Source: Paludibacteraceae bacterium
Lineage (GTDB): Bacteria; Bacteroidota; Bacteroidia; Bacteroidales; Paludibacteraceae
DNA length: 49,348 nucleotides
Direction: 5' to 3'
Assembly: GCA_017546705.1 (NCBI GenBank)
Contig: JAFYSB010000037.1
Coordinates: 1-49,348 of the forward strand
The notes below the pieces were generated by a model. It was given only the letters and a program-made list of their open reading frames with translations. It had not been told where the DNA came from and did no database searches. Positions 1-49,348 of the stretch are shown here, piece by piece. Position 1 is the first letter of the stretch, and each line of letters opens with the position of its first letter. Both the position numbers and the translations under genes were made by a program.

Positions 1-132
1 GAAAAACCACCTGAGAAATATATTCCTAACTTCTATAAACATTGTACTATATATTTTTGGTGTGCGATATTTTGCATCCTCTTGTATATAGTACTCCGTT
101 TAACTAAATCAAAATTGCGCATGCGATTTTGA
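1..132 (+). CDS. C-terminal tail of a membrane protein (partial)
   Basis: Frame 1 is open from the first base to a TGA at 130-132 and encodes the last 43 residues of a protein that starts outside the window. The tail has a polar stretch (EKPPEKYIPN), then one hydrophobic segment of about 20 residues rich in I, L, F, C and W, then a basic end (KSKLRMRF). This is the pattern of a last membrane helix with a cytoplasmic basic tail. The family cannot be named from so little. The stop lies inside the inverted repeat at 106-135. It could be chance, since 43 open codons are not rare in AT-rich DNA. Confidence 0.4.
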   Translation, partial: EKPPEKYIPNFYKHCTIYFWCAIFCILLYIVLRLTKSKLRMRF

Positions 133-135
133 TTT
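106..135. repeat. Inverted repeat at the end of the first gene
   Basis: AAATCAAAAT (106-115) is the exact reverse complement of ATTTTGATTT (126-135), with a GC-rich centre. It could form a hairpin in the transcript of the upstream gene. A second, perfect palindrome of 16 bp, GAAGATTATAATCTTC, follows at 146-161. Confidence 0.5.
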
Positions 136-524
136 AAGAGGTGAAGAAGATTATAATCTTCGATAGTGAGCGCATGTCATAACTCCTATGACAGGAGTAG
201 AGCGAACGGGAGAATAATATGGCGCCCCCCCCAACGAACCAAGTGAGTTCATTGTTGCAAGCCAATTCTGACGAGAGCGGTATGTGCCGAAGTTCTACAG
301 GTGGTGCACCGTTCTTTTGTTCGCTTTGCTCGCGTGGGTGGCTGTGCGTTGGTGGCTAAGGACAAAAAGATACTTCCTCAATTTTTAACTATTTTTATAG
401 GGCTTATAGAGCCCGTATTTTTGTTATAAAAAAAGGCGTTTACCCGCCTTTAACTCCCGCCTCTAAACTCTAAGCTGTAGGCGAAGCCGTCCTCTAAACC
501 AGCAGCTCTGCTGCTCTCCTATGC
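133..524. other. Gene-free stretch with palindromes and repeat fragments
   Basis: No convincing gene. It holds the palindrome at 146-161, a C8 run at 225-232, and a segment at about 360-438 (ending in the shared tail CCCGTATTTTTGTTATAA) that recurs at about 5193-5270. The terminator hairpin at 432-451 is one of four related copies. The block GCCGTCCTCTAAAC near 487-500 also occurs near 5082 and, on the other strand, at 38,107. Confidence 0.6.
432..451 (-). terminator. Terminator hairpin after hipA
   Basis: AAAGGCG (432-438) pairs with CGCCTTT (445-451) across a 6-nt loop. On the minus strand the stem is followed by a T-rich run, as expected for an intrinsic terminator of the leftward hipBA transcript. 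Confidence 0.6.
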
Positions 525-1622
525 CTATAGCGTCTGAATCACACTGCGTAGCTCACGAATAATATCACGGGCCCTCGTGGGCAAGATGCGAATACTCTCA
601 GCAGCAGCTATCATATCCGCCTCCGAAGGCTGACCATGCCCCATTACCGAAGTGGCATGTTCACCATTATACCCATGTACACAGCGGGTAAGGTCGTAAG
701 CAGGAGCCAGATGCCAACCATCATCCAGGTGAACAAAAGAGAAGTTCTTGGCATGATCATCCTTGTTGCCTATCAACACATTGAAGACCATTCGTCTAAA
801 CATCTGCTCCACCTCCGCGGGACTCTGCGTGATATAACCCGTCAAAGCCAATAGCACCTTATAATCCGTTTTGGGCGGATAGATATTCTCGTTGAGCAAT
901 GCAGCAGCCGTAGCCATATGCAAGGGACGACCATCTGAAGATATATCAAAGCGTTTACTAGCAAAATAGGTATCATTCAGCAATTTAAAATCGGGTACCT
1001 CAATTCCACATCGGCGTGCTAGTTGATTGCAATGATACTCTTGCACGCCCATATCCATAGGGTCGTAGGTATGGCGGAACTTCACCAGCCATTGTCCATC
1101 CTCATCATGATACAGGCATTTCGGACGGCAGCCACCGCTATTACCGCTGCTCAGATACAAGGTATTGGCACCTTCTGTGGTTTTCTCAGCCAACACATCT
1201 AATGCCATCTGCTGCAGGGTATTGAGTTCGGGCAATAGGAACTGCTCAGCAGGCATCATCTCGGGCTCATAACGCAATGCTCCCATACCAGACGAGCCCA
1301 CAATGACCAAGCGCTGAAGCGGCGTGAGGGATAGTTCGTCTATCCCACGTTGGCGAAGCATACGATTGAGCAAGAACCGTCCATATCCATCTGGTAGGCT
1401 ATCCTCAAAGATACCAAAATTGCCATAGAAAGGTGTAGGTTCCGCAATGAATAGATCCGAGCGCAAAGGTAATTGCAGTGGCGAGATGGAGAATCCATGC
1501 GCTAACCACTCGGGAGCATATTCAAAGGTGCAACGCGTGTTGTCGGGCGTACGAGAGATGGTCCCTACCCTCTGGTCACGGTAGAACACCTGCAACTTAT
1601 TTACGGAATGTATTGCGTCCAT
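525..1622 (-). CDS. hipA: HipA-family serine/threonine kinase toxin
   Basis: A 365-residue HipA-like protein. HipA toxins phosphorylate a translation component (glutamyl-tRNA synthetase in E. coli) and cause growth arrest or persistence; here the target is unknown. The N-terminal domain (residues about 8-105) shows the family pattern of a short beta domain with WLAHGFSISPLQLPL. The kinase core carries GNKDDHAKNFS, which supplies the catalytic Asp and metal-binding Asn, followed by PAYDLT, the equivalent of the kinase DFG motif. ASKRFDI precedes these. Length fits the shorter single-chain HipA class. The ATG at 1622 overlaps the end of the antitoxin gene by 26 bases, so the two are translationally coupled in the usual antitoxin-then-toxin order. 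Confidence 0.92.
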   Translation of the reverse strand: MDAIHSVNKLQVFYRDQRVGTISRTPDNTRCTFEYAPEWLAHGFSISPLQLPLRSDLFIAEPTPFYGNFGIFEDSLPDGYGRFLLNRMLRQRGIDELSLTPLQRLVIVGSSGMGALRYEPEMMPAEQFLLPELNTLQQMALDVLAEKTTEGANTLYLSSGNSGGCRPKCLYHDEDGQWLVKFRHTYDPMDMGVQEYHCNQLARRCGIEVPDFKLLNDTYFASKRFDISSDGRPLHMATAAALLNENIYPPKTDYKVLLALTGYITQSPAEVEQMFRRMVFNVLIGNKDDHAKNFSFVHLDDGWHLAPAYDLTRCVHGYNGEHATSVMGHGQPSEADMIAAAESIRILPTRARDIIRELRSVIQTL

Positions 1623-1947
1623 GCTTGCGATCTTTGTTGTTTTGAATGGTTTCTAACTCTGCCATGGTGCGGTAGATAGGTTCTGCCATTACGGCTTGGA
1701 GCGGTTGGCTATAGCCCAATGCTTTGGCAATGGCCACATATTGACGGAGCGATAAGGTGGCTTTCTGCTCAAACTTAGCGATAGTAGCCACAGGCACACC
1801 GCTCATCATCGACAGTGCCTCTCGCGATAATCCTCGCTCCAGGCGTCGTGCTTTGAGTTGCTCAGCCAATAGGCGCATAATATCTTCGGTTGATTCCGAC
1901 TCAAACTGATAAAGCAAATTACTACTATTGTATTCAATCTCTGCCAT
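1597..1947 (-). CDS. hipB: HipB-like XRE-family antitoxin/repressor
   Basis: A 116-residue protein with an XRE helix-turn-helix at about residues 25-80 (LKARRLERGLSREALSMMSGVPVATIAKFEQ). HipB proteins neutralise HipA and repress their own operon. The ATG at 1947 is preferred; a TTG two codons upstream is also open. The gene ends inside the start of hipA. A strong promoter lies at 1985-2016, giving a leader of about 30 nt. Two near-identical 21-bp direct repeats, one over the transcription start and one inside the first codons, are candidate HipB operators. Confidence 0.9.
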   Translation of the reverse strand: MAEIEYNSSNLLYQFESESTEDIMRLLAEQLKARRLERGLSREALSMMSGVPVATIAKFEQKATLSLRQYVAIAKALGYSQPLQAVMAEPIYRTMAELETIQNNKDRKHGRNTFRK

Positions 1948-1985
1948 TTTCAATGATTTTAGATACTATTGTATGAAATTTCTGC
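1924..1985 (-). promoter_or_regulatory. Candidate HipB operator (two direct repeats)
   Basis: The 21-bp units at 1924-1944 and 1965-1985 match at 18 of 21 positions (shared core ACTATTGTAT plus TCTGC) and are 41 bp apart, about four helical turns. The outer unit touches the -7 box, so a bound repressor would block initiation. Assignment to HipB is inference. Confidence 0.5.
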
Positions 1986-2016
1986 AAAATTAGTAGTTTT
2001 TTTTGATATACGCAAA
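1985..2016 (-). promoter_or_regulatory. Bacteroidetes promoter for hipBA
   Basis: On the minus strand, TTTG (2013-2016), a 20-nt spacer and TAATTTTG (1985-1992) match the Bacteroidetes -33/-7 consensus. Transcription should start near 1978. Confidence 0.75.
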
Positions 2017-2084
2017 CAAAATCACAAAAAACCGACGAATATTTTCATTTTTCTCACATTTTTGTGACGAAAGGAGTGGTTGGT

Positions 2085-2630
2085 TTAGGAGTTTATCGCT
2101 CGCACAAAGGGCATCTCGGTAAAGATGGGTGATAATTGGGAATAAGTAGCATCGTCCAGCTGCGTCTGCAGCATTTTGGCAAACTCATGTATTTGTTGTT
2201 GGTCTATGCTGGGTGGGACAATTTCTTTTGTGTTTCTCCGAATAGTATTTGGGAGAACAGAAGAAAGGTAGCTATATGCCCGCCCTATCTTCTTGATGCC
2301 TTGCCAATACCCTCTGACAGCAGACATGATACCTATGTTCATTGACCTTTTGACAAACCAAATAGCATGCAGATGATCAGGCATGAGGCGGTAGTGTAGT
2401 ATCTGTATTTCCGGATAATGCTCTTGCACAGTTCTTTGGCAGTCTAGTATCGCTCTGCCTAATGGTGTAGATTTTATGATAGCTTGTTGGGGATCATCAT
2501 TTGGTATAATAAGATTTCCCAAAATCCTCTGCCGATCTGGTATAGTAATGGTAACATGGTATAGCCCTTTATCCTTCCATGTCGTACCATATTCCTGTAT
2601 TTTCCATAAATTTTCCTCCATATCTGCCAT
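2085..2630 (-). CDS. REP-associated (HUH, IS200-like) transposase, C-terminally truncated
   Basis: A 181-residue member of the Y1/REP-associated tyrosine transposase group. These single-strand nucleases cut at palindromic repeats. The opening (ENLWKIQEYGTTWKDKGLYHVT) and the metal-binding motif LMPDHLHAIWFV (His-x-His near residue 100) are clear. From memory, Bacteroidales relatives are about 300 residues and continue past the TEMPFVR segment into a helix with the catalytic Tyr (Y-x-x-x-NP). This one stops a few residues after TEMPFVR, so it lacks that Tyr and is probably inactive as a nuclease on its own. An in-frame ATG at 2663 exists, but it lies upstream of a TACCTTTG box at 2647-2654, so the ATG at 2630 (or 2621) is preferred. 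Confidence 0.75.
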   Translation of the reverse strand: MADMEENLWKIQEYGTTWKDKGLYHVTITIPDRQRILGNLIIPNDDPQQAIIKSTPLGRAILDCQRTVQEHYPEIQILHYRLMPDHLHAIWFVKRSMNIGIMSAVRGYWQGIKKIGRAYSYLSSVLPNTIRRNTKEIVPPSIDQQQIHEFAKMLQTQLDDATYSQLSPIFTEMPFVRAINS

Positions 2631-2646
2631 TTTTCTTATTTCGCTG

Positions 2647-2654
2647 CAAAGGTA
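2647..2654 (-). promoter_or_regulatory. Isolated -7 box before the transposase
   Basis: TACCTTTG on the minus strand, 17 nt before the preferred ATG. No good TTTG lies at the right distance upstream, so this is weaker than the promoter at 2751-2782. Confidence 0.35.
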
Positions 2655-2750
2655 CTGCAGCAAACTGCTAAAACCTGTCAGTATGGAGAAAAAAGTTCAA
2701 AAAATGCAGAAAAGTGATTTTTTCTGCATTTTTGATTCTAGCTTGCGTTG

Positions 2751-2782
2751 CAAAGGTACTAAAAATCTTTGAATTACGCAAA
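2751..2782 (-). promoter_or_regulatory. Bacteroidetes promoter at the left edge of repeat copy A
   Basis: TTTG (2779-2782), a 20-nt spacer and TACCTTTG (2751-2758) on the minus strand. It reads out of the 234-bp repeat toward the truncated transposase. Copy B has a weaker counterpart at 4545-4575 that would read toward the Panacea pair. Confidence 0.6.
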
Positions 2783-2990
2783 TATTTTTGCAGCAATTTG
2801 TTTCAAAACACAACCAAAATATGCAAATATTTGTTTCAAAACACAAGGAAAATTCTCAGCTGCGTGTAGGATATTGCTTTTACGCGAGAAAACTCCGTGA
2901 AAAGACCCCTCTGCTTGCACGGGCAGATACTCTCCCCTACCAAGCACAATGAGGAATTTTTGCAATTATTTCCTCATTTTACCTTATTTT
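2757..2990. repeat. 234-bp direct repeat, copy A
   Basis: Aligns without gaps to 4550-4783, with roughly a dozen mismatches by eye (about 94% identity). It contains internal doublets (TTTGTTTCAAAACACAA occurs twice) and an imperfect hairpin, TCTGC-TTGCACGG-GCAGA. The two copies flank the Panacea toxin-antitoxin pair in the same orientation. No open frame in the repeat looks like a gene. Confidence 0.85.
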
Positions 2991-3100
2991 CTATACTTTT
3001 TTCGCCGAAAAAGTTATCAATCTGGCATCTGCTGCGCATAATCGAAAATTAATTTTCCACTATATCACATTGAAAATCTGCATATTACACACTAAAAGCA

Positions 3101-3128
3101 AATTAAGCACGCTCAAGCGTGCTTAATT
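3101..3128. terminator. Perfect 13-bp hairpin, bidirectional terminator-like
   Basis: AATTAAGCACGCT (3101-3113) and AGCGTGCTTAATT (3116-3128) form a perfect stem with a 2-nt gap, flanked by A and T runs. Confidence 0.6.
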
Positions 3129-3236
3129 TTCCAAGTTAGAAGCAATATACCTAGTGGTAAGTGCAAGATTTGCACATACCATAGATTTTTGGATGGATTC
3201 AACGTAGGATGTTTACTCGATAAACGTCCGAAAAAA

Positions 3237-3270
3237 ACAGAGCATCTGCTTACACGGGCAGATGCTCTGT
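3237..3270. terminator. Terminator hairpin downstream of the Panacea pair
   Basis: ACAGAGCATCTGC (3237-3249) pairs perfectly with GCAGATGCTCTGT (3258-3270) around the loop TTACACGG, with an A run before and TTT after. On the minus strand it would end the 4319-3359 operon. The loop and stem resemble the imperfect hairpin inside the 234-bp repeat, so it is a diverged relative. Confidence 0.65.
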
Positions 3271-3358
3271 TTAATATATATAGTATCTTACTAATAGCGA
3301 GCTAAATAATCCCTAAGTCGCTCCGCTTGCAGTATCGCAAGTAAAAAACCAACTACGC

Positions 3359-3778
3359 TCAATAAAAAAATCTATCCTTTGTTATCTTGCTAAACAACCT
3401 AGATGATCGCACCTTATTCAGTATATCATTCATATGATTATCTAACAACTTACCTTTTATAAGCGTTTGTCCGCTTTGCATACTGCGCACAATAACGTCT
3501 CGAGGTAATGTTACCACATTAGTTGCAGAGATATATGAATCATGACTTAAAAATTCGTAATCATCTTTTGATATCGGGAACTGAAGACGCAATTGTTCTT
3601 CTTTTGTGTTCACATTGGTGTTGATTCTGGAGTTGATATAGAAAAATCCTGCCACCTCATCTTCAGTCACACCGACAACTACAAAAAACTTGGGATGATC
3701 AATATTTGCAAAAATATTAGAATATAATATCTGCCCTCTTTCCACAAGTATCTTAACAAGTTCAGATGGTAATTCCAT
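3359..3778 (-). CDS. Putative toxin partner of the Panacea protein
   Basis: A 139-residue protein of no family I can name. It begins 17 bases inside the end of the Panacea gene, so the two are co-translated. The sequence looks like a compact beta fold: ILYSNIFANIDHPKFFVVVG, then GFFYINSRIN, QLRLQFPISKDDYEFLSHDSYISATNV and a basic helical tail. The order 'IDHPKFFVV ... FYIN ... SYI' recalls the SH3-like barrel of MazF/PemK endoribonucleases, but no catalytic residues can be pinned down. In Panacea systems the partner gene is usually a small toxin, which is the main reason for this call. Confidence 0.5.
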   Translation of the reverse strand: MELPSELVKILVERGQILYSNIFANIDHPKFFVVVGVTEDEVAGFFYINSRINTNVNTKEEQLRLQFPISKDDYEFLSHDSYISATNVVTLPRDVIVRSMQSGQTLIKGKLLDNHMNDILNKVRSSRLFSKITKDRFFY

Positions 3779-4319
3779 GTGCCGCTGCCTCCATCTGCAT
3801 TTTCTGATTTACATATTCTATATACTCTTCGCTATCACCAACTTCACACAACATATCTTTAATAGACATTTTGCCATTCAATGCCGTATTGGTCCAAGCA
3901 AAATCATGTGACAGTCTTGTAAGTTCCTCAAATGTAAGATCTTTGCACATTGCAATAGCTTCATCAAGGCATTCAACATCGGACTCTGATAGATAATCCA
4001 AATTCGCGCACATTAATGGCATAATATCTTTCGAATTGACGAATTTGAAATATTGTTCCAAAGCTTTAGCTTCCGATGTATTCGCAAAAAAACTATCACC
4101 ACGAACGGCTTTCATGATATCATACACATTAGAAGGAACCGGACCATACGACATCTTTATATAGTCATCACCTGTTATAGAACGAGCATATTTAGACAAA
4201 TGAGATCTATCAGCAAAATATAGTATTTTACTGACTTTGTGCATATCTGCCGTTCCTAGTTTTGAGAGGACGTAGAGCATAGCTTGCAATGCCACATCTT
4301 TATTAAATGATGATTTCAT
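3762..4319 (-). CDS. Panacea-domain (SocA-like, DUF4065) antitoxin
   Basis: A 185-residue protein with the Panacea hallmarks near the N-terminus: KVSKILYFADRSHLSKYARSITGDDY followed by KMSYGPVPSNVYD. The domain is known from SocA and from a broad set of antitoxins that inactivate unrelated toxins. The C-terminal part (FEELTRLSHDFAWTNT) also fits the family. ATG at 4319 sits about 35 nt after a consensus promoter. It overlaps the downstream gene by 17 bases, the usual arrangement of a two-gene toxin-antitoxin operon, although Panacea proteins may lie on either side of their toxin. Confidence 0.85.
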   Translation of the reverse strand: MKSSFNKDVALQAMLYVLSKLGTADMHKVSKILYFADRSHLSKYARSITGDDYIKMSYGPVPSNVYDIMKAVRGDSFFANTSEAKALEQYFKFVNSKDIMPLMCANLDYLSESDVECLDEAIAMCKDLTFEELTRLSHDFAWTNTALNGKMSIKDMLCEVGDSEEYIEYVNQKMQMEAAAHGITI

Positions 4320-4359
4320 AAGTGTTATATTTGTTTATATAGGACTAGGTTTTCGCCCG

Positions 4360-4391
4360 CAAAGGTACAAAAATTATTCCAAAACGCCAAA
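4360..4391 (-). promoter_or_regulatory. Bacteroidetes promoter for the Panacea operon
   Basis: TTTG (4388-4391), a 20-nt spacer and TACCTTTG (4360-4367) on the minus strand; expected start near 4353. Confidence 0.75.
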
Positions 4392-4504
4392 AAAAGTAAT
4401 CAAAATAATTCAAAAATTATCAAAACAATAACAAAGTAACAGCAAAATAATAGCAAACCAACAACAAATTTATAGCAAAGTTAAATATTCTCAATGCACT
4501 GAGT

Positions 4505-4532
4505 AAAATTACTCAATACATTGAGTAATTTT
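4505..4532. terminator. 11-bp hairpin with T tail
   Basis: AAAATTACTCA (4505-4515) pairs with TGAGTAATTTT (4522-4532) across ATACAT. A third TGAGTAA at 4500-4506 offers an alternative fold. No gene ends here on the plus strand, so the role is unclear. Confidence 0.4.
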
Positions 4533-4549
4533 ATTTTTTGCCTGCAAAT

Positions 4550-4783
4550 TACTAAAAATCTTTGAATTACGCAAATATTTTTGCTACAATTTGTTTCAAA
4601 ACACAACCAAAATATGCAAATATTTGTTTCAAAACACAAGGAAAATTCTCAGTTGCGTGTAGGATATAGCTTTCACTCGAGAAAACTCCCTAAAAAGAGC
4701 CCTCTGCTTGCACGGGCAGATACTCTCCCCTACCAAGCAAAATGAGGAAATTTTGCAATCATTTCCTCGTTTTACCTTATTCC
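4550..4783. repeat. 234-bp direct repeat, copy B
   Basis: Gap-free partner of 2757-2990 in the same orientation, 1,793 bp away. With copy A it brackets the Panacea pair. Confidence 0.85.
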
Positions 4784-4896
4784 ATATTTTCCCGCCCACA
4801 AAATTACTACATTTCCTCCGACTTTCCAAATCATTCCGCAACTTTTTATATTAAACCATGATTTTTTTATATTAAACCAACCTTTTCACAACAAAA

Positions 4897-4914
4897 AAGG
4901 CGGTCACCCGCCTT
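4897..4914 (-). terminator. GGCGG terminator-like hairpin (copy 2 of 4)
   Basis: AAGGCGG-TCAC-CCGCCTT with an A run on its left, hence a T tail for leftward transcripts. Same family as 432-451, 5126-5143 and 5275-5292. Confidence 0.5.
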
Positions 4915-4920
4915 AATCTA

Positions 4921-5019
4921 TTTTGTTTGGGTTGCCAGCGACGTGTCGCTCTTTCAACCCAAACAAAATATCCCACTCGAATTGTCATGAATTGTCATCC
5001 AAATTGTCAATAATTGTCT
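4921..5019 (+). repeat. Composite element: long palindrome plus AATTGTCA array
   Basis: Outer arms TTTTGTTTGGGTTG (4921-4934) and CAACCCAAACAAAA (4955-4968) enclose an inner palindrome AGCGAC-GT-GTCGCT (4937-4950). Right after it come four AATTGTC(A) units starting at 4980, 4990, 5002 and 5012. The same hairpin-then-array design occurs at 25,170-25,270 and 25,290-25,390. Confidence 0.7.
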
Positions 5020-5125
5020 TAAAATAAAAAACTCCCCCGCCTCTAACCTCTAAACTGTAGGTATCTTTGATGCCGTCCTCTAAACTGGCACTTCGTGCCC
5101 ATTAAACCAACCTTCCTCCACGAAA

Positions 5126-5143
5126 AAGGCGGTTACCCGCCTT
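5126..5143 (-). terminator. GGCGG terminator-like hairpin (copy 3 of 4)
   Basis: AAGGCGG-TTAC-CCGCCTT, preceded by an A run. The preceding ATTAAACCAACCTT also precedes copy 2, so the repeated unit is larger than the hairpin. Confidence 0.5.
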
Positions 5144-5149
5144 AAATCC

Positions 5150-5201
5150 TTTTGTTTTGCTCACCAATGCAGTTTCTGCATTCTTTTGGGCAAAGACAAA
5201 A
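5150..5201 (+). repeat. Palindromic element of the GCTCACCAATGCAG type
   Basis: Inner stem AATGCAG-TTT-CTGCATT (5166-5182) within imperfect outer arms (TTTTGTTTTGC and GGGCAAAGACAAAA). It is close to the hairpins at 25,172-25,218 and 25,292-25,338, but here no AATTGACA array follows. Confidence 0.65.
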
Positions 5202-5274
5202 GAGTAACCTCGATTTTTAATTATTTTTATAGGCACATAGAGCCCGTATTTTTGTTATAAAAATCCCACAAAAA

Positions 5275-5292
5275 AAGGCGGTCACCCGCCTT
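5275..5292 (-). terminator. Terminator hairpin after the glycan operon (copy 4 of 4)
   Basis: AAGGCGG-TCAC-CCGCCTT followed on the minus strand by a run of seven or more T. It is the first good hairpin downstream of the operon that ends at 5545. Confidence 0.55.
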
Positions 5293-5544
5293 AAATCTCC
5301 TCGCCTATAACCTCTAAACTATAGCGAAGCGTATTATTGTTTACTTAATCCCACGTCTCAATCCCCAAAATAGCCATAAAAAAAGCGCAAGCTGCTCATA
5401 ACAAGCGATTTACATCGGTATAAAGAAATTCAAAGTATTCCGTTTAATCAAAGCTACCAATAGCCTATCTACTCTATCCTACTCGCATCTTTCTGTATGA
5501 AGAATGTTTTGAATAGACGTTTGACAGCAAGAATCTTGCATGTC

Positions 5545-6486
5545 TCATAGAGCAACATTTAGGCAAGAATCTATATCTTCAATAAGCATTTTTGTTCTTA
5601 GCATCGCACCTTCGTAGGTGAGATGATAATGTGTATCATAAAACAATGTATCTACAAACTTGTATCTCTCTGTTGGAACCATAAAGGGGACACCTTGATT
5701 GGACAGACAAATATCTAATGTATCTATAAATGCTTTACTATTGTTATAGCTTTGCTCCATATAAGCGGGTGGTAATAAGAGACATCGTACTCCATTTTCC
5801 TCTTGTTGACTAATAAAACCCTCTACAAATGCAATTATTTTATCATTAGGAGAGATTGATTCTATTGTGTCTGCGACTATATTATTTTGATGCTTTCGAT
5901 ATTCCCAATTAGTGACATCACCATATTGATTCAAAGAATGTTTGCTATATGGACTATTTTTATCAATATTAATACCTTTATGTGAGTAGGCATTCTTGAA
6001 ATATTGCGGTATATGCTTTAATATTTTTATAGTTTGAATTAATGATACATGACGCAAAGCACTGGGGTAATTGTTATATAAAATCCTATACATAGATTCG
6101 TCCTGGATTCCCAATGCAGTATTTTTAAAAAATTGATGATACTCCGGAATTATTATAACAATATCATTTTTAGTAAATGTATGTTCGAATATTTTTAATT
6201 GCATTACTAGACCAATAGACGCCTGCGTACCGGTATTTACAACTGGAATATGATATTTCTCATACAATAATTCAGAATTGAGCCCAAAACCACATCCACT
6301 TCCACCAATAATAACTATTTTAGCGGTATCCAATTTTGTCAATCTTTCTGAAGAATATTTTACATTTGACTCATGAGATTCTATCGCTAATTCATCTGGA
6401 TATGTTGCCATAATTAGCAATAGACAGAATAGGATCCCACTACATAGCAGTCCCAATAAAAATATTTTTTTTATAAATAATTTCAT
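5545..6486 (-). CDS. Membrane-anchored SGNH-like protein, partner of the MBOAT enzyme
   Basis: A 313-residue protein with an N-terminal membrane helix (residues about 5-28) and a periplasmic domain. It has SGNH-type blocks: GGSGCGFGLNS around residue 61 (nucleophile Ser candidate), NTGTQASIG, IIPEYHQFF, and DTHYHLTYEG near residue 285 with the Asp and His expected at the end of such hydrolases. Genes of this type often follow MBOAT acyltransferases (as DltD follows DltB and AlgJ/AlgX act with AlgI) and finish the transfer of an acyl group to a polysaccharide. It starts 3 bases after the MBOAT gene, so the two are coupled. The acyl group and acceptor are not known. Confidence 0.75.
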   Translation of the reverse strand: MKLFIKKIFLLGLLCSGILFCLLLIMATYPDELAIESHESNVKYSSERLTKLDTAKIVIIGGSGCGFGLNSELLYEKYHIPVVNTGTQASIGLVMQLKIFEHTFTKNDIVIIIPEYHQFFKNTALGIQDESMYRILYNNYPSALRHVSLIQTIKILKHIPQYFKNAYSHKGINIDKNSPYSKHSLNQYGDVTNWEYRKHQNNIVADTIESISPNDKIIAFVEGFISQQEENGVRCLLLPPAYMEQSYNNSKAFIDTLDICLSNQGVPFMVPTERYKFVDTLFYDTHYHLTYEGAMLRTKMLIEDIDSCLNVAL

Positions 6487-6489
6487 ATG

Positions 6490-8079
6490 TTAAAATTGAA
6501 AATATATAAACTGATTCGAAGAGTCTATATTTAGCATAAAATTAATGGCTATCATTAAAAATAATAAAATATAAATCACGTTCCTTAGTATTTTATGATT
6601 AACCAACCTTTGGAATCCATGATCATTTGATCTATTTTTCCATTCTATAAATAAAACAATCGTAATATTGATTAATAGTGGAATATAGAACATACGATTT
6701 TTCAAAAACGGTATCGAAAACAAACTATCACTACAAATAGTAGAAACCACCTCACCAAATTGATGGATATCTGCTGCCCTAAAGATTATCCAGCCAAAGA
6801 CCACCAACGCGAAAGTCAACAGCATTTGTCCTGCTTCTTTGAGAGATGGCAGGAGTTTTGTTTTGATTGCGCCATCGGGCAAAGTGACTGTCGCAACCGT
6901 ATCACGATAACGGCGGTTCTTGTTCATCAATAATAGTGGTACAAAGAGCAATGCATGGTACGCTCCCCACAAGACAAACGTCCAATTAGCACCATGCCAA
7001 AAACCTGACAAGAGGAAGATTACAAAAGTATTACGCACCGCGATCCATTTAGTATATCGTGCCTCAATCGCCTTATCACCTCTTCGCCTTATCGCCTCGG
7101 GGATATTAGGGCGAGAGCCTCCCAACGGTATATACACATAATCGCGGAACCAGGTCGTCAACGATATATGCCAACGGCGCCAGAACTCGGCTATGTCGCG
7201 AGAGAAGTATGGCACATTGAAGTTGCGCATTAGTTTGATGCCAAACAATTTAGCTGTACCTATCGCTATATCCGAATAACCCGAGAAGTCACCATAGATT
7301 TGGAATGTAAATAATACGGCTGCCAATAGCAATGTACTGCCCGATTGGTTGCTGAGATCGGCAAAGACTATATCTACATAGGTGGCGCAGTTGTCTGCTA
7401 CTACAATCTTCTTGAATAAGCCCCATAATATCTGGCGCATACCATCCACAGCAGTTGCATAGTCAAAGGTGCGTTTCTTCTGGAATTGAGGTAGCAGATT
7501 GGTAGCTCGCTCGATAGGGCCCGCCACCAACTGCGGGAAGAAACTCAGGAACGCCGTGAAAGCCACGATATCGTGTGTAGGCTCTATTTGCTTGCGATAG
7601 ACATCAATGGAGTAAGAGAGAGCTTGGAAAGTATAGAAACTGATACCAACAGGGAGAATTAGGTGCAAGAGCAGAAAATCGGACTTAATGCCAAAGAGCT
7701 GGGCAAACTGCGTAGCAAAGAAGTCGTAGTACTTATATACGCCCAAGATACCGAGATTGAGCAATATATTTGCCCATAGCCATAACTTAGGGTTTAACAG
7801 CCATTTGGATCGCGAACATTTACCCCCCCCCTCGGAGAGAACTTGTTCGCATCGCGAAATCATCAATCCACTAACAAAACTACACAATGTAGTGATAGCA
7901 ATAAGAATCAAAAATCGCCAATCCCACCAGCCGTAGAAGATATAACTTGCAACAACGATAAGAAGATTCTGCCAAAGCAGTTGGCGTTTGCAACCACGCA
8001 TCGCGTAGTCGAACATAAACCAATAGAGCAGAAAGACTATCGGGAGAAAGATGAGAAATTCAAAGGAGTTAAAGAGCAT
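6490..8079 (-). CDS. MBOAT-family O-acyltransferase (AlgI/DltB-like)
   Basis: A 529-residue polytopic membrane protein that probably acetylates a surface glycan. Family signatures are RDYVYIPLGGSR and SGFWHGANWTFVLWGAYHALL, the latter holding the conserved His. PVGISFYTFQALSYSIDVYR and QLVAGPIERA are also typical of AlgI-like members. About ten hydrophobic helices are visible. An uninterrupted run of nine G lies near codon 84 (plus-strand C run 7823-7831), encoding GGG in a loop between helices. A change of one base there would truncate the protein, so it may be phase-variable. It lies between the GNAT-glycosyltransferase gene (7-base gap) and the SGNH gene (3-base gap). Confidence 0.93.
   Translation of the reverse strand: MLFNSFEFLIFLPIVFLLYWFMFDYAMRGCKRQLLWQNLLIVVASYIFYGWWDWRFLILIAITTLCSFVSGLMISRCEQVLSEGGGKCSRSKWLLNPKLWLWANILLNLGILGVYKYYDFFATQFAQLFGIKSDFLLLHLILPVGISFYTFQALSYSIDVYRKQIEPTHDIVAFTAFLSFFPQLVAGPIERATNLLPQFQKKRTFDYATAVDGMRQILWGLFKKIVVADNCATYVDIVFADLSNQSGSTLLLAAVLFTFQIYGDFSGYSDIAIGTAKLFGIKLMRNFNVPYFSRDIAEFWRRWHISLTTWFRDYVYIPLGGSRPNIPEAIRRRGDKAIEARYTKWIAVRNTFVIFLLSGFWHGANWTFVLWGAYHALLFVPLLLMNKNRRYRDTVATVTLPDGAIKTKLLPSLKEAGQMLLTFALVVFGWIIFRAADIHQFGEVVSTICSDSLFSIPFLKNRMFYIPLLINITIVLFIEWKNRSNDHGFQRLVNHKILRNVIYILLFLMIAINFMLNIDSSNQFIYFQF
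7823..7831. repeat. C9/G9 homopolymer tract inside the MBOAT gene
   Basis: Nine C on the plus strand read as G9 in the coding strand. In the present state the frame is open (ON). Tracts of this length are prone to slipped-strand mispairing. Confidence 0.7.
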
Positions 8080-8086
8080 GAGAATA

Positions 8087-9526
8087 TTATTTATCCGATT
8101 GCTTCACTAATTTTCTTCTCAACCATGAAAATGGCTTGAGAAGGAATTTGCCGAGGCGGTAGGCATAGGATGAGCTAATTTGATTAAGTTGTTTTTGAGT
8201 ATAATACAACGAGTAGGCTAAATCAATAGATAGGTTATTTTCTATTGACCATTGTTTGCATTCTTCTATATACTGTGTGTTTTTTAATTTCAATGCTATA
8301 GGGAGTAGTTCATAGATTTCTTCTCGCTTGAGAAGTTTCAAAATAACATCTGATTTTAAATAGCGTCTAGCATACTCATGTTGTACTGTATATACACCCT
8401 TACGATATTTAAATATACCCGCCAAAGATTTTGGACGCGATGCAGATCCTTGAGAAACACGATAATTAGCAGTATTGAACGATAGAAATGCAACTTTTGA
8501 ATTGGCAAAAAACTCAAGAGCAAGTACAAAAGAACCATCAGTTACTCCTGTTAACATGTCTTGTCTTATCAGTTCATATAAGTCTTTTCGATACATCCAA
8601 GTCATAGGAGCAATAAAGCCTTGACGAAGTAAATGATTCTCAAAGGTTAATATTGGAAACCGCGCATCAGTAGTAAAACAAGATTCATCTCTTATATTAC
8701 CTTCTGCATCACATATACTAAAATCAGTATAACATAAACCAACATCCTTATGCTCTTCCAAGAAATCAACTTGTTTTTGTAATTTTAAAGGATCTGTCCA
8801 ATAGTCATCACCTTCACACGTTGCTATATATTTAGATTTGTTATCATACTCTTCATAATATTCTTTTCTAGATTTCCCTATAGAATAATGATTTTCTTTC
8901 AGTAGAACTGGCTGTATTATATCAGGATATTTTTCCGCATAGTGTTTTATAATTTCTTGATTTCCATCTGTACTTGCATCGTCTACTATAACCACACAAA
9001 AAGGGAATGTGTTTTTTTGCATAATAAATCCATTCAGACAATCTTCTATATAAAGAGAATGATTGTATGTAGGGCAATGTACACAAACTTCATACTGATG
9101 AACATTCGACGGCTCTGCCTTTCTAATCAATACGTATTCGTTATTATCTTCTTCGCTCAACTGAAAATGATTTTTCTCATAAAATTTAATAGCAGCGACA
9201 TTATCCTTTCTTACTATTAATTTGATATCCTTTTTTGCAGTTAGCAATAAAGAATCTAACATTTTCTGAGCCACATGTAAACGTCTATACTCTGATTTGA
9301 CAGCAATATGTGTTATAAATATGTACTCACCAATATAGTAAGCAAGCGTTCCTATTATTTCTCCATTTAAGTAGCAATGAATAAAAACTGCATTTTCTAA
9401 TTTTATGCTCCACTTATCTAAATCTATATGTGAAGATAGAGATGGTTCTGATTCCCTATCAAACATCTTAAGAAGAACAAGGATATCTTCTTTTGGAAGT
9501 ATCTTTTTTACTATATTGAGTTCCAT
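8087..9526 (-). CDS. GNAT acetyltransferase fused to a family 2 glycosyltransferase
   Basis: A 479-residue two-domain protein. Residues about 1-135 look like a GNAT N-acetyltransferase: GEYIFITHIAVKSEYRRLHVAQKML is the acetyl-CoA loop region and AAIKFYEKNHF the usual C-terminal motif. Residues about 145-400 are a GT-A glycosyltransferase of family 2, with VCVHCPTYNHSLYIEDCLNGF, VVIVDDASTDG and CEGDDYW (the metal-binding acidic motif). The C-terminal 80 residues are helical and basic (LRRKLVKQ), perhaps for membrane contact. One chain could acetylate an amino sugar and transfer a sugar in the same pathway; this is inference. The gene is 7 bases upstream of the MBOAT gene and 2 bases downstream of the ATP-grasp gene. 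Confidence 0.85.
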   Translation of the reverse strand: MELNIVKKILPKEDILVLLKMFDRESEPSLSSHIDLDKWSIKLENAVFIHCYLNGEIIGTLAYYIGEYIFITHIAVKSEYRRLHVAQKMLDSLLLTAKKDIKLIVRKDNVAAIKFYEKNHFQLSEEDNNEYVLIRKAEPSNVHQYEVCVHCPTYNHSLYIEDCLNGFIMQKNTFPFCVVIVDDASTDGNQEIIKHYAEKYPDIIQPVLLKENHYSIGKSRKEYYEEYDNKSKYIATCEGDDYWTDPLKLQKQVDFLEEHKDVGLCYTDFSICDAEGNIRDESCFTTDARFPILTFENHLLRQGFIAPMTWMYRKDLYELIRQDMLTGVTDGSFVLALEFFANSKVAFLSFNTANYRVSQGSASRPKSLAGIFKYRKGVYTVQHEYARRYLKSDVILKLLKREEIYELLPIALKLKNTQYIEECKQWSIENNLSIDLAYSLYYTQKQLNQISSSYAYRLGKFLLKPFSWLRRKLVKQSDK

Positions 9527-9528
9527 AA

Positions 9529-10662
9529 TTAACCTTTTTTACTGAGTTTTTTTGCAAAGAATTTTGCTGCAATAGGATTCTTAAACAATGGTCCATCTAA
9601 TATCTGCATTGAATCTAATCCAGGCAACGTGTTAACTTCTAAAACTTTAACATCATTATCACCCACAATTATATCAATACCAAAATATTCTAATGAAGAC
9701 AAATGATTACACAATGCATATACTGCAGCTTGCACTTTCTCAATATGTGGTAATGATTGCCCAACTAATGATTCATTCGTATCAGGATGTGCTATAAATC
9801 TTATATTATCATCCTCACAGAATCTTTTGTGTCTATTCATAAACTCACCATATTTTCCTGTATTAAAATCAAAAGCAAGATTCAATCCACCAGCAGCCAT
9901 ATTACAAACACCTTTAGATACTTTTGCTCCAAATCTTACATATGAACTAATAACATCTATTTTTCCTCCATCATACTTATCATCAATATTCTTTATTGCA
10001 ACAATTCTGAGGGTATTCTCAGATGTAGGCCATACTTTTTTAAGTTGTTGATGTTGATAAAAGTACTCGGTAACAATGTAACCATTCAAAAGACAAAGTC
10101 TATTGGTCAATTCACTTTGAGAAATGATTTCCTCATTCCAATATATATTATCATCACTATAAGATAATTTTACAAAGCCCACCCCTCCAGCTCCGTTTGA
10201 TGGTTTCATAGCCAGTACTTTCTTTTGTAGCAGCAAATTATACAAAAAATTTATATCTTTAGCTATATCATTTGGAGCATCTAGCAAATAAGAAAAATGT
10301 CCATCATTTTCGATATATAGATAATATTGTGGCATAAGCTGCATTTCAGCATTACCAACTTTTATGCTATTGGGTAACATGTATTTCAAAGTTATTTTAT
10401 CGTTAACCCAAAATGCAAAATGATTATTGATTGGATGTAAGCGAAAATAGTCAACATCAGATAAATAATCTTTAAAGTTATCTTTAGTTAACCCATATTG
10501 CTGAATGCGAGTTGGACGAAATCCTTTCAATAAAGCCCATATTTTCTTAAATAAACTTTCACTACATACATTCCAATCTTGAATAAACATGTTAGTTAAT
10601 AGTAATGAACGTTTATTATCAATACCTTTTTTACGGAAGTATCTTGCAAGAAGTTTTTTCAT
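9529..10662 (-). CDS. Sugar-transfer-associated ATP-grasp protein
   Basis: A 377-residue protein resembling the ATP-grasp family found in polysaccharide clusters (ATPgrasp_ST). The ATP-grasp features are KPSNGAGGVGFVKL (ATP-binding Lys and glycine loop), GYIVTEYF, and the metal-binding end GIDIIVGDNDVKVLEVNTLPGLD. These enzymes join a carboxylic acid to an amine or other nucleophile through an acyl-phosphate; the substrate in this family is not established. A TTG at 10686 also opens the frame, but the ATG at 10662 overlaps the upstream stop as ATGA, the usual coupled arrangement, so it is preferred. Confidence 0.8.
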   Translation of the reverse strand: MKKLLARYFRKKGIDNKRSLLLTNMFIQDWNVCSESLFKKIWALLKGFRPTRIQQYGLTKDNFKDYLSDVDYFRLHPINNHFAFWVNDKITLKYMLPNSIKVGNAEMQLMPQYYLYIENDGHFSYLLDAPNDIAKDINFLYNLLLQKKVLAMKPSNGAGGVGFVKLSYSDDNIYWNEEIISQSELTNRLCLLNGYIVTEYFYQHQQLKKVWPTSENTLRIVAIKNIDDKYDGGKIDVISSYVRFGAKVSKGVCNMAAGGLNLAFDFNTGKYGEFMNRHKRFCEDDNIRFIAHPDTNESLVGQSLPHIEKVQAAVYALCNHLSSLEYFGIDIIVGDNDVKVLEVNTLPGLDSMQILDGPLFKNPIAAKFFAKKLSKKG

Positions 10663-11306
10663 TTTTTCAAATATTTTTTTAGACAAACAATTTCAAATGT
10701 ATTTTCTTTATAATGATCCAATCGATTAAACCAAATATCCTCTTGTTCTTCAATATGAACTAATTTTTGGTAAAATTCTTCAGTATGAAATTCTTTAGGA
10801 ATAATAACAACACCACAATCGTCGCATACTGCAATTGCACCATCATATTTTGATTTAGATTTTTCTATAATATCTGAATCCAAAGCAACCGCTGGTTTAG
10901 TATTAAAGCATCCTACAGGCGTAAAACCAGTACACCATATCGGATAATTTTCTCTTAATAATGCCCCTGCATCACGAAACTTGGCATTACAAATAATAGC
11001 AGAAGCTTGCTTATAGAGAAGAATATACTTGCATACTAATTCTCCAATTATAGCTCGATGTTTGCAATCAAATGCTTCTATAAAAACCACATCATTTTCT
11101 TCTGTACTAATGATTTGTTCATGAACATCCCAATTAGATTCTGCATGAGCATACACCCATTTGACATTTCCGACCTTAAAATGTCCACGGTTTATTGGCA
11201 TCACATTTTCTAAAACTCCTGTTTTGCCTAAACAATCCGCAACCTCCGTCGTACTTACACGATTGCGTCGTATAAAGTCAATGATTTTTAGTTTGGTATC
11301 TTGCAT
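10659..11306 (-). CDS. RraA-like protein in a glycan operon
   Basis: A 215-residue protein with the RraA/HMG-aldolase pattern: STTEVADCLGKTG at the start, IIGELVCKYILLYKQASAIICNAKFRDAGAL in the middle (the RD dyad is the conserved active-site region), and GAIAVCDDCGVVIIPKE near the end. Family members include regulators of RNase E, 4-hydroxy-4-methyl-2-oxoglutarate aldolases and oxaloacetate decarboxylases. The setting between two ATP-grasp genes suggests a metabolic role, for instance making or consuming a short keto acid for a glycan decoration; that is inference. It overlaps the next gene by 4 bases and follows the previous one by 7. Confidence 0.7.
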   Translation of the reverse strand: MQDTKLKIIDFIRRNRVSTTEVADCLGKTGVLENVMPINRGHFKVGNVKWVYAHAESNWDVHEQIISTEENDVVFIEAFDCKHRAIIGELVCKYILLYKQASAIICNAKFRDAGALLRENYPIWCTGFTPVGCFNTKPAVALDSDIIEKSKSKYDGAIAVCDDCGVVIIPKEFHTEEFYQKLVHIEEQEDIWFNRLDHYKENTFEIVCLKKYLKK

Positions 11307-11313
11307 AATGAGT

Positions 11314-12540
11314 TTAAATTATAAACTTTACAGTGTTTTTGATTTCATCCATTAAATTATTTAATTCAGATCGTGAATTTGCGTAGGCTATGTAGAATCC
11401 TATGCGAGCAGTATCGCAGACTGCAGGACGAATCGTATCTCCTATAGTGAAATTTAATTTATATGCGAGTATATTAGGATTGGTCTTCAAGAAATCTTCT
11501 CCTTCTATAGCCGTAACAACACCTCCATTGGATGGTGCGTCAAAAAATTCTAAAACGGCACAACGATTTAGTAATTTTGGTTCTATTGTAGGTTCCTTTA
11601 TGTTAGAATCACCTAACGCCATCTTAATCAATGCCTCATAATTATCATATCCAGACATACATGGCACAATTAAATTTGATATTAAATTACCACCACCACG
11701 AGCACCTATTTCTATCAAATAAAATTCTCCATTTTCGTACTTGTATTCTGCATGCGTCAACCCAAATGGTAATCCACTCAAATTCACAAAATTATCATTA
11801 GTTTGACGTAGTTGGTCATAATTAAATTTAGGATTGTCATGTGAGAAAAACAATTCGTACGCTATATTTTCGTTATGTGCATAATGTTTCTTTTCTGATA
11901 TAATTAAAGATTTATGACCTTGAGGTGTTTTAATTCCATCTACCGTAAATTCCGTTCCTGAAATATATTGTTCACAGATTACAGCCTTTTCACCTCTAGA
12001 AAATGATTTAGCTTCTTCAAAATGATTAACTAAATCTACTTCTTCATTAATTGTAAAAACGCCATGACTACTGCTGCTATTAATAGGTTTTATAATCATT
12101 TTTCTATTTAATGAACGATAAAACTCTATAGCTTCTTGAACAGTATAGCATAATTTATATGCAGGGAAAGGAAGATTATGCTCTTGCAAAAATTCGCGCA
12201 TTCGAACTTTGCTAGCATATAATTCAGCAACTTTGGTGCCTTGAGAAGGAACATTTAGTTCTTCTGCTAATTCAGCAACTAATTGAGTTGCAATATCACA
12301 TTGTTCTGATATTACTGCATCAACATTAAGTTCTCTAATTATATCTAAGTAATTATCTTTTGCAAAAATATCAGACTGTATAACTTTGTCAGCTAAAGGA
12401 AAAGTAGGTGAATCATCTGCTGGACTTATAACAATTGATTCGCATCCCATTTCTCTGATTTTCTTCACAATAGGAACTTGCCATATTGCGCCTGGTAAGA
12501 CTACTATTTTCTTATTATTTTGCTTCATTTTATTTAACAT
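11314..12540 (-). CDS. ATP-grasp ligase (carboxylate-amine ligase-like)
   Basis: A 408-residue ATP-grasp enzyme of the PurK/carbamoyl-phosphate-synthase-like or L-amino-acid-ligase type. An N-terminal Rossmann-like part (KKIVVLPGAIWQVPIVKKIREMGCESIVISPADDSP) leads into the ATP-grasp fold: KVRMREFLQEHNLPFPAY, MIIKPINSSSSHGV (ATP-binding), EQYISGTEFTVDG, and FYLIEIGARGGGN (metal-binding Glu and glycines). It is the first gene of the leftward glycan operon; no clear promoter was found in the 166 bases before it, so it may be reached by read-through from the SIR2 gene or by an unusual promoter. Its substrate cannot be read from the sequence. Confidence 0.85.
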   Translation of the reverse strand: MLNKMKQNNKKIVVLPGAIWQVPIVKKIREMGCESIVISPADDSPTFPLADKVIQSDIFAKDNYLDIIRELNVDAVISEQCDIATQLVAELAEELNVPSQGTKVAELYASKVRMREFLQEHNLPFPAYKLCYTVQEAIEFYRSLNRKMIIKPINSSSSHGVFTINEEVDLVNHFEEAKSFSRGEKAVICEQYISGTEFTVDGIKTPQGHKSLIISEKKHYAHNENIAYELFFSHDNPKFNYDQLRQTNDNFVNLSGLPFGLTHAEYKYENGEFYLIEIGARGGGNLISNLIVPCMSGYDNYEALIKMALGDSNIKEPTIEPKLLNRCAVLEFFDAPSNGGVVTAIEGEDFLKTNPNILAYKLNFTIGDTIRPAVCDTARIGFYIAYANSRSELNNLMDEIKNTVKFII

Positions 12541-12706
12541 CTAATATTAACAAACCTCTCTTATAAATTCTGAATACCATAGTTTCACTTACTATCAATG
12601 TTTCATATCATATTTATTATTACAAATTAATTCTTATCAATAACTGTAAGCAATTATACGGCATAAAGTATGGTTGCATGGTGCCTAGGGTCATTGAGGT
12701 GGGAGT

Positions 12707-15331
12707 TTAAAATTTAATCTGACATTTACACAATTCTGGTTTAAGAACAGACTTGATTTGTTCATCTCCTCTATACTCTTCTAATAATGGCCAATTTATA
12801 ACATTATATTTGTCAGAGGGCGATTCTTTAATCAGCATTTTCAAATATTTGAGTAAATTCGGTTTGTCTCCCATTAACGCATATAATGCAACGTATTCTA
12901 AGTTACTTATTGATATGTATTGTGAATCTAATAACTTGCTTTTTAACTTACTTTTATAATCATATCCATTTTTTATCTTCTTTTTGGCATAAAGATAATT
13001 AATAACTATTGCAGGTGAACAAGCCATCGGACTATCATAATATTTTTTCAACAAACTTTCTACATCTTCATAACGATGTAGTTGCAAAAGCAAATAAGAA
13101 TATGAAACTAATTTAGATTCGTGTATGATTTTATCATCATATATTTTTTCCAAATATATTTCTAATGCTTTTTCATAGTTATGACTTAATTCATAATATT
13201 CATAATCTACTTGAGGCGTATGGGGTATTGATTTATATAATTCATCTAATTCGGTAGTTTTACCCATATAAGATAATATCTGCATCTTTCGTATATGCAC
13301 ATCCGGAGAAGAAGGAAGTAATTGCAAAGTAGATAATGCGTCTTCAAAATACTCATTATTCTTAAATATACCAGCTACTACCCATAAAAAATCATTAGAA
13401 GGTACATACTCATTATTATATTTTGTTATTATTTCTATCTTATCGTTTATTTTCTCATTTGATAACGACAACAAATATAACCTGATACAATCTTCCAATA
13501 AATTTAAATTATCTGCCTTTTTATAATAGTCTATAGAGTCATCATACATACTATCGTTATCATTTTTTAATAGGTGTGCTGCCTGTAAAGTATTTGGATG
13601 ATATTGTGACAATTGATAAATACTATCATATACAGATTTAGTCTTAGAATCCCGGGTATCTAGTTGGTTTTTGTATTTCTTTTTATAATATCTTATCTTC
13701 ATAATGTATGCCTCATTACCTATCTCGGGGCGTAACTCTATACTTTTATCTAATAAATCTTCTATTTTAGAAAAGATATTATGATTATCAGCAGTATCAA
13801 CTAAAAGCAATTCTTCATAGTTATCCACCAATAGTTCTGCTAATTGATTATATACAAAATAATCATTTTCAAAGATACTTATAGCACGTTCCAAATAAGA
13901 ACATTTCTGCGAAAAAGAGTCAGAACGTCGTGATGCAATAATGTAATAAGCTTGTTTCTGCGGTTGCAAAGTAATCAATTCATCATAATATATTTTTATT
14001 ATAGAGTCATCAATATCCTTCATCGCATCAACATACAACTCCAATAATTCCAACTTATATTGGCTTTTTGGCAATGTCATGATTGACATTGTTTCCAATT
14101 CATCTAGAACACTTTTATTTTTCTTAAATACATACAAGTTCTCTTGCAGTTCTTGTATCATTTTTCGTTCGGTTTCATCCATTAATGAATAATTAGAACG
14201 ATACATCACTCTATTCCTTCCATTTCTTATACTTGGAGTATCAGATTTTGCATCTTTTGAGAAATCTTTTGAAAATTGTATCCAGTCTTTTATTCGTTCA
14301 TCTTTATATCCTTGTTTTAGCCTTTGACAATCTGCACGTAACACAGTTGATTCGGATTCTTTTAAATATTGATTTTCTGTAAGTTGATCAATTATCTTTT
14401 CTTGATAACGTCGGGTCATTAATTCTTGCTTGATAGGCAATGCACCATTCAATAAACTATTATTAATCTCCGCCATCAGTTCATCAAATCCATCAATCTC
14501 TACGATATAGACCTTATCTTGCCATAATAATTTCTTCAATTCAGCATTTATATTAAATAATTCTCCTTTTTTAATACACCAATAAACACCATTCTTAAGA
14601 TATTCATCGTGTTGTAACAAGTAATTCAATATATCCCTTATTGATCTATCTTGTCCTGAATAACCAATAATGATTAATCCGTAATCTTTGGCAAATTCTT
14701 GAAACTTCATACGCATATTCTGTTCTAGCGACTCTGTTTCACGTAGTGTTGCTTTTATATTGTCAAATAAATAATCTCCATGTAGTTTTATAATTTTAGG
14801 TCGAGAAGAAGTGATAGTTACGCCAGAAATAGAAGAGTCATGGGCACACACTATAGGGCGAACAAATGAGAACCGATAGAACGCTTCATTTAATAAATCA
14901 TCAAAATTAGTCGTAAATACTGTATTAAAATATCCCTTTTCTATAAGATTTACTAAATAAGCATATCCAATTGAAGGAGTTTTATCTGCAACCTCTTTTT
15001 CTACAAATATTCTACGCTGCCTCTGTAAATCAAACCTATGTTCAAACAATGAAGCATATGGATTTGAATTGTCATACCAATCAGGGCTTTGGGTACTATA
15101 ATACTCTTCAAAAGACACAGAACCATCACTCTCATTATATATATCCTCTTTCCATTGAGTAATCAATTGTCCTCCAGATCTTATTCCAGATGTTATTGAA
15201 GCTCCTGCACCTAGAAACAATGTAAAATTAGGAGTCCCTATTCCATTACTTACTGGTGATATGTTAGCTATATATCTTACTAAATCAGCAACTGTTCTTT
15301 GCTTGTGTGATAATTCTGTTTTCTGTTCCAT
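12707..15331 (-). CDS. SIR2-domain protein with long helical (TPR-like) C-terminus, probable defence effector
   Basis: An 874-residue protein. Residues about 30-300 form a SIR2-like NAD-binding domain: LFLGAGASITSG, VFTTNFDDLLNEAF (Asn142 candidate), KLHGDY (His184 candidate) and LIIIGYSGQDRSIRDIL. SIR2 domains of this kind in Thoeris, DSR and related systems degrade NAD and stop phage growth by killing or arresting the cell. The remaining 570 residues are predicted helical repeats (for instance YYELSHNYEKALEIYLEKIY), probably a sensor or scaffold. The ATG at 15331 is preferred over an upstream TTG. It lies 166 bases downstream of the GIY-YIG-like gene in the same direction, and may act with that operon or alone. 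Confidence 0.85.
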   Translation of the reverse strand: MEQKTELSHKQRTVADLVRYIANISPVSNGIGTPNFTLFLGAGASITSGIRSGGQLITQWKEDIYNESDGSVSFEEYYSTQSPDWYDNSNPYASLFEHRFDLQRQRRIFVEKEVADKTPSIGYAYLVNLIEKGYFNTVFTTNFDDLLNEAFYRFSFVRPIVCAHDSSISGVTITSSRPKIIKLHGDYLFDNIKATLRETESLEQNMRMKFQEFAKDYGLIIIGYSGQDRSIRDILNYLLQHDEYLKNGVYWCIKKGELFNINAELKKLLWQDKVYIVEIDGFDELMAEINNSLLNGALPIKQELMTRRYQEKIIDQLTENQYLKESESTVLRADCQRLKQGYKDERIKDWIQFSKDFSKDAKSDTPSIRNGRNRVMYRSNYSLMDETERKMIQELQENLYVFKKNKSVLDELETMSIMTLPKSQYKLELLELYVDAMKDIDDSIIKIYYDELITLQPQKQAYYIIASRRSDSFSQKCSYLERAISIFENDYFVYNQLAELLVDNYEELLLVDTADNHNIFSKIEDLLDKSIELRPEIGNEAYIMKIRYYKKKYKNQLDTRDSKTKSVYDSIYQLSQYHPNTLQAAHLLKNDNDSMYDDSIDYYKKADNLNLLEDCIRLYLLSLSNEKINDKIEIITKYNNEYVPSNDFLWVVAGIFKNNEYFEDALSTLQLLPSSPDVHIRKMQILSYMGKTTELDELYKSIPHTPQVDYEYYELSHNYEKALEIYLEKIYDDKIIHESKLVSYSYLLLQLHRYEDVESLLKKYYDSPMACSPAIVINYLYAKKKIKNGYDYKSKLKSKLLDSQYISISNLEYVALYALMGDKPNLLKYLKMLIKESPSDKYNVINWPLLEEYRGDEQIKSVLKPELCKCQIKF

Positions 15332-15497
15332 GGTAAAATATAAAAAATATATCAAGTATTCTATTACCCACTATTAAGATACGCTGCTATAATGATGATT
15401 AATTGTGAAGAAGTTGATATATACAAACATTCAATTTATATTCTATCATGCCTCGTACCAATCAGTATGTTAATTATTCATTTTAGTAGACCTTACA

Positions 15498-15905
15498 TTA
15501 ATTAAAGAAATCTAGATAATTCATTGACTTTGAATTCCCACACACCGGACAATCTACTGGAGTTCCTTCTGGTTTTGCAGGGTGAACAGCGTTTACAAGC
15601 AAGCCATCCTCCCCTCCAAAATCATGATAATTTCGACATTCTTTTTCATATGCTTCCTGAGCTGTAGTAGCGTAACTAAATTTAAAGCATTCGTAACGAT
15701 ACTCTGGATGCTTCGCAAATTCCTCTATACCATGTCCTATTCGTTCATGTAAGTCTAAGTCAGACCGTCCAACGTACATTACGACAAACTGTCCACTCTC
15801 ATCTATATAACCATAGGCATAATTTCCAATTCGTCCACGTCCAACTACTCTGTCGATTATGTCTTGATTGAGGGGATAAGATGTTCCCATATTTAAGGAT
15901 ACCAT
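15498..15905 (-). CDS. GIY-YIG-like nuclease with C-terminal zinc-type motif
   Basis: A 135-residue protein, last gene of the six-gene operon. NYAYGYIDESGQFVVMYVGRSDLDLHERIGHG matches the GIY-YIG layout (the Y...Y of the first strands, then YVGRS with the following Arg). EAYEKECRNYHDFGG supplies conserved acidic and His residues, and HPAKPEGTPVDCPVCG ends in a CxxC. GIY-YIG domains cut DNA, or serve in repair and restriction. A TTG at 15917 opens the frame further upstream; the ATG at 15905 is preferred because it clears the previous stop by 5 bases. Confidence 0.6.
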   Translation of the reverse strand: MVSLNMGTSYPLNQDIIDRVVGRGRIGNYAYGYIDESGQFVVMYVGRSDLDLHERIGHGIEEFAKHPEYRYECFKFSYATTAQEAYEKECRNYHDFGGEDGLLVNAVHPAKPEGTPVDCPVCGNSKSMNYLDFFN

Positions 15906-15910
15906 AACTT

Positions 15911-16417
15911 TTACCAACTTAAATCATGTTTTAAATTATCATTTACTTTTGTCACATCAATCAAGTTTCTTTCTTTGAATGATGTGAGTAGTTCTTTAAT
16001 TTGGAGCTTTGTCACAACTTCAAAATGTCCTTCTCGCACCATTGGAGATATATAATTAGCTAATTTACCGATATGATTATAATCTAATTCTATCAAATCA
16101 CGATGATTATTTAGCAATTCTTCATTTAATCCCCCTGCCCTTCCTTTACATTTGTCAGAAATCTCTATTTCTATATTATGTAACTCATTTTCATCTAATA
16201 ATACAAAACATAACTTTTCTGCCTTGTCACGCCCTAACGCCAAGGCTACAATGGCTATATCTTTTTCATTTTCATCATTAGAACGCCATGTGCTCAGACA
16301 GTTGTTACTTGTTCTTAGATCAGCAATCGCATCTCCACATATTGTTGGATTTTTTCGATTTACATCTCTATGACCATCCCAACGTTCAAGACTACTTAAC
16401 ATCCTTAACAATTTCAT
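15911..16417 (-). CDS. Unrecognised protein of the defence-like operon
   Basis: A 168-residue protein of no family I recognise. Visible features are an N-terminal part with CGDAIADLRTSNNCLSTWR, a central DIAIVALALGRDKAEKLCFVLLDENEL, and a C-terminal helical part with LLTSFKERNLID. It has no membrane segment or signal peptide, so it is probably cytoplasmic. It starts 4 bases inside the previous gene (ATGA-type overlap), and its end lies just before the GIY-YIG-like gene, which argues that all are made together. No catalytic motif is evident; a partner or specificity role is possible. Confidence 0.55.
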   Translation of the reverse strand: MKLLRMLSSLERWDGHRDVNRKNPTICGDAIADLRTSNNCLSTWRSNDENEKDIAIVALALGRDKAEKLCFVLLDENELHNIEIEISDKCKGRAGGLNEELLNNHRDLIELDYNHIGKLANYISPMVREGHFEVVTKLQIKELLTSFKERNLIDVTKVNDNLKHDLSW

Positions 16418-17115
16418 ACTAATTCCTTCTTTAATTCTAAAACAACGACGTTTGCATATCGCTGTATCAATGGAGATGATATATTGGATGACTCTAATAA
16501 TTTAAGACATTGCTTATCTCTCCATGTTTCAATGGTCATGATAGCAGCCTCTTGGCACATCGGGTTCGGATTTTTAAGACCTAACTCTACTAAAGGGAAA
16601 AAAGTATCTATATCAGCAACTGTCGTTTTAGATTCTATTATCCGAAGTAGACCAGTTATTATGCGATCATCATCCCGATGTCTAGTATATACTCCATACA
16701 ACCACAAGAATGTTGTATATCTATTTTGAGAGATATTCTTCTCCACAAAATCAAGTATAGAATTGTTGTAACCATCTTCAAAATCAGTTCGTTCCAATGA
16801 AACAACGAAATCTTCTTCCTGCAAACGCAATGAATTCAAAAATTCCTCATTGTTTTTATTTATAGAGACACTACTCGTAGAACCTAGTTCTATACCATCT
16901 AATTTTAATGTATCATCATGGAATAACGACTCTGTTTTTTTGCGCACATTAATGGCGTCGTTTTCTAAATAGTCAGATAGTGAATAATTCTTTAATGCTG
17001 GATATTCAATCATCCATCTACTTGATTGAGTAGACTGTTCTAAATATTCTCTAGCACTTTGCATCAAAACATCTATACGTAGAGAAGACAATATTTCGCT
17101 TTCAACATTAATCAT
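16414..17115 (-). CDS. HEAT-like helical protein of the defence-like operon
   Basis: A 233-residue protein. The C-terminal half has repeated helix pairs (RIITGLLRIIESKTTVADIDTFFPLVELGLKNPNPMCQEAAIMTIETWRD), which read like two or three HEAT repeats. The N-terminal half is mixed and unlike anything I can name. Such repeats usually mediate protein contacts. It begins 2 bases after the previous gene and overlaps the next by 4, so it belongs to the same transcript. Confidence 0.55.
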   Translation of the reverse strand: MINVESEILSSLRIDVLMQSAREYLEQSTQSSRWMIEYPALKNYSLSDYLENDAINVRKKTESLFHDDTLKLDGIELGSTSSVSINKNNEEFLNSLRLQEEDFVVSLERTDFEDGYNNSILDFVEKNISQNRYTTFLWLYGVYTRHRDDDRIITGLLRIIESKTTVADIDTFFPLVELGLKNPNPMCQEAAIMTIETWRDKQCLKLLESSNISSPLIQRYANVVVLELKKELV

Positions 17116-17117
17116 AA

Positions 17118-17921
17118 CTACTGCATTAAATAAAAATTGAGGAATGATTCTCCATATCTAGGAGCTTCGGAGCAAAATATTTCAATTTCTTCTTTGTTAA
17201 ATACAAGTGCTTCGTTTGTCCTTGTATTGATATCGAACTCTATTGTATAAATCGGTACTATTTGATTTATCCCTTCTACATTTTGTACATACCTTTCCGT
17301 TTCTAACTTTGAAATATAATTCATCACTATCTTACGATCGCCTATTTTTTCTTCCACATAGAAGGTTTGTGTAAAATTTGTTTCTACTAATTCTGCAACC
17401 TTGAATTGAGAACGACTAAAGATTGAAGCAATCCACTGATTATATTCTTTTTCCTTAATATTTATGACAAACGCAGGAGCAAATGCTATTCTAGTTACTG
17501 AATATTTCGTAATAGCAATTAGTTTCAGAAACGCCTCCTTACATCTTTGCATCCTTTTATTCATCTCATCTAATGAATATTCTGCATGAGAAAAAGATAG
17601 ATAATCCACTTTTTGTGGGGTAAACACGATGCGTTCATTATTGTCTGGTGCTATCAACATCCATTGTCCTGATGGTGAAACTATTTTGTCTCTTATATTA
17701 AGGTCTGGATTTTCAATAGACGGAATCCAATCTGGGAATGCCTCTCCTAATTCCTTAATAACATCCACATTAGGTTTCACTTGAGGCATAAATATAGTAC
17801 CACGTACGCCCCTAATTGTCATTTTTGTTTCCATAGATATATCATTTATTCGGTTCTTATTTCCATTTTCATTATAATGTCTCTTATAGCAAGGAGCAAA
17901 TCTAGTTTTTCTCTCAGTCAT
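17118..17921 (-). CDS. Operon protein, possible TIGR04255-type
   Basis: A 267-residue cytoplasmic protein from the ATG at 17921. The region around PDWIPSIENPDLNIRDKIVSPSGQWMLIAPDNNERIVFTPQKVDYLSFSH has the feel of the TIGR04255 family (a 'W.L...D....I' core followed by a 'Y' strand), but the match is from memory and weak. The first 29 residues are basic and low in conservation character; the ATG at 17834 may be the true start, giving 238 residues. It lies 45 bases downstream of the DUF4276 gene and 2 bases upstream of the HEAT-like gene. Confidence 0.5.
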   Translation of the reverse strand: MTERKTRFAPCYKRHYNENGNKNRINDISMETKMTIRGVRGTIFMPQVKPNVDVIKELGEAFPDWIPSIENPDLNIRDKIVSPSGQWMLIAPDNNERIVFTPQKVDYLSFSHAEYSLDEMNKRMQRCKEAFLKLIAITKYSVTRIAFAPAFVINIKEKEYNQWIASIFSRSQFKVAELVETNFTQTFYVEEKIGDRKIVMNYISKLETERYVQNVEGINQIVPIYTIEFDINTRTNEALVFNKEEIEIFCSEAPRYGESFLNFYLMQ

Positions 17922-17966
17922 CTCTCAGTGATGAGTCGGTTGGTAATCTATTATTGAATTGAAATA

Positions 17967-18629
17967 TTATTCCACTATGTTCTCTATTTGAGTAAGCCAT
18001 TCATTAAATCGTGGACATTTTGTTCTGATAGTTTCAATACCTATAGTTTCGGCTATGATATTTCCGTACACGATTTTATTATAACCTTTAATAATTCGTA
18101 ATAATCGATGAGATGGAGAGGTTTCTGGACTATTGTTAATCATTTCTGGATTCGGATTCCCACTGATCACCTCTACTAATTCTTGCATTCCAACTAACTC
18201 TTCTTGGGGTATTACTTGCTTAAACACATCCACATCACAAAAAAGTAATCCTTCAAATTCATGTAATTGGATATATGGAATAAAACGATAACGCAAATCC
18301 TCATCAATATCTAATTGCATTTGAGTTTCAAGAAAACGCATCCGATCAGTCTTATTAACAATTGTTTGTGCTTCCGTCCATCCAGGAAATTGGTATTTCT
18401 CATATAAACCATAATAATCTATCAACAAAGTGACATATGCTTTTCGATCTTCACGCAAAGTTGTTTCAATTTGTTTCTTCAAGCGATCCCATCGAACAAT
18501 ACCTCCATTAGAATGCTTAATTCTGGGAGCGTGAAGAAATATTTCCATCGATTGGAAATGATTCGTTAATGTTTTATCGCAAAACTCCTGCTCCGTCTCG
18601 CCTTCACATATAATTACAATTCTTTTCAT
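17967..18629 (-). CDS. DUF4276 family protein (TOPRIM-like)
   Basis: A 220-residue protein with the DUF4276 signature: IVIICEGETEQEFCDKTL at the start, LLIDYYGLYEKY...W in the centre, IQLHEFEGLLFCD, PEMINNSPETSPSHRLLRI and IGIETIRTKCPRFNEWL at the end. The acidic start (CEGETE) and LIDYYG resemble TOPRIM metal sites as in OLD nucleases. DUF4276 genes are often next to AAA ATPase genes, as here, with a 5-base gap. Together they would form a split version of an OLD-like ATPase-nuclease. The nuclease function is inference; the family assignment is firm. Confidence 0.85.
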   Translation of the reverse strand: MKRIVIICEGETEQEFCDKTLTNHFQSMEIFLHAPRIKHSNGGIVRWDRLKKQIETTLREDRKAYVTLLIDYYGLYEKYQFPGWTEAQTIVNKTDRMRFLETQMQLDIDEDLRYRFIPYIQLHEFEGLLFCDVDVFKQVIPQEELVGMQELVEVISGNPNPEMINNSPETSPSHRLLRIIKGYNKIVYGNIIAETIGIETIRTKCPRFNEWLTQIENIVE

Positions 18630-18634
18630 AATGC

Positions 18635-19708
18635 TTAATTGTTATTTGGGTGCCCACCTGAAATTATATTTCGTTTCCACAAATCGTCCAATGTATAATC
18701 TTCAAGCCACTCACCTAGTTGGTCTGCAGATAAACGGTTATAAACACTTTCTCCTTGTTTCTGATCTACAGTCAAAACATCTTCTGGTTGGAAATGACCA
18801 ATTAAATCCGTTGATTGTGTAGCGGCAATTACCTGACAACCGCGTTGTGCGGCAGATTTAATCATTCCTGCCAATTTTGCTATAGCAAATGGATGCAATC
18901 CCAACTCTGGTTCGTCAATAATAATTGTCTGAGGTAATGATGGTTGCAAAAACAAAGTAGTAAGCGCTATAAATCTTATAGTTCCATCTGATAAATCATT
19001 TACTCTATATACAACGCCATATTTATCTTCCCATTGCAGTCTAATATTATTCTCAGTATCCGGTACTAATTTAAAATTATGGAAGTAAGGTGCTACAGAT
19101 TGAATAGTTCTTACTATTCTATTGTATACAATCAAGTTGGATTGTTGGATTCCATATAGAAACGCAGCTAAATTTTCACCATCGTGATATAGTACATGCC
19201 GTCCCGTTTCTGCATTTGACACCTTGGTAAATGGAGAATTCTTACTTGTATCATGAAAATGATATTTTTTCAATTCTTCTAAATACTTACGAATATATTC
19301 AGCACGAGGAATCGTATTGTATTGCAATTTAGACTCAGAAGAAAAAGATGAAATATCATACGCATTTGGTGCATACGGATTTTTATCATACCATAGGTTT
19401 TCTTCTGTTATAATGAATTTGTCTTGTCCCGAAGTTAACACGAAAGAATAAGCATTGCTATTTTCGAATGTTAACTTTACAGATATTTTCTCCGTTATTT
19501 TTCGACCTTGAAAGAGAAATGAGTCCATTCCACCATTTAACGACACATGCTCTTGTAAATTTCTTGCGTACATAGCACGTAAGAAGGTAAAGAATGATAA
19601 CAGATTGGATTTTCCACTTCCATTTGCACCAATCAATAAATTAATCGGCTGCAAGGTTATCGTCTGATTCTTTATTGATTTATATCCTGCAATTTCTATT
19701 TTTTTCAT
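18635..19708 (-). CDS. AAA ATPase (OLD/SMC-like), first gene of the defence-like operon
   Basis: A 357-residue AAA ATPase of the AAA_15/AAA_21 kind. Walker A is GANGSGKS at residues 27-34. The C-terminal half has the signature-like VNDLSDGTIRFIALTTLF, Walker B TIIIDEPELGLHP, and the switch His/Thr in QVIAATQSTDLIGHF. The middle (residues about 80-230) is a helical insertion. Such ATPases drive a partner nuclease or toxin in OLD, Gabija, Septu and related systems. Its partner here is probably the DUF4276 protein 5 bases downstream. It has its own consensus promoter at 19790-19821 with a leader of about 75 nt. Confidence 0.9.
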   Translation of the reverse strand: MKKIEIAGYKSIKNQTITLQPINLLIGANGSGKSNLLSFFTFLRAMYARNLQEHVSLNGGMDSFLFQGRKITEKISVKLTFENSNAYSFVLTSGQDKFIITEENLWYDKNPYAPNAYDISSFSSESKLQYNTIPRAEYIRKYLEELKKYHFHDTSKNSPFTKVSNAETGRHVLYHDGENLAAFLYGIQQSNLIVYNRIVRTIQSVAPYFHNFKLVPDTENNIRLQWEDKYGVVYRVNDLSDGTIRFIALTTLFLQPSLPQTIIIDEPELGLHPFAIAKLAGMIKSAAQRGCQVIAATQSTDLIGHFQPEDVLTVDQKQGESVYNRLSADQLGEWLEDYTLDDLWKRNIISGGHPNNN

Positions 19709-19789
19709 ATTTAAGAATTTATATTGATTACATAAAACCTATATTTCCATATCTTTTACACATATTCAGTTATCCTATCTAACCGCCTG

Positions 19790-19821
19790 CAAAGTTACAA
19801 AAAATTTTTGGATTATGCAAA
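19790..19821 (-). promoter_or_regulatory. Bacteroidetes promoter for the AAA-DUF4276 operon
   Basis: TTTG (19818-19821), a 20-nt spacer and TAACTTTG (19790-19797) on the minus strand. It lies just beyond the end of the aminotransferase gene (19833), so the operon can be transcribed independently of the glycan genes. Confidence 0.75.
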
Positions 19822-19832
19822 TTACAATTCTT

Positions 19833-20918
19833 CTACAGTGTTTCTAATATTGTATTTGCGATGCGTTCTACATCCTCAACTGGTAACGTATAGTACAATG
19901 GCAAGCACAAAATACGAGAAGCGATATCCTCTGATTGTGGCATTGCTACATATGGTACAATATCCGAGAAGGTATTCAATGAAGGATAGAAATATCTACG
20001 GGCAAAGACCTTTTCTGCTTGCAAAGCTTTCTCTACACGCAATAATGTTTCCTCAGAATCAAAGATCACAGGGAAATAGCTATAGTTGCAACTATCCTCA
20101 TTAATCTGTTGAAAGGTCAAACTTGGATTCACTTCCAACAAACTCTTATAGAGCATATACTTCTCTTTACGGTCATCCAATGCCGCTTGAAGGTATTTCA
20201 AATTGGCGAGACCCACAGAAGCATGTACCTCTGTCATCTTCAAGTTAGATCCCTCCTCAACGATATTCGTTTTGTCCTCAGAGAATCCAAAGAAACGGAT
20301 GCGTTTCATCTTAGCATCTAATTCCGCATCATTGGTAAAGCACCCCCCACCCTCGCCAGAATTTAGCATCTTGGTCGCATGGTAACTGGTGCAAGAAACA
20401 TCGCCATAAGAAAAGATGCTCTTGCCCTTATATTGTACACCTACTGAGTGGCAAGCATCGTAAATAACTTTCAAATTATGCTTCTTTGCAATCGCCTCAA
20501 TTGCCTCAATCTCGCAGGTATTACCAAACACATGCACAGGCATGATAGCTACAGTATTAGGCGTTATAGCGGCCTCTATCTTAGCTGGGTCAATATTCAA
20601 TGTGTCCGGATTGATGTCTGCATATACTGGCACACAGCCCTCGTACATAATGGCGCTAGTAGTCGCAATAAATGAGAATGGCGAGGTGATGATCTCACCT
20701 TTCACACCTAAAGCACGGATAGCTAACTGCAATGCTATGGTACCATTGACTACCACCGTATGATTCGACACACCATGCCACTCTGCCACCTCACGTTCAA
20801 ACTGCTGGAGCAAGGGGCCATTGTGCGTCATCACGCCCGAATCCCATACCTTTTGTAGGTATTCATTCACTTCATTTAGTGGTGCCAAAGTAGGCATTGT
20901 TACATATATATTCTTCAT
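19833..20918 (-). CDS. DegT/DnrJ/EryC1/StrS sugar aminotransferase
   Basis: A 361-residue PLP enzyme that transfers an amino group to a keto group of a nucleotide sugar. Family signs are GPLLQQFEREVAEWHGV, VVNGTIALQLAIRALGV, VYADINPDTLNIDP, YDACHSVGVQYKGK, and SYHATKMLNSGEGGGC with the PLP lysine. With the 2,3-dehydratase and 3-reductase upstream, the likely substrate is NDP-4-keto-2,6-dideoxyhexose and the product a 4-amino-2,4,6-trideoxyhexose; the exact position is inference. It follows the reductase gene by 49 bases, a gap filled with TTTAA-rich repeats. Confidence 0.9.
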   Translation of the reverse strand: MKNIYVTMPTLAPLNEVNEYLQKVWDSGVMTHNGPLLQQFEREVAEWHGVSNHTVVVNGTIALQLAIRALGVKGEIITSPFSFIATTSAIMYEGCVPVYADINPDTLNIDPAKIEAAITPNTVAIMPVHVFGNTCEIEAIEAIAKKHNLKVIYDACHSVGVQYKGKSIFSYGDVSCTSYHATKMLNSGEGGGCFTNDAELDAKMKRIRFFGFSEDKTNIVEEGSNLKMTEVHASVGLANLKYLQAALDDRKEKYMLYKSLLEVNPSLTFQQINEDSCNYSYFPVIFDSEETLLRVEKALQAEKVFARRYFYPSLNTFSDIVPYVAMPQSEDIASRILCLPLYYTLPVEDVERIANTILETL

Positions 20919-20967
20919 ATTCTGTTTAATGTTTAATGAGTTAGTGTTTAACGATTTAACGATTCGC

Positions 20968-21933
20968 TCACTCCTTCACTCCTACTTCATTCTCTTTAAT
21001 ACGCATCAAGACTTTTGTCTGATTCAAAAACTCATTTCTCCATTCCTCTGCATGGGTAGCATAATTAGCCACAAAATAGCGCATTTCTTCTTCAAAATGG
21101 TTGCATGCAGGCATTTGATGGGATGTCTGACCCTCTTGCGTTTCAATAATCAATGTACTGCAGAAGTCTGGTGGCAAAGCATAAGCACGCTCCAACAACA
21201 AGACTCCTTTGCTTCCCCAAAGAACTTGTTGGCTCTTGTATTTATTGTTAAAGCCAGTTACTAGATTAGCCACTCGACCGTTGCCAAAGTCTAGCAATAT
21301 GGTCGCATGTGTCTCAACCTCACAACCATCCTCTTTACTCAACACGGCATACACATGTTGTGGTTCGCAACCATAAAAATGACGAGCAGAGTGAACCAAA
21401 TACGCACATGCATCTAAAACACAACCACCACCCAGCGATTTTTTGTAGCGGAAGTCTGTTGCAGCTATCGGAGGAAAACCAAACCATCCTTGGAACAACT
21501 GTACATCGCCTATAGCGCCATCTGCGATCAGTTGATTCTTCACCTTATGCTGTGCATGGAATTGATACATAAATCCCTCAAAGATAGGGATATTATACTG
21601 CATGCCCAATTCAGCCATTCGTTCGGCATCAGCCATAGAACCAGCCAAAGGTTTCTCGCACAAAATATTCTTGCGATATGGCGCTACCTGCTCTACGATC
21701 AGCAGATGGATGGCATTAGGAGTTGAGATATAAACCGACTCAAACTCATAGGTATTCAACACATGTTGCAGATCCGTCTCAAATGGCACGCCGAAGCGTT
21801 CTGCTACGATAGCACGCTTATTCTCGTCGGTATCTACCACGCATACCACTTCTGTAACACCAGAATTCATCAATGCAGGGATAGAACAGCGTTGGGCTAT
21901 ATTACCACATCCTATTACAACAAATTTCATCAT
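20968..21933 (-). CDS. Gfo/Idh/MocA oxidoreductase, probable NDP-sugar 3-ketoreductase
   Basis: A 321-residue NAD(P)-dependent oxidoreductase. The N-terminal Rossmann fold starts FVVIGCGNIAQR, and the family dyad appears as NILCEKPLAGS (the conserved EKP). GGGCVLDACAYLVHSARHFYG follows in the C-terminal domain. Members next to NDP-hexose 2,3-dehydratases (as in SpnN, KijD10 and TylC2) reduce the 3-keto group to give NDP-4-keto-2,6-dideoxyhexose. The gene overlaps the dehydratase gene by 4 bases (ATGA), which supports this pairing. Confidence 0.88.
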   Translation of the reverse strand: MMKFVVIGCGNIAQRCSIPALMNSGVTEVVCVVDTDENKRAIVAERFGVPFETDLQHVLNTYEFESVYISTPNAIHLLIVEQVAPYRKNILCEKPLAGSMADAERMAELGMQYNIPIFEGFMYQFHAQHKVKNQLIADGAIGDVQLFQGWFGFPPIAATDFRYKKSLGGGCVLDACAYLVHSARHFYGCEPQHVYAVLSKEDGCEVETHATILLDFGNGRVANLVTGFNNKYKSQQVLWGSKGVLLLERAYALPPDFCSTLIIETQEGQTSHQMPACNHFEEEMRYFVANYATHAEEWRNEFLNQTKVLMRIKENEVGVKE

Positions 21934-23297
21934 ATATACTTGATAGCAGCTATTAGACTGCGAGCTTGAATGTTCAAATAATTATTGTAGCGCAAAAAAT
22001 CATTAATCTGACCCAAAGTTAACCATTGATAGGTAGCAGGGAGTTCCGTTGGGAATTCATCATCTGCTACAATCAGCATATTGCGATTTTGCTCGTGGTA
22101 GAAGCGACCACCTTCCTCAGACTGAAGGGTGTCGAAGATCACTTGCTCAGGTTTGGCATTTAGCACATAGTCTGTAAATGGTGGTTTGATTGCGCCATTG
22201 AAGACATTACCTGTCAAGCATTGTACAGTAGGCGCCAACTCGAAGACATCTAAGTTACCACATTCCAATTTGGCTTGCACCAAGAAATGCAACACACCAT
22301 TGATCTGCTTTACCACGAAAGCACAGAGTCCTTGCTGCATCGGTTGAACTAATGGTTGGCACCATGAGCGCACCTCACGGTTATCAATGCTCACACGCAC
22401 ACCCATCACACGGAAATACTTGCCATCATGACGAGCGATCTCGTGATCTGCAATATACCAATCGGATATCTCATTGAGTGGTACACGCGATACCGACAAA
22501 TCGTAACTAGCTTTGAGGTTGGTTAACCAAGATAGAATCTCAGGTAAGGTGTGCAGACCATCTTTGCGCTGCGCAGAAGTCATCATGCTTTGTCCAAGTG
22601 GCGACATTGTTGCCAGAGAAACTTCGGCTTGGTATTGCGTAAAGTCGATACCTGAAATCACCGTGCGGGTGTCCATATTCACTAGATTGTCGTGCTGCAT
22701 CAGTTCCTTGATCTGACCGAGTGTCATCCAGCAGAAGTCCTCATATACAGGCACTTCCTCATCGACCTTGATGATAATATTGCGGTTACGCTTGCGCAAG
22801 AAACGAGCACCCTGCTCCGATTGGAGTTGATCTAGAATGATTTGATGGGGCTGGGCATTGCGGAAATAATCTAAGTAGGCGACTTTTTTACCACCATGCA
22901 CTTGGGTATAGTTGCTCTTTGTAGCTTGGATAGTAGGCGAGATTTGCACACAGTTTACATTGCCTGGCTCAATCTTCGTCTGCATCAAGAAGTATAGTAC
23001 CCCATCCATCTCTTTGGTTAAAATACCCAAGTAGCCAATCTCAGGTTGATTGATGATAGGTTGCGACCATTGATATGGCTTTGGGTAATCTGTAGAAACC
23101 TGAATACCTTCTATTGAGAAGAACTTACCCGATTGGTGATGCAGACTACCATCCTCTGCCATATGCCATCCTTCCATTTCTGCAAAGGGAATCTCCTCTA
23201 CAGAAACATGTACCTCTTGGTTACGACGCAAAATCCATTGATGAATCTCTTGCGTCGAGCAGAAAGGGTTATCCGTATGTACAAGTGATTTTAGCAT
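21930..23297 (-). CDS. NDP-hexose 2,3-dehydratase
   Basis: A 455-residue protein built of two similar halves, as usual for this family (EryBVI, TylCVI, SpnO). The repeated segments are visible: FLMQTKIEPGNVNCVQISPTIQATKSNY in the first half and FLVQAKLECGNLDVFELAPTVQCLTGN in the second; RFLRKRNRNIII and RFYHEQNRNMLI; MTLGQIKELM and LTLGQINDFL. The enzyme removes water across C2-C3 of an NDP-4-keto-6-deoxyhexose, the committed step to 2-deoxy sugars. The ATG at 23297 is chosen over a TTG at 23303. It follows wzt by 2 bases and overlaps the reductase by 4. Confidence 0.92.
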   Translation of the reverse strand: MLKSLVHTDNPFCSTQEIHQWILRRNQEVHVSVEEIPFAEMEGWHMAEDGSLHHQSGKFFSIEGIQVSTDYPKPYQWSQPIINQPEIGYLGILTKEMDGVLYFLMQTKIEPGNVNCVQISPTIQATKSNYTQVHGGKKVAYLDYFRNAQPHQIILDQLQSEQGARFLRKRNRNIIIKVDEEVPVYEDFCWMTLGQIKELMQHDNLVNMDTRTVISGIDFTQYQAEVSLATMSPLGQSMMTSAQRKDGLHTLPEILSWLTNLKASYDLSVSRVPLNEISDWYIADHEIARHDGKYFRVMGVRVSIDNREVRSWCQPLVQPMQQGLCAFVVKQINGVLHFLVQAKLECGNLDVFELAPTVQCLTGNVFNGAIKPPFTDYVLNAKPEQVIFDTLQSEEGGRFYHEQNRNMLIVADDEFPTELPATYQWLTLGQINDFLRYNNYLNIQARSLIAAIKYI

Positions 23298-23299
23298 TA

Positions 23300-24586
23300 T
23301 CAACTTAGTTTTTTCTCGGTATAATCAAACTTAGGTGTGATATCTCCAGGTTCTTTACCCATCCAGCCACCGATTGCTATTGCACGATTAGCCAATGTGA
23401 ATGAGATAAAGTCTTGTTCATGCATTAGACATTCTATATTGCTTGGCTGACTAAATGCCATAAAATCAAATGCATAACTACCCCAGTTAAAAAAGTCTTT
23501 AGGCAGATGACAAATTTGCTCGTACTCACCTGCTTCATGTCGTGTATCGTAGCAACGGCCTCCACCACCCGTAGAGAACATACGCTCGCCTTGCTCGTTC
23601 TTCATATGCATGGTAATCCAAAACTTCTCGTGTGGTTGGGTCAGACGATAACGAATCACAACCTCTAAGTCATCGGTCACACGCATCACATCAGTAAACT
23701 GACCACCTTTAGGGCGAACACCTATCTCCAACAACTCAAAACCATTTCTGCCTTTAAGTGGTTCGTTGTACACCTTATAGTTATCAATTGCATTATCACC
23801 ACGCAAATAACGCGTTACGATAGGATCAATATCACCAGACTCAAGCAACATACCATCCTTCAGGATAATACCATGCTTACAGAGACTCTTCACGCTGGTC
23901 ATGTTATGACTCACAAACAACACCGTACGTCCTTCGCCACGGGAAACATCTTGCATCTTGCCGATGGCTTTCTTTTGGAACTCGGCGTCGCCGACGGCGA
24001 GGACTTCGTCCACAACCAAGATCTCGGGGTCTAAGTGCGCAGCCACAGCGAAGCCCAAACGAACGGTCATACCGCTACTATAACGTTTCACAGGCGTGTC
24101 GATATATTTCTCGCAGCCAGAGAAAGCAACAATCTCGTCCAACTTACCAGCGATCTCCTGCTTGGTCATACCCATGATGGCACCATTCATGAAGATGTTC
24201 TCACGACCAGTCATCTCAGGGTGGAAGCCCGTACCGACCTCCAAGAGAGAGGCGATGCGACCGCGGGCACGGATAGTGCCCACAGTGGGACCAGTGACCT
24301 TACTGAGGAGTTTGAGGAGCGTACTCTTGCCTGCGCCGTTCTTGCCGATGATGCCGACGACGTCACCTTGCTCCACCTTGAAGTCGATATCGCGGAGCGC
24401 CCATACATACTCTGAGTCGGCTTTCTGGGTACGGTCGTTCACCGAACCGATCTTCAGATATGGGTCTTCCTTGCGCAGGATGGCGGTCTGCCACCAGCGA
24501 TTGAGGTCGTGGCTGATAGTGCCTGTGGACACCAGTCCCAGGCGGTATTGTTTGCCTACGTGGTTAAATTCGATTGCTGTTGCCAT
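23300..24586 (-). CDS. wzt: ABC transporter ATPase of polysaccharide export, Wzt type with C-terminal glycan-binding domain
   Basis: A 428-residue ATPase. The first 250 residues carry Walker A GIIGKNGAGKSTLL, signature KRYSSGMTVRLGFAVA and Walker B EILVVDEVLAVGD, with the FHPEMTGRENIF and early-sheet features of the TagH/Wzt group. Residues about 270-420 are a beta-sandwich extension that in Wzt recognises the end of the finished O-polysaccharide. The membrane partner Wzm, normally next to it, is not in this window. It begins the segment with three sugar genes and would be transcribed from upstream of 24586, where no consensus promoter was seen. Confidence 0.92.
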   Translation of the reverse strand: MATAIEFNHVGKQYRLGLVSTGTISHDLNRWWQTAILRKEDPYLKIGSVNDRTQKADSEYVWALRDIDFKVEQGDVVGIIGKNGAGKSTLLKLLSKVTGPTVGTIRARGRIASLLEVGTGFHPEMTGRENIFMNGAIMGMTKQEIAGKLDEIVAFSGCEKYIDTPVKRYSSGMTVRLGFAVAAHLDPEILVVDEVLAVGDAEFQKKAIGKMQDVSRGEGRTVLFVSHNMTSVKSLCKHGIILKDGMLLESGDIDPIVTRYLRGDNAIDNYKVYNEPLKGRNGFELLEIGVRPKGGQFTDVMRVTDDLEVVIRYRLTQPHEKFWITMHMKNEQGERMFSTGGGGRCYDTRHEAGEYEQICHLPKDFFNWGSYAFDFMAFSQPSNIECLMHEQDFISFTLANRAIAIGGWMGKEPGDITPKFDYTEKKLS

Positions 24587-24600
24587 TGTGTTTAATTTTT

Positions 24601-24642
24601 AAGACAATTCATGTCAACTTGATTGTCAATTATTGTCAATTC
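24601..24642 (-). repeat. AATTGACA array, minus orientation
   Basis: Four AATTGACA-like units read on the minus strand, with spacings of about 10, 12 and 9. It is the same array as at 25,231-25,271 but inverted, and stands between the GxxExxY gene and wzt, 15 bases before the wzt start. Confidence 0.65.
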
Positions 24643-24708
24643 TAGGGGTATATTGTTTTGTGATTGAATGATGATTGCGTTGCAACCATAGCAATCACAA
24701 ACAATAAC

Positions 24709-25155
24709 TTATTTATTAAAACGGGTTAATATAGTTCCATCTATGCTGGTAATTTCATTCCTTTGAACATCAAAAAAGTATCGCTCTATTTCTGCACTCT
24801 TTGGAGAGAAATTTACAAGTATTCCCATTGGTAGTTTTGTCAATCGCATGTAATTAAATAATTGGGCACGATGGTTAACTGACAATTGTTCAACCGCTTT
24901 ACACTCTACAATAATCTGATCCTTACACACAAAATCTAAGCGGTATTTGGCGTTCATCTTACGATCGTGGTATATAGGAGTGTATTCTCTTTCACGCTCA
25001 TACGCAATATTGTCATCTTCCAACTGCATCTCTAAACCCTCTTGATATACATGCTCATTCAAGCCAGGACCTAGCTCCCTATGCACCTCATAAATAGCAC
25101 CTATCACTGGATACATATAATCCTTCAAGGCATGTATATCAAAATTTGTTTTCAT
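24709..25155 (-). CDS. GxxExxY protein (PD-(D/E)XK nuclease-like fold)
   Basis: A 148-residue protein with the family motif as GLNEHVYQEGLEMQL (G-x-x-E-x-x-Y) after IGAIYEVHRELGPG, and the second conserved block RLDFVCKDQIIVECKAVEQLSVNHRAQLFNYMRLTKLPMGILVNF. The D and ExK in that block match the PD-(D/E)XK nuclease core. The family is common in Bacteroidetes, but its function is not known. It is flanked by AATTGACA arrays pointing away from each other (24,601-24,642 and 25,231-25,271), as in a small mobile cassette. It stands between wzt and a gene remnant and is not part of either pathway. Confidence 0.88.
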   Translation of the reverse strand: MKTNFDIHALKDYMYPVIGAIYEVHRELGPGLNEHVYQEGLEMQLEDDNIAYEREREYTPIYHDRKMNAKYRLDFVCKDQIIVECKAVEQLSVNHRAQLFNYMRLTKLPMGILVNFSPKSAEIERYFFDVQRNEITSIDGTILTRFNK

Positions 25156-25167
25156 CTCATCATCTTA

Positions 25168-25271
25168 GTTTGTTTTGCTCACCAATGCAGGGTACTGCAT
25201 TCTTTTGAGCAAAAACAAAATTTATCCTCGAATTGACATTAATTGACAACCTCAATTGACAATAATTGTTG
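25168..25271 (+). repeat. Composite repeat, tandem copy 1 (hairpin plus AATTGACA array)
   Basis: Hairpin with inner stem AATGCAG-GGTA-CTGCATT (25,184-25,201) inside arms TTTTGCTCA and TTTTGAGCAAAA, then AATTGACA units starting at 25,231, 25,241, 25,254 and 25,264. Copy 2 repeats it with a period of exactly 120 bp. Confidence 0.75.
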
Positions 25272-25287
25272 TTTATATATCAAATTC

Positions 25288-25391
25288 ATCTTTTTTTTGC
25301 TCACCAATGCAGTATTGCATTCTTTTGAACAAAAACAAAATCTATCTTTGAATTGACATTAATTGACAACCGCAATTGACAATAATTGTCG
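25288..25391 (+). repeat. Composite repeat, tandem copy 2
   Basis: Hairpin with the shorter inner stem AATGCA-GTAT-TGCATT, then AATTGACA units starting at 25,351, 25,361, 25,374 and 25,384. It is 120 bp from copy 1, with identical internal spacing. Upstream of 25,156 to 25,679 no gene other than the remnant at 25,414-25,509 is present. Confidence 0.75.
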
Positions 25392-25413
25392 TCAAAACAT
25401 AGGACTTGATTTT

Positions 25414-25509
25414 TTATTTATTTTTGTAGCCTATCAATGGCATATCCTCTTCAAGAGACTTCATACTAGCCATCTGGGCCTTGCGTTGCTCGTCTGTTAA
25501 CGTTGTCAT
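25414..25509 (-). pseudogene. Decapitated remnant of a gene paralogous to the one at 49,239
   Basis: A 31-codon frame starting MTTLTDEQRKAQMASMKS, followed by a few acidic residues, MPLIGYKNK and stop. The first 24 residues match the start of the frame at 49,239 (MTTLTQEQKEAQMASMKS) at about three of four positions. The match ends right after the MP pair, and the frame stops 23 bases from the composite repeat. It keeps a perfect promoter 60 bases upstream. The simplest reading is a gene whose body was replaced by repeats. A real short leader peptide is the alternative. Confidence 0.65.
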
Positions 25510-25569
25510 ATTTTGTTTATCTTTTATCTCCTTGCCCTGCGGGCAGCGATAGTCATACCAATGAGCGGG

Positions 25570-25601
25570 CAAAGGTACAAAAAAAAAGCGACATATGCAA
25601 A
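25570..25601 (-). promoter_or_regulatory. Bacteroidetes promoter before the gene remnant
   Basis: TTTG (25,598-25,601), a 20-nt spacer and TACCTTTG (25,570-25,577) on the minus strand. The start is expected near 25,563. It may also serve the GxxExxY gene further downstream. Confidence 0.75.
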
Positions 25602-25679
25602 TACATATCGCTTTTTCTGCGTATTTTGGGTGATTTTGGCGATTTTTAGGATATTTTTATACCAAATAATGCCCCAATC

Positions 25680-27674
25680 TTATAGATTGCGCTCCTCGAT
25701 CAGACCCATCTGATAAGCCTGCAACAGCTGTTGCAACTCACCTACCTGACGGATTAACTCCTGACCACGGTCGGTGTCCCGCACCAAGATACGCCGATGC
25801 GTAAAATCCTGCAACTGGATACGCAAATGGATATCCGAACCCGAAGCAGCTGCCTGCTCACGACTCTCGAACTTCTCGTGCTCCACCAACTGGATACCAT
25901 GGCTATTATAAATCAACGTATAACCCGAGATACCCGTCTTCTCCTGATAAGGTTTGGAGAAACCACCATCGATCACAAAGCGCTTACCATCGGCGCGCAC
26001 GGGCGTCTCGCCCTTGATGGTACGCACGGGGATATGACCATTGATGATACGCCCCGACTCGGCATCCAAACCGAACTCACGGAGGATCATCTCGCACACT
26101 TCTCGGCGATCGGCAAAGGTATAGTAAGCCCCTTTGCGCTCGTGCTCCAGTTCGGGCACACCGATGAAGTAACGCTCGAAGGTGCTCATCTTGTCCTTAT
26201 GGTACAAAGGCGAACCATATCCGCTCCAGAGATAGAGCATATAATCCAATGCATCAGCCTTCTCCTGCCCCTTGCCAAAATATGCCTGGCGCACCACCCG
26301 ATCGATGCGCTCCATGAGTGCCTTACCCTTAGCACGTACACCGCAAACATCCACCTCCATGAGCGAGCCATCGTCGCAGAGCGGGATAGCAGCATGGTAG
26401 AGCAAGAAGTTATTGCGAACTAAATACAACCCACCGTGCTGATATAGCATTCGCAAATGCTTTTGCGCCTTCTCAGATTTGCGGAACGAACGCGCTAATT
26501 GCTCCATGAGTTCTTGCTCCTCTTGCGACAATAGATATGGGTTATCATGCTGAATAGTAGGCAGATAAGTATCGGTAATAGGATACTCATTAGCAGCCAT
26601 AGAGATCACCCCACGAGCATAGTCAATCTTGTCCAAAAACAGGCGATCAGCCATCTGATACTCAGGGTGGCGCAAGATGGTCTGTCCTTCGAGCTTAAAC
26701 TGGATGATAGAGATGGCCTTGTGCATCTTAGCCATGAGCTGCGCAGAGCGTGTAAGGCGAGGATTATTCTCAAAATCCTTGGTCTGGAAAACTGTGCACG
26801 GATCACTGCCATAAGTCTCCATGGCGAAGTTGGCCAGCGGCAGCAGATTGATGCCATACCCCTCCTCGAGGGTCTCGATATTGGCATAGCGGATGCTGAC
26901 ACGCAGCACGGTGGCAATCAACGCCCAGTTGCCCGCAAAAGCACCCATCCAGAGGATATCGTGGTTGCCCCACTGGATATCATAATCGCGCACCGTGGAG
27001 AGGACCTCCATGATCTTAGTTGCACCAGGGCCGCGATCGAAGATGTCGCCAACGATATGCCAAGTGTCGATGGCCAGGGTATGGATGAGATAGGAGATGG
27101 CTATGAGCAATTGCTCTGCCCTACCCGTATCAATAATCGCATCAATGATGGCATGGAAATAGCGGGTGCGGTCGCGCTCGATGCTAGACTCGTAGAGCAA
27201 CTCCTCGATGATATAGGCAAAATTCTTGGGCAATAGCTTACGCACCTTGGAGCGCGTGTACTTGACCGACACACCGCGCGTGACGTCCAATGTCTGATGA
27301 ATACGCCTGCGATACCAATCCATCATGTTAGGCGTAGCCATAGGCATAGCCTCGGCATCTAAGCCCTGCTGCTGCACCAGCCGAATACGTTCGTCGGGGT
27401 AGTAAATCAAGGCACAGAGGGCACGCTTCTCATCCTCGGAGATGCTATCGCCATAGATGTCGTCCACCTTACGGCGGATGACTCCCGAAGCATTCTTGAT
27501 CATATGGATAAACGCGCTAGATGCACCATGCAAGTCGCTCACGAAATGCTCTGTACCCTTAGGCAAAGAGAGGATAGCATGGAGGTTGATGAGCTCGGTG
27601 ACCACCGCATCGGCGTTGGGAAAACGTTCGCTCAGCAGGCGAAGATAGCGCTCGTGGGCTTGAAAATTATCCAT
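25680..27674 (-). CDS. fbp: Fructose-1,6-bisphosphatase, class III
   Basis: A 664-residue enzyme of gluconeogenesis that hydrolyses fructose-1,6-bisphosphate to fructose-6-phosphate. Class III forms are about 640-670 residues and typical of Firmicutes and Bacteroidetes. The metallophosphatase motifs are clear: FVSDLHGASSAF near residue 43, HIVGDIFDRGPGA near 205, and IQWGNHDILWMGAF near 232. The C-terminal part has INGHIPVRTIKGETPVRADGKRFVIDGGFSKPYQ. The ATG at 27674 stands 50 bases downstream of the tRNA-Glu terminator, and no promoter of its own was found, so partial read-through from the tRNA promoter is possible. Confidence 0.97.
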   Translation of the reverse strand: MDNFQAHERYLRLLSERFPNADAVVTELINLHAILSLPKGTEHFVSDLHGASSAFIHMIKNASGVIRRKVDDIYGDSISEDEKRALCALIYYPDERIRLVQQQGLDAEAMPMATPNMMDWYRRRIHQTLDVTRGVSVKYTRSKVRKLLPKNFAYIIEELLYESSIERDRTRYFHAIIDAIIDTGRAEQLLIAISYLIHTLAIDTWHIVGDIFDRGPGATKIMEVLSTVRDYDIQWGNHDILWMGAFAGNWALIATVLRVSIRYANIETLEEGYGINLLPLANFAMETYGSDPCTVFQTKDFENNPRLTRSAQLMAKMHKAISIIQFKLEGQTILRHPEYQMADRLFLDKIDYARGVISMAANEYPITDTYLPTIQHDNPYLLSQEEQELMEQLARSFRKSEKAQKHLRMLYQHGGLYLVRNNFLLYHAAIPLCDDGSLMEVDVCGVRAKGKALMERIDRVVRQAYFGKGQEKADALDYMLYLWSGYGSPLYHKDKMSTFERYFIGVPELEHERKGAYYTFADRREVCEMILREFGLDAESGRIINGHIPVRTIKGETPVRADGKRFVIDGGFSKPYQEKTGISGYTLIYNSHGIQLVEHEKFESREQAAASGSDIHLRIQLQDFTHRRILVRDTDRGQELIRQVGELQQLLQAYQMGLIEERNL

Positions 27675-27723
27675 GGTTGTGTTTAGTATTGAGTGTTTAG
27701 TGACTGAAGGTTAATTAAAAGAC

Positions 27724-27752
27724 GAACGACCACCTGATTAGGATGGTCGTTC
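27724..27752 (-). terminator. Terminator after tRNA-Glu
   Basis: GAACGACCA (27,724-27,732) pairs with TGGTCGTTC (27,744-27,752), with CCT/AGG extending the stem inward. On the minus strand it is followed by GTCTTTTAATT. Confidence 0.75.
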
Positions 27753-27753
27753 T

Positions 27754-27829
27754 TGGTAGTGCTACGGGGACTCGAACCCCGGTTTACGGCGTGAGAGGCC
27801 GTTGTCCTAGGCCACTAGACGATAGCACC
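27754..27829 (-). tRNA. tRNA-Glu (anticodon CTC)
   Basis: 76 nt including an encoded CCA (27,754-27,756). Acceptor GGTGCTA pairs with TAGCACT (G1 with U72, as in other Bacteroidetes tRNA-Glu). The anticodon stem ACGGC/GCCGT encloses CTCTCAC with anticodon CTC, and the T arm is CGGGG-TTCGAGT-CCCCG. It reads GAG codons. Confidence 0.95.
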
Positions 27830-27856
27830 CTAGCGCTTCCTTCTCGAAAGCGGGTG

Positions 27857-27888
27857 CAAAAGTACTGCTTTTTTTTGACATGACCAAA
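27857..27888 (-). promoter_or_regulatory. Promoter of tRNA-Glu
   Basis: TTTG (27,885-27,888), a 20-nt spacer and TACTTTTG (27,857-27,864) on the minus strand, about 20 nt before the mature tRNA start. Confidence 0.8.
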
Positions 27889-27923
27889 TATTTTTGAAAA
27901 AAAATGCAATTTTTGTGTATTTT

Positions 27924-27955
27924 TTTGCATATATGCATTTTTTTTCGTACTTTTG
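27924..27955 (+). promoter_or_regulatory. Promoter of hemW-pbp1A
   Basis: TTTG (27,924-27,927), a 20-nt spacer and TACTTTTG (27,948-27,955) on the plus strand. It rules out the TTG at 27,953 as start codon and points to the ATG at 27,974, a leader of only about 12 nt. Confidence 0.75.
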
Positions 27956-27973
27956 TGCGATATTTTCCCAACA

Positions 27974-29059
27974 ATGGCGGGTATATACATACACATACCA
28001 TTTTGCAAGAGCCGATGCAAGTATTGCGATTTCTTTTCTACCACCCATCTGGAGAAGCGAGCGCAGTATGTGGCGGCATTGTTGGAGGAATGGCGCATGC
28101 GAGCGCATGAGGTGAAGGAGCCTATACATACTATATATATAGGTGGTGGCACACCTAGCACTTTGGCAGTTGACAGTTTGCAGTTAATCGTAGAGGCTAT
28201 GAGGCGAGAAGGTGATGAGGCTATGAGGCGAGAGATTACGATGGAGGTTAACCCCGGGGATGTGACAGAGGAGAATGCACGCGCATGGCGAGCGATAGGC
28301 ATCAACCGGCTAAGCATCGGCATACAGAGTCTTGACGATAAGCTACTGCAAATGATTGGCAGACGGCACACGGCAGAGCAAGCGCGCAAGGCAGTGGCAG
28401 CAGCGCAAGCAGCAGGGTTTGACAACATATCCATCGATCTGATGTATGCCCTACCATCGCAGACCATGGAGCAATGGCAAAAAGACGTGGCAGAGGCACT
28501 GCAGATGGGCGTGCAACATATCTCCACCTATGGGCTTATCTATGAGGAAGGTACGGTACTAATGACCCTGCTGGATCACGGGGTGATAGAGGCTGTGGAC
28601 GAGGACACCGAGATGCAGATGTATGACTATCTGGTGGAGCAATTGGCTGCGAATAATTTTGAACACTACGAGGTGAGTAACTTCGCACTACCAAACCGTC
28701 AATCTAGGCATAATTCCAGCTATTGGAACAACACGCCGTATATCGGCTTGGGAGCGGGTGCACACAGCTATGACGGCCAAGTGAGGCAATGGAATATCAG
28801 CAATCTGGACACCTATATCGCACAGGCTATGGCACATCAGTTGCAACCAGAAAAGGAAGTGCTCAGCGAAGAACAACGCCACACCGAACGCGTGATGCTG
28901 GGACTGCGTACCAATAGAGGTATCGGCATTGACGAGATAGATAGGAGCAAAGCACAGCCCTATATAGCGCAAGGTATGCTGATAGAAAAAGACAATCGCA
29001 TCGTAGCTACCACCAAGGGCTACCATATACTCAATAGAATAATCGAAGACTTGATATGA
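27974..29059 (+). CDS. hemW: HemW-like radical SAM protein (haem chaperone)
   Basis: A 361-residue radical SAM enzyme. MAGIYIHIPFCKSRCKYCDFF carries the CxxxCxxC cluster-binding motif at Cys11, Cys15 and Cys18. YIGGGTPSTL, EVNPGDVTEENARAWRAIGINRLSIGIQSLDD and SIDLMYALPSQTMEQW are HemN/HemW family blocks. HemW lacks the extra Cys of true HemN (here the motif is CDFF, not CxxCDF-C), consistent with a haem-inserting role rather than coproporphyrinogen oxidase activity. The stop overlaps the next start as ATGA. The C-terminal winged-helix part is present, so the gene is complete. Confidence 0.92.
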   Translation: MAGIYIHIPFCKSRCKYCDFFSTTHLEKRAQYVAALLEEWRMRAHEVKEPIHTIYIGGGTPSTLAVDSLQLIVEAMRREGDEAMRREITMEVNPGDVTEENARAWRAIGINRLSIGIQSLDDKLLQMIGRRHTAEQARKAVAAAQAAGFDNISIDLMYALPSQTMEQWQKDVAEALQMGVQHISTYGLIYEEGTVLMTLLDHGVIEAVDEDTEMQMYDYLVEQLAANNFEHYEVSNFALPNRQSRHNSSYWNNTPYIGLGAGAHSYDGQVRQWNISNLDTYIAQAMAHQLQPEKEVLSEEQRHTERVMLGLRTNRGIGIDEIDRSKAQPYIAQGMLIEKDNRIVATTKGYHILNRIIEDLI

Positions 29060-31350
29060 AAACTGAAAACGGAAAGGTGAAAACTGAAAACGGAAAGTTT
29101 AAGAAGAAATTTGCCATATGGTTCTGGAGTATCATAGGTGCTGGCATAGCAGCCATCGTATTGGTATTCTGGATGATTACCAAGGGCTGGTTGGGCTATT
29201 TGCCTCCACTGGATGAGTTGCAAAACCCGAAGAATAAGTTTGCCACCGAGGTGATATCCAGCGACATGCAGTTGCTAGGACGCTACTACCGCAACGAGAA
29301 CCGCGTGAGTGTGAACTACACCGACATCTCTCCCAATATGATCAATGCCCTTATCGCGACAGAGGATGTGCGCTATTACGCCCATACGGGGGTGGATGTA
29401 AAGTCGCTGCTGCGTGCTGTGATGAAGCTGGGCAAGGCTGGTGGTGGTAGTACGATCACCCAGCAGTTGGCTAAGCAGCTATGGTCGCCACGCGCGAACA
29501 ACATCTTTGAGCGTGCATTGCAGAAGCCCATCGAATGGGTGATTGCCACGAAGTTGGAGCGTCTGTACTCCAAAGAGGAGATTCTGACGATGTATCTCAA
29601 CCAGTTTGACTTCCTATACAACGCCGTGGGTATCAAATCGGCTGCGCAAGTGTATTTCAGCACCACCCCTGCAGAGCTGAAGCTGGAAGAGGCTGCGATG
29701 CTGGTGGGCATGTGTAAGAACCCAGCATTGTACAATCCTCGTCGCCGTCCTGAGAATGCACTCAACCGACGCAATACCGTGCTTAGCCAAATGCAGAAGT
29801 ACGATTATATCACGGAGCAAATGTGCGACTCGCTTCAGGCGTTGCCAATCGAACTCAAATACCAATCGGTGGATCACAAGCAGGGATTGGCACCTTATTT
29901 CCGCGAGTACTTGCGCCAAGTGCTGACAGCCAAAGAGCCTAAGAAGAGCAACTACTCCGAATGGAATATGCTGCAATACGATATTGACCGCCGCCAATGG
30001 GAGGAGAACCCACTCTACGGCTTCTGTCAAAAGAACCACAAGCCCGATGGCACACCATACGACCTCTATCAAGATGGACTGCGCATATATACCACCATTG
30101 ACTCACGCATGCAGCAATATGCTGAAGAAGCTGTGAGCGAGCATATGCAAGAGTTGCAAAAGAGTTTCTTCCGCGAGAAACGCAGAAAATCCTATGCGCC
30201 ATTCTCCCAAGACTTGACACCCGAAGATATTGATGCCATCATGAATCGCTCGATGCGTCAGACCGACCGCTATCGTGCACTCAAGAAGCAAGGACTGAGT
30301 GAGACGGAGATCAAGAAATCGTTTAACACACCAGTGGCTATGCGTGTGTTCTCATACAACGGACTGATTGACACCACGATGACACCGATGGATTCGATCA
30401 AGTGGAACAAGCACTTCCTGCGTTGCGGATTCATGTCGATGGACGCGCACTCGGGTGCTGTGAAAGCATATGTAGGCGGAACCAACTTCACGCATTTCCA
30501 ATACGATATGGTGACCTCTGGTCGCCGCCAGGTAGGCTCCACTATCAAGCCCTACCTATTTACCTTGGCGATGGACGAGGGCATGTGGCCATGCGATAGC
30601 ACAGTGAACGACTCCATCACACTGGTAGACGGCAATGGTGTGGCATGGACACCACGCGACGACCACCACGCTAACCAAGGCGAGATGGTTACCCTCAACT
30701 GGGGACTGGAGAAATCCAGCAACTGGATCACGGCCTATCTGATGTCGCTCTTCACACCAGAGCAACTAGTACGTATGATGCGTTCGTTCGGCATCGAAGG
30801 ACAACTGGACCCAGTAGTCAGCCTATGTCTTGGACCATGCGAGGTGAGCGTCAAGGAGATGGTGGATGCCTATACCACTTTCCCAAACAAGGGTATTCGT
30901 GTGGAGCCGCTCTATGTCACTCGCATTGAGGACAACAATGGCAATATCCTAGCGACTTTCACGCCTAAGACCTACGAGATCATTAGCGAGACTACCTCGT
31001 ATAAGATGATCTACATGCTCCGCAATGTAATGGATCATGGTACGGGTGTGCGTGCACGCTTCCGCTACGGACTCAAAGCACCGATGGGCGGTAAGACGGG
31101 TACATCGCAGAACCACTCCGATGGATGGTTTGTAGGCTTCACACCATCGCTGGTGAGCGGTGTGTGGGTCGGTGGCGAAGACCGTAGCATCCACTTCGAC
31201 AACATGGCAGCAGGTCAAGGAGCCAATATGGCACTGCCTATCTGGTCAATCTATATGCAAAAGGTGTATGCCGATGAGCAGTTGGGCTACAGCGTAGAGG
31301 AGCAGTTTGAGGTGCCAGAGTGGTTTGACCCAGAGGCAGGATGTAAGTAA
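29056..31350 (+). CDS. Class A penicillin-binding protein (PBP1A type)
   Basis: A 764-residue bifunctional peptidoglycan synthase. After a short cytoplasmic tail and one membrane helix (residues about 20-42), the GT51 transglycosylase has ALIATEDVRYYAHTGVD (catalytic Glu), GGSTITQQLAKQL and KEEILTMYLNQF. The transpeptidase has the active-site serine in RQVGSTIKP near residue 494, the SxN motif in EKSSNWITAYL, and the KTG motif in GGKTGTSQNHSDGWFVG near residue 678. It polymerises and cross-links cell wall in the periplasm. The cytoplasmic tail holds a perfect internal doublet, KTENGK twice. It is co-transcribed with hemW by 4-base overlap and ends in a clear terminator. Confidence 0.95.
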   Translation: MKTENGKVKTENGKFKKKFAIWFWSIIGAGIAAIVLVFWMITKGWLGYLPPLDELQNPKNKFATEVISSDMQLLGRYYRNENRVSVNYTDISPNMINALIATEDVRYYAHTGVDVKSLLRAVMKLGKAGGGSTITQQLAKQLWSPRANNIFERALQKPIEWVIATKLERLYSKEEILTMYLNQFDFLYNAVGIKSAAQVYFSTTPAELKLEEAAMLVGMCKNPALYNPRRRPENALNRRNTVLSQMQKYDYITEQMCDSLQALPIELKYQSVDHKQGLAPYFREYLRQVLTAKEPKKSNYSEWNMLQYDIDRRQWEENPLYGFCQKNHKPDGTPYDLYQDGLRIYTTIDSRMQQYAEEAVSEHMQELQKSFFREKRRKSYAPFSQDLTPEDIDAIMNRSMRQTDRYRALKKQGLSETEIKKSFNTPVAMRVFSYNGLIDTTMTPMDSIKWNKHFLRCGFMSMDAHSGAVKAYVGGTNFTHFQYDMVTSGRRQVGSTIKPYLFTLAMDEGMWPCDSTVNDSITLVDGNGVAWTPRDDHHANQGEMVTLNWGLEKSSNWITAYLMSLFTPEQLVRMMRSFGIEGQLDPVVSLCLGPCEVSVKEMVDAYTTFPNKGIRVEPLYVTRIEDNNGNILATFTPKTYEIISETTSYKMIYMLRNVMDHGTGVRARFRYGLKAPMGGKTGTSQNHSDGWFVGFTPSLVSGVWVGGEDRSIHFDNMAAGQGANMALPIWSIYMQKVYADEQLGYSVEEQFEVPEWFDPEAGCK

Positions 31351-31373
31351 GCCTAACTAAATTGCAAGGATTT

Positions 31374-31412
31374 AAGGGCTTCGCTTATCTCACAATGAGA
31401 GGCGTAGCCCTT
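31374..31412 (+). terminator. Terminator of hemW-pbp1A
   Basis: AAGGGCT (31,374-31,380) pairs with AGCCCTT (31,406-31,412), with TCTC/GAGA inside, followed by TTTAT. Confidence 0.7.
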
Positions 31413-31445
31413 TTTATATGTTTGCAGGATCTTGGCATTAACACA

Positions 31446-32120
31446 CTATATTATTTGTGATTTACAACGTGCCACTATATATATAAAAGAAAACAACAAC
31501 AGAGGTAATATTGAATCACCTATTGGCATTCCTTCCATAGGTGGCCCGAAGGCATTACGTTTTGCACGTATATGAGCAATTTGTGAGTCTTCAAAAGGAG
31601 TACGCAAAGAACTTGCTCCTATAATTACATCATTTGTTGTATAATCTATAGGCGTACCTAAAGTGTTATGTTTAACATTTGTATAAACAAATTGCGTTTT
31701 TGCTAAAGGTTTATAAAAAGAAAATGTTTGTATGACAGCATCGTCTGTTCGACCAATAGATTGACCGAAGGATTTATATTTAGCACTATTGTTGTATCTT
31801 CGAAACGGTAGGTAATCATTTGCAAAAGTACCCACATTAACAGATTGTAGTTCTTCAAAAGGTGTATGTAAAGAATTTGTGGGTATATTAATTTGCATAT
31901 AGTCGTTGCCATTCACCATTTCTAATTGTGTGTTATTCGCTTCATACCCTTTATGATATGAAGTATGAATATCTCTTGAGGTATAATGATGATTATACTT
32001 GTTATTTGTTGTGCAAGGTGTTTGTATTTGAACACCACCCATTAATCCCAATACAACTTGAGATATTAAAAGCAATAAAATTAGGGATACAATATATATA
32101 TATTTTATTTTAGCAGGCAT
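31446..32120 (-). CDS. Small exported protein with C-terminal PIGD-type anchor, partner of the T9SS surface protein
   Basis: A 224-residue protein with an N-terminal signal or anchor helix (residues 6-28) and a second hydrophobic segment at the very end (PIGDSILPLLLFSFIYIVARC). The C-terminal P-[IL]-G-D plus hydrophobic tail recurs, from memory, in Bacteroidales proteins encoded next to large secreted proteins. Between the helices there are three loose repeats of about 25 residues with an FG-x-P[IM] end (SLRTPFEDSQ..., NTLGTPI, NAFGPPM). The function is unknown. It starts 16 bases inside the end of the 1,233-residue gene. Confidence 0.6.
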   Translation of the reverse strand: MPAKIKYIYIVSLILLLLISQVVLGLMGGVQIQTPCTTNNKYNHHYTSRDIHTSYHKGYEANNTQLEMVNGNDYMQINIPTNSLHTPFEELQSVNVGTFANDYLPFRRYNNSAKYKSFGQSIGRTDDAVIQTFSFYKPLAKTQFVYTNVKHNTLGTPIDYTTNDVIIGASSLRTPFEDSQIAHIRAKRNAFGPPMEGMPIGDSILPLLLFSFIYIVARCKSQII

Positions 32121-35100
32121 AATTTCAAGATTTCATTATGAGTAACGATAACATAAATACCACTTGTTAAATCATTAAAATCACTTAATGAATTTATTGT
32201 TGAATTATAAATTAGATGACCAGTAACGTTATAAATACGAATAATATCATTTAAGTCTATTTCATCAAATGAATATATTGTTTCTATTGCTGTTGCAATA
32301 CCGTCATTTTCAACTTTTTTATCAGTGGTAATTAAGAATCTTGCATCATTATCTGATGGGATATGATAAAACGTGTAAGTCTCATTGTTTAGGATATCGA
32401 CATATTCATTGGTTATTATATCGTATAAATATAATTCATCGTAAGAATGTAATTTGTCAATATCGAACGTCAAAGTATACATTTCATATTCTGAATTACC
32501 TTCAAATCCTACATATTGATTGTTCAATGTCATACTTGTATTAATGGATGTGTAAATACTATCATTAATAGCAAATATTTGTGGACCGTTATTATCAAAT
32601 ATCTTTATTGCATCATATCCATTGTCAAAATTAGGTGTGCAATTTTTATGTTCTATAAGATATAATCTATCGTTGGATGTTTCACTCGTAACATTGATTT
32701 TAAGCACATTGAACTCATTATCAGCATTGCTTACAATACGTTTTTGATTAGCGAAAGAAGTAGTATTGTACACATTTTTTTCATAATCCACGATAAATTG
32801 TCCGCCACCAGAGAGTGATGCTACGAAAAACGCCTGTGACGATGCAATGGTGCGAGGATATTCCGAACCCAAGCTTGAACTAACATTAACAGGTATAGCG
32901 ATTGTTTGTCCTGGATTAAATCCTATAGTATTCGTCTCTTGCGTTTTCCACTCGATATAAGAACCAGTATTGTAAATAAAAATGGTTGCCTGGGCATTCC
33001 TGAAATTATCAGAACTTAAAGAAGTAATATCTATAGGTGCAGAATAACTATTTGTGATCAAGTTATTACCCAAATCATCCGTGCTATTGGCACTCTTAGT
33101 ATAAGTCAACTCATACGTATGATCCTCATTTAACAAATCGCCTGTGTATGTATAAGTATGTGCGTTCTCTTGAGCAATACAATATCCATTCCATGCATAT
33201 AAGTCTGATCCTGCATTGAGTTTTTCACTCCAACAAGTAACTGCATTTTGAGTTTCATCCCATTTGTATATCCAATTAGTTGTACCATCTGGATTGATGT
33301 CTGAATATTTTAAAGACTCGGCAATAATGCCTATATATTGCCATTTAGGGTCGTAAAAATTTCCTGCGACACCATTTTTGAGACCGGTTGAAAATGATTT
33401 AGAATACAATTGTATGGTCGCTCCTACTTTATTTGTATTTTTAAATAAGAATGAACCAGTATTATCCTCATTCGATTCAATCGTAATATTAGTATTACTT
33501 CCTTTTTTTAAGTTATCTATTTTGAGAGCTCCTTGAGGTTTGATAGTGATGGATGTGTTGTCCTCTAATGTAACATTTTTTGCTTGAATCGTTACATTAT
33601 CAGGTACAGTAACATTAGCCGCGATAATAACATCTTCGTCTGTATTAGGTACTCCAAAAATCCATTTGTCGTTTTCTCTCCATTCTCCATCAACGTAAAA
33701 GGTATTGTAAGGCCAAACCTTAGCTGTGATAGTTACCATTTTTGAACGTATGCCATCACTCACTGTAATACGCGCTACTGCTTCGCCATCTTTAGTTGGT
33801 GTAAAACGAACACTAAAGTCATAACTACGGTTATCTGTCTGACAGAAAGTTCCGGATTTTTTAGTTGCCTTACTACAAATAACAGTCTTATTAGGAGCGA
33901 AAGCACTATTATCAGAAGTAACTTTTAGTTCGTTGTCAACCAAAAAAGATTTAAATCGTATAGGTATATCAACATTGTCACCAATTTTAACATTGCCTAA
34001 ATCAATAGTTTCGGTTTCCATTAAAATATGACGAGCAACCCTAGAATAGGCATCACCAAAATATATTTCTTTGAATCCCCCTAAGTCTCGAGTACCTAAA
34101 AACTTAACTTGAGTCAACGATTGATTTATCGGTTCAACTTCTGTTTGAAATTTATTGTCTTCAAGATAAGTAGTGTATCCATAATTTGTACCCGTTAACT
34201 TATATTTTTTACCAGTCGCATCATCTTCCACATAATGCGTGACATTAGCTGCATCTATTACCCACGCACGATACTTCAAATTTTCTTGTGGATAAGAAAA
34301 ATACCAGTAAAAAGGTGATGCTCCACCAGGTAAAGTATTTGTAATATTTAGGTTAATATAATGCCATTCACCCTTGTATATATAATAAGCATCTTTGATT
34401 GATGATGACGCATTATATGTAGTAGGTGTTTCAACAAAAGCACTCACCCATCCTACGTTTACGCCACCTTGCTGGTATGCTGAAACATCAAAAGTTTTAG
34501 TACTACCGTTTAGTGTGTACTTGAAATCTACACCGATATAGACACAAAAACGGGTAGCATCATCTACATCATTTATGGTTAATGAAGTAGTATTTATATT
34601 TTCAATATTATCTATTGAACGATAGTGTGTTAAACGTTCGCAACGCACGTCATAATAATCGTTATAATAGATATGTACTCTATAACGAACAAATTCATGA
34701 TTTGGTTGCAAGTCCACTTTGTTCCAGTTGATTGTAAAACTATTCTGCCCCACATTGGTAAACCAGATACTCGAAGTTTTAGGATATGAATGCGTTGTAA
34801 CATCTATTACATTTGAAGGATTAGATGCTGAAGAGCCATAAATTGATTTAACAGTATATTTATGATTTGATCCCATAAGTAAACCTGTAATAGTAGCACT
34901 CGTGCCAGTTACAGATGTAACAAGATTACCATTATCATAAATATTATATGAGGTCGCACCATCAATCTTATTCCAAGATAATTTCACATAATCATACGCA
35001 TTCTCATCACATTTTAATGTAGGAGGATATAGTGCACTCGAGAGAGTGCTGATAGGAATATCAATAGTGCTTCCAATAGGCGCGCCACTATTAACAATTC

Positions 35101-35806
35101 TAACCTTATAACCGCTTAATGAAAAAATAGATTGAGGATTAAATGTAACAGTTATTGAATAGTTGTTTTCTCCAATTTTTTCTAACACATTGACTCCAAT
35201 ACTGCTATTACTTAATGTTAAGCCTGGGACGGTAACTTTATTGCCGCTATTATCTACCACATACGCTTGAATACCGCTACCTCCCGAAAGGAATGAATAA
35301 TAATCTATTGTTTGCGTTTGTGTTGTACCTACTGGCACATTTACAAATGAAATAGAGCTGGTATTCATCTTGGTATGTGGCGCCATTTTCACATAAATAT
35401 TCTTAACAAGGCGTTCACTAGTACCTGCAACACGGCGAAATGCGATACCTGTTGCGTTGGAACTTAAATTACCACTTTCTGTGGTATACCATGTCTTTTT
35501 ATCTGATAATAAATAGGTGTAAAATACAGACCAACTACCACTAACTTGGTGTTGAACCTCTATTTTTTTCTTGTCGTCACCACCAGTTATAGAAGCTCGA
35601 TAACAATCAAATTTAACATGATTACTTGGATAACTATAATAAACATCAAGATTATTACCATCTTGAATATCGTATTGGTTATATACAATGGTAGAATACC
35701 AGGTCGAACCGCTTTTTGTTGCGCCAGTACCATTATCTGTTTGGACAGCATAACCACATATGCTAAACACGGATGCTAAAACGAGTAAAAAATGTCTTGG
35801 TTTCAT
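32105..35806 (-). CDS. Large T9SS-secreted surface protein with fibronectin type III domains
   Basis: A 1,233-residue secreted protein. It has an N-terminal signal peptide (MKPRHFLLVLASVFSICGYA); two fibronectin type III-like domains at about residues 258-440; an ASH-like Ig domain at about 585-700 (DLGNVKIGDNVDIPIRF...VRFTPTKDGEA); a beta-helix-like region (NVTVPDNVTIQAKNVTLEDNTSITI, about 700-790); and a final T9SS type A-like tail (IIRIYNVTGHLIYNSTINS ... GIYVIVTHN). It should be exported across both membranes by the type IX system and fixed to the surface or released, perhaps as an adhesin. A G10 tract lies in its leader (35,936-35,945), and the small exported protein is encoded downstream with a 16-base overlap. 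Confidence 0.85.
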   Translation of the reverse strand: MKPRHFLLVLASVFSICGYAVQTDNGTGATKSGSTWYSTIVYNQYDIQDGNNLDVYYSYPSNHVKFDCYRASITGGDDKKKIEVQHQVSGSWSVFYTYLLSDKKTWYTTESGNLSSNATGIAFRRVAGTSERLVKNIYVKMAPHTKMNTSSISFVNVPVGTTQTQTIDYYSFLSGGSGIQAYVVDNSGNKVTVPGLTLSNSSIGVNVLEKIGENNYSITVTFNPQSIFSLSGYKVRIVNSGAPIGSTIDIPISTLSSALYPPTLKCDENAYDYVKLSWNKIDGATSYNIYDNGNLVTSVTGTSATITGLLMGSNHKYTVKSIYGSSASNPSNVIDVTTHSYPKTSSIWFTNVGQNSFTINWNKVDLQPNHEFVRYRVHIYYNDYYDVRCERLTHYRSIDNIENINTTSLTINDVDDATRFCVYIGVDFKYTLNGSTKTFDVSAYQQGGVNVGWVSAFVETPTTYNASSSIKDAYYIYKGEWHYINLNITNTLPGGASPFYWYFSYPQENLKYRAWVIDAANVTHYVEDDATGKKYKLTGTNYGYTTYLEDNKFQTEVEPINQSLTQVKFLGTRDLGGFKEIYFGDAYSRVARHILMETETIDLGNVKIGDNVDIPIRFKSFLVDNELKVTSDNSAFAPNKTVICSKATKKSGTFCQTDNRSYDFSVRFTPTKDGEAVARITVSDGIRSKMVTITAKVWPYNTFYVDGEWRENDKWIFGVPNTDEDVIIAANVTVPDNVTIQAKNVTLEDNTSITIKPQGALKIDNLKKGSNTNITIESNEDNTGSFLFKNTNKVGATIQLYSKSFSTGLKNGVAGNFYDPKWQYIGIIAESLKYSDINPDGTTNWIYKWDETQNAVTCWSEKLNAGSDLYAWNGYCIAQENAHTYTYTGDLLNEDHTYELTYTKSANSTDDLGNNLITNSYSAPIDITSLSSDNFRNAQATIFIYNTGSYIEWKTQETNTIGFNPGQTIAIPVNVSSSLGSEYPRTIASSQAFFVASLSGGGQFIVDYEKNVYNTTSFANQKRIVSNADNEFNVLKINVTSETSNDRLYLIEHKNCTPNFDNGYDAIKIFDNNGPQIFAINDSIYTSINTSMTLNNQYVGFEGNSEYEMYTLTFDIDKLHSYDELYLYDIITNEYVDILNNETYTFYHIPSDNDARFLITTDKKVENDGIATAIETIYSFDEIDLNDIIRIYNVTGHLIYNSTINSLSDFNDLTSGIYVIVTHNEILKLCLLK

Positions 35807-35935
35807 ATTCGGTAATATTTTATTTAGATATAAACAAAGACACTACCCATGCTGCCAAAAGGACATACACAGATAGTGTTTAATGTATGAAATTACGCGC
35901 AATTTGCGCAGTTATTTGCAACGCTTGGACACTTA

Positions 35936-35945
35936 CCCCCCCCCC
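35936..35945. repeat. C10/G10 tract in the leader of the T9SS gene
   Basis: Ten C on the plus strand. In the leftward transcript it reads as AT followed by G10 and TAA, so the tract forms a tiny frame Met-Gly-Gly-Gly-stop. Tract length would change this leader frame. Confidence 0.6.
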
Positions 35946-35997
35946 ATTAAAAAATCTCTCAACACACAGCAAATCAGCACGTTATAGCACCAATTAA

Positions 35998-36029
35998 CAA
36001 AGATAGTATGAAAAGAAATAAAGGGCATA
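35998..36029 (-). promoter_or_regulatory. Possible promoter of the T9SS gene (proximal)
   Basis: TATCTTTG (35,998-36,005) on the minus strand, 20 nt from a TATG at 36,026-36,029 that is only a partial -33 match. The G10 tract would lie about 50 nt into the message. Confidence 0.4.
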
Positions 36030-36192
36030 ATGTAAAATTTATAATAATCGCTGAGCCTATAGGATGAAATAAGAACTATGAGTTATGACTATGAGTTATG
36101 AGTTAGTTTATAGGTCGGTCTTTTCTGCTCTAATGATAATAATTTTGCTTATAGTTGTAGTAGGTATAATGTCAATCTTTTTTAATCGCCGA

Positions 36193-36224
36193 CAAAGGTA
36201 CAACATTTATTTGAATTACGCAAG
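36193..36224 (-). promoter_or_regulatory. Possible promoter of the T9SS gene (distal)
   Basis: CTTG (36,221-36,224), a 20-nt spacer and TACCTTTG (36,193-36,200) on the minus strand. It would give a 380-nt leader. Confidence 0.5.
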
Positions 36225-36480
36225 AGATGAGGTAAAAAAATATTTTTTTTTAAAAGATCGGTTGCTTTTTTCTTAAAAAAAGTGCTTAAGGAACCGCACT
36301 ATTAACGCACTATTAACGCACTATTCATAACCTATAAAGAACCTAACTCTAAGAAAAATAAAACCTATTCATAATTATACCGCGTCTTGATTCCAAAGAG
36401 ATGTACTGCAATATTACATCACTGCACAACTGCGTAAGCAACTCAAAATTCTTAATTCTTAACTCAAAATTAATAAAAAT

Positions 36481-36512
36481 CTTGCATATGTACATTTTTT
36501 TTCGTACCTTTG
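36481..36512 (+). promoter_or_regulatory. Promoter of the POT transporter gene
   Basis: CTTG (36,481-36,484), a 20-nt spacer and TACCTTTG (36,505-36,512); leader of about 60 nt. Confidence 0.7.
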
Positions 36513-36576
36513 CACGGTTTTATGTGTACATTAGAAATAACATCAAATTATTAACTATAAAAAAACGAACTTATTT

Positions 36577-38103
36577 ATGTTTGAAAATCAACCCAAAGGT
36601 CTGTTTGCATTGGCTCTTGCCAACACAGGCGAACGCTTCGGCTACTACACTATGCTGGCCGTATTCATTCTATTTTTGAAAGCTAATTTTGGTCTTGATG
36701 CAGCTACAGCAGGTCAAATCTATTCTATCTTCCTTGCGTTGGTATATTTCCTGCCACTCGTAGGTGGTATCTTGGCTGACAAAATCGGTTACGGCAAGTG
36801 TGTGACCATCGGTATCATGGTTATGTTTGCTGGTTATGTACTCCTCGCAGTACCTCTGGGCGCAGGTGGCACCGCTATGGGCGCCATGATTGCTGCGTTG
36901 GTTCTCATAAGTTTCGGTACTGGTCTGTTCAAGGGCAACTTGCAAGTGATGGTGGGTAACCTCTATGATGACCCTAAATATGCAGACAAGCGCGATGCTG
37001 CGTTCTCACTCTTCTATATGGCAATCAACATTGGTGCAATGTTCGCTCCTACCGCAGCCGTGAAAATCATGGAATGGGCACAAACAAGTCTTGGCGTAAG
37101 CGTGAACGACAGTTATCACTTCGCATTTATGGTGGCTTGCGCATCATTGGTACTCAGTATCGCTATCTACTACGCTTGCCGTCCTTGGTTTAAGCACGTA
37201 GAGAACTCTGCTAAGCAAGTGGCTGCAACTGGTGCAAAAGTAGAGGAACTGACTCCAGAGCAAACCAAAAAGCGTATTGTTGCATTGTGTATGGTGTTCG
37301 CTGTGGTAATCTTCTTCTGGATGGCGTTCCACCAAAATGGTAATACATTGACTCTTTTTGCAGCTGAGTTTGTACAACCACTCTGCACAGGCGTTCAGAC
37401 AATGGCATTCGATATCATCAACTTGGTGATGATCGTAGTGATGGTATATGCAGGATTCTCATTAGTACAAAGCAAAGAATTGAAGACCAAACTCATCTCT
37501 GGCAGTGCTATCGCAGCAGCCTTGGGCGTATTGGCATACAAGTACCTCCATATCTCACCAAATGGTATCACCTTGAGCGCGCCTATTTTCCAACAGTTTA
37601 ACCCATTCTACGTAGTAGCATTGACCCCATTCAGCATGGCACTCTTCGGTGCACTCGCTAAGAAAGGCAAAGAGCCATCTGCTCCACGCAAGATTGCACT
37701 TGGTATGGTGGTAGCAACTATCGCGTATATCGTGATGGCTGTAGCATGTATCGGACTCCTCACTCCTAACGCACAAGAATTGGCACGCGTGACTGGTGAT
37801 CCTACATTTGTAAACGCAAACGTATTGATCTACACCTACTTGATCCTCACCTTCGCTGAGCTCCTTCTCAGCCCAATGGGTATCTCTTTTGTGACCAAAG
37901 TGGCACCTCCAAAGTATAAAGGTATGATGATGGGTGGCTGGTTCGTGGCTACTGCCATCGGTAACTACCTCGTGTCTATCGGAAGTAACCTCTGGGGCGA
38001 CATGCCATTATGGGGCGTATGGAGCGTATTCGTAGCTGTATGTGCTATCGCAGCTATCTTTATGTTCGCAATGATGAAGAAACTCGAAGACGCAACGAAG
38101 TAA
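36577..38103 (+). CDS. POT-family proton-dependent peptide transporter
   Basis: A 508-residue inner-membrane transporter of the PTR2/POT branch of the major facilitator superfamily, which imports di- and tripeptides with protons. The start has the family motif as NTGERFGYYTMLAVFILFL (the E-x-x-E-R-F-x-Y-Y region in shortened form), followed by LVYFLPLVGGILADKIGYGKCV. SLFYMAINIGAMFAPTAA matches the second POT signature, and FAELLLSPMGISFVTKVAPPKYKGMMMGGWF the C-terminal one. About 12-14 helices are visible. It stands alone with its own promoter. Confidence 0.92.
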   Translation: MFENQPKGLFALALANTGERFGYYTMLAVFILFLKANFGLDAATAGQIYSIFLALVYFLPLVGGILADKIGYGKCVTIGIMVMFAGYVLLAVPLGAGGTAMGAMIAALVLISFGTGLFKGNLQVMVGNLYDDPKYADKRDAAFSLFYMAINIGAMFAPTAAVKIMEWAQTSLGVSVNDSYHFAFMVACASLVLSIAIYYACRPWFKHVENSAKQVAATGAKVEELTPEQTKKRIVALCMVFAVVIFFWMAFHQNGNTLTLFAAEFVQPLCTGVQTMAFDIINLVMIVVMVYAGFSLVQSKELKTKLISGSAIAAALGVLAYKYLHISPNGITLSAPIFQQFNPFYVVALTPFSMALFGALAKKGKEPSAPRKIALGMVVATIAYIVMAVACIGLLTPNAQELARVTGDPTFVNANVLIYTYLILTFAELLLSPMGISFVTKVAPPKYKGMMMGGWFVATAIGNYLVSIGSNLWGDMPLWGVWSVFVAVCAIAAIFMFAMMKKLEDATK

Positions 38104-38177
38104 TTTGTTTAGAGGACGGCACAAAGTGCCTACTGTTTAGTGAACGCGCCTATGGGCGCTACTGAAATAAAAAAACT
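38104..38177. repeat. Dispersed repeat GTTTAGAGGACGGC / GTTTAGTGAACGCGC, copy 1
   Basis: GTTTAGAGGACGGC is the reverse complement of the blocks near 487 and 5082. ACTGTTTAGTGAACGCGC-like sequence with a short GCGC hairpin recurs at about 38,956-38,995, so two gaps in this gene row carry the same element. Confidence 0.55.
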
Positions 38178-38954
38178 ATGAATAATCTTATTCAAGCAAT
38201 AACCGACTATACGACGGCTCTGGAGCAGAAACTCTCTGCTCTGGAGGCGCGTGTGGCGCAACTCGAAGAAGCCAACGAGGCGATGAGGCATGAAGGCGAT
38301 GAGGCAAGAACTATGATTGCTACGCTGCAAGCAGAAGTGGCTGCATTGGCAGCGGCTGGCGTGACAGTCACACCAGCCGAAGAGCCAGAGGTGGAGATCG
38401 AACTCATTATAGAGGAAGATACTGAAACTGAAAACGAAGAGGTGAAAACTGAGAACGAATTGGTAGAAGAGCCACAAGTGGATGTGCAAGAGGAAATTTT
38501 AGAGCCACTAGAGATTCTAGATGAACCTGAGGTTCCAACACCCGTGGTAGAACCTATCGTTGAGCCAGAGCCAGTGGTGGAACCAATCGTTGAGCCAGAG
38601 CCAGTGGTGGAACCTATCGTGGAACCTGCTCCACAACCAGAAGTAAAGGCAGAGCCAGTGGTAGAGCCAGCACCTGCTCCACAACCAGTTCCACGTCCAA
38701 TGCCACAACAAACATCATTGTTTGGCGCTGCCGTAGAAGATATCCGCCAAGCCATATCCTTGGGCGACCGTTTCCTCTTCCAACGCGAACTCTTTGCAGG
38801 CAATGGCGAATTGATGCAAAAGACTTTGGATGAACTCAATGCCTTGGGCTCACTAGAAGAGGCCATGGATTATGTAGCAGATAACTTCGAGTGGGACAGC
38901 GACTCTACCGCCGTACAACTCTTTGAGAACGTACTCAAGAGACGCTTCGCGTAA
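38178..38954 (+). CDS. Coiled-coil, proline/glutamate-rich protein of Bacteroidales
   Basis: A 258-residue cytoplasmic protein. Residues about 8-60 are a heptad-rich coiled coil (ALEQKLSALEARVAQLEEANEAM). Residues about 70-170 are acidic and low in complexity, with the unit PVVEPIVEPE repeated three or more times. The last 75 residues (DIRQAISLGDRFLFQRELFAGNGELMQKTLDELNALGSLEEAMDYVADNFEWD...VLKRRFA) are a compact helical domain that I recall as conserved in Bacteroidales proteins of unknown role. The variable middle looks like a linker. It lies 47 bases before rsmI in the same direction. Confidence 0.7.
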   Translation: MNNLIQAITDYTTALEQKLSALEARVAQLEEANEAMRHEGDEARTMIATLQAEVAALAAAGVTVTPAEEPEVEIELIIEEDTETENEEVKTENELVEEPQVDVQEEILEPLEILDEPEVPTPVVEPIVEPEPVVEPIVEPEPVVEPIVEPAPQPEVKAEPVVEPAPAPQPVPRPMPQQTSLFGAAVEDIRQAISLGDRFLFQRELFAGNGELMQKTLDELNALGSLEEAMDYVADNFEWDSDSTAVQLFENVLKRRFA

Positions 38955-39005
38955 CGTTTAGTGAACGCGCTTTCAGCGCTACTGTTTAGTGTTTAGAGAA
39001 AAAAC
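38955..39005. repeat. Dispersed repeat GTTTAGTGAACGCGC, copy 2
   Basis: GTTTAGTGAACGCGC-TTTCA-GCGCTACTGTTTAGTG, a close match to copy 1 at 38,138-38,165, with a small GCGC stem. Confidence 0.55.
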
Positions 39006-39680
39006 ATGTTATACATAGTACCTACACCCGTTGGAAATCTCGAGGACATCACCTTTCGTGCGCTCCGCGTACTGAAAGAGGTGGATTTGATTCTTGCTGA
39101 AGATACCCGCACGTCGTCTGTGCTGCTCAAGCATTACGATATCCATACGCCACTGAAGAGCCATCATAAGTTCAACGAACATGAGACCAGTGATGATATG
39201 GCTACACGTATTGCAGCTGGTATGACCGTAGCCCTCATCTCTGATGCGGGTACACCATGTATTTCTGATCCAGGCTTTATGCTCGTGCGCGCGTGTGTAG
39301 AAAAAGGAGTGGAAGTACAATGTCTGCCTGGTGCAACTGCCTTTGTACCTGCATTGGTTAATTCGGGCTTGCCTAACGACCGCTTCTATTTCGAGGGCTT
39401 CCTACCCCAGAAGAAAGGTCGTCAGACACGCATGAGAATCCTCGCCGAGCAGACACATACGATGATCATCTATGAGTCACCGTTCCGCTTGGTGAAGACC
39501 TTAGAACAACTGGCAGAGGTGATGGGTGGCGAGCGCAGAGCCAGCGTTAGTCGCGAGATTAGCAAGCTGCACGAGGATACCCAACGCGGGACACTCACGG
39601 AATTGGCAGCACACTACAAGCAAACACCGCCAAAGGGCGAGATCGTACTGATTGTAGAAGGAAAGAAAGAAGAAAAATAA
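39006..39680 (+). CDS. rsmI: 16S rRNA (cytidine(1402)-2'-O)-methyltransferase
   Basis: A 224-residue SAM-dependent tetrapyrrole-methylase-fold enzyme that methylates the ribose of C1402 in the decoding centre of 16S rRNA. Family blocks are LYIVPTPVGNLEDITFRALRVLKEVDLILAEDTRTS, SHHKFNEHE, VALISDAGTPCISDPGFMLVRAC, CLPGATAFVPALVNSGLP and YFEGFLPQKKGRQ. The usual longer C-terminal part of RsmI (up to about 280 residues) is shortened here, as in many Bacteroidetes. It is followed after 8 bases by argS. Confidence 0.95.
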   Translation: MLYIVPTPVGNLEDITFRALRVLKEVDLILAEDTRTSSVLLKHYDIHTPLKSHHKFNEHETSDDMATRIAAGMTVALISDAGTPCISDPGFMLVRACVEKGVEVQCLPGATAFVPALVNSGLPNDRFYFEGFLPQKKGRQTRMRILAEQTHTMIIYESPFRLVKTLEQLAEVMGGERRASVSREISKLHEDTQRGTLTELAAHYKQTPPKGEIVLIVEGKKEEK

Positions 39681-39688
39681 CATTACAT

Positions 39689-41479
39689 ATGAATTTAGAA
39701 GAAATACTTATCCCTAAAGTACAAGAAGCAGTCAAAAACTTGTACGGAGTGGAGATTACTCCTGCGCAAGTACAGTTTCAAAAGACTCGCGCAGAGTTTG
39801 AAGGCGATATCACATTGGTGGTATTCCCATTTGTAAAAGCAGCTAAGAAAGCCCCAGCACAAGTGGCACAAGAGGTAGGCGAAGCACTAGTAGGCGAACT
39901 TGTAGAGCAATACAATGCAGTACAAGGTTTCCTCAATCTCAGCATTGCTCAATCCTATTGGTTGGAGCAGTTGCAAGGCATCGCAGCGGCAGACAACTAT
40001 GGTCAACTGAGTCGCGGCGAAGAGGAGAAACCTCTGATGATGGTGGAATATTCATCGCCAAACACCAACAAACCATTGCACCTTGGTCACGTGCGCAATA
40101 ACCTACTGGGTTATTCCATCGCGAAGATTCAAGAGGCCAACGGCTGGAATGTAGTCAAGACCAATATCGTCAACGACCGTGGTATCCATATCTGCAAATC
40201 GATGTTGGCATGGCAGAAGTTCGGCAATGGCGAGACACCAGAAACTAGCGGCAAGAAAGGCGACCACCTGATTGGCGACTACTACGTGCGCTTTGATGTT
40301 GAGTACAAAGCTCAAATCAAAGAGCTCATGGCAGGCGGCATGGACGAGGAGACTGCTAAGAAAGAAGCTCCACTCATCAAAGAGGCACAAGCAATGCTCG
40401 TAAAATGGGAGCAAAACGACCCAGAAGTACGTGCATTGTGGCAAAAAATGAACGAATGGGTATATACTGGCTTTGACGAGACATACGCGCAAATGGGCGT
40501 AGGCTTTGATAAGATCTACTACGAAAGCGACACCTATCTCGTAGGTAAAGGCGAAGTAGAGCGTGGTCTTGCTAAAGGCGACTTCTACCGCCGCGAAGAC
40601 GGCTCAGTATGGGCAGACTTGGCGCAAAACGGTTTGGACGAGAAGCTCCTGCTCCGCGCAGACGGTACATCTGTGTATATGACCCAAGATATTGGTACTG
40701 CGAAGCTTCGTTTCCAAGACTACCCTATCAACAAGATGGTATATGTAGTTGGTAATGAGCAAGAATACCACTTCAAGGTGCTCAGTATCCTGCTCGATCG
40801 TCTGGGCTTCCCATTCGGCAAGGAGTTGGTGCACTTCAGCTATGGTATGGTGGAGCTTCCAAACGGCAAGATGAAGAGCCGCGAAGGTACGGTAGTAGAT
40901 GCCGACGACTTGATGGCACAGATGATTGCCGATGCGAAAGAGATTTCTAAAGATAAGGTCAATACCCTACCCGACATCACCGAAGAGGAAGCTAACGAAA
41001 TCGCTCGCATGGTAGGTCTAGGTGCGCTGAAGTACTTTATCCTGAAGGTAGATCCACGCAAGAACATGCTATTCAATCCAGAAGAGAGTATCGACTTCAA
41101 CGGCAACACTGGACCTTTTATACAATACACGTACGCGCGTATACAGAGCGTGCTCCGCAAAGCGGGAGAACATATTGATTCCCGCCTCTCGAATCCCGAA
41201 TCGACTACTCTCTCTGAAAAAGAACTCGCTCTGATCCAACGCCTAGTGGATTATCCTGCAGCAGTACGTCAAGCAGGCGATGAGTTCTCACCAGCTGTGA
41301 TTGCCAACTATGCGTATGCATTGGCTTGTGACTTCAACAGTTTCTACCACGATCATAGTATCTTGAACGAGGCAGATGTTGAGAAACGTGCATTGCGCCT
41401 TTTGCTTTCACAAACCGTGGCTAAGGTAATCAAGAGCGCGATGGCATTGCTCGGCATTGAGGTACCTAATCGCATGTAA
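39689..41479 (+). CDS. argS: Arginyl-tRNA synthetase
   Basis: A 596-residue class I aminoacyl-tRNA synthetase that charges tRNA-Arg. The N-terminal Arg-N domain spans about residues 1-85. The HIGH motif appears as SPNTNKPLHLGHVRNNLLG near residue 130, and the KMSKS loop as GKMKSREGTVV near residue 393. The C-terminal anticodon-binding domain has ALACDFNSFYHDHSIL, a family landmark. Length and ends are normal. It is preceded by rsmI in the same direction and followed by a terminator facing rpsA. Confidence 0.97.
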   Translation: MNLEEILIPKVQEAVKNLYGVEITPAQVQFQKTRAEFEGDITLVVFPFVKAAKKAPAQVAQEVGEALVGELVEQYNAVQGFLNLSIAQSYWLEQLQGIAAADNYGQLSRGEEEKPLMMVEYSSPNTNKPLHLGHVRNNLLGYSIAKIQEANGWNVVKTNIVNDRGIHICKSMLAWQKFGNGETPETSGKKGDHLIGDYYVRFDVEYKAQIKELMAGGMDEETAKKEAPLIKEAQAMLVKWEQNDPEVRALWQKMNEWVYTGFDETYAQMGVGFDKIYYESDTYLVGKGEVERGLAKGDFYRREDGSVWADLAQNGLDEKLLLRADGTSVYMTQDIGTAKLRFQDYPINKMVYVVGNEQEYHFKVLSILLDRLGFPFGKELVHFSYGMVELPNGKMKSREGTVVDADDLMAQMIADAKEISKDKVNTLPDITEEEANEIARMVGLGALKYFILKVDPRKNMLFNPEESIDFNGNTGPFIQYTYARIQSVLRKAGEHIDSRLSNPESTTLSEKELALIQRLVDYPAAVRQAGDEFSPAVIANYAYALACDFNSFYHDHSILNEADVEKRALRLLLSQTVAKVIKSAMALLGIEVPNRM

Positions 41480-41573
41480 TCGAACATATTCACTCCGCTT
41501 TTCCTGCCCTATCCCTTCGGCAAAGGTATAGCAAGGGTATGGAAAAGATGGTGAAAATAAAGACACAAAAAAA

Positions 41574-41597
41574 ACGGCATGTCAATCGACATACCGT
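41574..41597 (-). terminator. Terminator of rpsA
   Basis: On the minus strand ACGGTATGTC-GATT-GACATGCCGT forms a 10-bp stem with one G-U pair, followed by eight T. On the plus strand the same site has a C-A mismatch, so it is optimised for rpsA, although it may also stop argS. Confidence 0.75.
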
Positions 41598-41618
41598 TTT
41601 TTGTTTTATCCAGAAAGA

Positions 41619-43427
41619 TTACTCTGCTGTTTCCTCTTTCTTAGCAGCTTTCTTGGTGGTCTTCTTTGCTGGTTTCTCTTCAGCAGCCATAGAAGCCTTC
41701 AAGTCAGCCAATACGCTCAAGTCACCGAGAGTAGTTTTCTCTACCTTTGGCAACTCTGGTTGTGCCTCTTTCTTAGGAGCAGCCTTAGCCTCTTTTACAG
41801 GAGCCTCTTTGCGCTCTTCCCAAGTGCGGAGGTGAGAAAGAAGGATACGCTTAGCATCGCGGTTGAACTCAATTACCTTGAAGTTCAATGTATCACCTAC
41901 AGCTACAGGGCTCTTATCCTCTTTTTGGAGGTGACGAGTGGTGCAATAACCCTCAACACCATCCTCAAGTACTACCACAGCACCCTTGTCAGCAACCTCA
42001 GCTACCTTACCCTCTACCACGGTGTCAACGCCGTATTTAACAGCGAGCTCTTCCCATGGGTTCTCCTCGAGTTGTTTGTGACCGAGTGAGAGACGACGGT
42101 TCTCTTTGTCGATTTCGAGTACAGCAACCTCAATCTCAGCACCGATTTGTGTGAACTCGTTAGGGTGTTTGATCTTCTTGGTCCAGCTCAAGTCGCTGAT
42201 GTGGATCAAGCCCTCAACACCTTCTTCGATCTCAACAAATACACCGAAGTTAGTAAAGTTGCGTACTTTAGCGAAGTGGCGTGTACCAACTGCATACTTG
42301 GTATCAACGTTCTCCCAAGGATCAGCCTTGAGTTGTTTCAAACCGAGTGACATCTTGCGCTCGTCGCGGTCGAGAGTCAAAATAACTGCCTCGATCTCGT
42401 CGCCTACTTTCAAGAAGTCGTTTGCAGAACGGAGGTGTTGGCTCCAGCTCATCTCACTTACGTGGATCAAGCCCTCTACACCAGGAGCAACCTCTACGAA
42501 TGCTCCGTAGTCAGCCATTACAACTACCTTACCGCTAATCTTATCGCCTACCTTGAGGTCAGCGTTCAATGCCTCCCATGGATGAGGAGCCAATTGCTTC
42601 AAGCCGAGAGCGATACGTTTTTTCTCCTCGTCGAAGTCAAGGATAACAACGTTGATCTTTTGACCCTCTTCAAGCAACTCTTTTGGATCGCTTACGCGGC
42701 CCCAGCTGAGGTCGGTGATGTGGATCAAACCATCTACGCCACCCAAGTCCATGAACACACCGTATGCCATGATAGCCTTAACGGTACCCTCAAGCACTTG
42801 ACCTTTCTCCAAGTGAGAGATGATCTCTTTGCGTTGAGCTTCGAGCTCAGCCTCGATAAGAGCTTTGTGAGATACAACCACGTTACGGAAATCAGGATTT
42901 ACCTTAACAATCTTGAATTCCATGGTCTTACCTACGAATACATCGTAATCGTGGATAGGCTTAACGTCGATTTGGCTACCTGGCAAGAATGCCTCTGTAC
43001 CCAATACATCAACGATCATACCGCCCTTGGTGCGGCACTTGATGTAACCCTTAACCACTTCATTGTTGTCCAGAGCTTCGTTAACGCGATCCCAGCTGCG
43101 AGCAGCACGAGCCTCTTTGTGAGAAAGTACCAATTGACCTTTCTTGTCCTCTTGGCTCTCTACGTAAACCTCTACTTTGTCACCAACTTTCAAATCTGGG
43201 TTGTAACGGAACTCAGCAGCTGGTACGATACCATCTGACTTGTAACCTACGTTTACAACTACCTCACGTTTGTTGATTGACATAACGGTACCTTCTACTA
43301 CCTCTTGATCTTTGATAGCGTTGAGGGTAGCGTCATACTTACTGAGTAATTCTTCGTTTTGTGTGCCTTTTGCTTCGTTCTCAAAAGCATCCCAGTCGAA
43401 GTTCTGGAGTGAAAGATTTTCTGCCAT
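41619..43427 (-). CDS. rpsA: 30S ribosomal protein S1
   Basis: A 602-residue S1 protein that helps the 30S subunit bind and unfold mRNA. Six S1 (OB-fold) repeats are visible, with the recurring G.V..I..YGVFVDL.GG..GL.H.S..S pattern, for example GTVKAIMAYGVFMDLGGVDGLIHITDLSW and GKVVVMADYGAFVEVAPGVEGLIHVSEMSW. A Lys/Ala/Glu-rich tail (PAKKTTKKAAKKEETAE) ends the protein. The ATG at 43,427 (MAENLSLQNFDWDAFE, the usual Bacteroidales start) is preferred over the upstream frame from 43,454. A leader of about 130 nt contains small hairpins. Confidence 0.96.
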   Translation of the reverse strand: MAENLSLQNFDWDAFENEAKGTQNEELLSKYDATLNAIKDQEVVEGTVMSINKREVVVNVGYKSDGIVPAAEFRYNPDLKVGDKVEVYVESQEDKKGQLVLSHKEARAARSWDRVNEALDNNEVVKGYIKCRTKGGMIVDVLGTEAFLPGSQIDVKPIHDYDVFVGKTMEFKIVKVNPDFRNVVVSHKALIEAELEAQRKEIISHLEKGQVLEGTVKAIMAYGVFMDLGGVDGLIHITDLSWGRVSDPKELLEEGQKINVVILDFDEEKKRIALGLKQLAPHPWEALNADLKVGDKISGKVVVMADYGAFVEVAPGVEGLIHVSEMSWSQHLRSANDFLKVGDEIEAVILTLDRDERKMSLGLKQLKADPWENVDTKYAVGTRHFAKVRNFTNFGVFVEIEEGVEGLIHISDLSWTKKIKHPNEFTQIGAEIEVAVLEIDKENRRLSLGHKQLEENPWEELAVKYGVDTVVEGKVAEVADKGAVVVLEDGVEGYCTTRHLQKEDKSPVAVGDTLNFKVIEFNRDAKRILLSHLRTWEERKEAPVKEAKAAPKKEAQPELPKVEKTTLGDLSVLADLKASMAAEEKPAKKTTKKAAKKEETAE

Positions 43428-43456
43428 TTTAGCAAATGTTTTGGAAAGCCTCATAG

Positions 43457-43471
43457 CCTAATCGCATTAGG
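43457..43471 (-). promoter_or_regulatory. Small hairpin in the rpsA leader
   Basis: CCTAAT-CGC-ATTAGG, 30 nt before the start codon, with a second GCGATTAG copy next to it. Possible site for S1 autoregulation; inference only. Confidence 0.3.
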
Positions 43472-43567
43472 AGCTAATCGCCTTCCGATTTTAAAAGTTA
43501 AACATATTATTCCGCTTTTTTCTCGCGCGAGCGAACATTATAAACAGTCTGCCCACAAAAAAGCGTG

Positions 43568-43599
43568 CAAAATTACAACAAAATTTTGATATATGCAAA
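43568..43599 (-). promoter_or_regulatory. Promoter of rpsA
   Basis: TTTG (43,596-43,599), a 20-nt spacer and TAATTTTG (43,568-43,575) on the minus strand. Confidence 0.75.
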
Positions 43600-43615
43600 T
43601 ATTTTTGTACTTTTG
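43585..43615 (+). promoter_or_regulatory. Promoter of the EF-hand-like membrane protein gene, overlapping the rpsA promoter
   Basis: TTTG (43,585-43,588), a 19-nt spacer and TACTTTTG (43,608-43,615) on the plus strand. Fifteen bases are shared with the rpsA promoter, so the two polymerases cannot bind at once. Confidence 0.7.
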
Positions 43616-43657
43616 CAGCACTTTTCTGATTTTTATGTAAAAACATATTACAACGCT

Positions 43658-45331
43658 ATGAAACATACATGGACATACGCCAATATCGGCGGTAGCACAC
43701 GCGTAGTCATCAAAAGTGGCAAGGACATTCAGCATTTGGCTGAATTGGACGAGAAATTGTGGACTGTATTAGCATGCCCCGTTTCTGGTTTGGAGATTCC
43801 TGATGAGAGTTTGGCACTCATTGACAACAACCATGATGCCAAGATTCACATCGCGGACGTGATAGCCACTGCTCAATGGCTCTGCAGCACATTGCAAAAC
43901 CCTGATGTTTTGCTCAAAGGCAAGGATTCATTACCTCTCGATGCCATCAAAGACGAGGCTATTTTAGCTGTAGCCACTCCGTTGGCGGAAGGCGGCGTGG
44001 TGTCGCTAGCTGCTGTGAAAGCGGCCATTGCGGGCGTTAGCATCGAAGCACAAGCGGCCCCAGAAGCACCTTATGCAGCCGATGTGATAGCAGCATACAA
44101 GGCATGCCAAGAGGCATATAGCCAATATTTCCATACCACCAAACTGCAATCTTTGGGTTTGGCTACCCTACCTGCTGATGCGGCCGTGCCTGGTCTCACC
44201 GAGGAGCAGTTCGCCGAGATGGGCAAGAAGATTGCTGACTACGAAGCTGGAAAAACTGCTGCTGAAGCTGCCAATGCAACTGCTCTATCCGCAGCACAAG
44301 CGCAATACAAACCGCTGGAAAAGCTCCTCTTGCTCAGCCGCGACTTCTGCACATTGCTCCGCAACTTCGTCAGCTTCCAAGATTTCTACGCCAAACGTGG
44401 CAAAGCCCTGCTCGGTCGCGGAGATGATAAGGACAGCCCATGGGCTATCTTCCAAGCGGGTACGCTAGTAATCGACCAACGCGCATGCAACCTATGCTTA
44501 CGCGTAAACGATATGGCTAAGCACAATGCCCAAGCGCCAGATAGCGGTATGTACTTGATCTATTGCCAATGCACCTTGCATGCCACAGGCGAGAAGATGC
44601 AAATCGTAGCAGCCATGACCGTGGGCGATATACGCAACCTCAAAGTGGGCAAGAATGCCCTCTTCTACGACCGTCAAGGTCGCGACTGGGAGGCGGAAGT
44701 GGTGAAGATTATCGACAACCCTATCTCCATCGGTCAAGCCTTCTGGAGCCCTTACCGCAAGTTGGGCGAATGGGTGAGCGGATTGATCACTAAGTCCGCA
44801 GCGGAGAAGGAGAAGAAGTCATTCGCCGACATGACTGCCAAACTGCAAACACCACCTGCAGCAGGTCAAGCGGCTCAACCTGCACCATTTGATGTGGCTA
44901 AGTTTGCTGGTATTTTTGCGGCTGTTGGTTTGGCTATAGGCTCGATAGGAACCTTCTTGACTAGCTTACTGTCAGAAGTCAAAGATATGCATGCGTGGGC
45001 GTTGCTCATCGTACCAGCTATATTGATAGTAGTCAGCGGTCCATCCATGATTTTAGCTTGGATGAAACTCCGCAAGCGCAATCTTGCTCCGCTACTCAAC
45101 GCCAATGGTTGGGCAATCAACGCTGATGCCATCGTCAGCGTATTGTTCGGCAACACGCTCACCGACCAAGCGCAATTCCCTATCGTGAAACTCAACGACC
45201 CATTCGCTAAGAAAGGCCTCTCCACAGGTAGCAAATGGAGCATCGCGATTGCAGCTATACTCATCGGTATTGCGATTGCCGTTCTCACAATGTATTTGCT
45301 CGGCATTCGTCTGGTATGGTGCACATGCTAA
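43658..45331 (+). CDS. Unrecognised membrane protein with an EF-hand-like loop
   Basis: A 557-residue protein of no family I can name. Near residue 54 the stretch LIDNNHDAKIHIADVI fits a calcium-binding EF-hand loop (D-x-N-x-D-x-x-I-x-x-x-D). A long Ala/Glu-rich helical part (TAAEAANATALSAAQAQYKPLEKLLLL) and a domain with NLCLRVNDMAKHNAQAPDSGMYLIYCQCTL follow. The last third has two or three membrane helices (FAGIFAAVGLAIGSIGTFLTSLL, ALLIVPAILIVVSGPSMILAWM, IAIAAILIGIAIAVLTMYLLG). The GTG at 43,565 opens the frame earlier but lies inside the promoter; the ATG at 43,658 is preferred. It is probably an inner-membrane protein with a large cytoplasmic part. It is divergent from rpsA. Confidence 0.7.
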   Translation: MKHTWTYANIGGSTRVVIKSGKDIQHLAELDEKLWTVLACPVSGLEIPDESLALIDNNHDAKIHIADVIATAQWLCSTLQNPDVLLKGKDSLPLDAIKDEAILAVATPLAEGGVVSLAAVKAAIAGVSIEAQAAPEAPYAADVIAAYKACQEAYSQYFHTTKLQSLGLATLPADAAVPGLTEEQFAEMGKKIADYEAGKTAAEAANATALSAAQAQYKPLEKLLLLSRDFCTLLRNFVSFQDFYAKRGKALLGRGDDKDSPWAIFQAGTLVIDQRACNLCLRVNDMAKHNAQAPDSGMYLIYCQCTLHATGEKMQIVAAMTVGDIRNLKVGKNALFYDRQGRDWEAEVVKIIDNPISIGQAFWSPYRKLGEWVSGLITKSAAEKEKKSFADMTAKLQTPPAAGQAAQPAPFDVAKFAGIFAAVGLAIGSIGTFLTSLLSEVKDMHAWALLIVPAILIVVSGPSMILAWMKLRKRNLAPLLNANGWAINADAIVSVLFGNTLTDQAQFPIVKLNDPFAKKGLSTGSKWSIAIAAILIGIAIAVLTMYLLGIRLVWCTC

Positions 45332-45337
45332 TGTCCC

Positions 45338-45366
45338 GAAGATACCCTGAAGATACCCCGAAGATA
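45338..45366. repeat. Three tandem 11-bp units before prfC
   Basis: GAAGATA starts at 45,338, 45,349 and 45,360 with CCCT/CCCC between, an exact 11-bp period. The role is unknown. Confidence 0.45.
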
Positions 45367-45405
45367 GCTTTTGAATAACAACTATTAAAACGACATAAAA
45401 CGATT

Positions 45406-46992
45406 GTGTTAACCAACGCTGAACAACAAGAAATCTTGCGTCGCCGCACCTTTGCGATCATCTCGCACCCAGATGCGGGTAAAACGACGCTCACCGAGAA
45501 ACTCCTGCTCTACGGAGGTGCTATCCACGTAGCGGGAGCCGTAAAAAGCAATAAGATTCGCAAAACCGCCACCTCCGACTGGATGGAGATTGAGAAGCAG
45601 CGCGGTATCTCCGTAGCTACTTCCGTGATGGGTTTTGACTACAACAACTACCATATCAATATCCTCGATACCCCTGGTCACCAGGACTTTGCAGAGGACA
45701 CCTTCCGCACGCTGACCGCTGTAGATTCGGTGGTGATTGTGATTGACTCCGCCAAAGGTGTGGAGACACAGACCCGCCGCCTCATGCAAGTCTGCCGTAT
45801 GCGCAAGACTCCCGTGATGGTCTTCGTCAATAAGATGGACCGCGAGGGTAAAGACCCTTTTGATTTGATGGACGAGGTAGAGAGCGAACTCGGCATCCAT
45901 GTGCGCCCACTCTCTTGGCCAATCAACAGCGGCGAGCGATTCAAGGGCGTGTACAATATCTTCCAATCTACCCTCGACCTCTATACGCCCAATAAGACGC
46001 AAGTCACTGAGTCTCTTCGATTTGACGATGTAACCGACCCACAGATTGCGCAACTCGTAGGCGAGCAAGATGCAATGAAACTCCAAGAGGATCTGGAGAT
46101 GATTGAGGGTGTGTATAATCCTTTCTCTCGCGAGGATTACCTCGCAGGCGACCTGGCTCCTGTATTCTTTGGTTCAGCATTGAATACCTTTGGTGTGAAG
46201 GAACTCCTCGAGTGCTTCGTGCAGATTGCTCCTTCGCCACGCCCAGTGGAGGCAGTTGAGCGTAAGGTAGAACCAATGGAGGATGGATTTACGGCATTCT
46301 GCTTTAAGATCCACGCCAATATGGACCCTAACCATCGCTCGTGTATTGCGTTCTTCAAGATTTGTAGCGGTAAGTTCGTGCGTAACACCTATTATAAACA
46401 CGTGCGCGAGAACCGCCAGATGCGATTCTCGGCTCCTACTTGCTTCATGGCCCAGCGCAAAGAGACGGTGGATGAAGCTTTTGCAGGCGATATAGTAGGT
46501 CTTCCAGATACAGGCAACTTCAAGATTGGTGACACCCTAACCGCAGGTGAAAATCTCCACTTCAAGGGTTTGCCATCGTTCTCGCCAGAGATGTTCAAGT
46601 ATATCGAGAATGCCGACCCTATGAAGCAAAAGCAGCTTGACAAGGGTGTTAGCCAACTCATGGACGAAGGTGTGGCACAGCTGTTTGTCAGCCAGTTCAA
46701 TGGCCGCAAGATTGTTGGTACTGTAGGACAATTGCAGTTTGAGGTTATTCAACACCGCTTGGAGCATGAGTACCAAGCCAAATGCCGTTGGGAGCCATTG
46801 CAAATGTTCAAGGCATGCTGGATAGAGAGCGACAACGAAGCCGAATTGGAGATGTTCAAGAAACGCAAGGCTCAGTATATGGCCAAGGACAAAGAAGGCC
46901 GCGATGTCTTCATGGCAGATAGCGGCTACGTCCTCCAAATGGCGCAGAATGACTACAAGAATATCAAGTTCCATTTCACCAGCGAGTTTTAA
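45406..46992 (+). CDS. prfC: Peptide chain release factor 3
   Basis: A 528-residue GTPase that recycles release factors RF1 and RF2 after peptide release. G motifs are clear: [21 protein letters not shown] (G1), [12 protein letters not shown] (G2), [19 protein letters not shown] (G3) and [16 protein letters not shown] (G4). The RF3-specific C-terminal part includes [13 protein letters not shown] and [20 protein letters not shown]. The frame starts with GTG at 45,406; the next Met is far inside, so GTG is accepted. No consensus promoter lies directly upstream, and read-through from the EF-hand-like gene is likely. Confidence 0.96.
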
Positions 46993-47042
46993 CGGGATTC
47001 GCGACTCTCGACACCAAATGTAATAACTAAAATTTAGATAAT

Positions 47043-48323
47043 ATGAAGAACATCAAACTTCGACTAACCGTCATGAACTTCCTCGAATTTGCCGTTTGGG
47101 GAGCGTATTTAACATCTATGGGTACCTACCTCGCTACGCACGGTATGGCTACCAATATCGGCTGGTTCTATTCCATCCAAGGTATCGTGAGCCTCTTTAT
47201 GCCCGCACTCATGGGTATCGTGGCTGACCGCTGGATTCCAGCAGAGAAAGCACTCAGCCTCTGCCACGCACTCGCAGGTACTTTTATGATTGCTACAGGC
47301 GCCTACGGACTTATGGCAGGCGACGGCGTAGTTTTCTCTACCCTCTTCTCGCTCTACACCGCTTCGGTAGCATTCTTCATGCCTACCCTTGCGCTCAGTA
47401 ACTCTGTAGCTTATACCGCATTGACACAAGCCGACCTCGACACCGTGAAGGCTTTCCCACCTATCCGCGTGTTGGGTACCGTGGGCTTCATCGTAACCAT
47501 GTGGATTGTGGACTTATGCGGCTTCCAAGCTACTCCTAAGCAATTCATCGTCAGCGGTGCGCTCAGTATTATTCTCGCCATCTACTCCCTCACTTTGCCT
47601 AAGTGCCCAGTGAAGGGTCATGTGGAGAACAAGTCGCTCGTGGAGGCACTCGGTTTGGAGTCATTCGCCCTGTTCAAACAAAAGAAGATGGCAGTATTCT
47701 TCATCTTCTCTATGTTGCTCGGTATGTGCTTGCAAATCACCAATGGGTATGCTAACCCATTCATTACCAGCTTCGGAGCGATTGAGGAGTTTGCCGATAC
47801 TTTTGGCGTACAACACGCTAATATCTTGATCTCTATCTCACAAATCTGCGAGGCATTGTGCATCTTGTTCATTCCATTCTTCTTGAAGAAGTTTGGTATC
47901 AAGTCGGTGATGCTGATGGCTATGTTGGCATGGGTATTGCGTTTCGGTTTCTTCGGAGCAGGTAACCCAGGTATGCCAGGCGTGATTTTGTTCGTATTGA
48001 GTTGTATCGTCTATGGCTTTGCCTTCGACTTCTTCAACATCTCTGGTTCGTTGTATGTGGATCAAGAGACCGACCCAAGCCAACGCTCCAGCGCACAAGG
48101 TCTGTTCGTGATGATGACCAACGGTTTTGGCGCTACAATCGGTACCTTGGCAGCACAAGCGATTGTAAACCATTTCGTGAACGCCGAATCAGTAGTGGCA
48201 GGCGGTCCTATGGAAATTTGGGCTGGTTGGCGTACCAGCTGGTATATCTTCGCTGGCTTCGCTTTGGTAGTGGCATTGGCGTTCTGGGTAATCTTTCCTA
48301 AAACCCCAGTGAAGAAAGACTAA
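47043..48323 (+). CDS. Nucleoside:H+ symporter (NupG-type MFS)
   Basis: A 426-residue membrane transporter. KLRLTVMNFLEFAVWGAYLTSMGTYL is the conserved start of the nucleoside/H+ symporter family (NupG, XapB). IRVLGTVGFIVTMWIVD and the pairs of helices that follow give 12 membrane segments. Such proteins import purine and pyrimidine nucleosides with protons. It lies 50 bases after prfC in the same direction and ends in a strong terminator. Confidence 0.88.
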   Translation: MKNIKLRLTVMNFLEFAVWGAYLTSMGTYLATHGMATNIGWFYSIQGIVSLFMPALMGIVADRWIPAEKALSLCHALAGTFMIATGAYGLMAGDGVVFSTLFSLYTASVAFFMPTLALSNSVAYTALTQADLDTVKAFPPIRVLGTVGFIVTMWIVDLCGFQATPKQFIVSGALSIILAIYSLTLPKCPVKGHVENKSLVEALGLESFALFKQKKMAVFFIFSMLLGMCLQITNGYANPFITSFGAIEEFADTFGVQHANILISISQICEALCILFIPFFLKKFGIKSVMLMAMLAWVLRFGFFGAGNPGMPGVILFVLSCIVYGFAFDFFNISGSLYVDQETDPSQRSSAQGLFVMMTNGFGATIGTLAAQAIVNHFVNAESVVAGGPMEIWAGWRTSWYIFAGFALVVALAFWVIFPKTPVKKD

Positions 48324-48362
48324 TCGACTACTATCAAAAGAACTTAATAAACTTATACTCAT

Positions 48363-48398
48363 CAATCGCCATTTGTGTTTTCGCACAAGTGGCGATTG
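48363..48398 (+). terminator. Strong terminator after the nucleoside transporter
   Basis: CAATCGCCATTTGTG (48,363-48,377) pairs with CACAAGTGGCGATTG (48,384-48,398) across TTTTCG with one G-T pair, then TTTT. Confidence 0.85.
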
Positions 48399-48503
48399 TT
48401 TTATAAGTTGTCATACATAGTTTATAACTCAAAAAAGTACTTTTCTTAATATTCCTTCCCTTTGTACCTTACCAATCCCTCTCGGGCTAAAGACCAAGGT
48501 GAA

Positions 48504-48613
48504 GAAGTGCCTTGAATGGCACTTCGAGTATTGCGCCCGAAGAGTCCCCACTCTGAGGATTAAGCGCAATACATAGAATGGCGTACCCCTTGCGGGTACG
48601 CAGCCATATGGCT
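48504..48613. other. Cluster of five short hairpins, possible structured RNA
   Basis: GAAGTGCC/GGCACTTC (48,504-48,525); TATTGCGC/GCGCAATA (48,529-48,571) enclosing AGAGT/ACTCT; GCGTACCC/GGGTACGC (48,581-48,601); and the palindrome AGCCATATGGCT (48,602-48,613). Nearly every base lies in a stem. The strand and whether it is transcribed are unknown. Confidence 0.4.
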
Positions 48614-48827
48614 ATAGGGTAGTGCCGTACAGGGTAGGCACGACCGCCAATTGTATGAAGTATTGGGTATTCTGTTAAAAATTACAAAAAGTACTTTTAT
48701 TAAGATTGCCATTCTTTTTCCCTCTCTTGTACCTTGCCTCAAAACACCGACCGACGAGCGGGAGAAAACCGAGAGAACTCCGCATCAACTCCTCGTGACT
48801 AAAAGTGCGTTTTATTAATATCGCCTT

Positions 48828-48912
48828 CCTAAAAAGGTTGACTAAATCCCTGAAAAAGGTTGACTGAATCCCTAAAAAAGTTGACTCTATTCCTAAAACA
48901 GTTGACCTAGTG
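48828..48912. repeat. Four tandem repeats of 21-22 bp with a GTTGAC core
   Basis: Units start at 48,828, 48,849, 48,871 and 48,892; each reads CCT, a run of A, GTTGAC and a variable end. Spacing of two helical turns suits a protein-binding array. Confidence 0.65.
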
Positions 48913-49063
48913 CACTTCGCGCTCATTCTTGCGGACGCCATCCATGCCTCTTTGTTTATTAGTCCCGAATCCCATTCGGGCAAATCCTTATATAATACAA
49001 TTTTCAACTTTCCCCTAAAATATTTGCACTTGCAAAAATACTACCACCTTTGCACACAAAATC

Positions 49064-49100
49064 GCTTTCCAAATAATAAAAAAAATACAATTTGGAAAGC
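49064..49100. repeat. 11-bp inverted repeat before the last promoter
   Basis: GCTTTCCAAAT (49,064-49,074) and ATTTGGAAAGC (49,090-49,100) with an A-rich 15-nt loop. Confidence 0.5.
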
Positions 49101-49158
49101 AAAAACTTCCCCAATGGCTAACTAAGTGAGTTTTTAGATTAGGAAAAATATTAAAATA

Positions 49159-49190
49159 TTTGCATAATTACTAAAAATATTGTACCTTTG
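49159..49190 (+). promoter_or_regulatory. Promoter of the last gene
   Basis: TTTG (49,159-49,162), a 20-nt spacer and TACCTTTG (49,183-49,190); leader of about 42 nt. Confidence 0.8.
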
Positions 49191-49238
49191 CAGCGCAAAG
49201 GTTGAATTAACTCTTCCTTTTGTTTAACGACAATCACT

Positions 49239-49348
49239 ATGACAACTTTAACACAAGAACAAAAAGAGGCTCAAATGGCGAGCATGAAGTCGTTTGATGA
49301 GGAGATGCCTTCAGTTGGTATCTTTTGGTACGATGCTCAAGAACATGA
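49239..49348 (+). CDS. Start of a protein, cut by the window end; paralogue of the remnant at 25,414
   Basis: The frame opens with ATG at 49,239 and remains open to the last base (36 codons plus two bases). It begins MTTLTQEQKEAQMASMKS, then an acidic pair and SVGIFWYDAQEH. The first 24 residues match the short frame at 25,414-25,509, and both have a consensus promoter a little upstream. The continuation IFWYD is lost in the other copy. The family is not identified from this much. Confidence 0.7.
   Translation, partial: MTTLTQEQKEAQMASMKSFDEEMPSVGIFWYDAQEH

Follow-up and report, generated by a model that had tools for sequence, protein, structure and literature searches.

The stretch is most probably made up of three units, each of which occurs independently (probability roughly 0.8), arranged head to tail within a polysaccharide-biosynthesis locus: the candidate system HEC-01, a cassette of small genes here termed A-B-C-D, and a gene encoding a SIR2-TPR protein. 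The parts of this reading demonstrated here are the composition itself, the occurrence of HEC-01 without the cassette and of the cassette without HEC-01 elsewhere, the conserved B-C order described below, and carriage of the cassette by small plasmids and phages. Across the window (the whole 49,348-nucleotide stretch analysed), positions 12707–19708 held seven minus-strand ORFs (Table 1), as the initial annotation had described. Its AAA ATPase, DUF4276 and SIR2 calls were recovered as matches to Pfam AAA_21, DUF4276 and SIR2_2, and its view of the stretch as defence-like held up. Its grouping of the first six genes into one unit did not: HEC-01 stood without the others at 14 other loci, the cassette stood without AAA/DUF4276 at 14 loci, and at the loci read the six genes were not seen to stay together. 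A row of defence genes reading in one direction should be tested for independent occurrence of its parts before one system is named.

Table 1 Features of the stretch, given as window positions.
Feature	Position	Strand	Evidence
HEC-01A: AAA_21 / OLD-like ABC ATPase, 357 aa	18635..19708	-	PADLOC HEC-01A E 1.6e-133; Pfam AAA_21 E 5.1e-32
HEC-01B: DUF4276 protein, 220 aa	17967..18629	-	PADLOC HEC-01B E 7.1e-81; Pfam DUF4276 E 3.9e-60
Gene A, weakly TIGR04255-like, ~238 aa	17118..17834 (ORF 17118-17921)	-	Start by homology with L053; TIGR04255 20.1 bits
Gene B, HEAT-like protein, 233 aa	16414..17115	-	L053 homologue 60%; L087, L089 phmmer matches
Gene C, 168 aa, PHROG_10743 family	15911..16417	-	PHROG_10743 E 1e-13
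Gene D, small GIY-YIG-like protein (optional in the cassette)	15498..15905 (ORF to 15917)	-	L053 homologue adjoining C; 7-sequence alignment
SIR2-TPR protein (up to 882 aa), candidate effector encoded by a single separate gene	12707..15355	-	SIR2_2 E 3.4e-15; PHROG_14359 E 6.7e-132
Bacteroidota-type promoter TTTG-N20-TAnnTTTG before AAA gene	19790..19821	-	Consensus match

On sequence, the first two genes are HEC-01 (Hma-embedded candidate 1, PADLOC-DB 2.0.0), both matching strongly and in order, with the HEC-01A ATPase gene adjoining HEC-01B (DUF4276) in the same direction, whereas genes 3–7 matched none of the HEC models. The earlier statement that the gene order corresponds to no named system therefore holds from the third gene onward, but not for the AAA and DUF4276 pair, which is a catalogued candidate. 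DUF4276 occurred in 15 of 395 genomes of the class, the window's own included. An AAA gene was adjacent at 13 of the 14 other loci, the remaining one being a fragment without AAA, and none of genes 3–7 was found at any of the 14 (phmmer E ≤ 1; repeated at E ≤ 0.01). By family analogy, HEC-01 may comprise an ATPase sensor gating a nuclease, DUF4276 being, we presume, TOPRIM-like. Several HECs, HEC-06 among them, are active in assays according to a passage that does not name HEC-01 (PMC12988326), and an extract of another report names HEC-01 as predicted for a Desulfovibrio strain (PMC12724379). The literature searched returned no paper on DUF4276.

The single promoter noted previously was borne out in a Bacteroidota form. 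The motif in Table 1, which we take to be the Bacteroidota promoter consensus, lies 81 bases upstream of the AAA start codon and is the only exact minus-strand match between 12541 and 19821. Exact matches on both strands of the window numbered 18 against 2.07 expected, whereas a scan for E. coli-type promoters found 43, no more than the 46.8 expected. In a search of the genus, short matches near query positions 65–127 (window ~19773–19835) recurred across many rows. The consensus scan found no second promoter between HEC-01 and gene A, so co-transcription, and hence cooperation, of the units is possible; the lone strong promoter ahead of the AAA gene may drive all of them by read-through. By eye, the L053 cassette (below) has its own promoter-like sequence.

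Of the spacings in the minus-strand row, originally given as spanning -7 to 45 bases, one is probably wrong and a second possibly so. Gene A probably starts at 17834 rather than 17921, since its L053 homologue begins at the equivalent residue, which would make the gap after DUF4276 132 bases rather than 45. Gene D possibly starts at 15905 (MVSLNMG), where its homologue in L038 begins, placing it 5 bases after the fifth gene instead of in a 7-base overlap from 15917.

A second copy of the full cassette was found in L053, a rumen Bacteroidales contig with A-B-C-D in the same order (identity to window A 67%, B 60%, C 71%) and no AAA, DUF4276 or SIR2 gene within 12.5 kb. Between the two loci dN was 0.20–0.30 and identity was 0.41–0.48 at third against 0.77–0.88 at second codon positions; relative to L053, purifying selection acts on all four genes of the window. 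The A-B-C core also occurred in L043, L088 and L089, and L087 held B-C with a broken A. In the same order, the core reached another class of the window's phylum, small plasmids of Klebsiella, Enterobacter and Acinetobacter, and Acinetobacter phages, and the B-C order, with an A-sized gene ahead, was conserved in that phylum and in Gammaproteobacteria. None of the 14 cassette loci read contained AAA or DUF4276. The initial annotation held that membership of a named system, or an order confined to close relatives, would count against it; the first two genes do belong to a named candidate, and the order of the later genes is conserved beyond close relatives.

It is very unlikely that the six genes form one defence system in which the ATPase-nuclease pair senses and A-B-C-D act as accessory or regulatory proteins under one promoter. 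The common strand, the small gaps and the position of the only detected promoter, ahead of AAA and not of A, fit such an arrangement, but A-D were found at 0/14 other DUF4276 loci and AAA or DUF4276 at 0/14 cassette loci read. This independent occurrence of its halves already largely refutes a single system, which we rejected. The SIR2 protein was likewise rejected as the operon's effector, because none of the 14 HEC-01 loci and none of the 14 cassette loci gave a match to it (E ≤ 0.01).

Cassettes were carried by plasmids of Klebsiella (4375 and 8065 bp), Enterobacter (5042 bp) and Acinetobacter (7513 bp and 134 kb); in the plasmid collection gene C was present in nine records, six of which were read. 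In Acinetobacter phage Ab105-1phi, A-B-C follow a gene annotated as a secretion activator, which we read as an endolysin gene. Gene C was also found on 26 viral contigs (24 whole or nearly so, two with the first 52 residues only), and these represent one lineage, since none differs from the query at any matched residue. PHROG 13731, 14576 and 10743 correspond to A, B and C of the Acinetobacter phages, and the Klebsiella plasmid A and B matched a second set (19817, 21208), which may point to one or more additional viral lineages; none was found in the phage collection. Nothing useful came from viral-contig scans with single window proteins (A, B, C, D or DUF4276), with Klebsiella C or with the A pair, from plasmid searches with window A, B and C, from a phage search with window C, from comparison of the Klebsiella trio with E. 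coli genomes, or from the first genome-contig scan with gene C.

The setting of the window copy and, by eye, of L053 beside polysaccharide-biosynthesis genes could indicate that the cassette genes are metabolic or cell-envelope genes. We regard this as highly improbable: they matched no enzyme family, the copies on plasmids and in phages lack neighbours of this kind, and two genomes of the genus have some of the same flanking sugar genes but other genes at the cassette site.

Among the cassette proteins, C is the best conserved. PHROG_10743, a family of phage proteins, matched it over its full length (residues 3–162 of 168) and is common to C of the window, L043, L046 and L048 loci; C groups compared as profiles gave E values of 2.6e-7 to 3.9e-17. 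The B groups were linked only partly in such comparisons, the homologues in L087 and L089 being detected at E 2.9e-5 and 3.7e-5 (phmmer). The HEAT-like label given earlier to gene B finds support only in its L088 homologue (HEAT_2, E 3.6e-5, 24.4 bits, below the 27.7-bit cut-off), with no Pfam match to a HEAT family in B of the window, L046 or L053. No B or C protein searched matched a curated Pfam or NCBIfam family above cut-off.

For gene A, the proposed TIGR04255-type assignment came down to a weak match (20.1 bits against a curated cut-off of 30, E 4.5e-4). Our own TIGR04255 profile missed the window's A (E 0.23, 7-sequence search) and was marginal against the plasmid and phage A proteins (E 0.0014–0.21). 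The window A group matched the plasmid/phage A group at E 0.0042 at best, and six A-group pairs compared as profiles gave E 0.032–0.68. L043 gene A matched TIGR04255 at E 3.2e-33, and the L088 and L089 genes matched L043's A at E 8e-91 and 6.3e-94. Judged by these comparisons, the A genes of all loci are not demonstrably one family.

Gene D appears to be a GIY-YIG-like, optional cassette member. For the earlier GIY-YIG-like call there were motif positions but no HMM match: in an alignment of seven sequences, the G, YVG, E and N columns were conserved in all seven and an R after the YVG segment in most (absent in L040), partly in line with the GIY-YIG nuclease pattern (GIY...YIG motifs, then R, E and N). 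Of the cassette loci, only the window and L053 contained D, and homologues of D also occurred without A-B-C (G395, G429, G271).

A defence role for the cassette stands at about even odds and is suggested by its mobility together with a few hand-picked neighbours. Five of ten neighbouring proteins matched PADLOC models, these having been picked by eye from four loci with no random-locus baseline: PD-T7-4 (E 6e-63), a reverse transcriptase (RT) and a TIR effector (E 1.1e-8) in L043, SoFic (E 6.3e-23) in L088, and a PLD protein matching ZacB (E 2.7e-10) in L089. The RT could instead belong to a group II intron. The other five, including all three from L053, had no PADLOC match, nor had any of the 13 cassette proteins scanned (nine of them from three loci). 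3HP, which we take to be a three-gene system, was considered beside the cassette. If the reading is correct, the cassette would be an anti-phage (or anti-plasmid) module carried by mobile elements to exclude rivals. A might be the recognition or scaffold subunit, since this gene type holds first position while its partners change elsewhere; B may link A to C as a helical adaptor; C, as the best conserved of the three, may be the effector core; and D, where present, would add a GIY-YIG-type nuclease. An immune module of ~1.8 kb of coding sequence would be small enough to be the main cargo of 4.4–5 kb plasmids.

Two other roles, each unlikely, bear on the same carriage data. The cassette could be a toxin-antitoxin or plasmid-addiction module, with C or B the toxin and A its neutraliser, as it is the main cargo of cryptic 4.4–5 kb plasmids, its genes are small and closely spaced, broken copies occur in L087 and L090, and TIGR04255 genes lie near toxin-family genes on two plasmids. 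In Vibrio the TIGR04255 gene is followed by a hypothetical gene and then a zeta-toxin-family gene; in Thermus it lies downstream of a VapC-family toxin gene. However, three proteins rather than two are conserved, none of A, B or C matched a toxin or antitoxin family in the libraries searched, and the Acinetobacter phage lineage has A-B-C after the lysis gene, a usual place for cargo. Equally doubtful is an origin in phage, with A-B-C serving prophages in lysogeny or superinfection exclusion before capture by plasmids and chromosomes. The two PHROG sets and the 26 viral contigs agree with this, but those contigs are one lineage, and the remaining ones read were on plasmids or chromosomes. This account overlaps with the preferred defence reading, since exclusion is itself a defence function.

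TIGR04255 genes elsewhere occurred sporadically and seldom alone (in company at 9 of 10 loci), mostly heading small operons with other partners; those sampled in the window's class had partners different from cassette B and C. Gene A may thus be the constant gene of a polymorphic class of cassettes. We tentatively suggest, as a possibility short of an even chance, that A-B-C(-D) forms a mobile immune system, undescribed so far, of chromosomes, cryptic plasmids and phages, and that proteins of the TIGR04255 type provide the constant first subunit of a small-operon class. Within this class the one or two genes that follow would be exchanged among five or more partner sets unrelated in sequence, a polymorphic architecture of sensor plus partner that is so far unrecognised as a class. 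If true, this would provide a first role for TIGR04255, on which no paper was found in the literature searched, and would explain why such sporadic genes are usually in company.

The SIR2-TPR gene is best regarded as a known kind of lone effector gene and a separate single-gene effector candidate. Its PADLOC matches, to the SIR2 of pAgo systems (E 2.4e-56) and to PDC-S65, were confined to the first 345 residues, and PDB 8in8 was matched at E 4.8e-18. The SIR2 domain is thus that of SIR2-APAZ / SPARSA short Argonaute effectors and PDC-S65, but unlike the short pAgo systems the remainder has no Argonaute/APAZ match, the tail giving a weak TPR match (E 0.0033). No Argonaute/APAZ partner was found in the adjacent genes searched, an ATP-grasp gene and the cassette genes. 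By family analogy, the protein may act by NAD+ depletion. Relatives of the SIR2 half in a Vibrio and a Haloferax virus are likewise single genes.

The seven ORFs that fill the stretch initially annotated as a single six-gene AAA/DUF4276 operon plus a SIR2 gene all lie on the minus strand, and we divide them into three units: the AAA and DUF4276 genes; a cassette of genes A (weakly TIGR04255-like), B (HEAT-like), C (168 aa, PHROG_10743) and D (GIY-YIG-like); and a SIR2-TPR gene. Two genomes of the same genus have sugar genes upstream of the block in common with the window (73–77% DNA identity) and carry different genes in its place; the flanking DegT gene is missing from one of them. The G+C content of the stretch is 28–35%. 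Because the genes below it, down to ~8000, are equally low, composition by itself is no mark of an island.

Positions of the features discussed, in window coordinates
Feature	Position	Remarks
SocA/Panacea antitoxin-like gene	3359-4319	E = 3.3e−23; overlaps a 139-aa ORF that had no Pfam match, with which it may form a toxin-antitoxin pair
ATP-grasp gene	11314-12540	One flank of the seven-ORF stretch
Seven-ORF stretch	12707-19708	Minus strand
Start of gene A	17834	By homology to L053
Bacteroidota-type promoter match	19821-19790	Ends 81 bases upstream of the AAA start codon
DegT aminotransferase	19833-20918	Other flank of the stretch
PD-(D/E)XK nuclease superfamily protein, 148 aa	24709-25155	PDDEXK_3, E = 5.2e−36; no PADLOC match
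1233-aa protein, one fn3 match	32105-35806	Low-GC stretch; overlapping 224-aa ORF without a match

PADLOC identified the AAA protein as HEC-01A (E = 1.6e−133) and the DUF4276 protein as HEC-01B (E = 7.1e−81), HEC denoting Hma-embedded candidate (PMC12988326). A search of the class, covering 395 genomes, detected DUF4276 in 15, the window's own included, and 12.5–14 kb were read around each of the 14 other loci. An AAA gene directly preceded DUF4276 in 13 of these, one of which (L024) has a stop inside the DUF4276 frame; at L029, only a 65-residue piece of DUF4276 occurs, without the AAA gene. Genes A to D and SIR2 had no match at any of the 14 loci (phmmer, E ≤ 1 and E ≤ 0.01), in a comparison restricted to largely non-overlapping ORFs of at least 60 aa. 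The SIR2 half of the last gene matched pAgo-associated SIR2 proteins (E = 2.4e−56) and PDC-S65 (E = 2.5e−26) in PADLOC, and residues 11–592 correspond to PHROG_14359 (E = 6.7e−132). Four phage records matched the SIR2 half, which is a single gene in both of those read (Vibrio, Haloferax).

The closest copy of the cassette was found in L053, an uncultured Bacteroidales contig (RUG644), in the same A-B-C-D order (67, 60, 71 and 67% identity, respectively), with no match to AAA, DUF4276 or SIR2 within the 12.5 kb read. By homology to L053, probably 132 bases separate DUF4276 from A. Identity between the two copies was 0.41–0.48 at third and 0.77–0.88 at second codon positions, with dN of 0.20–0.30 across the four genes and dS of 2.7–3.3 for C and D (not computable for A and B), indicating that all four encode maintained proteins. 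Upstream of this cassette (L053:1102-2984) lie a HEPN-like gene (E = 5.2e−4; 20.6 bits, below the 22-bit cut-off) and three more small genes; three of these upstream genes were searched, giving no PADLOC match.

The promoter match before the AAA gene is the sole exact one on that strand up to the end of the SIR2 gene, so all three units are likely read through from one promoter. The L053 cassette has its own promoter-like sequence, similar by eye to that of the window. An E. coli-type promoter scan gave no excess. The promoter type, together with the Bacteroidales origin of the nearest cassette copy, suggests that the window belongs to a member of the Bacteroidota. TTTG-N17-23-TAnnTTTG occurred at 18 sites in the window against 2.07 expected, an excess that provides a usable promoter map.

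Occurrence of the cassette was sporadic. Gene A was found in 1/200 genomes of the family and B in 1/395 of the class, both the window's own, and C in 2/198 of the phylum, the second being G721, a member of another class. Its locus (L043) has, in window order, a TIGR04255 gene (E = 3.2e−33), a HEAT-like gene (E = 0.029 against window B, phmmer) and C (E = 1.5e−22). A profile of six C proteins, G721's among them, detected 5/195 genomes of G721's class. Besides G721 these were G761 and G777, each with a complete trio, G758, where A is broken and B and C are present, and G795, in which C is broken and lies at a contig end.

In the plasmid collection, the L043 C protein matched seven records and that of an Acinetobacter locus nine, including those seven; two of the nine are chromosome-sized A. 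baumannii records. Six were read. Trios of matching gene sizes, in one direction with C last, occurred on Klebsiella ColRNAI plasmids (4375 and 8065 bp), Acinetobacter plasmids (7513 bp and 134 kb) and an Enterobacter plasmid (5042 bp). Window C matched five of the six (E = 1.8e−9 to 3.8e−10, or 6.4e−9), with no match at E ≤ 0.01 to the Enterobacter plasmid, whose copy was detected with Acinetobacter C (E = 1e−12). In A. baumannii the trio sits behind a gene read as a putative prophage endolysin, and phage Ab105-1phi carries the same trio, phage B1251 a form of it whose third gene is cut to 61 codons. Twelve phage records contained C, at least 80% of it being covered in three. So did 26 viral contigs (24 whole or nearly so, two with the first 52 residues only), none of which differed from the query within the aligned residues. 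Acinetobacter phages (L078, L079, L052) keep only the first 52 residues of C before diverging, possibly marking a recombination point inside the cassette.

Profile comparison united the C groups in all six pairs (E = 2.6e−7 to 3.9e−17). For B, three of six pairs reached E = 4.4e−5 to 0.0013, the others 0.023–0.24, and window B was bridged further by two cassette loci of G721's class, L087 (E = 2.9e−5) and L089 (E = 3.7e−5). All six A pairs were weak (E = 0.032–0.68); the A position is therefore conserved in order and size, and its members are possibly one family. Gene D, present in the window and L053 and without a match (E ≤ 0.01) in the other 13 cassette loci compared, is an optional member. 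Its homologues occurred in three other genomes of 395 and on two plasmids; in G395 it lies among other genes, one TIR-protein-like by eye, and in G429 it adjoins an ORF read by eye as HNH-like.

The cassette thus has a defined composition and conserved order, is mobile and is under selection. From its presence on a phage lineage and tiny plasmids, its sporadic occurrence and its position beside HEC-01 and SIR2 in the window, we infer a defence function; a toxin-antitoxin module is a possible alternative. Five of ten neighbour proteins picked by eye matched PADLOC, at L043, L088 and L089 (the latter two further A-B-C loci), which favours defence; however, the other five, including all three from L053, did not, and the count is without a random-locus control. 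Upstream of the L043 cassette (L043:1519-5331) are a TIR effector match (E = 1.1e−8), a PD-T7-4-like DUF4145 protein (E = 6e−63) and a reverse transcriptase, perhaps a group II intron protein.

TIGR04255 genes scored above cut-off in 9/149 genomes of the class (10 matches), the window's own genome having none. Nine of the ten loci (L091-L100) have a co-directional ORF directly after the TIGR04255 gene (spacing −71 to +12 bases, with mechanically assigned ORF starts); these nine second ORFs form four groups at phmmer E < 1e−3 and did not match the B and C profiles (best E = 0.09). Ten of 16 partner ORFs were searched, without a Pfam match above cut-off. At the tenth locus a type IIG restriction-modification gene precedes the TIGR04255 gene. 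The small operons headed by TIGR04255 genes, whose partners fall into four or more groups unrelated in sequence, look like a polymorphic cassette class. Plasmid matches came from Vibrio, Thermus and Crinalium, and neighbourhoods were read for the first two: on the Vibrio plasmid a hypothetical gene and a zeta-toxin-family gene follow TIGR04255, and on the Thermus plasmid a VapC-family toxin gene precedes it, with cas6 ~2.5 kb further on.
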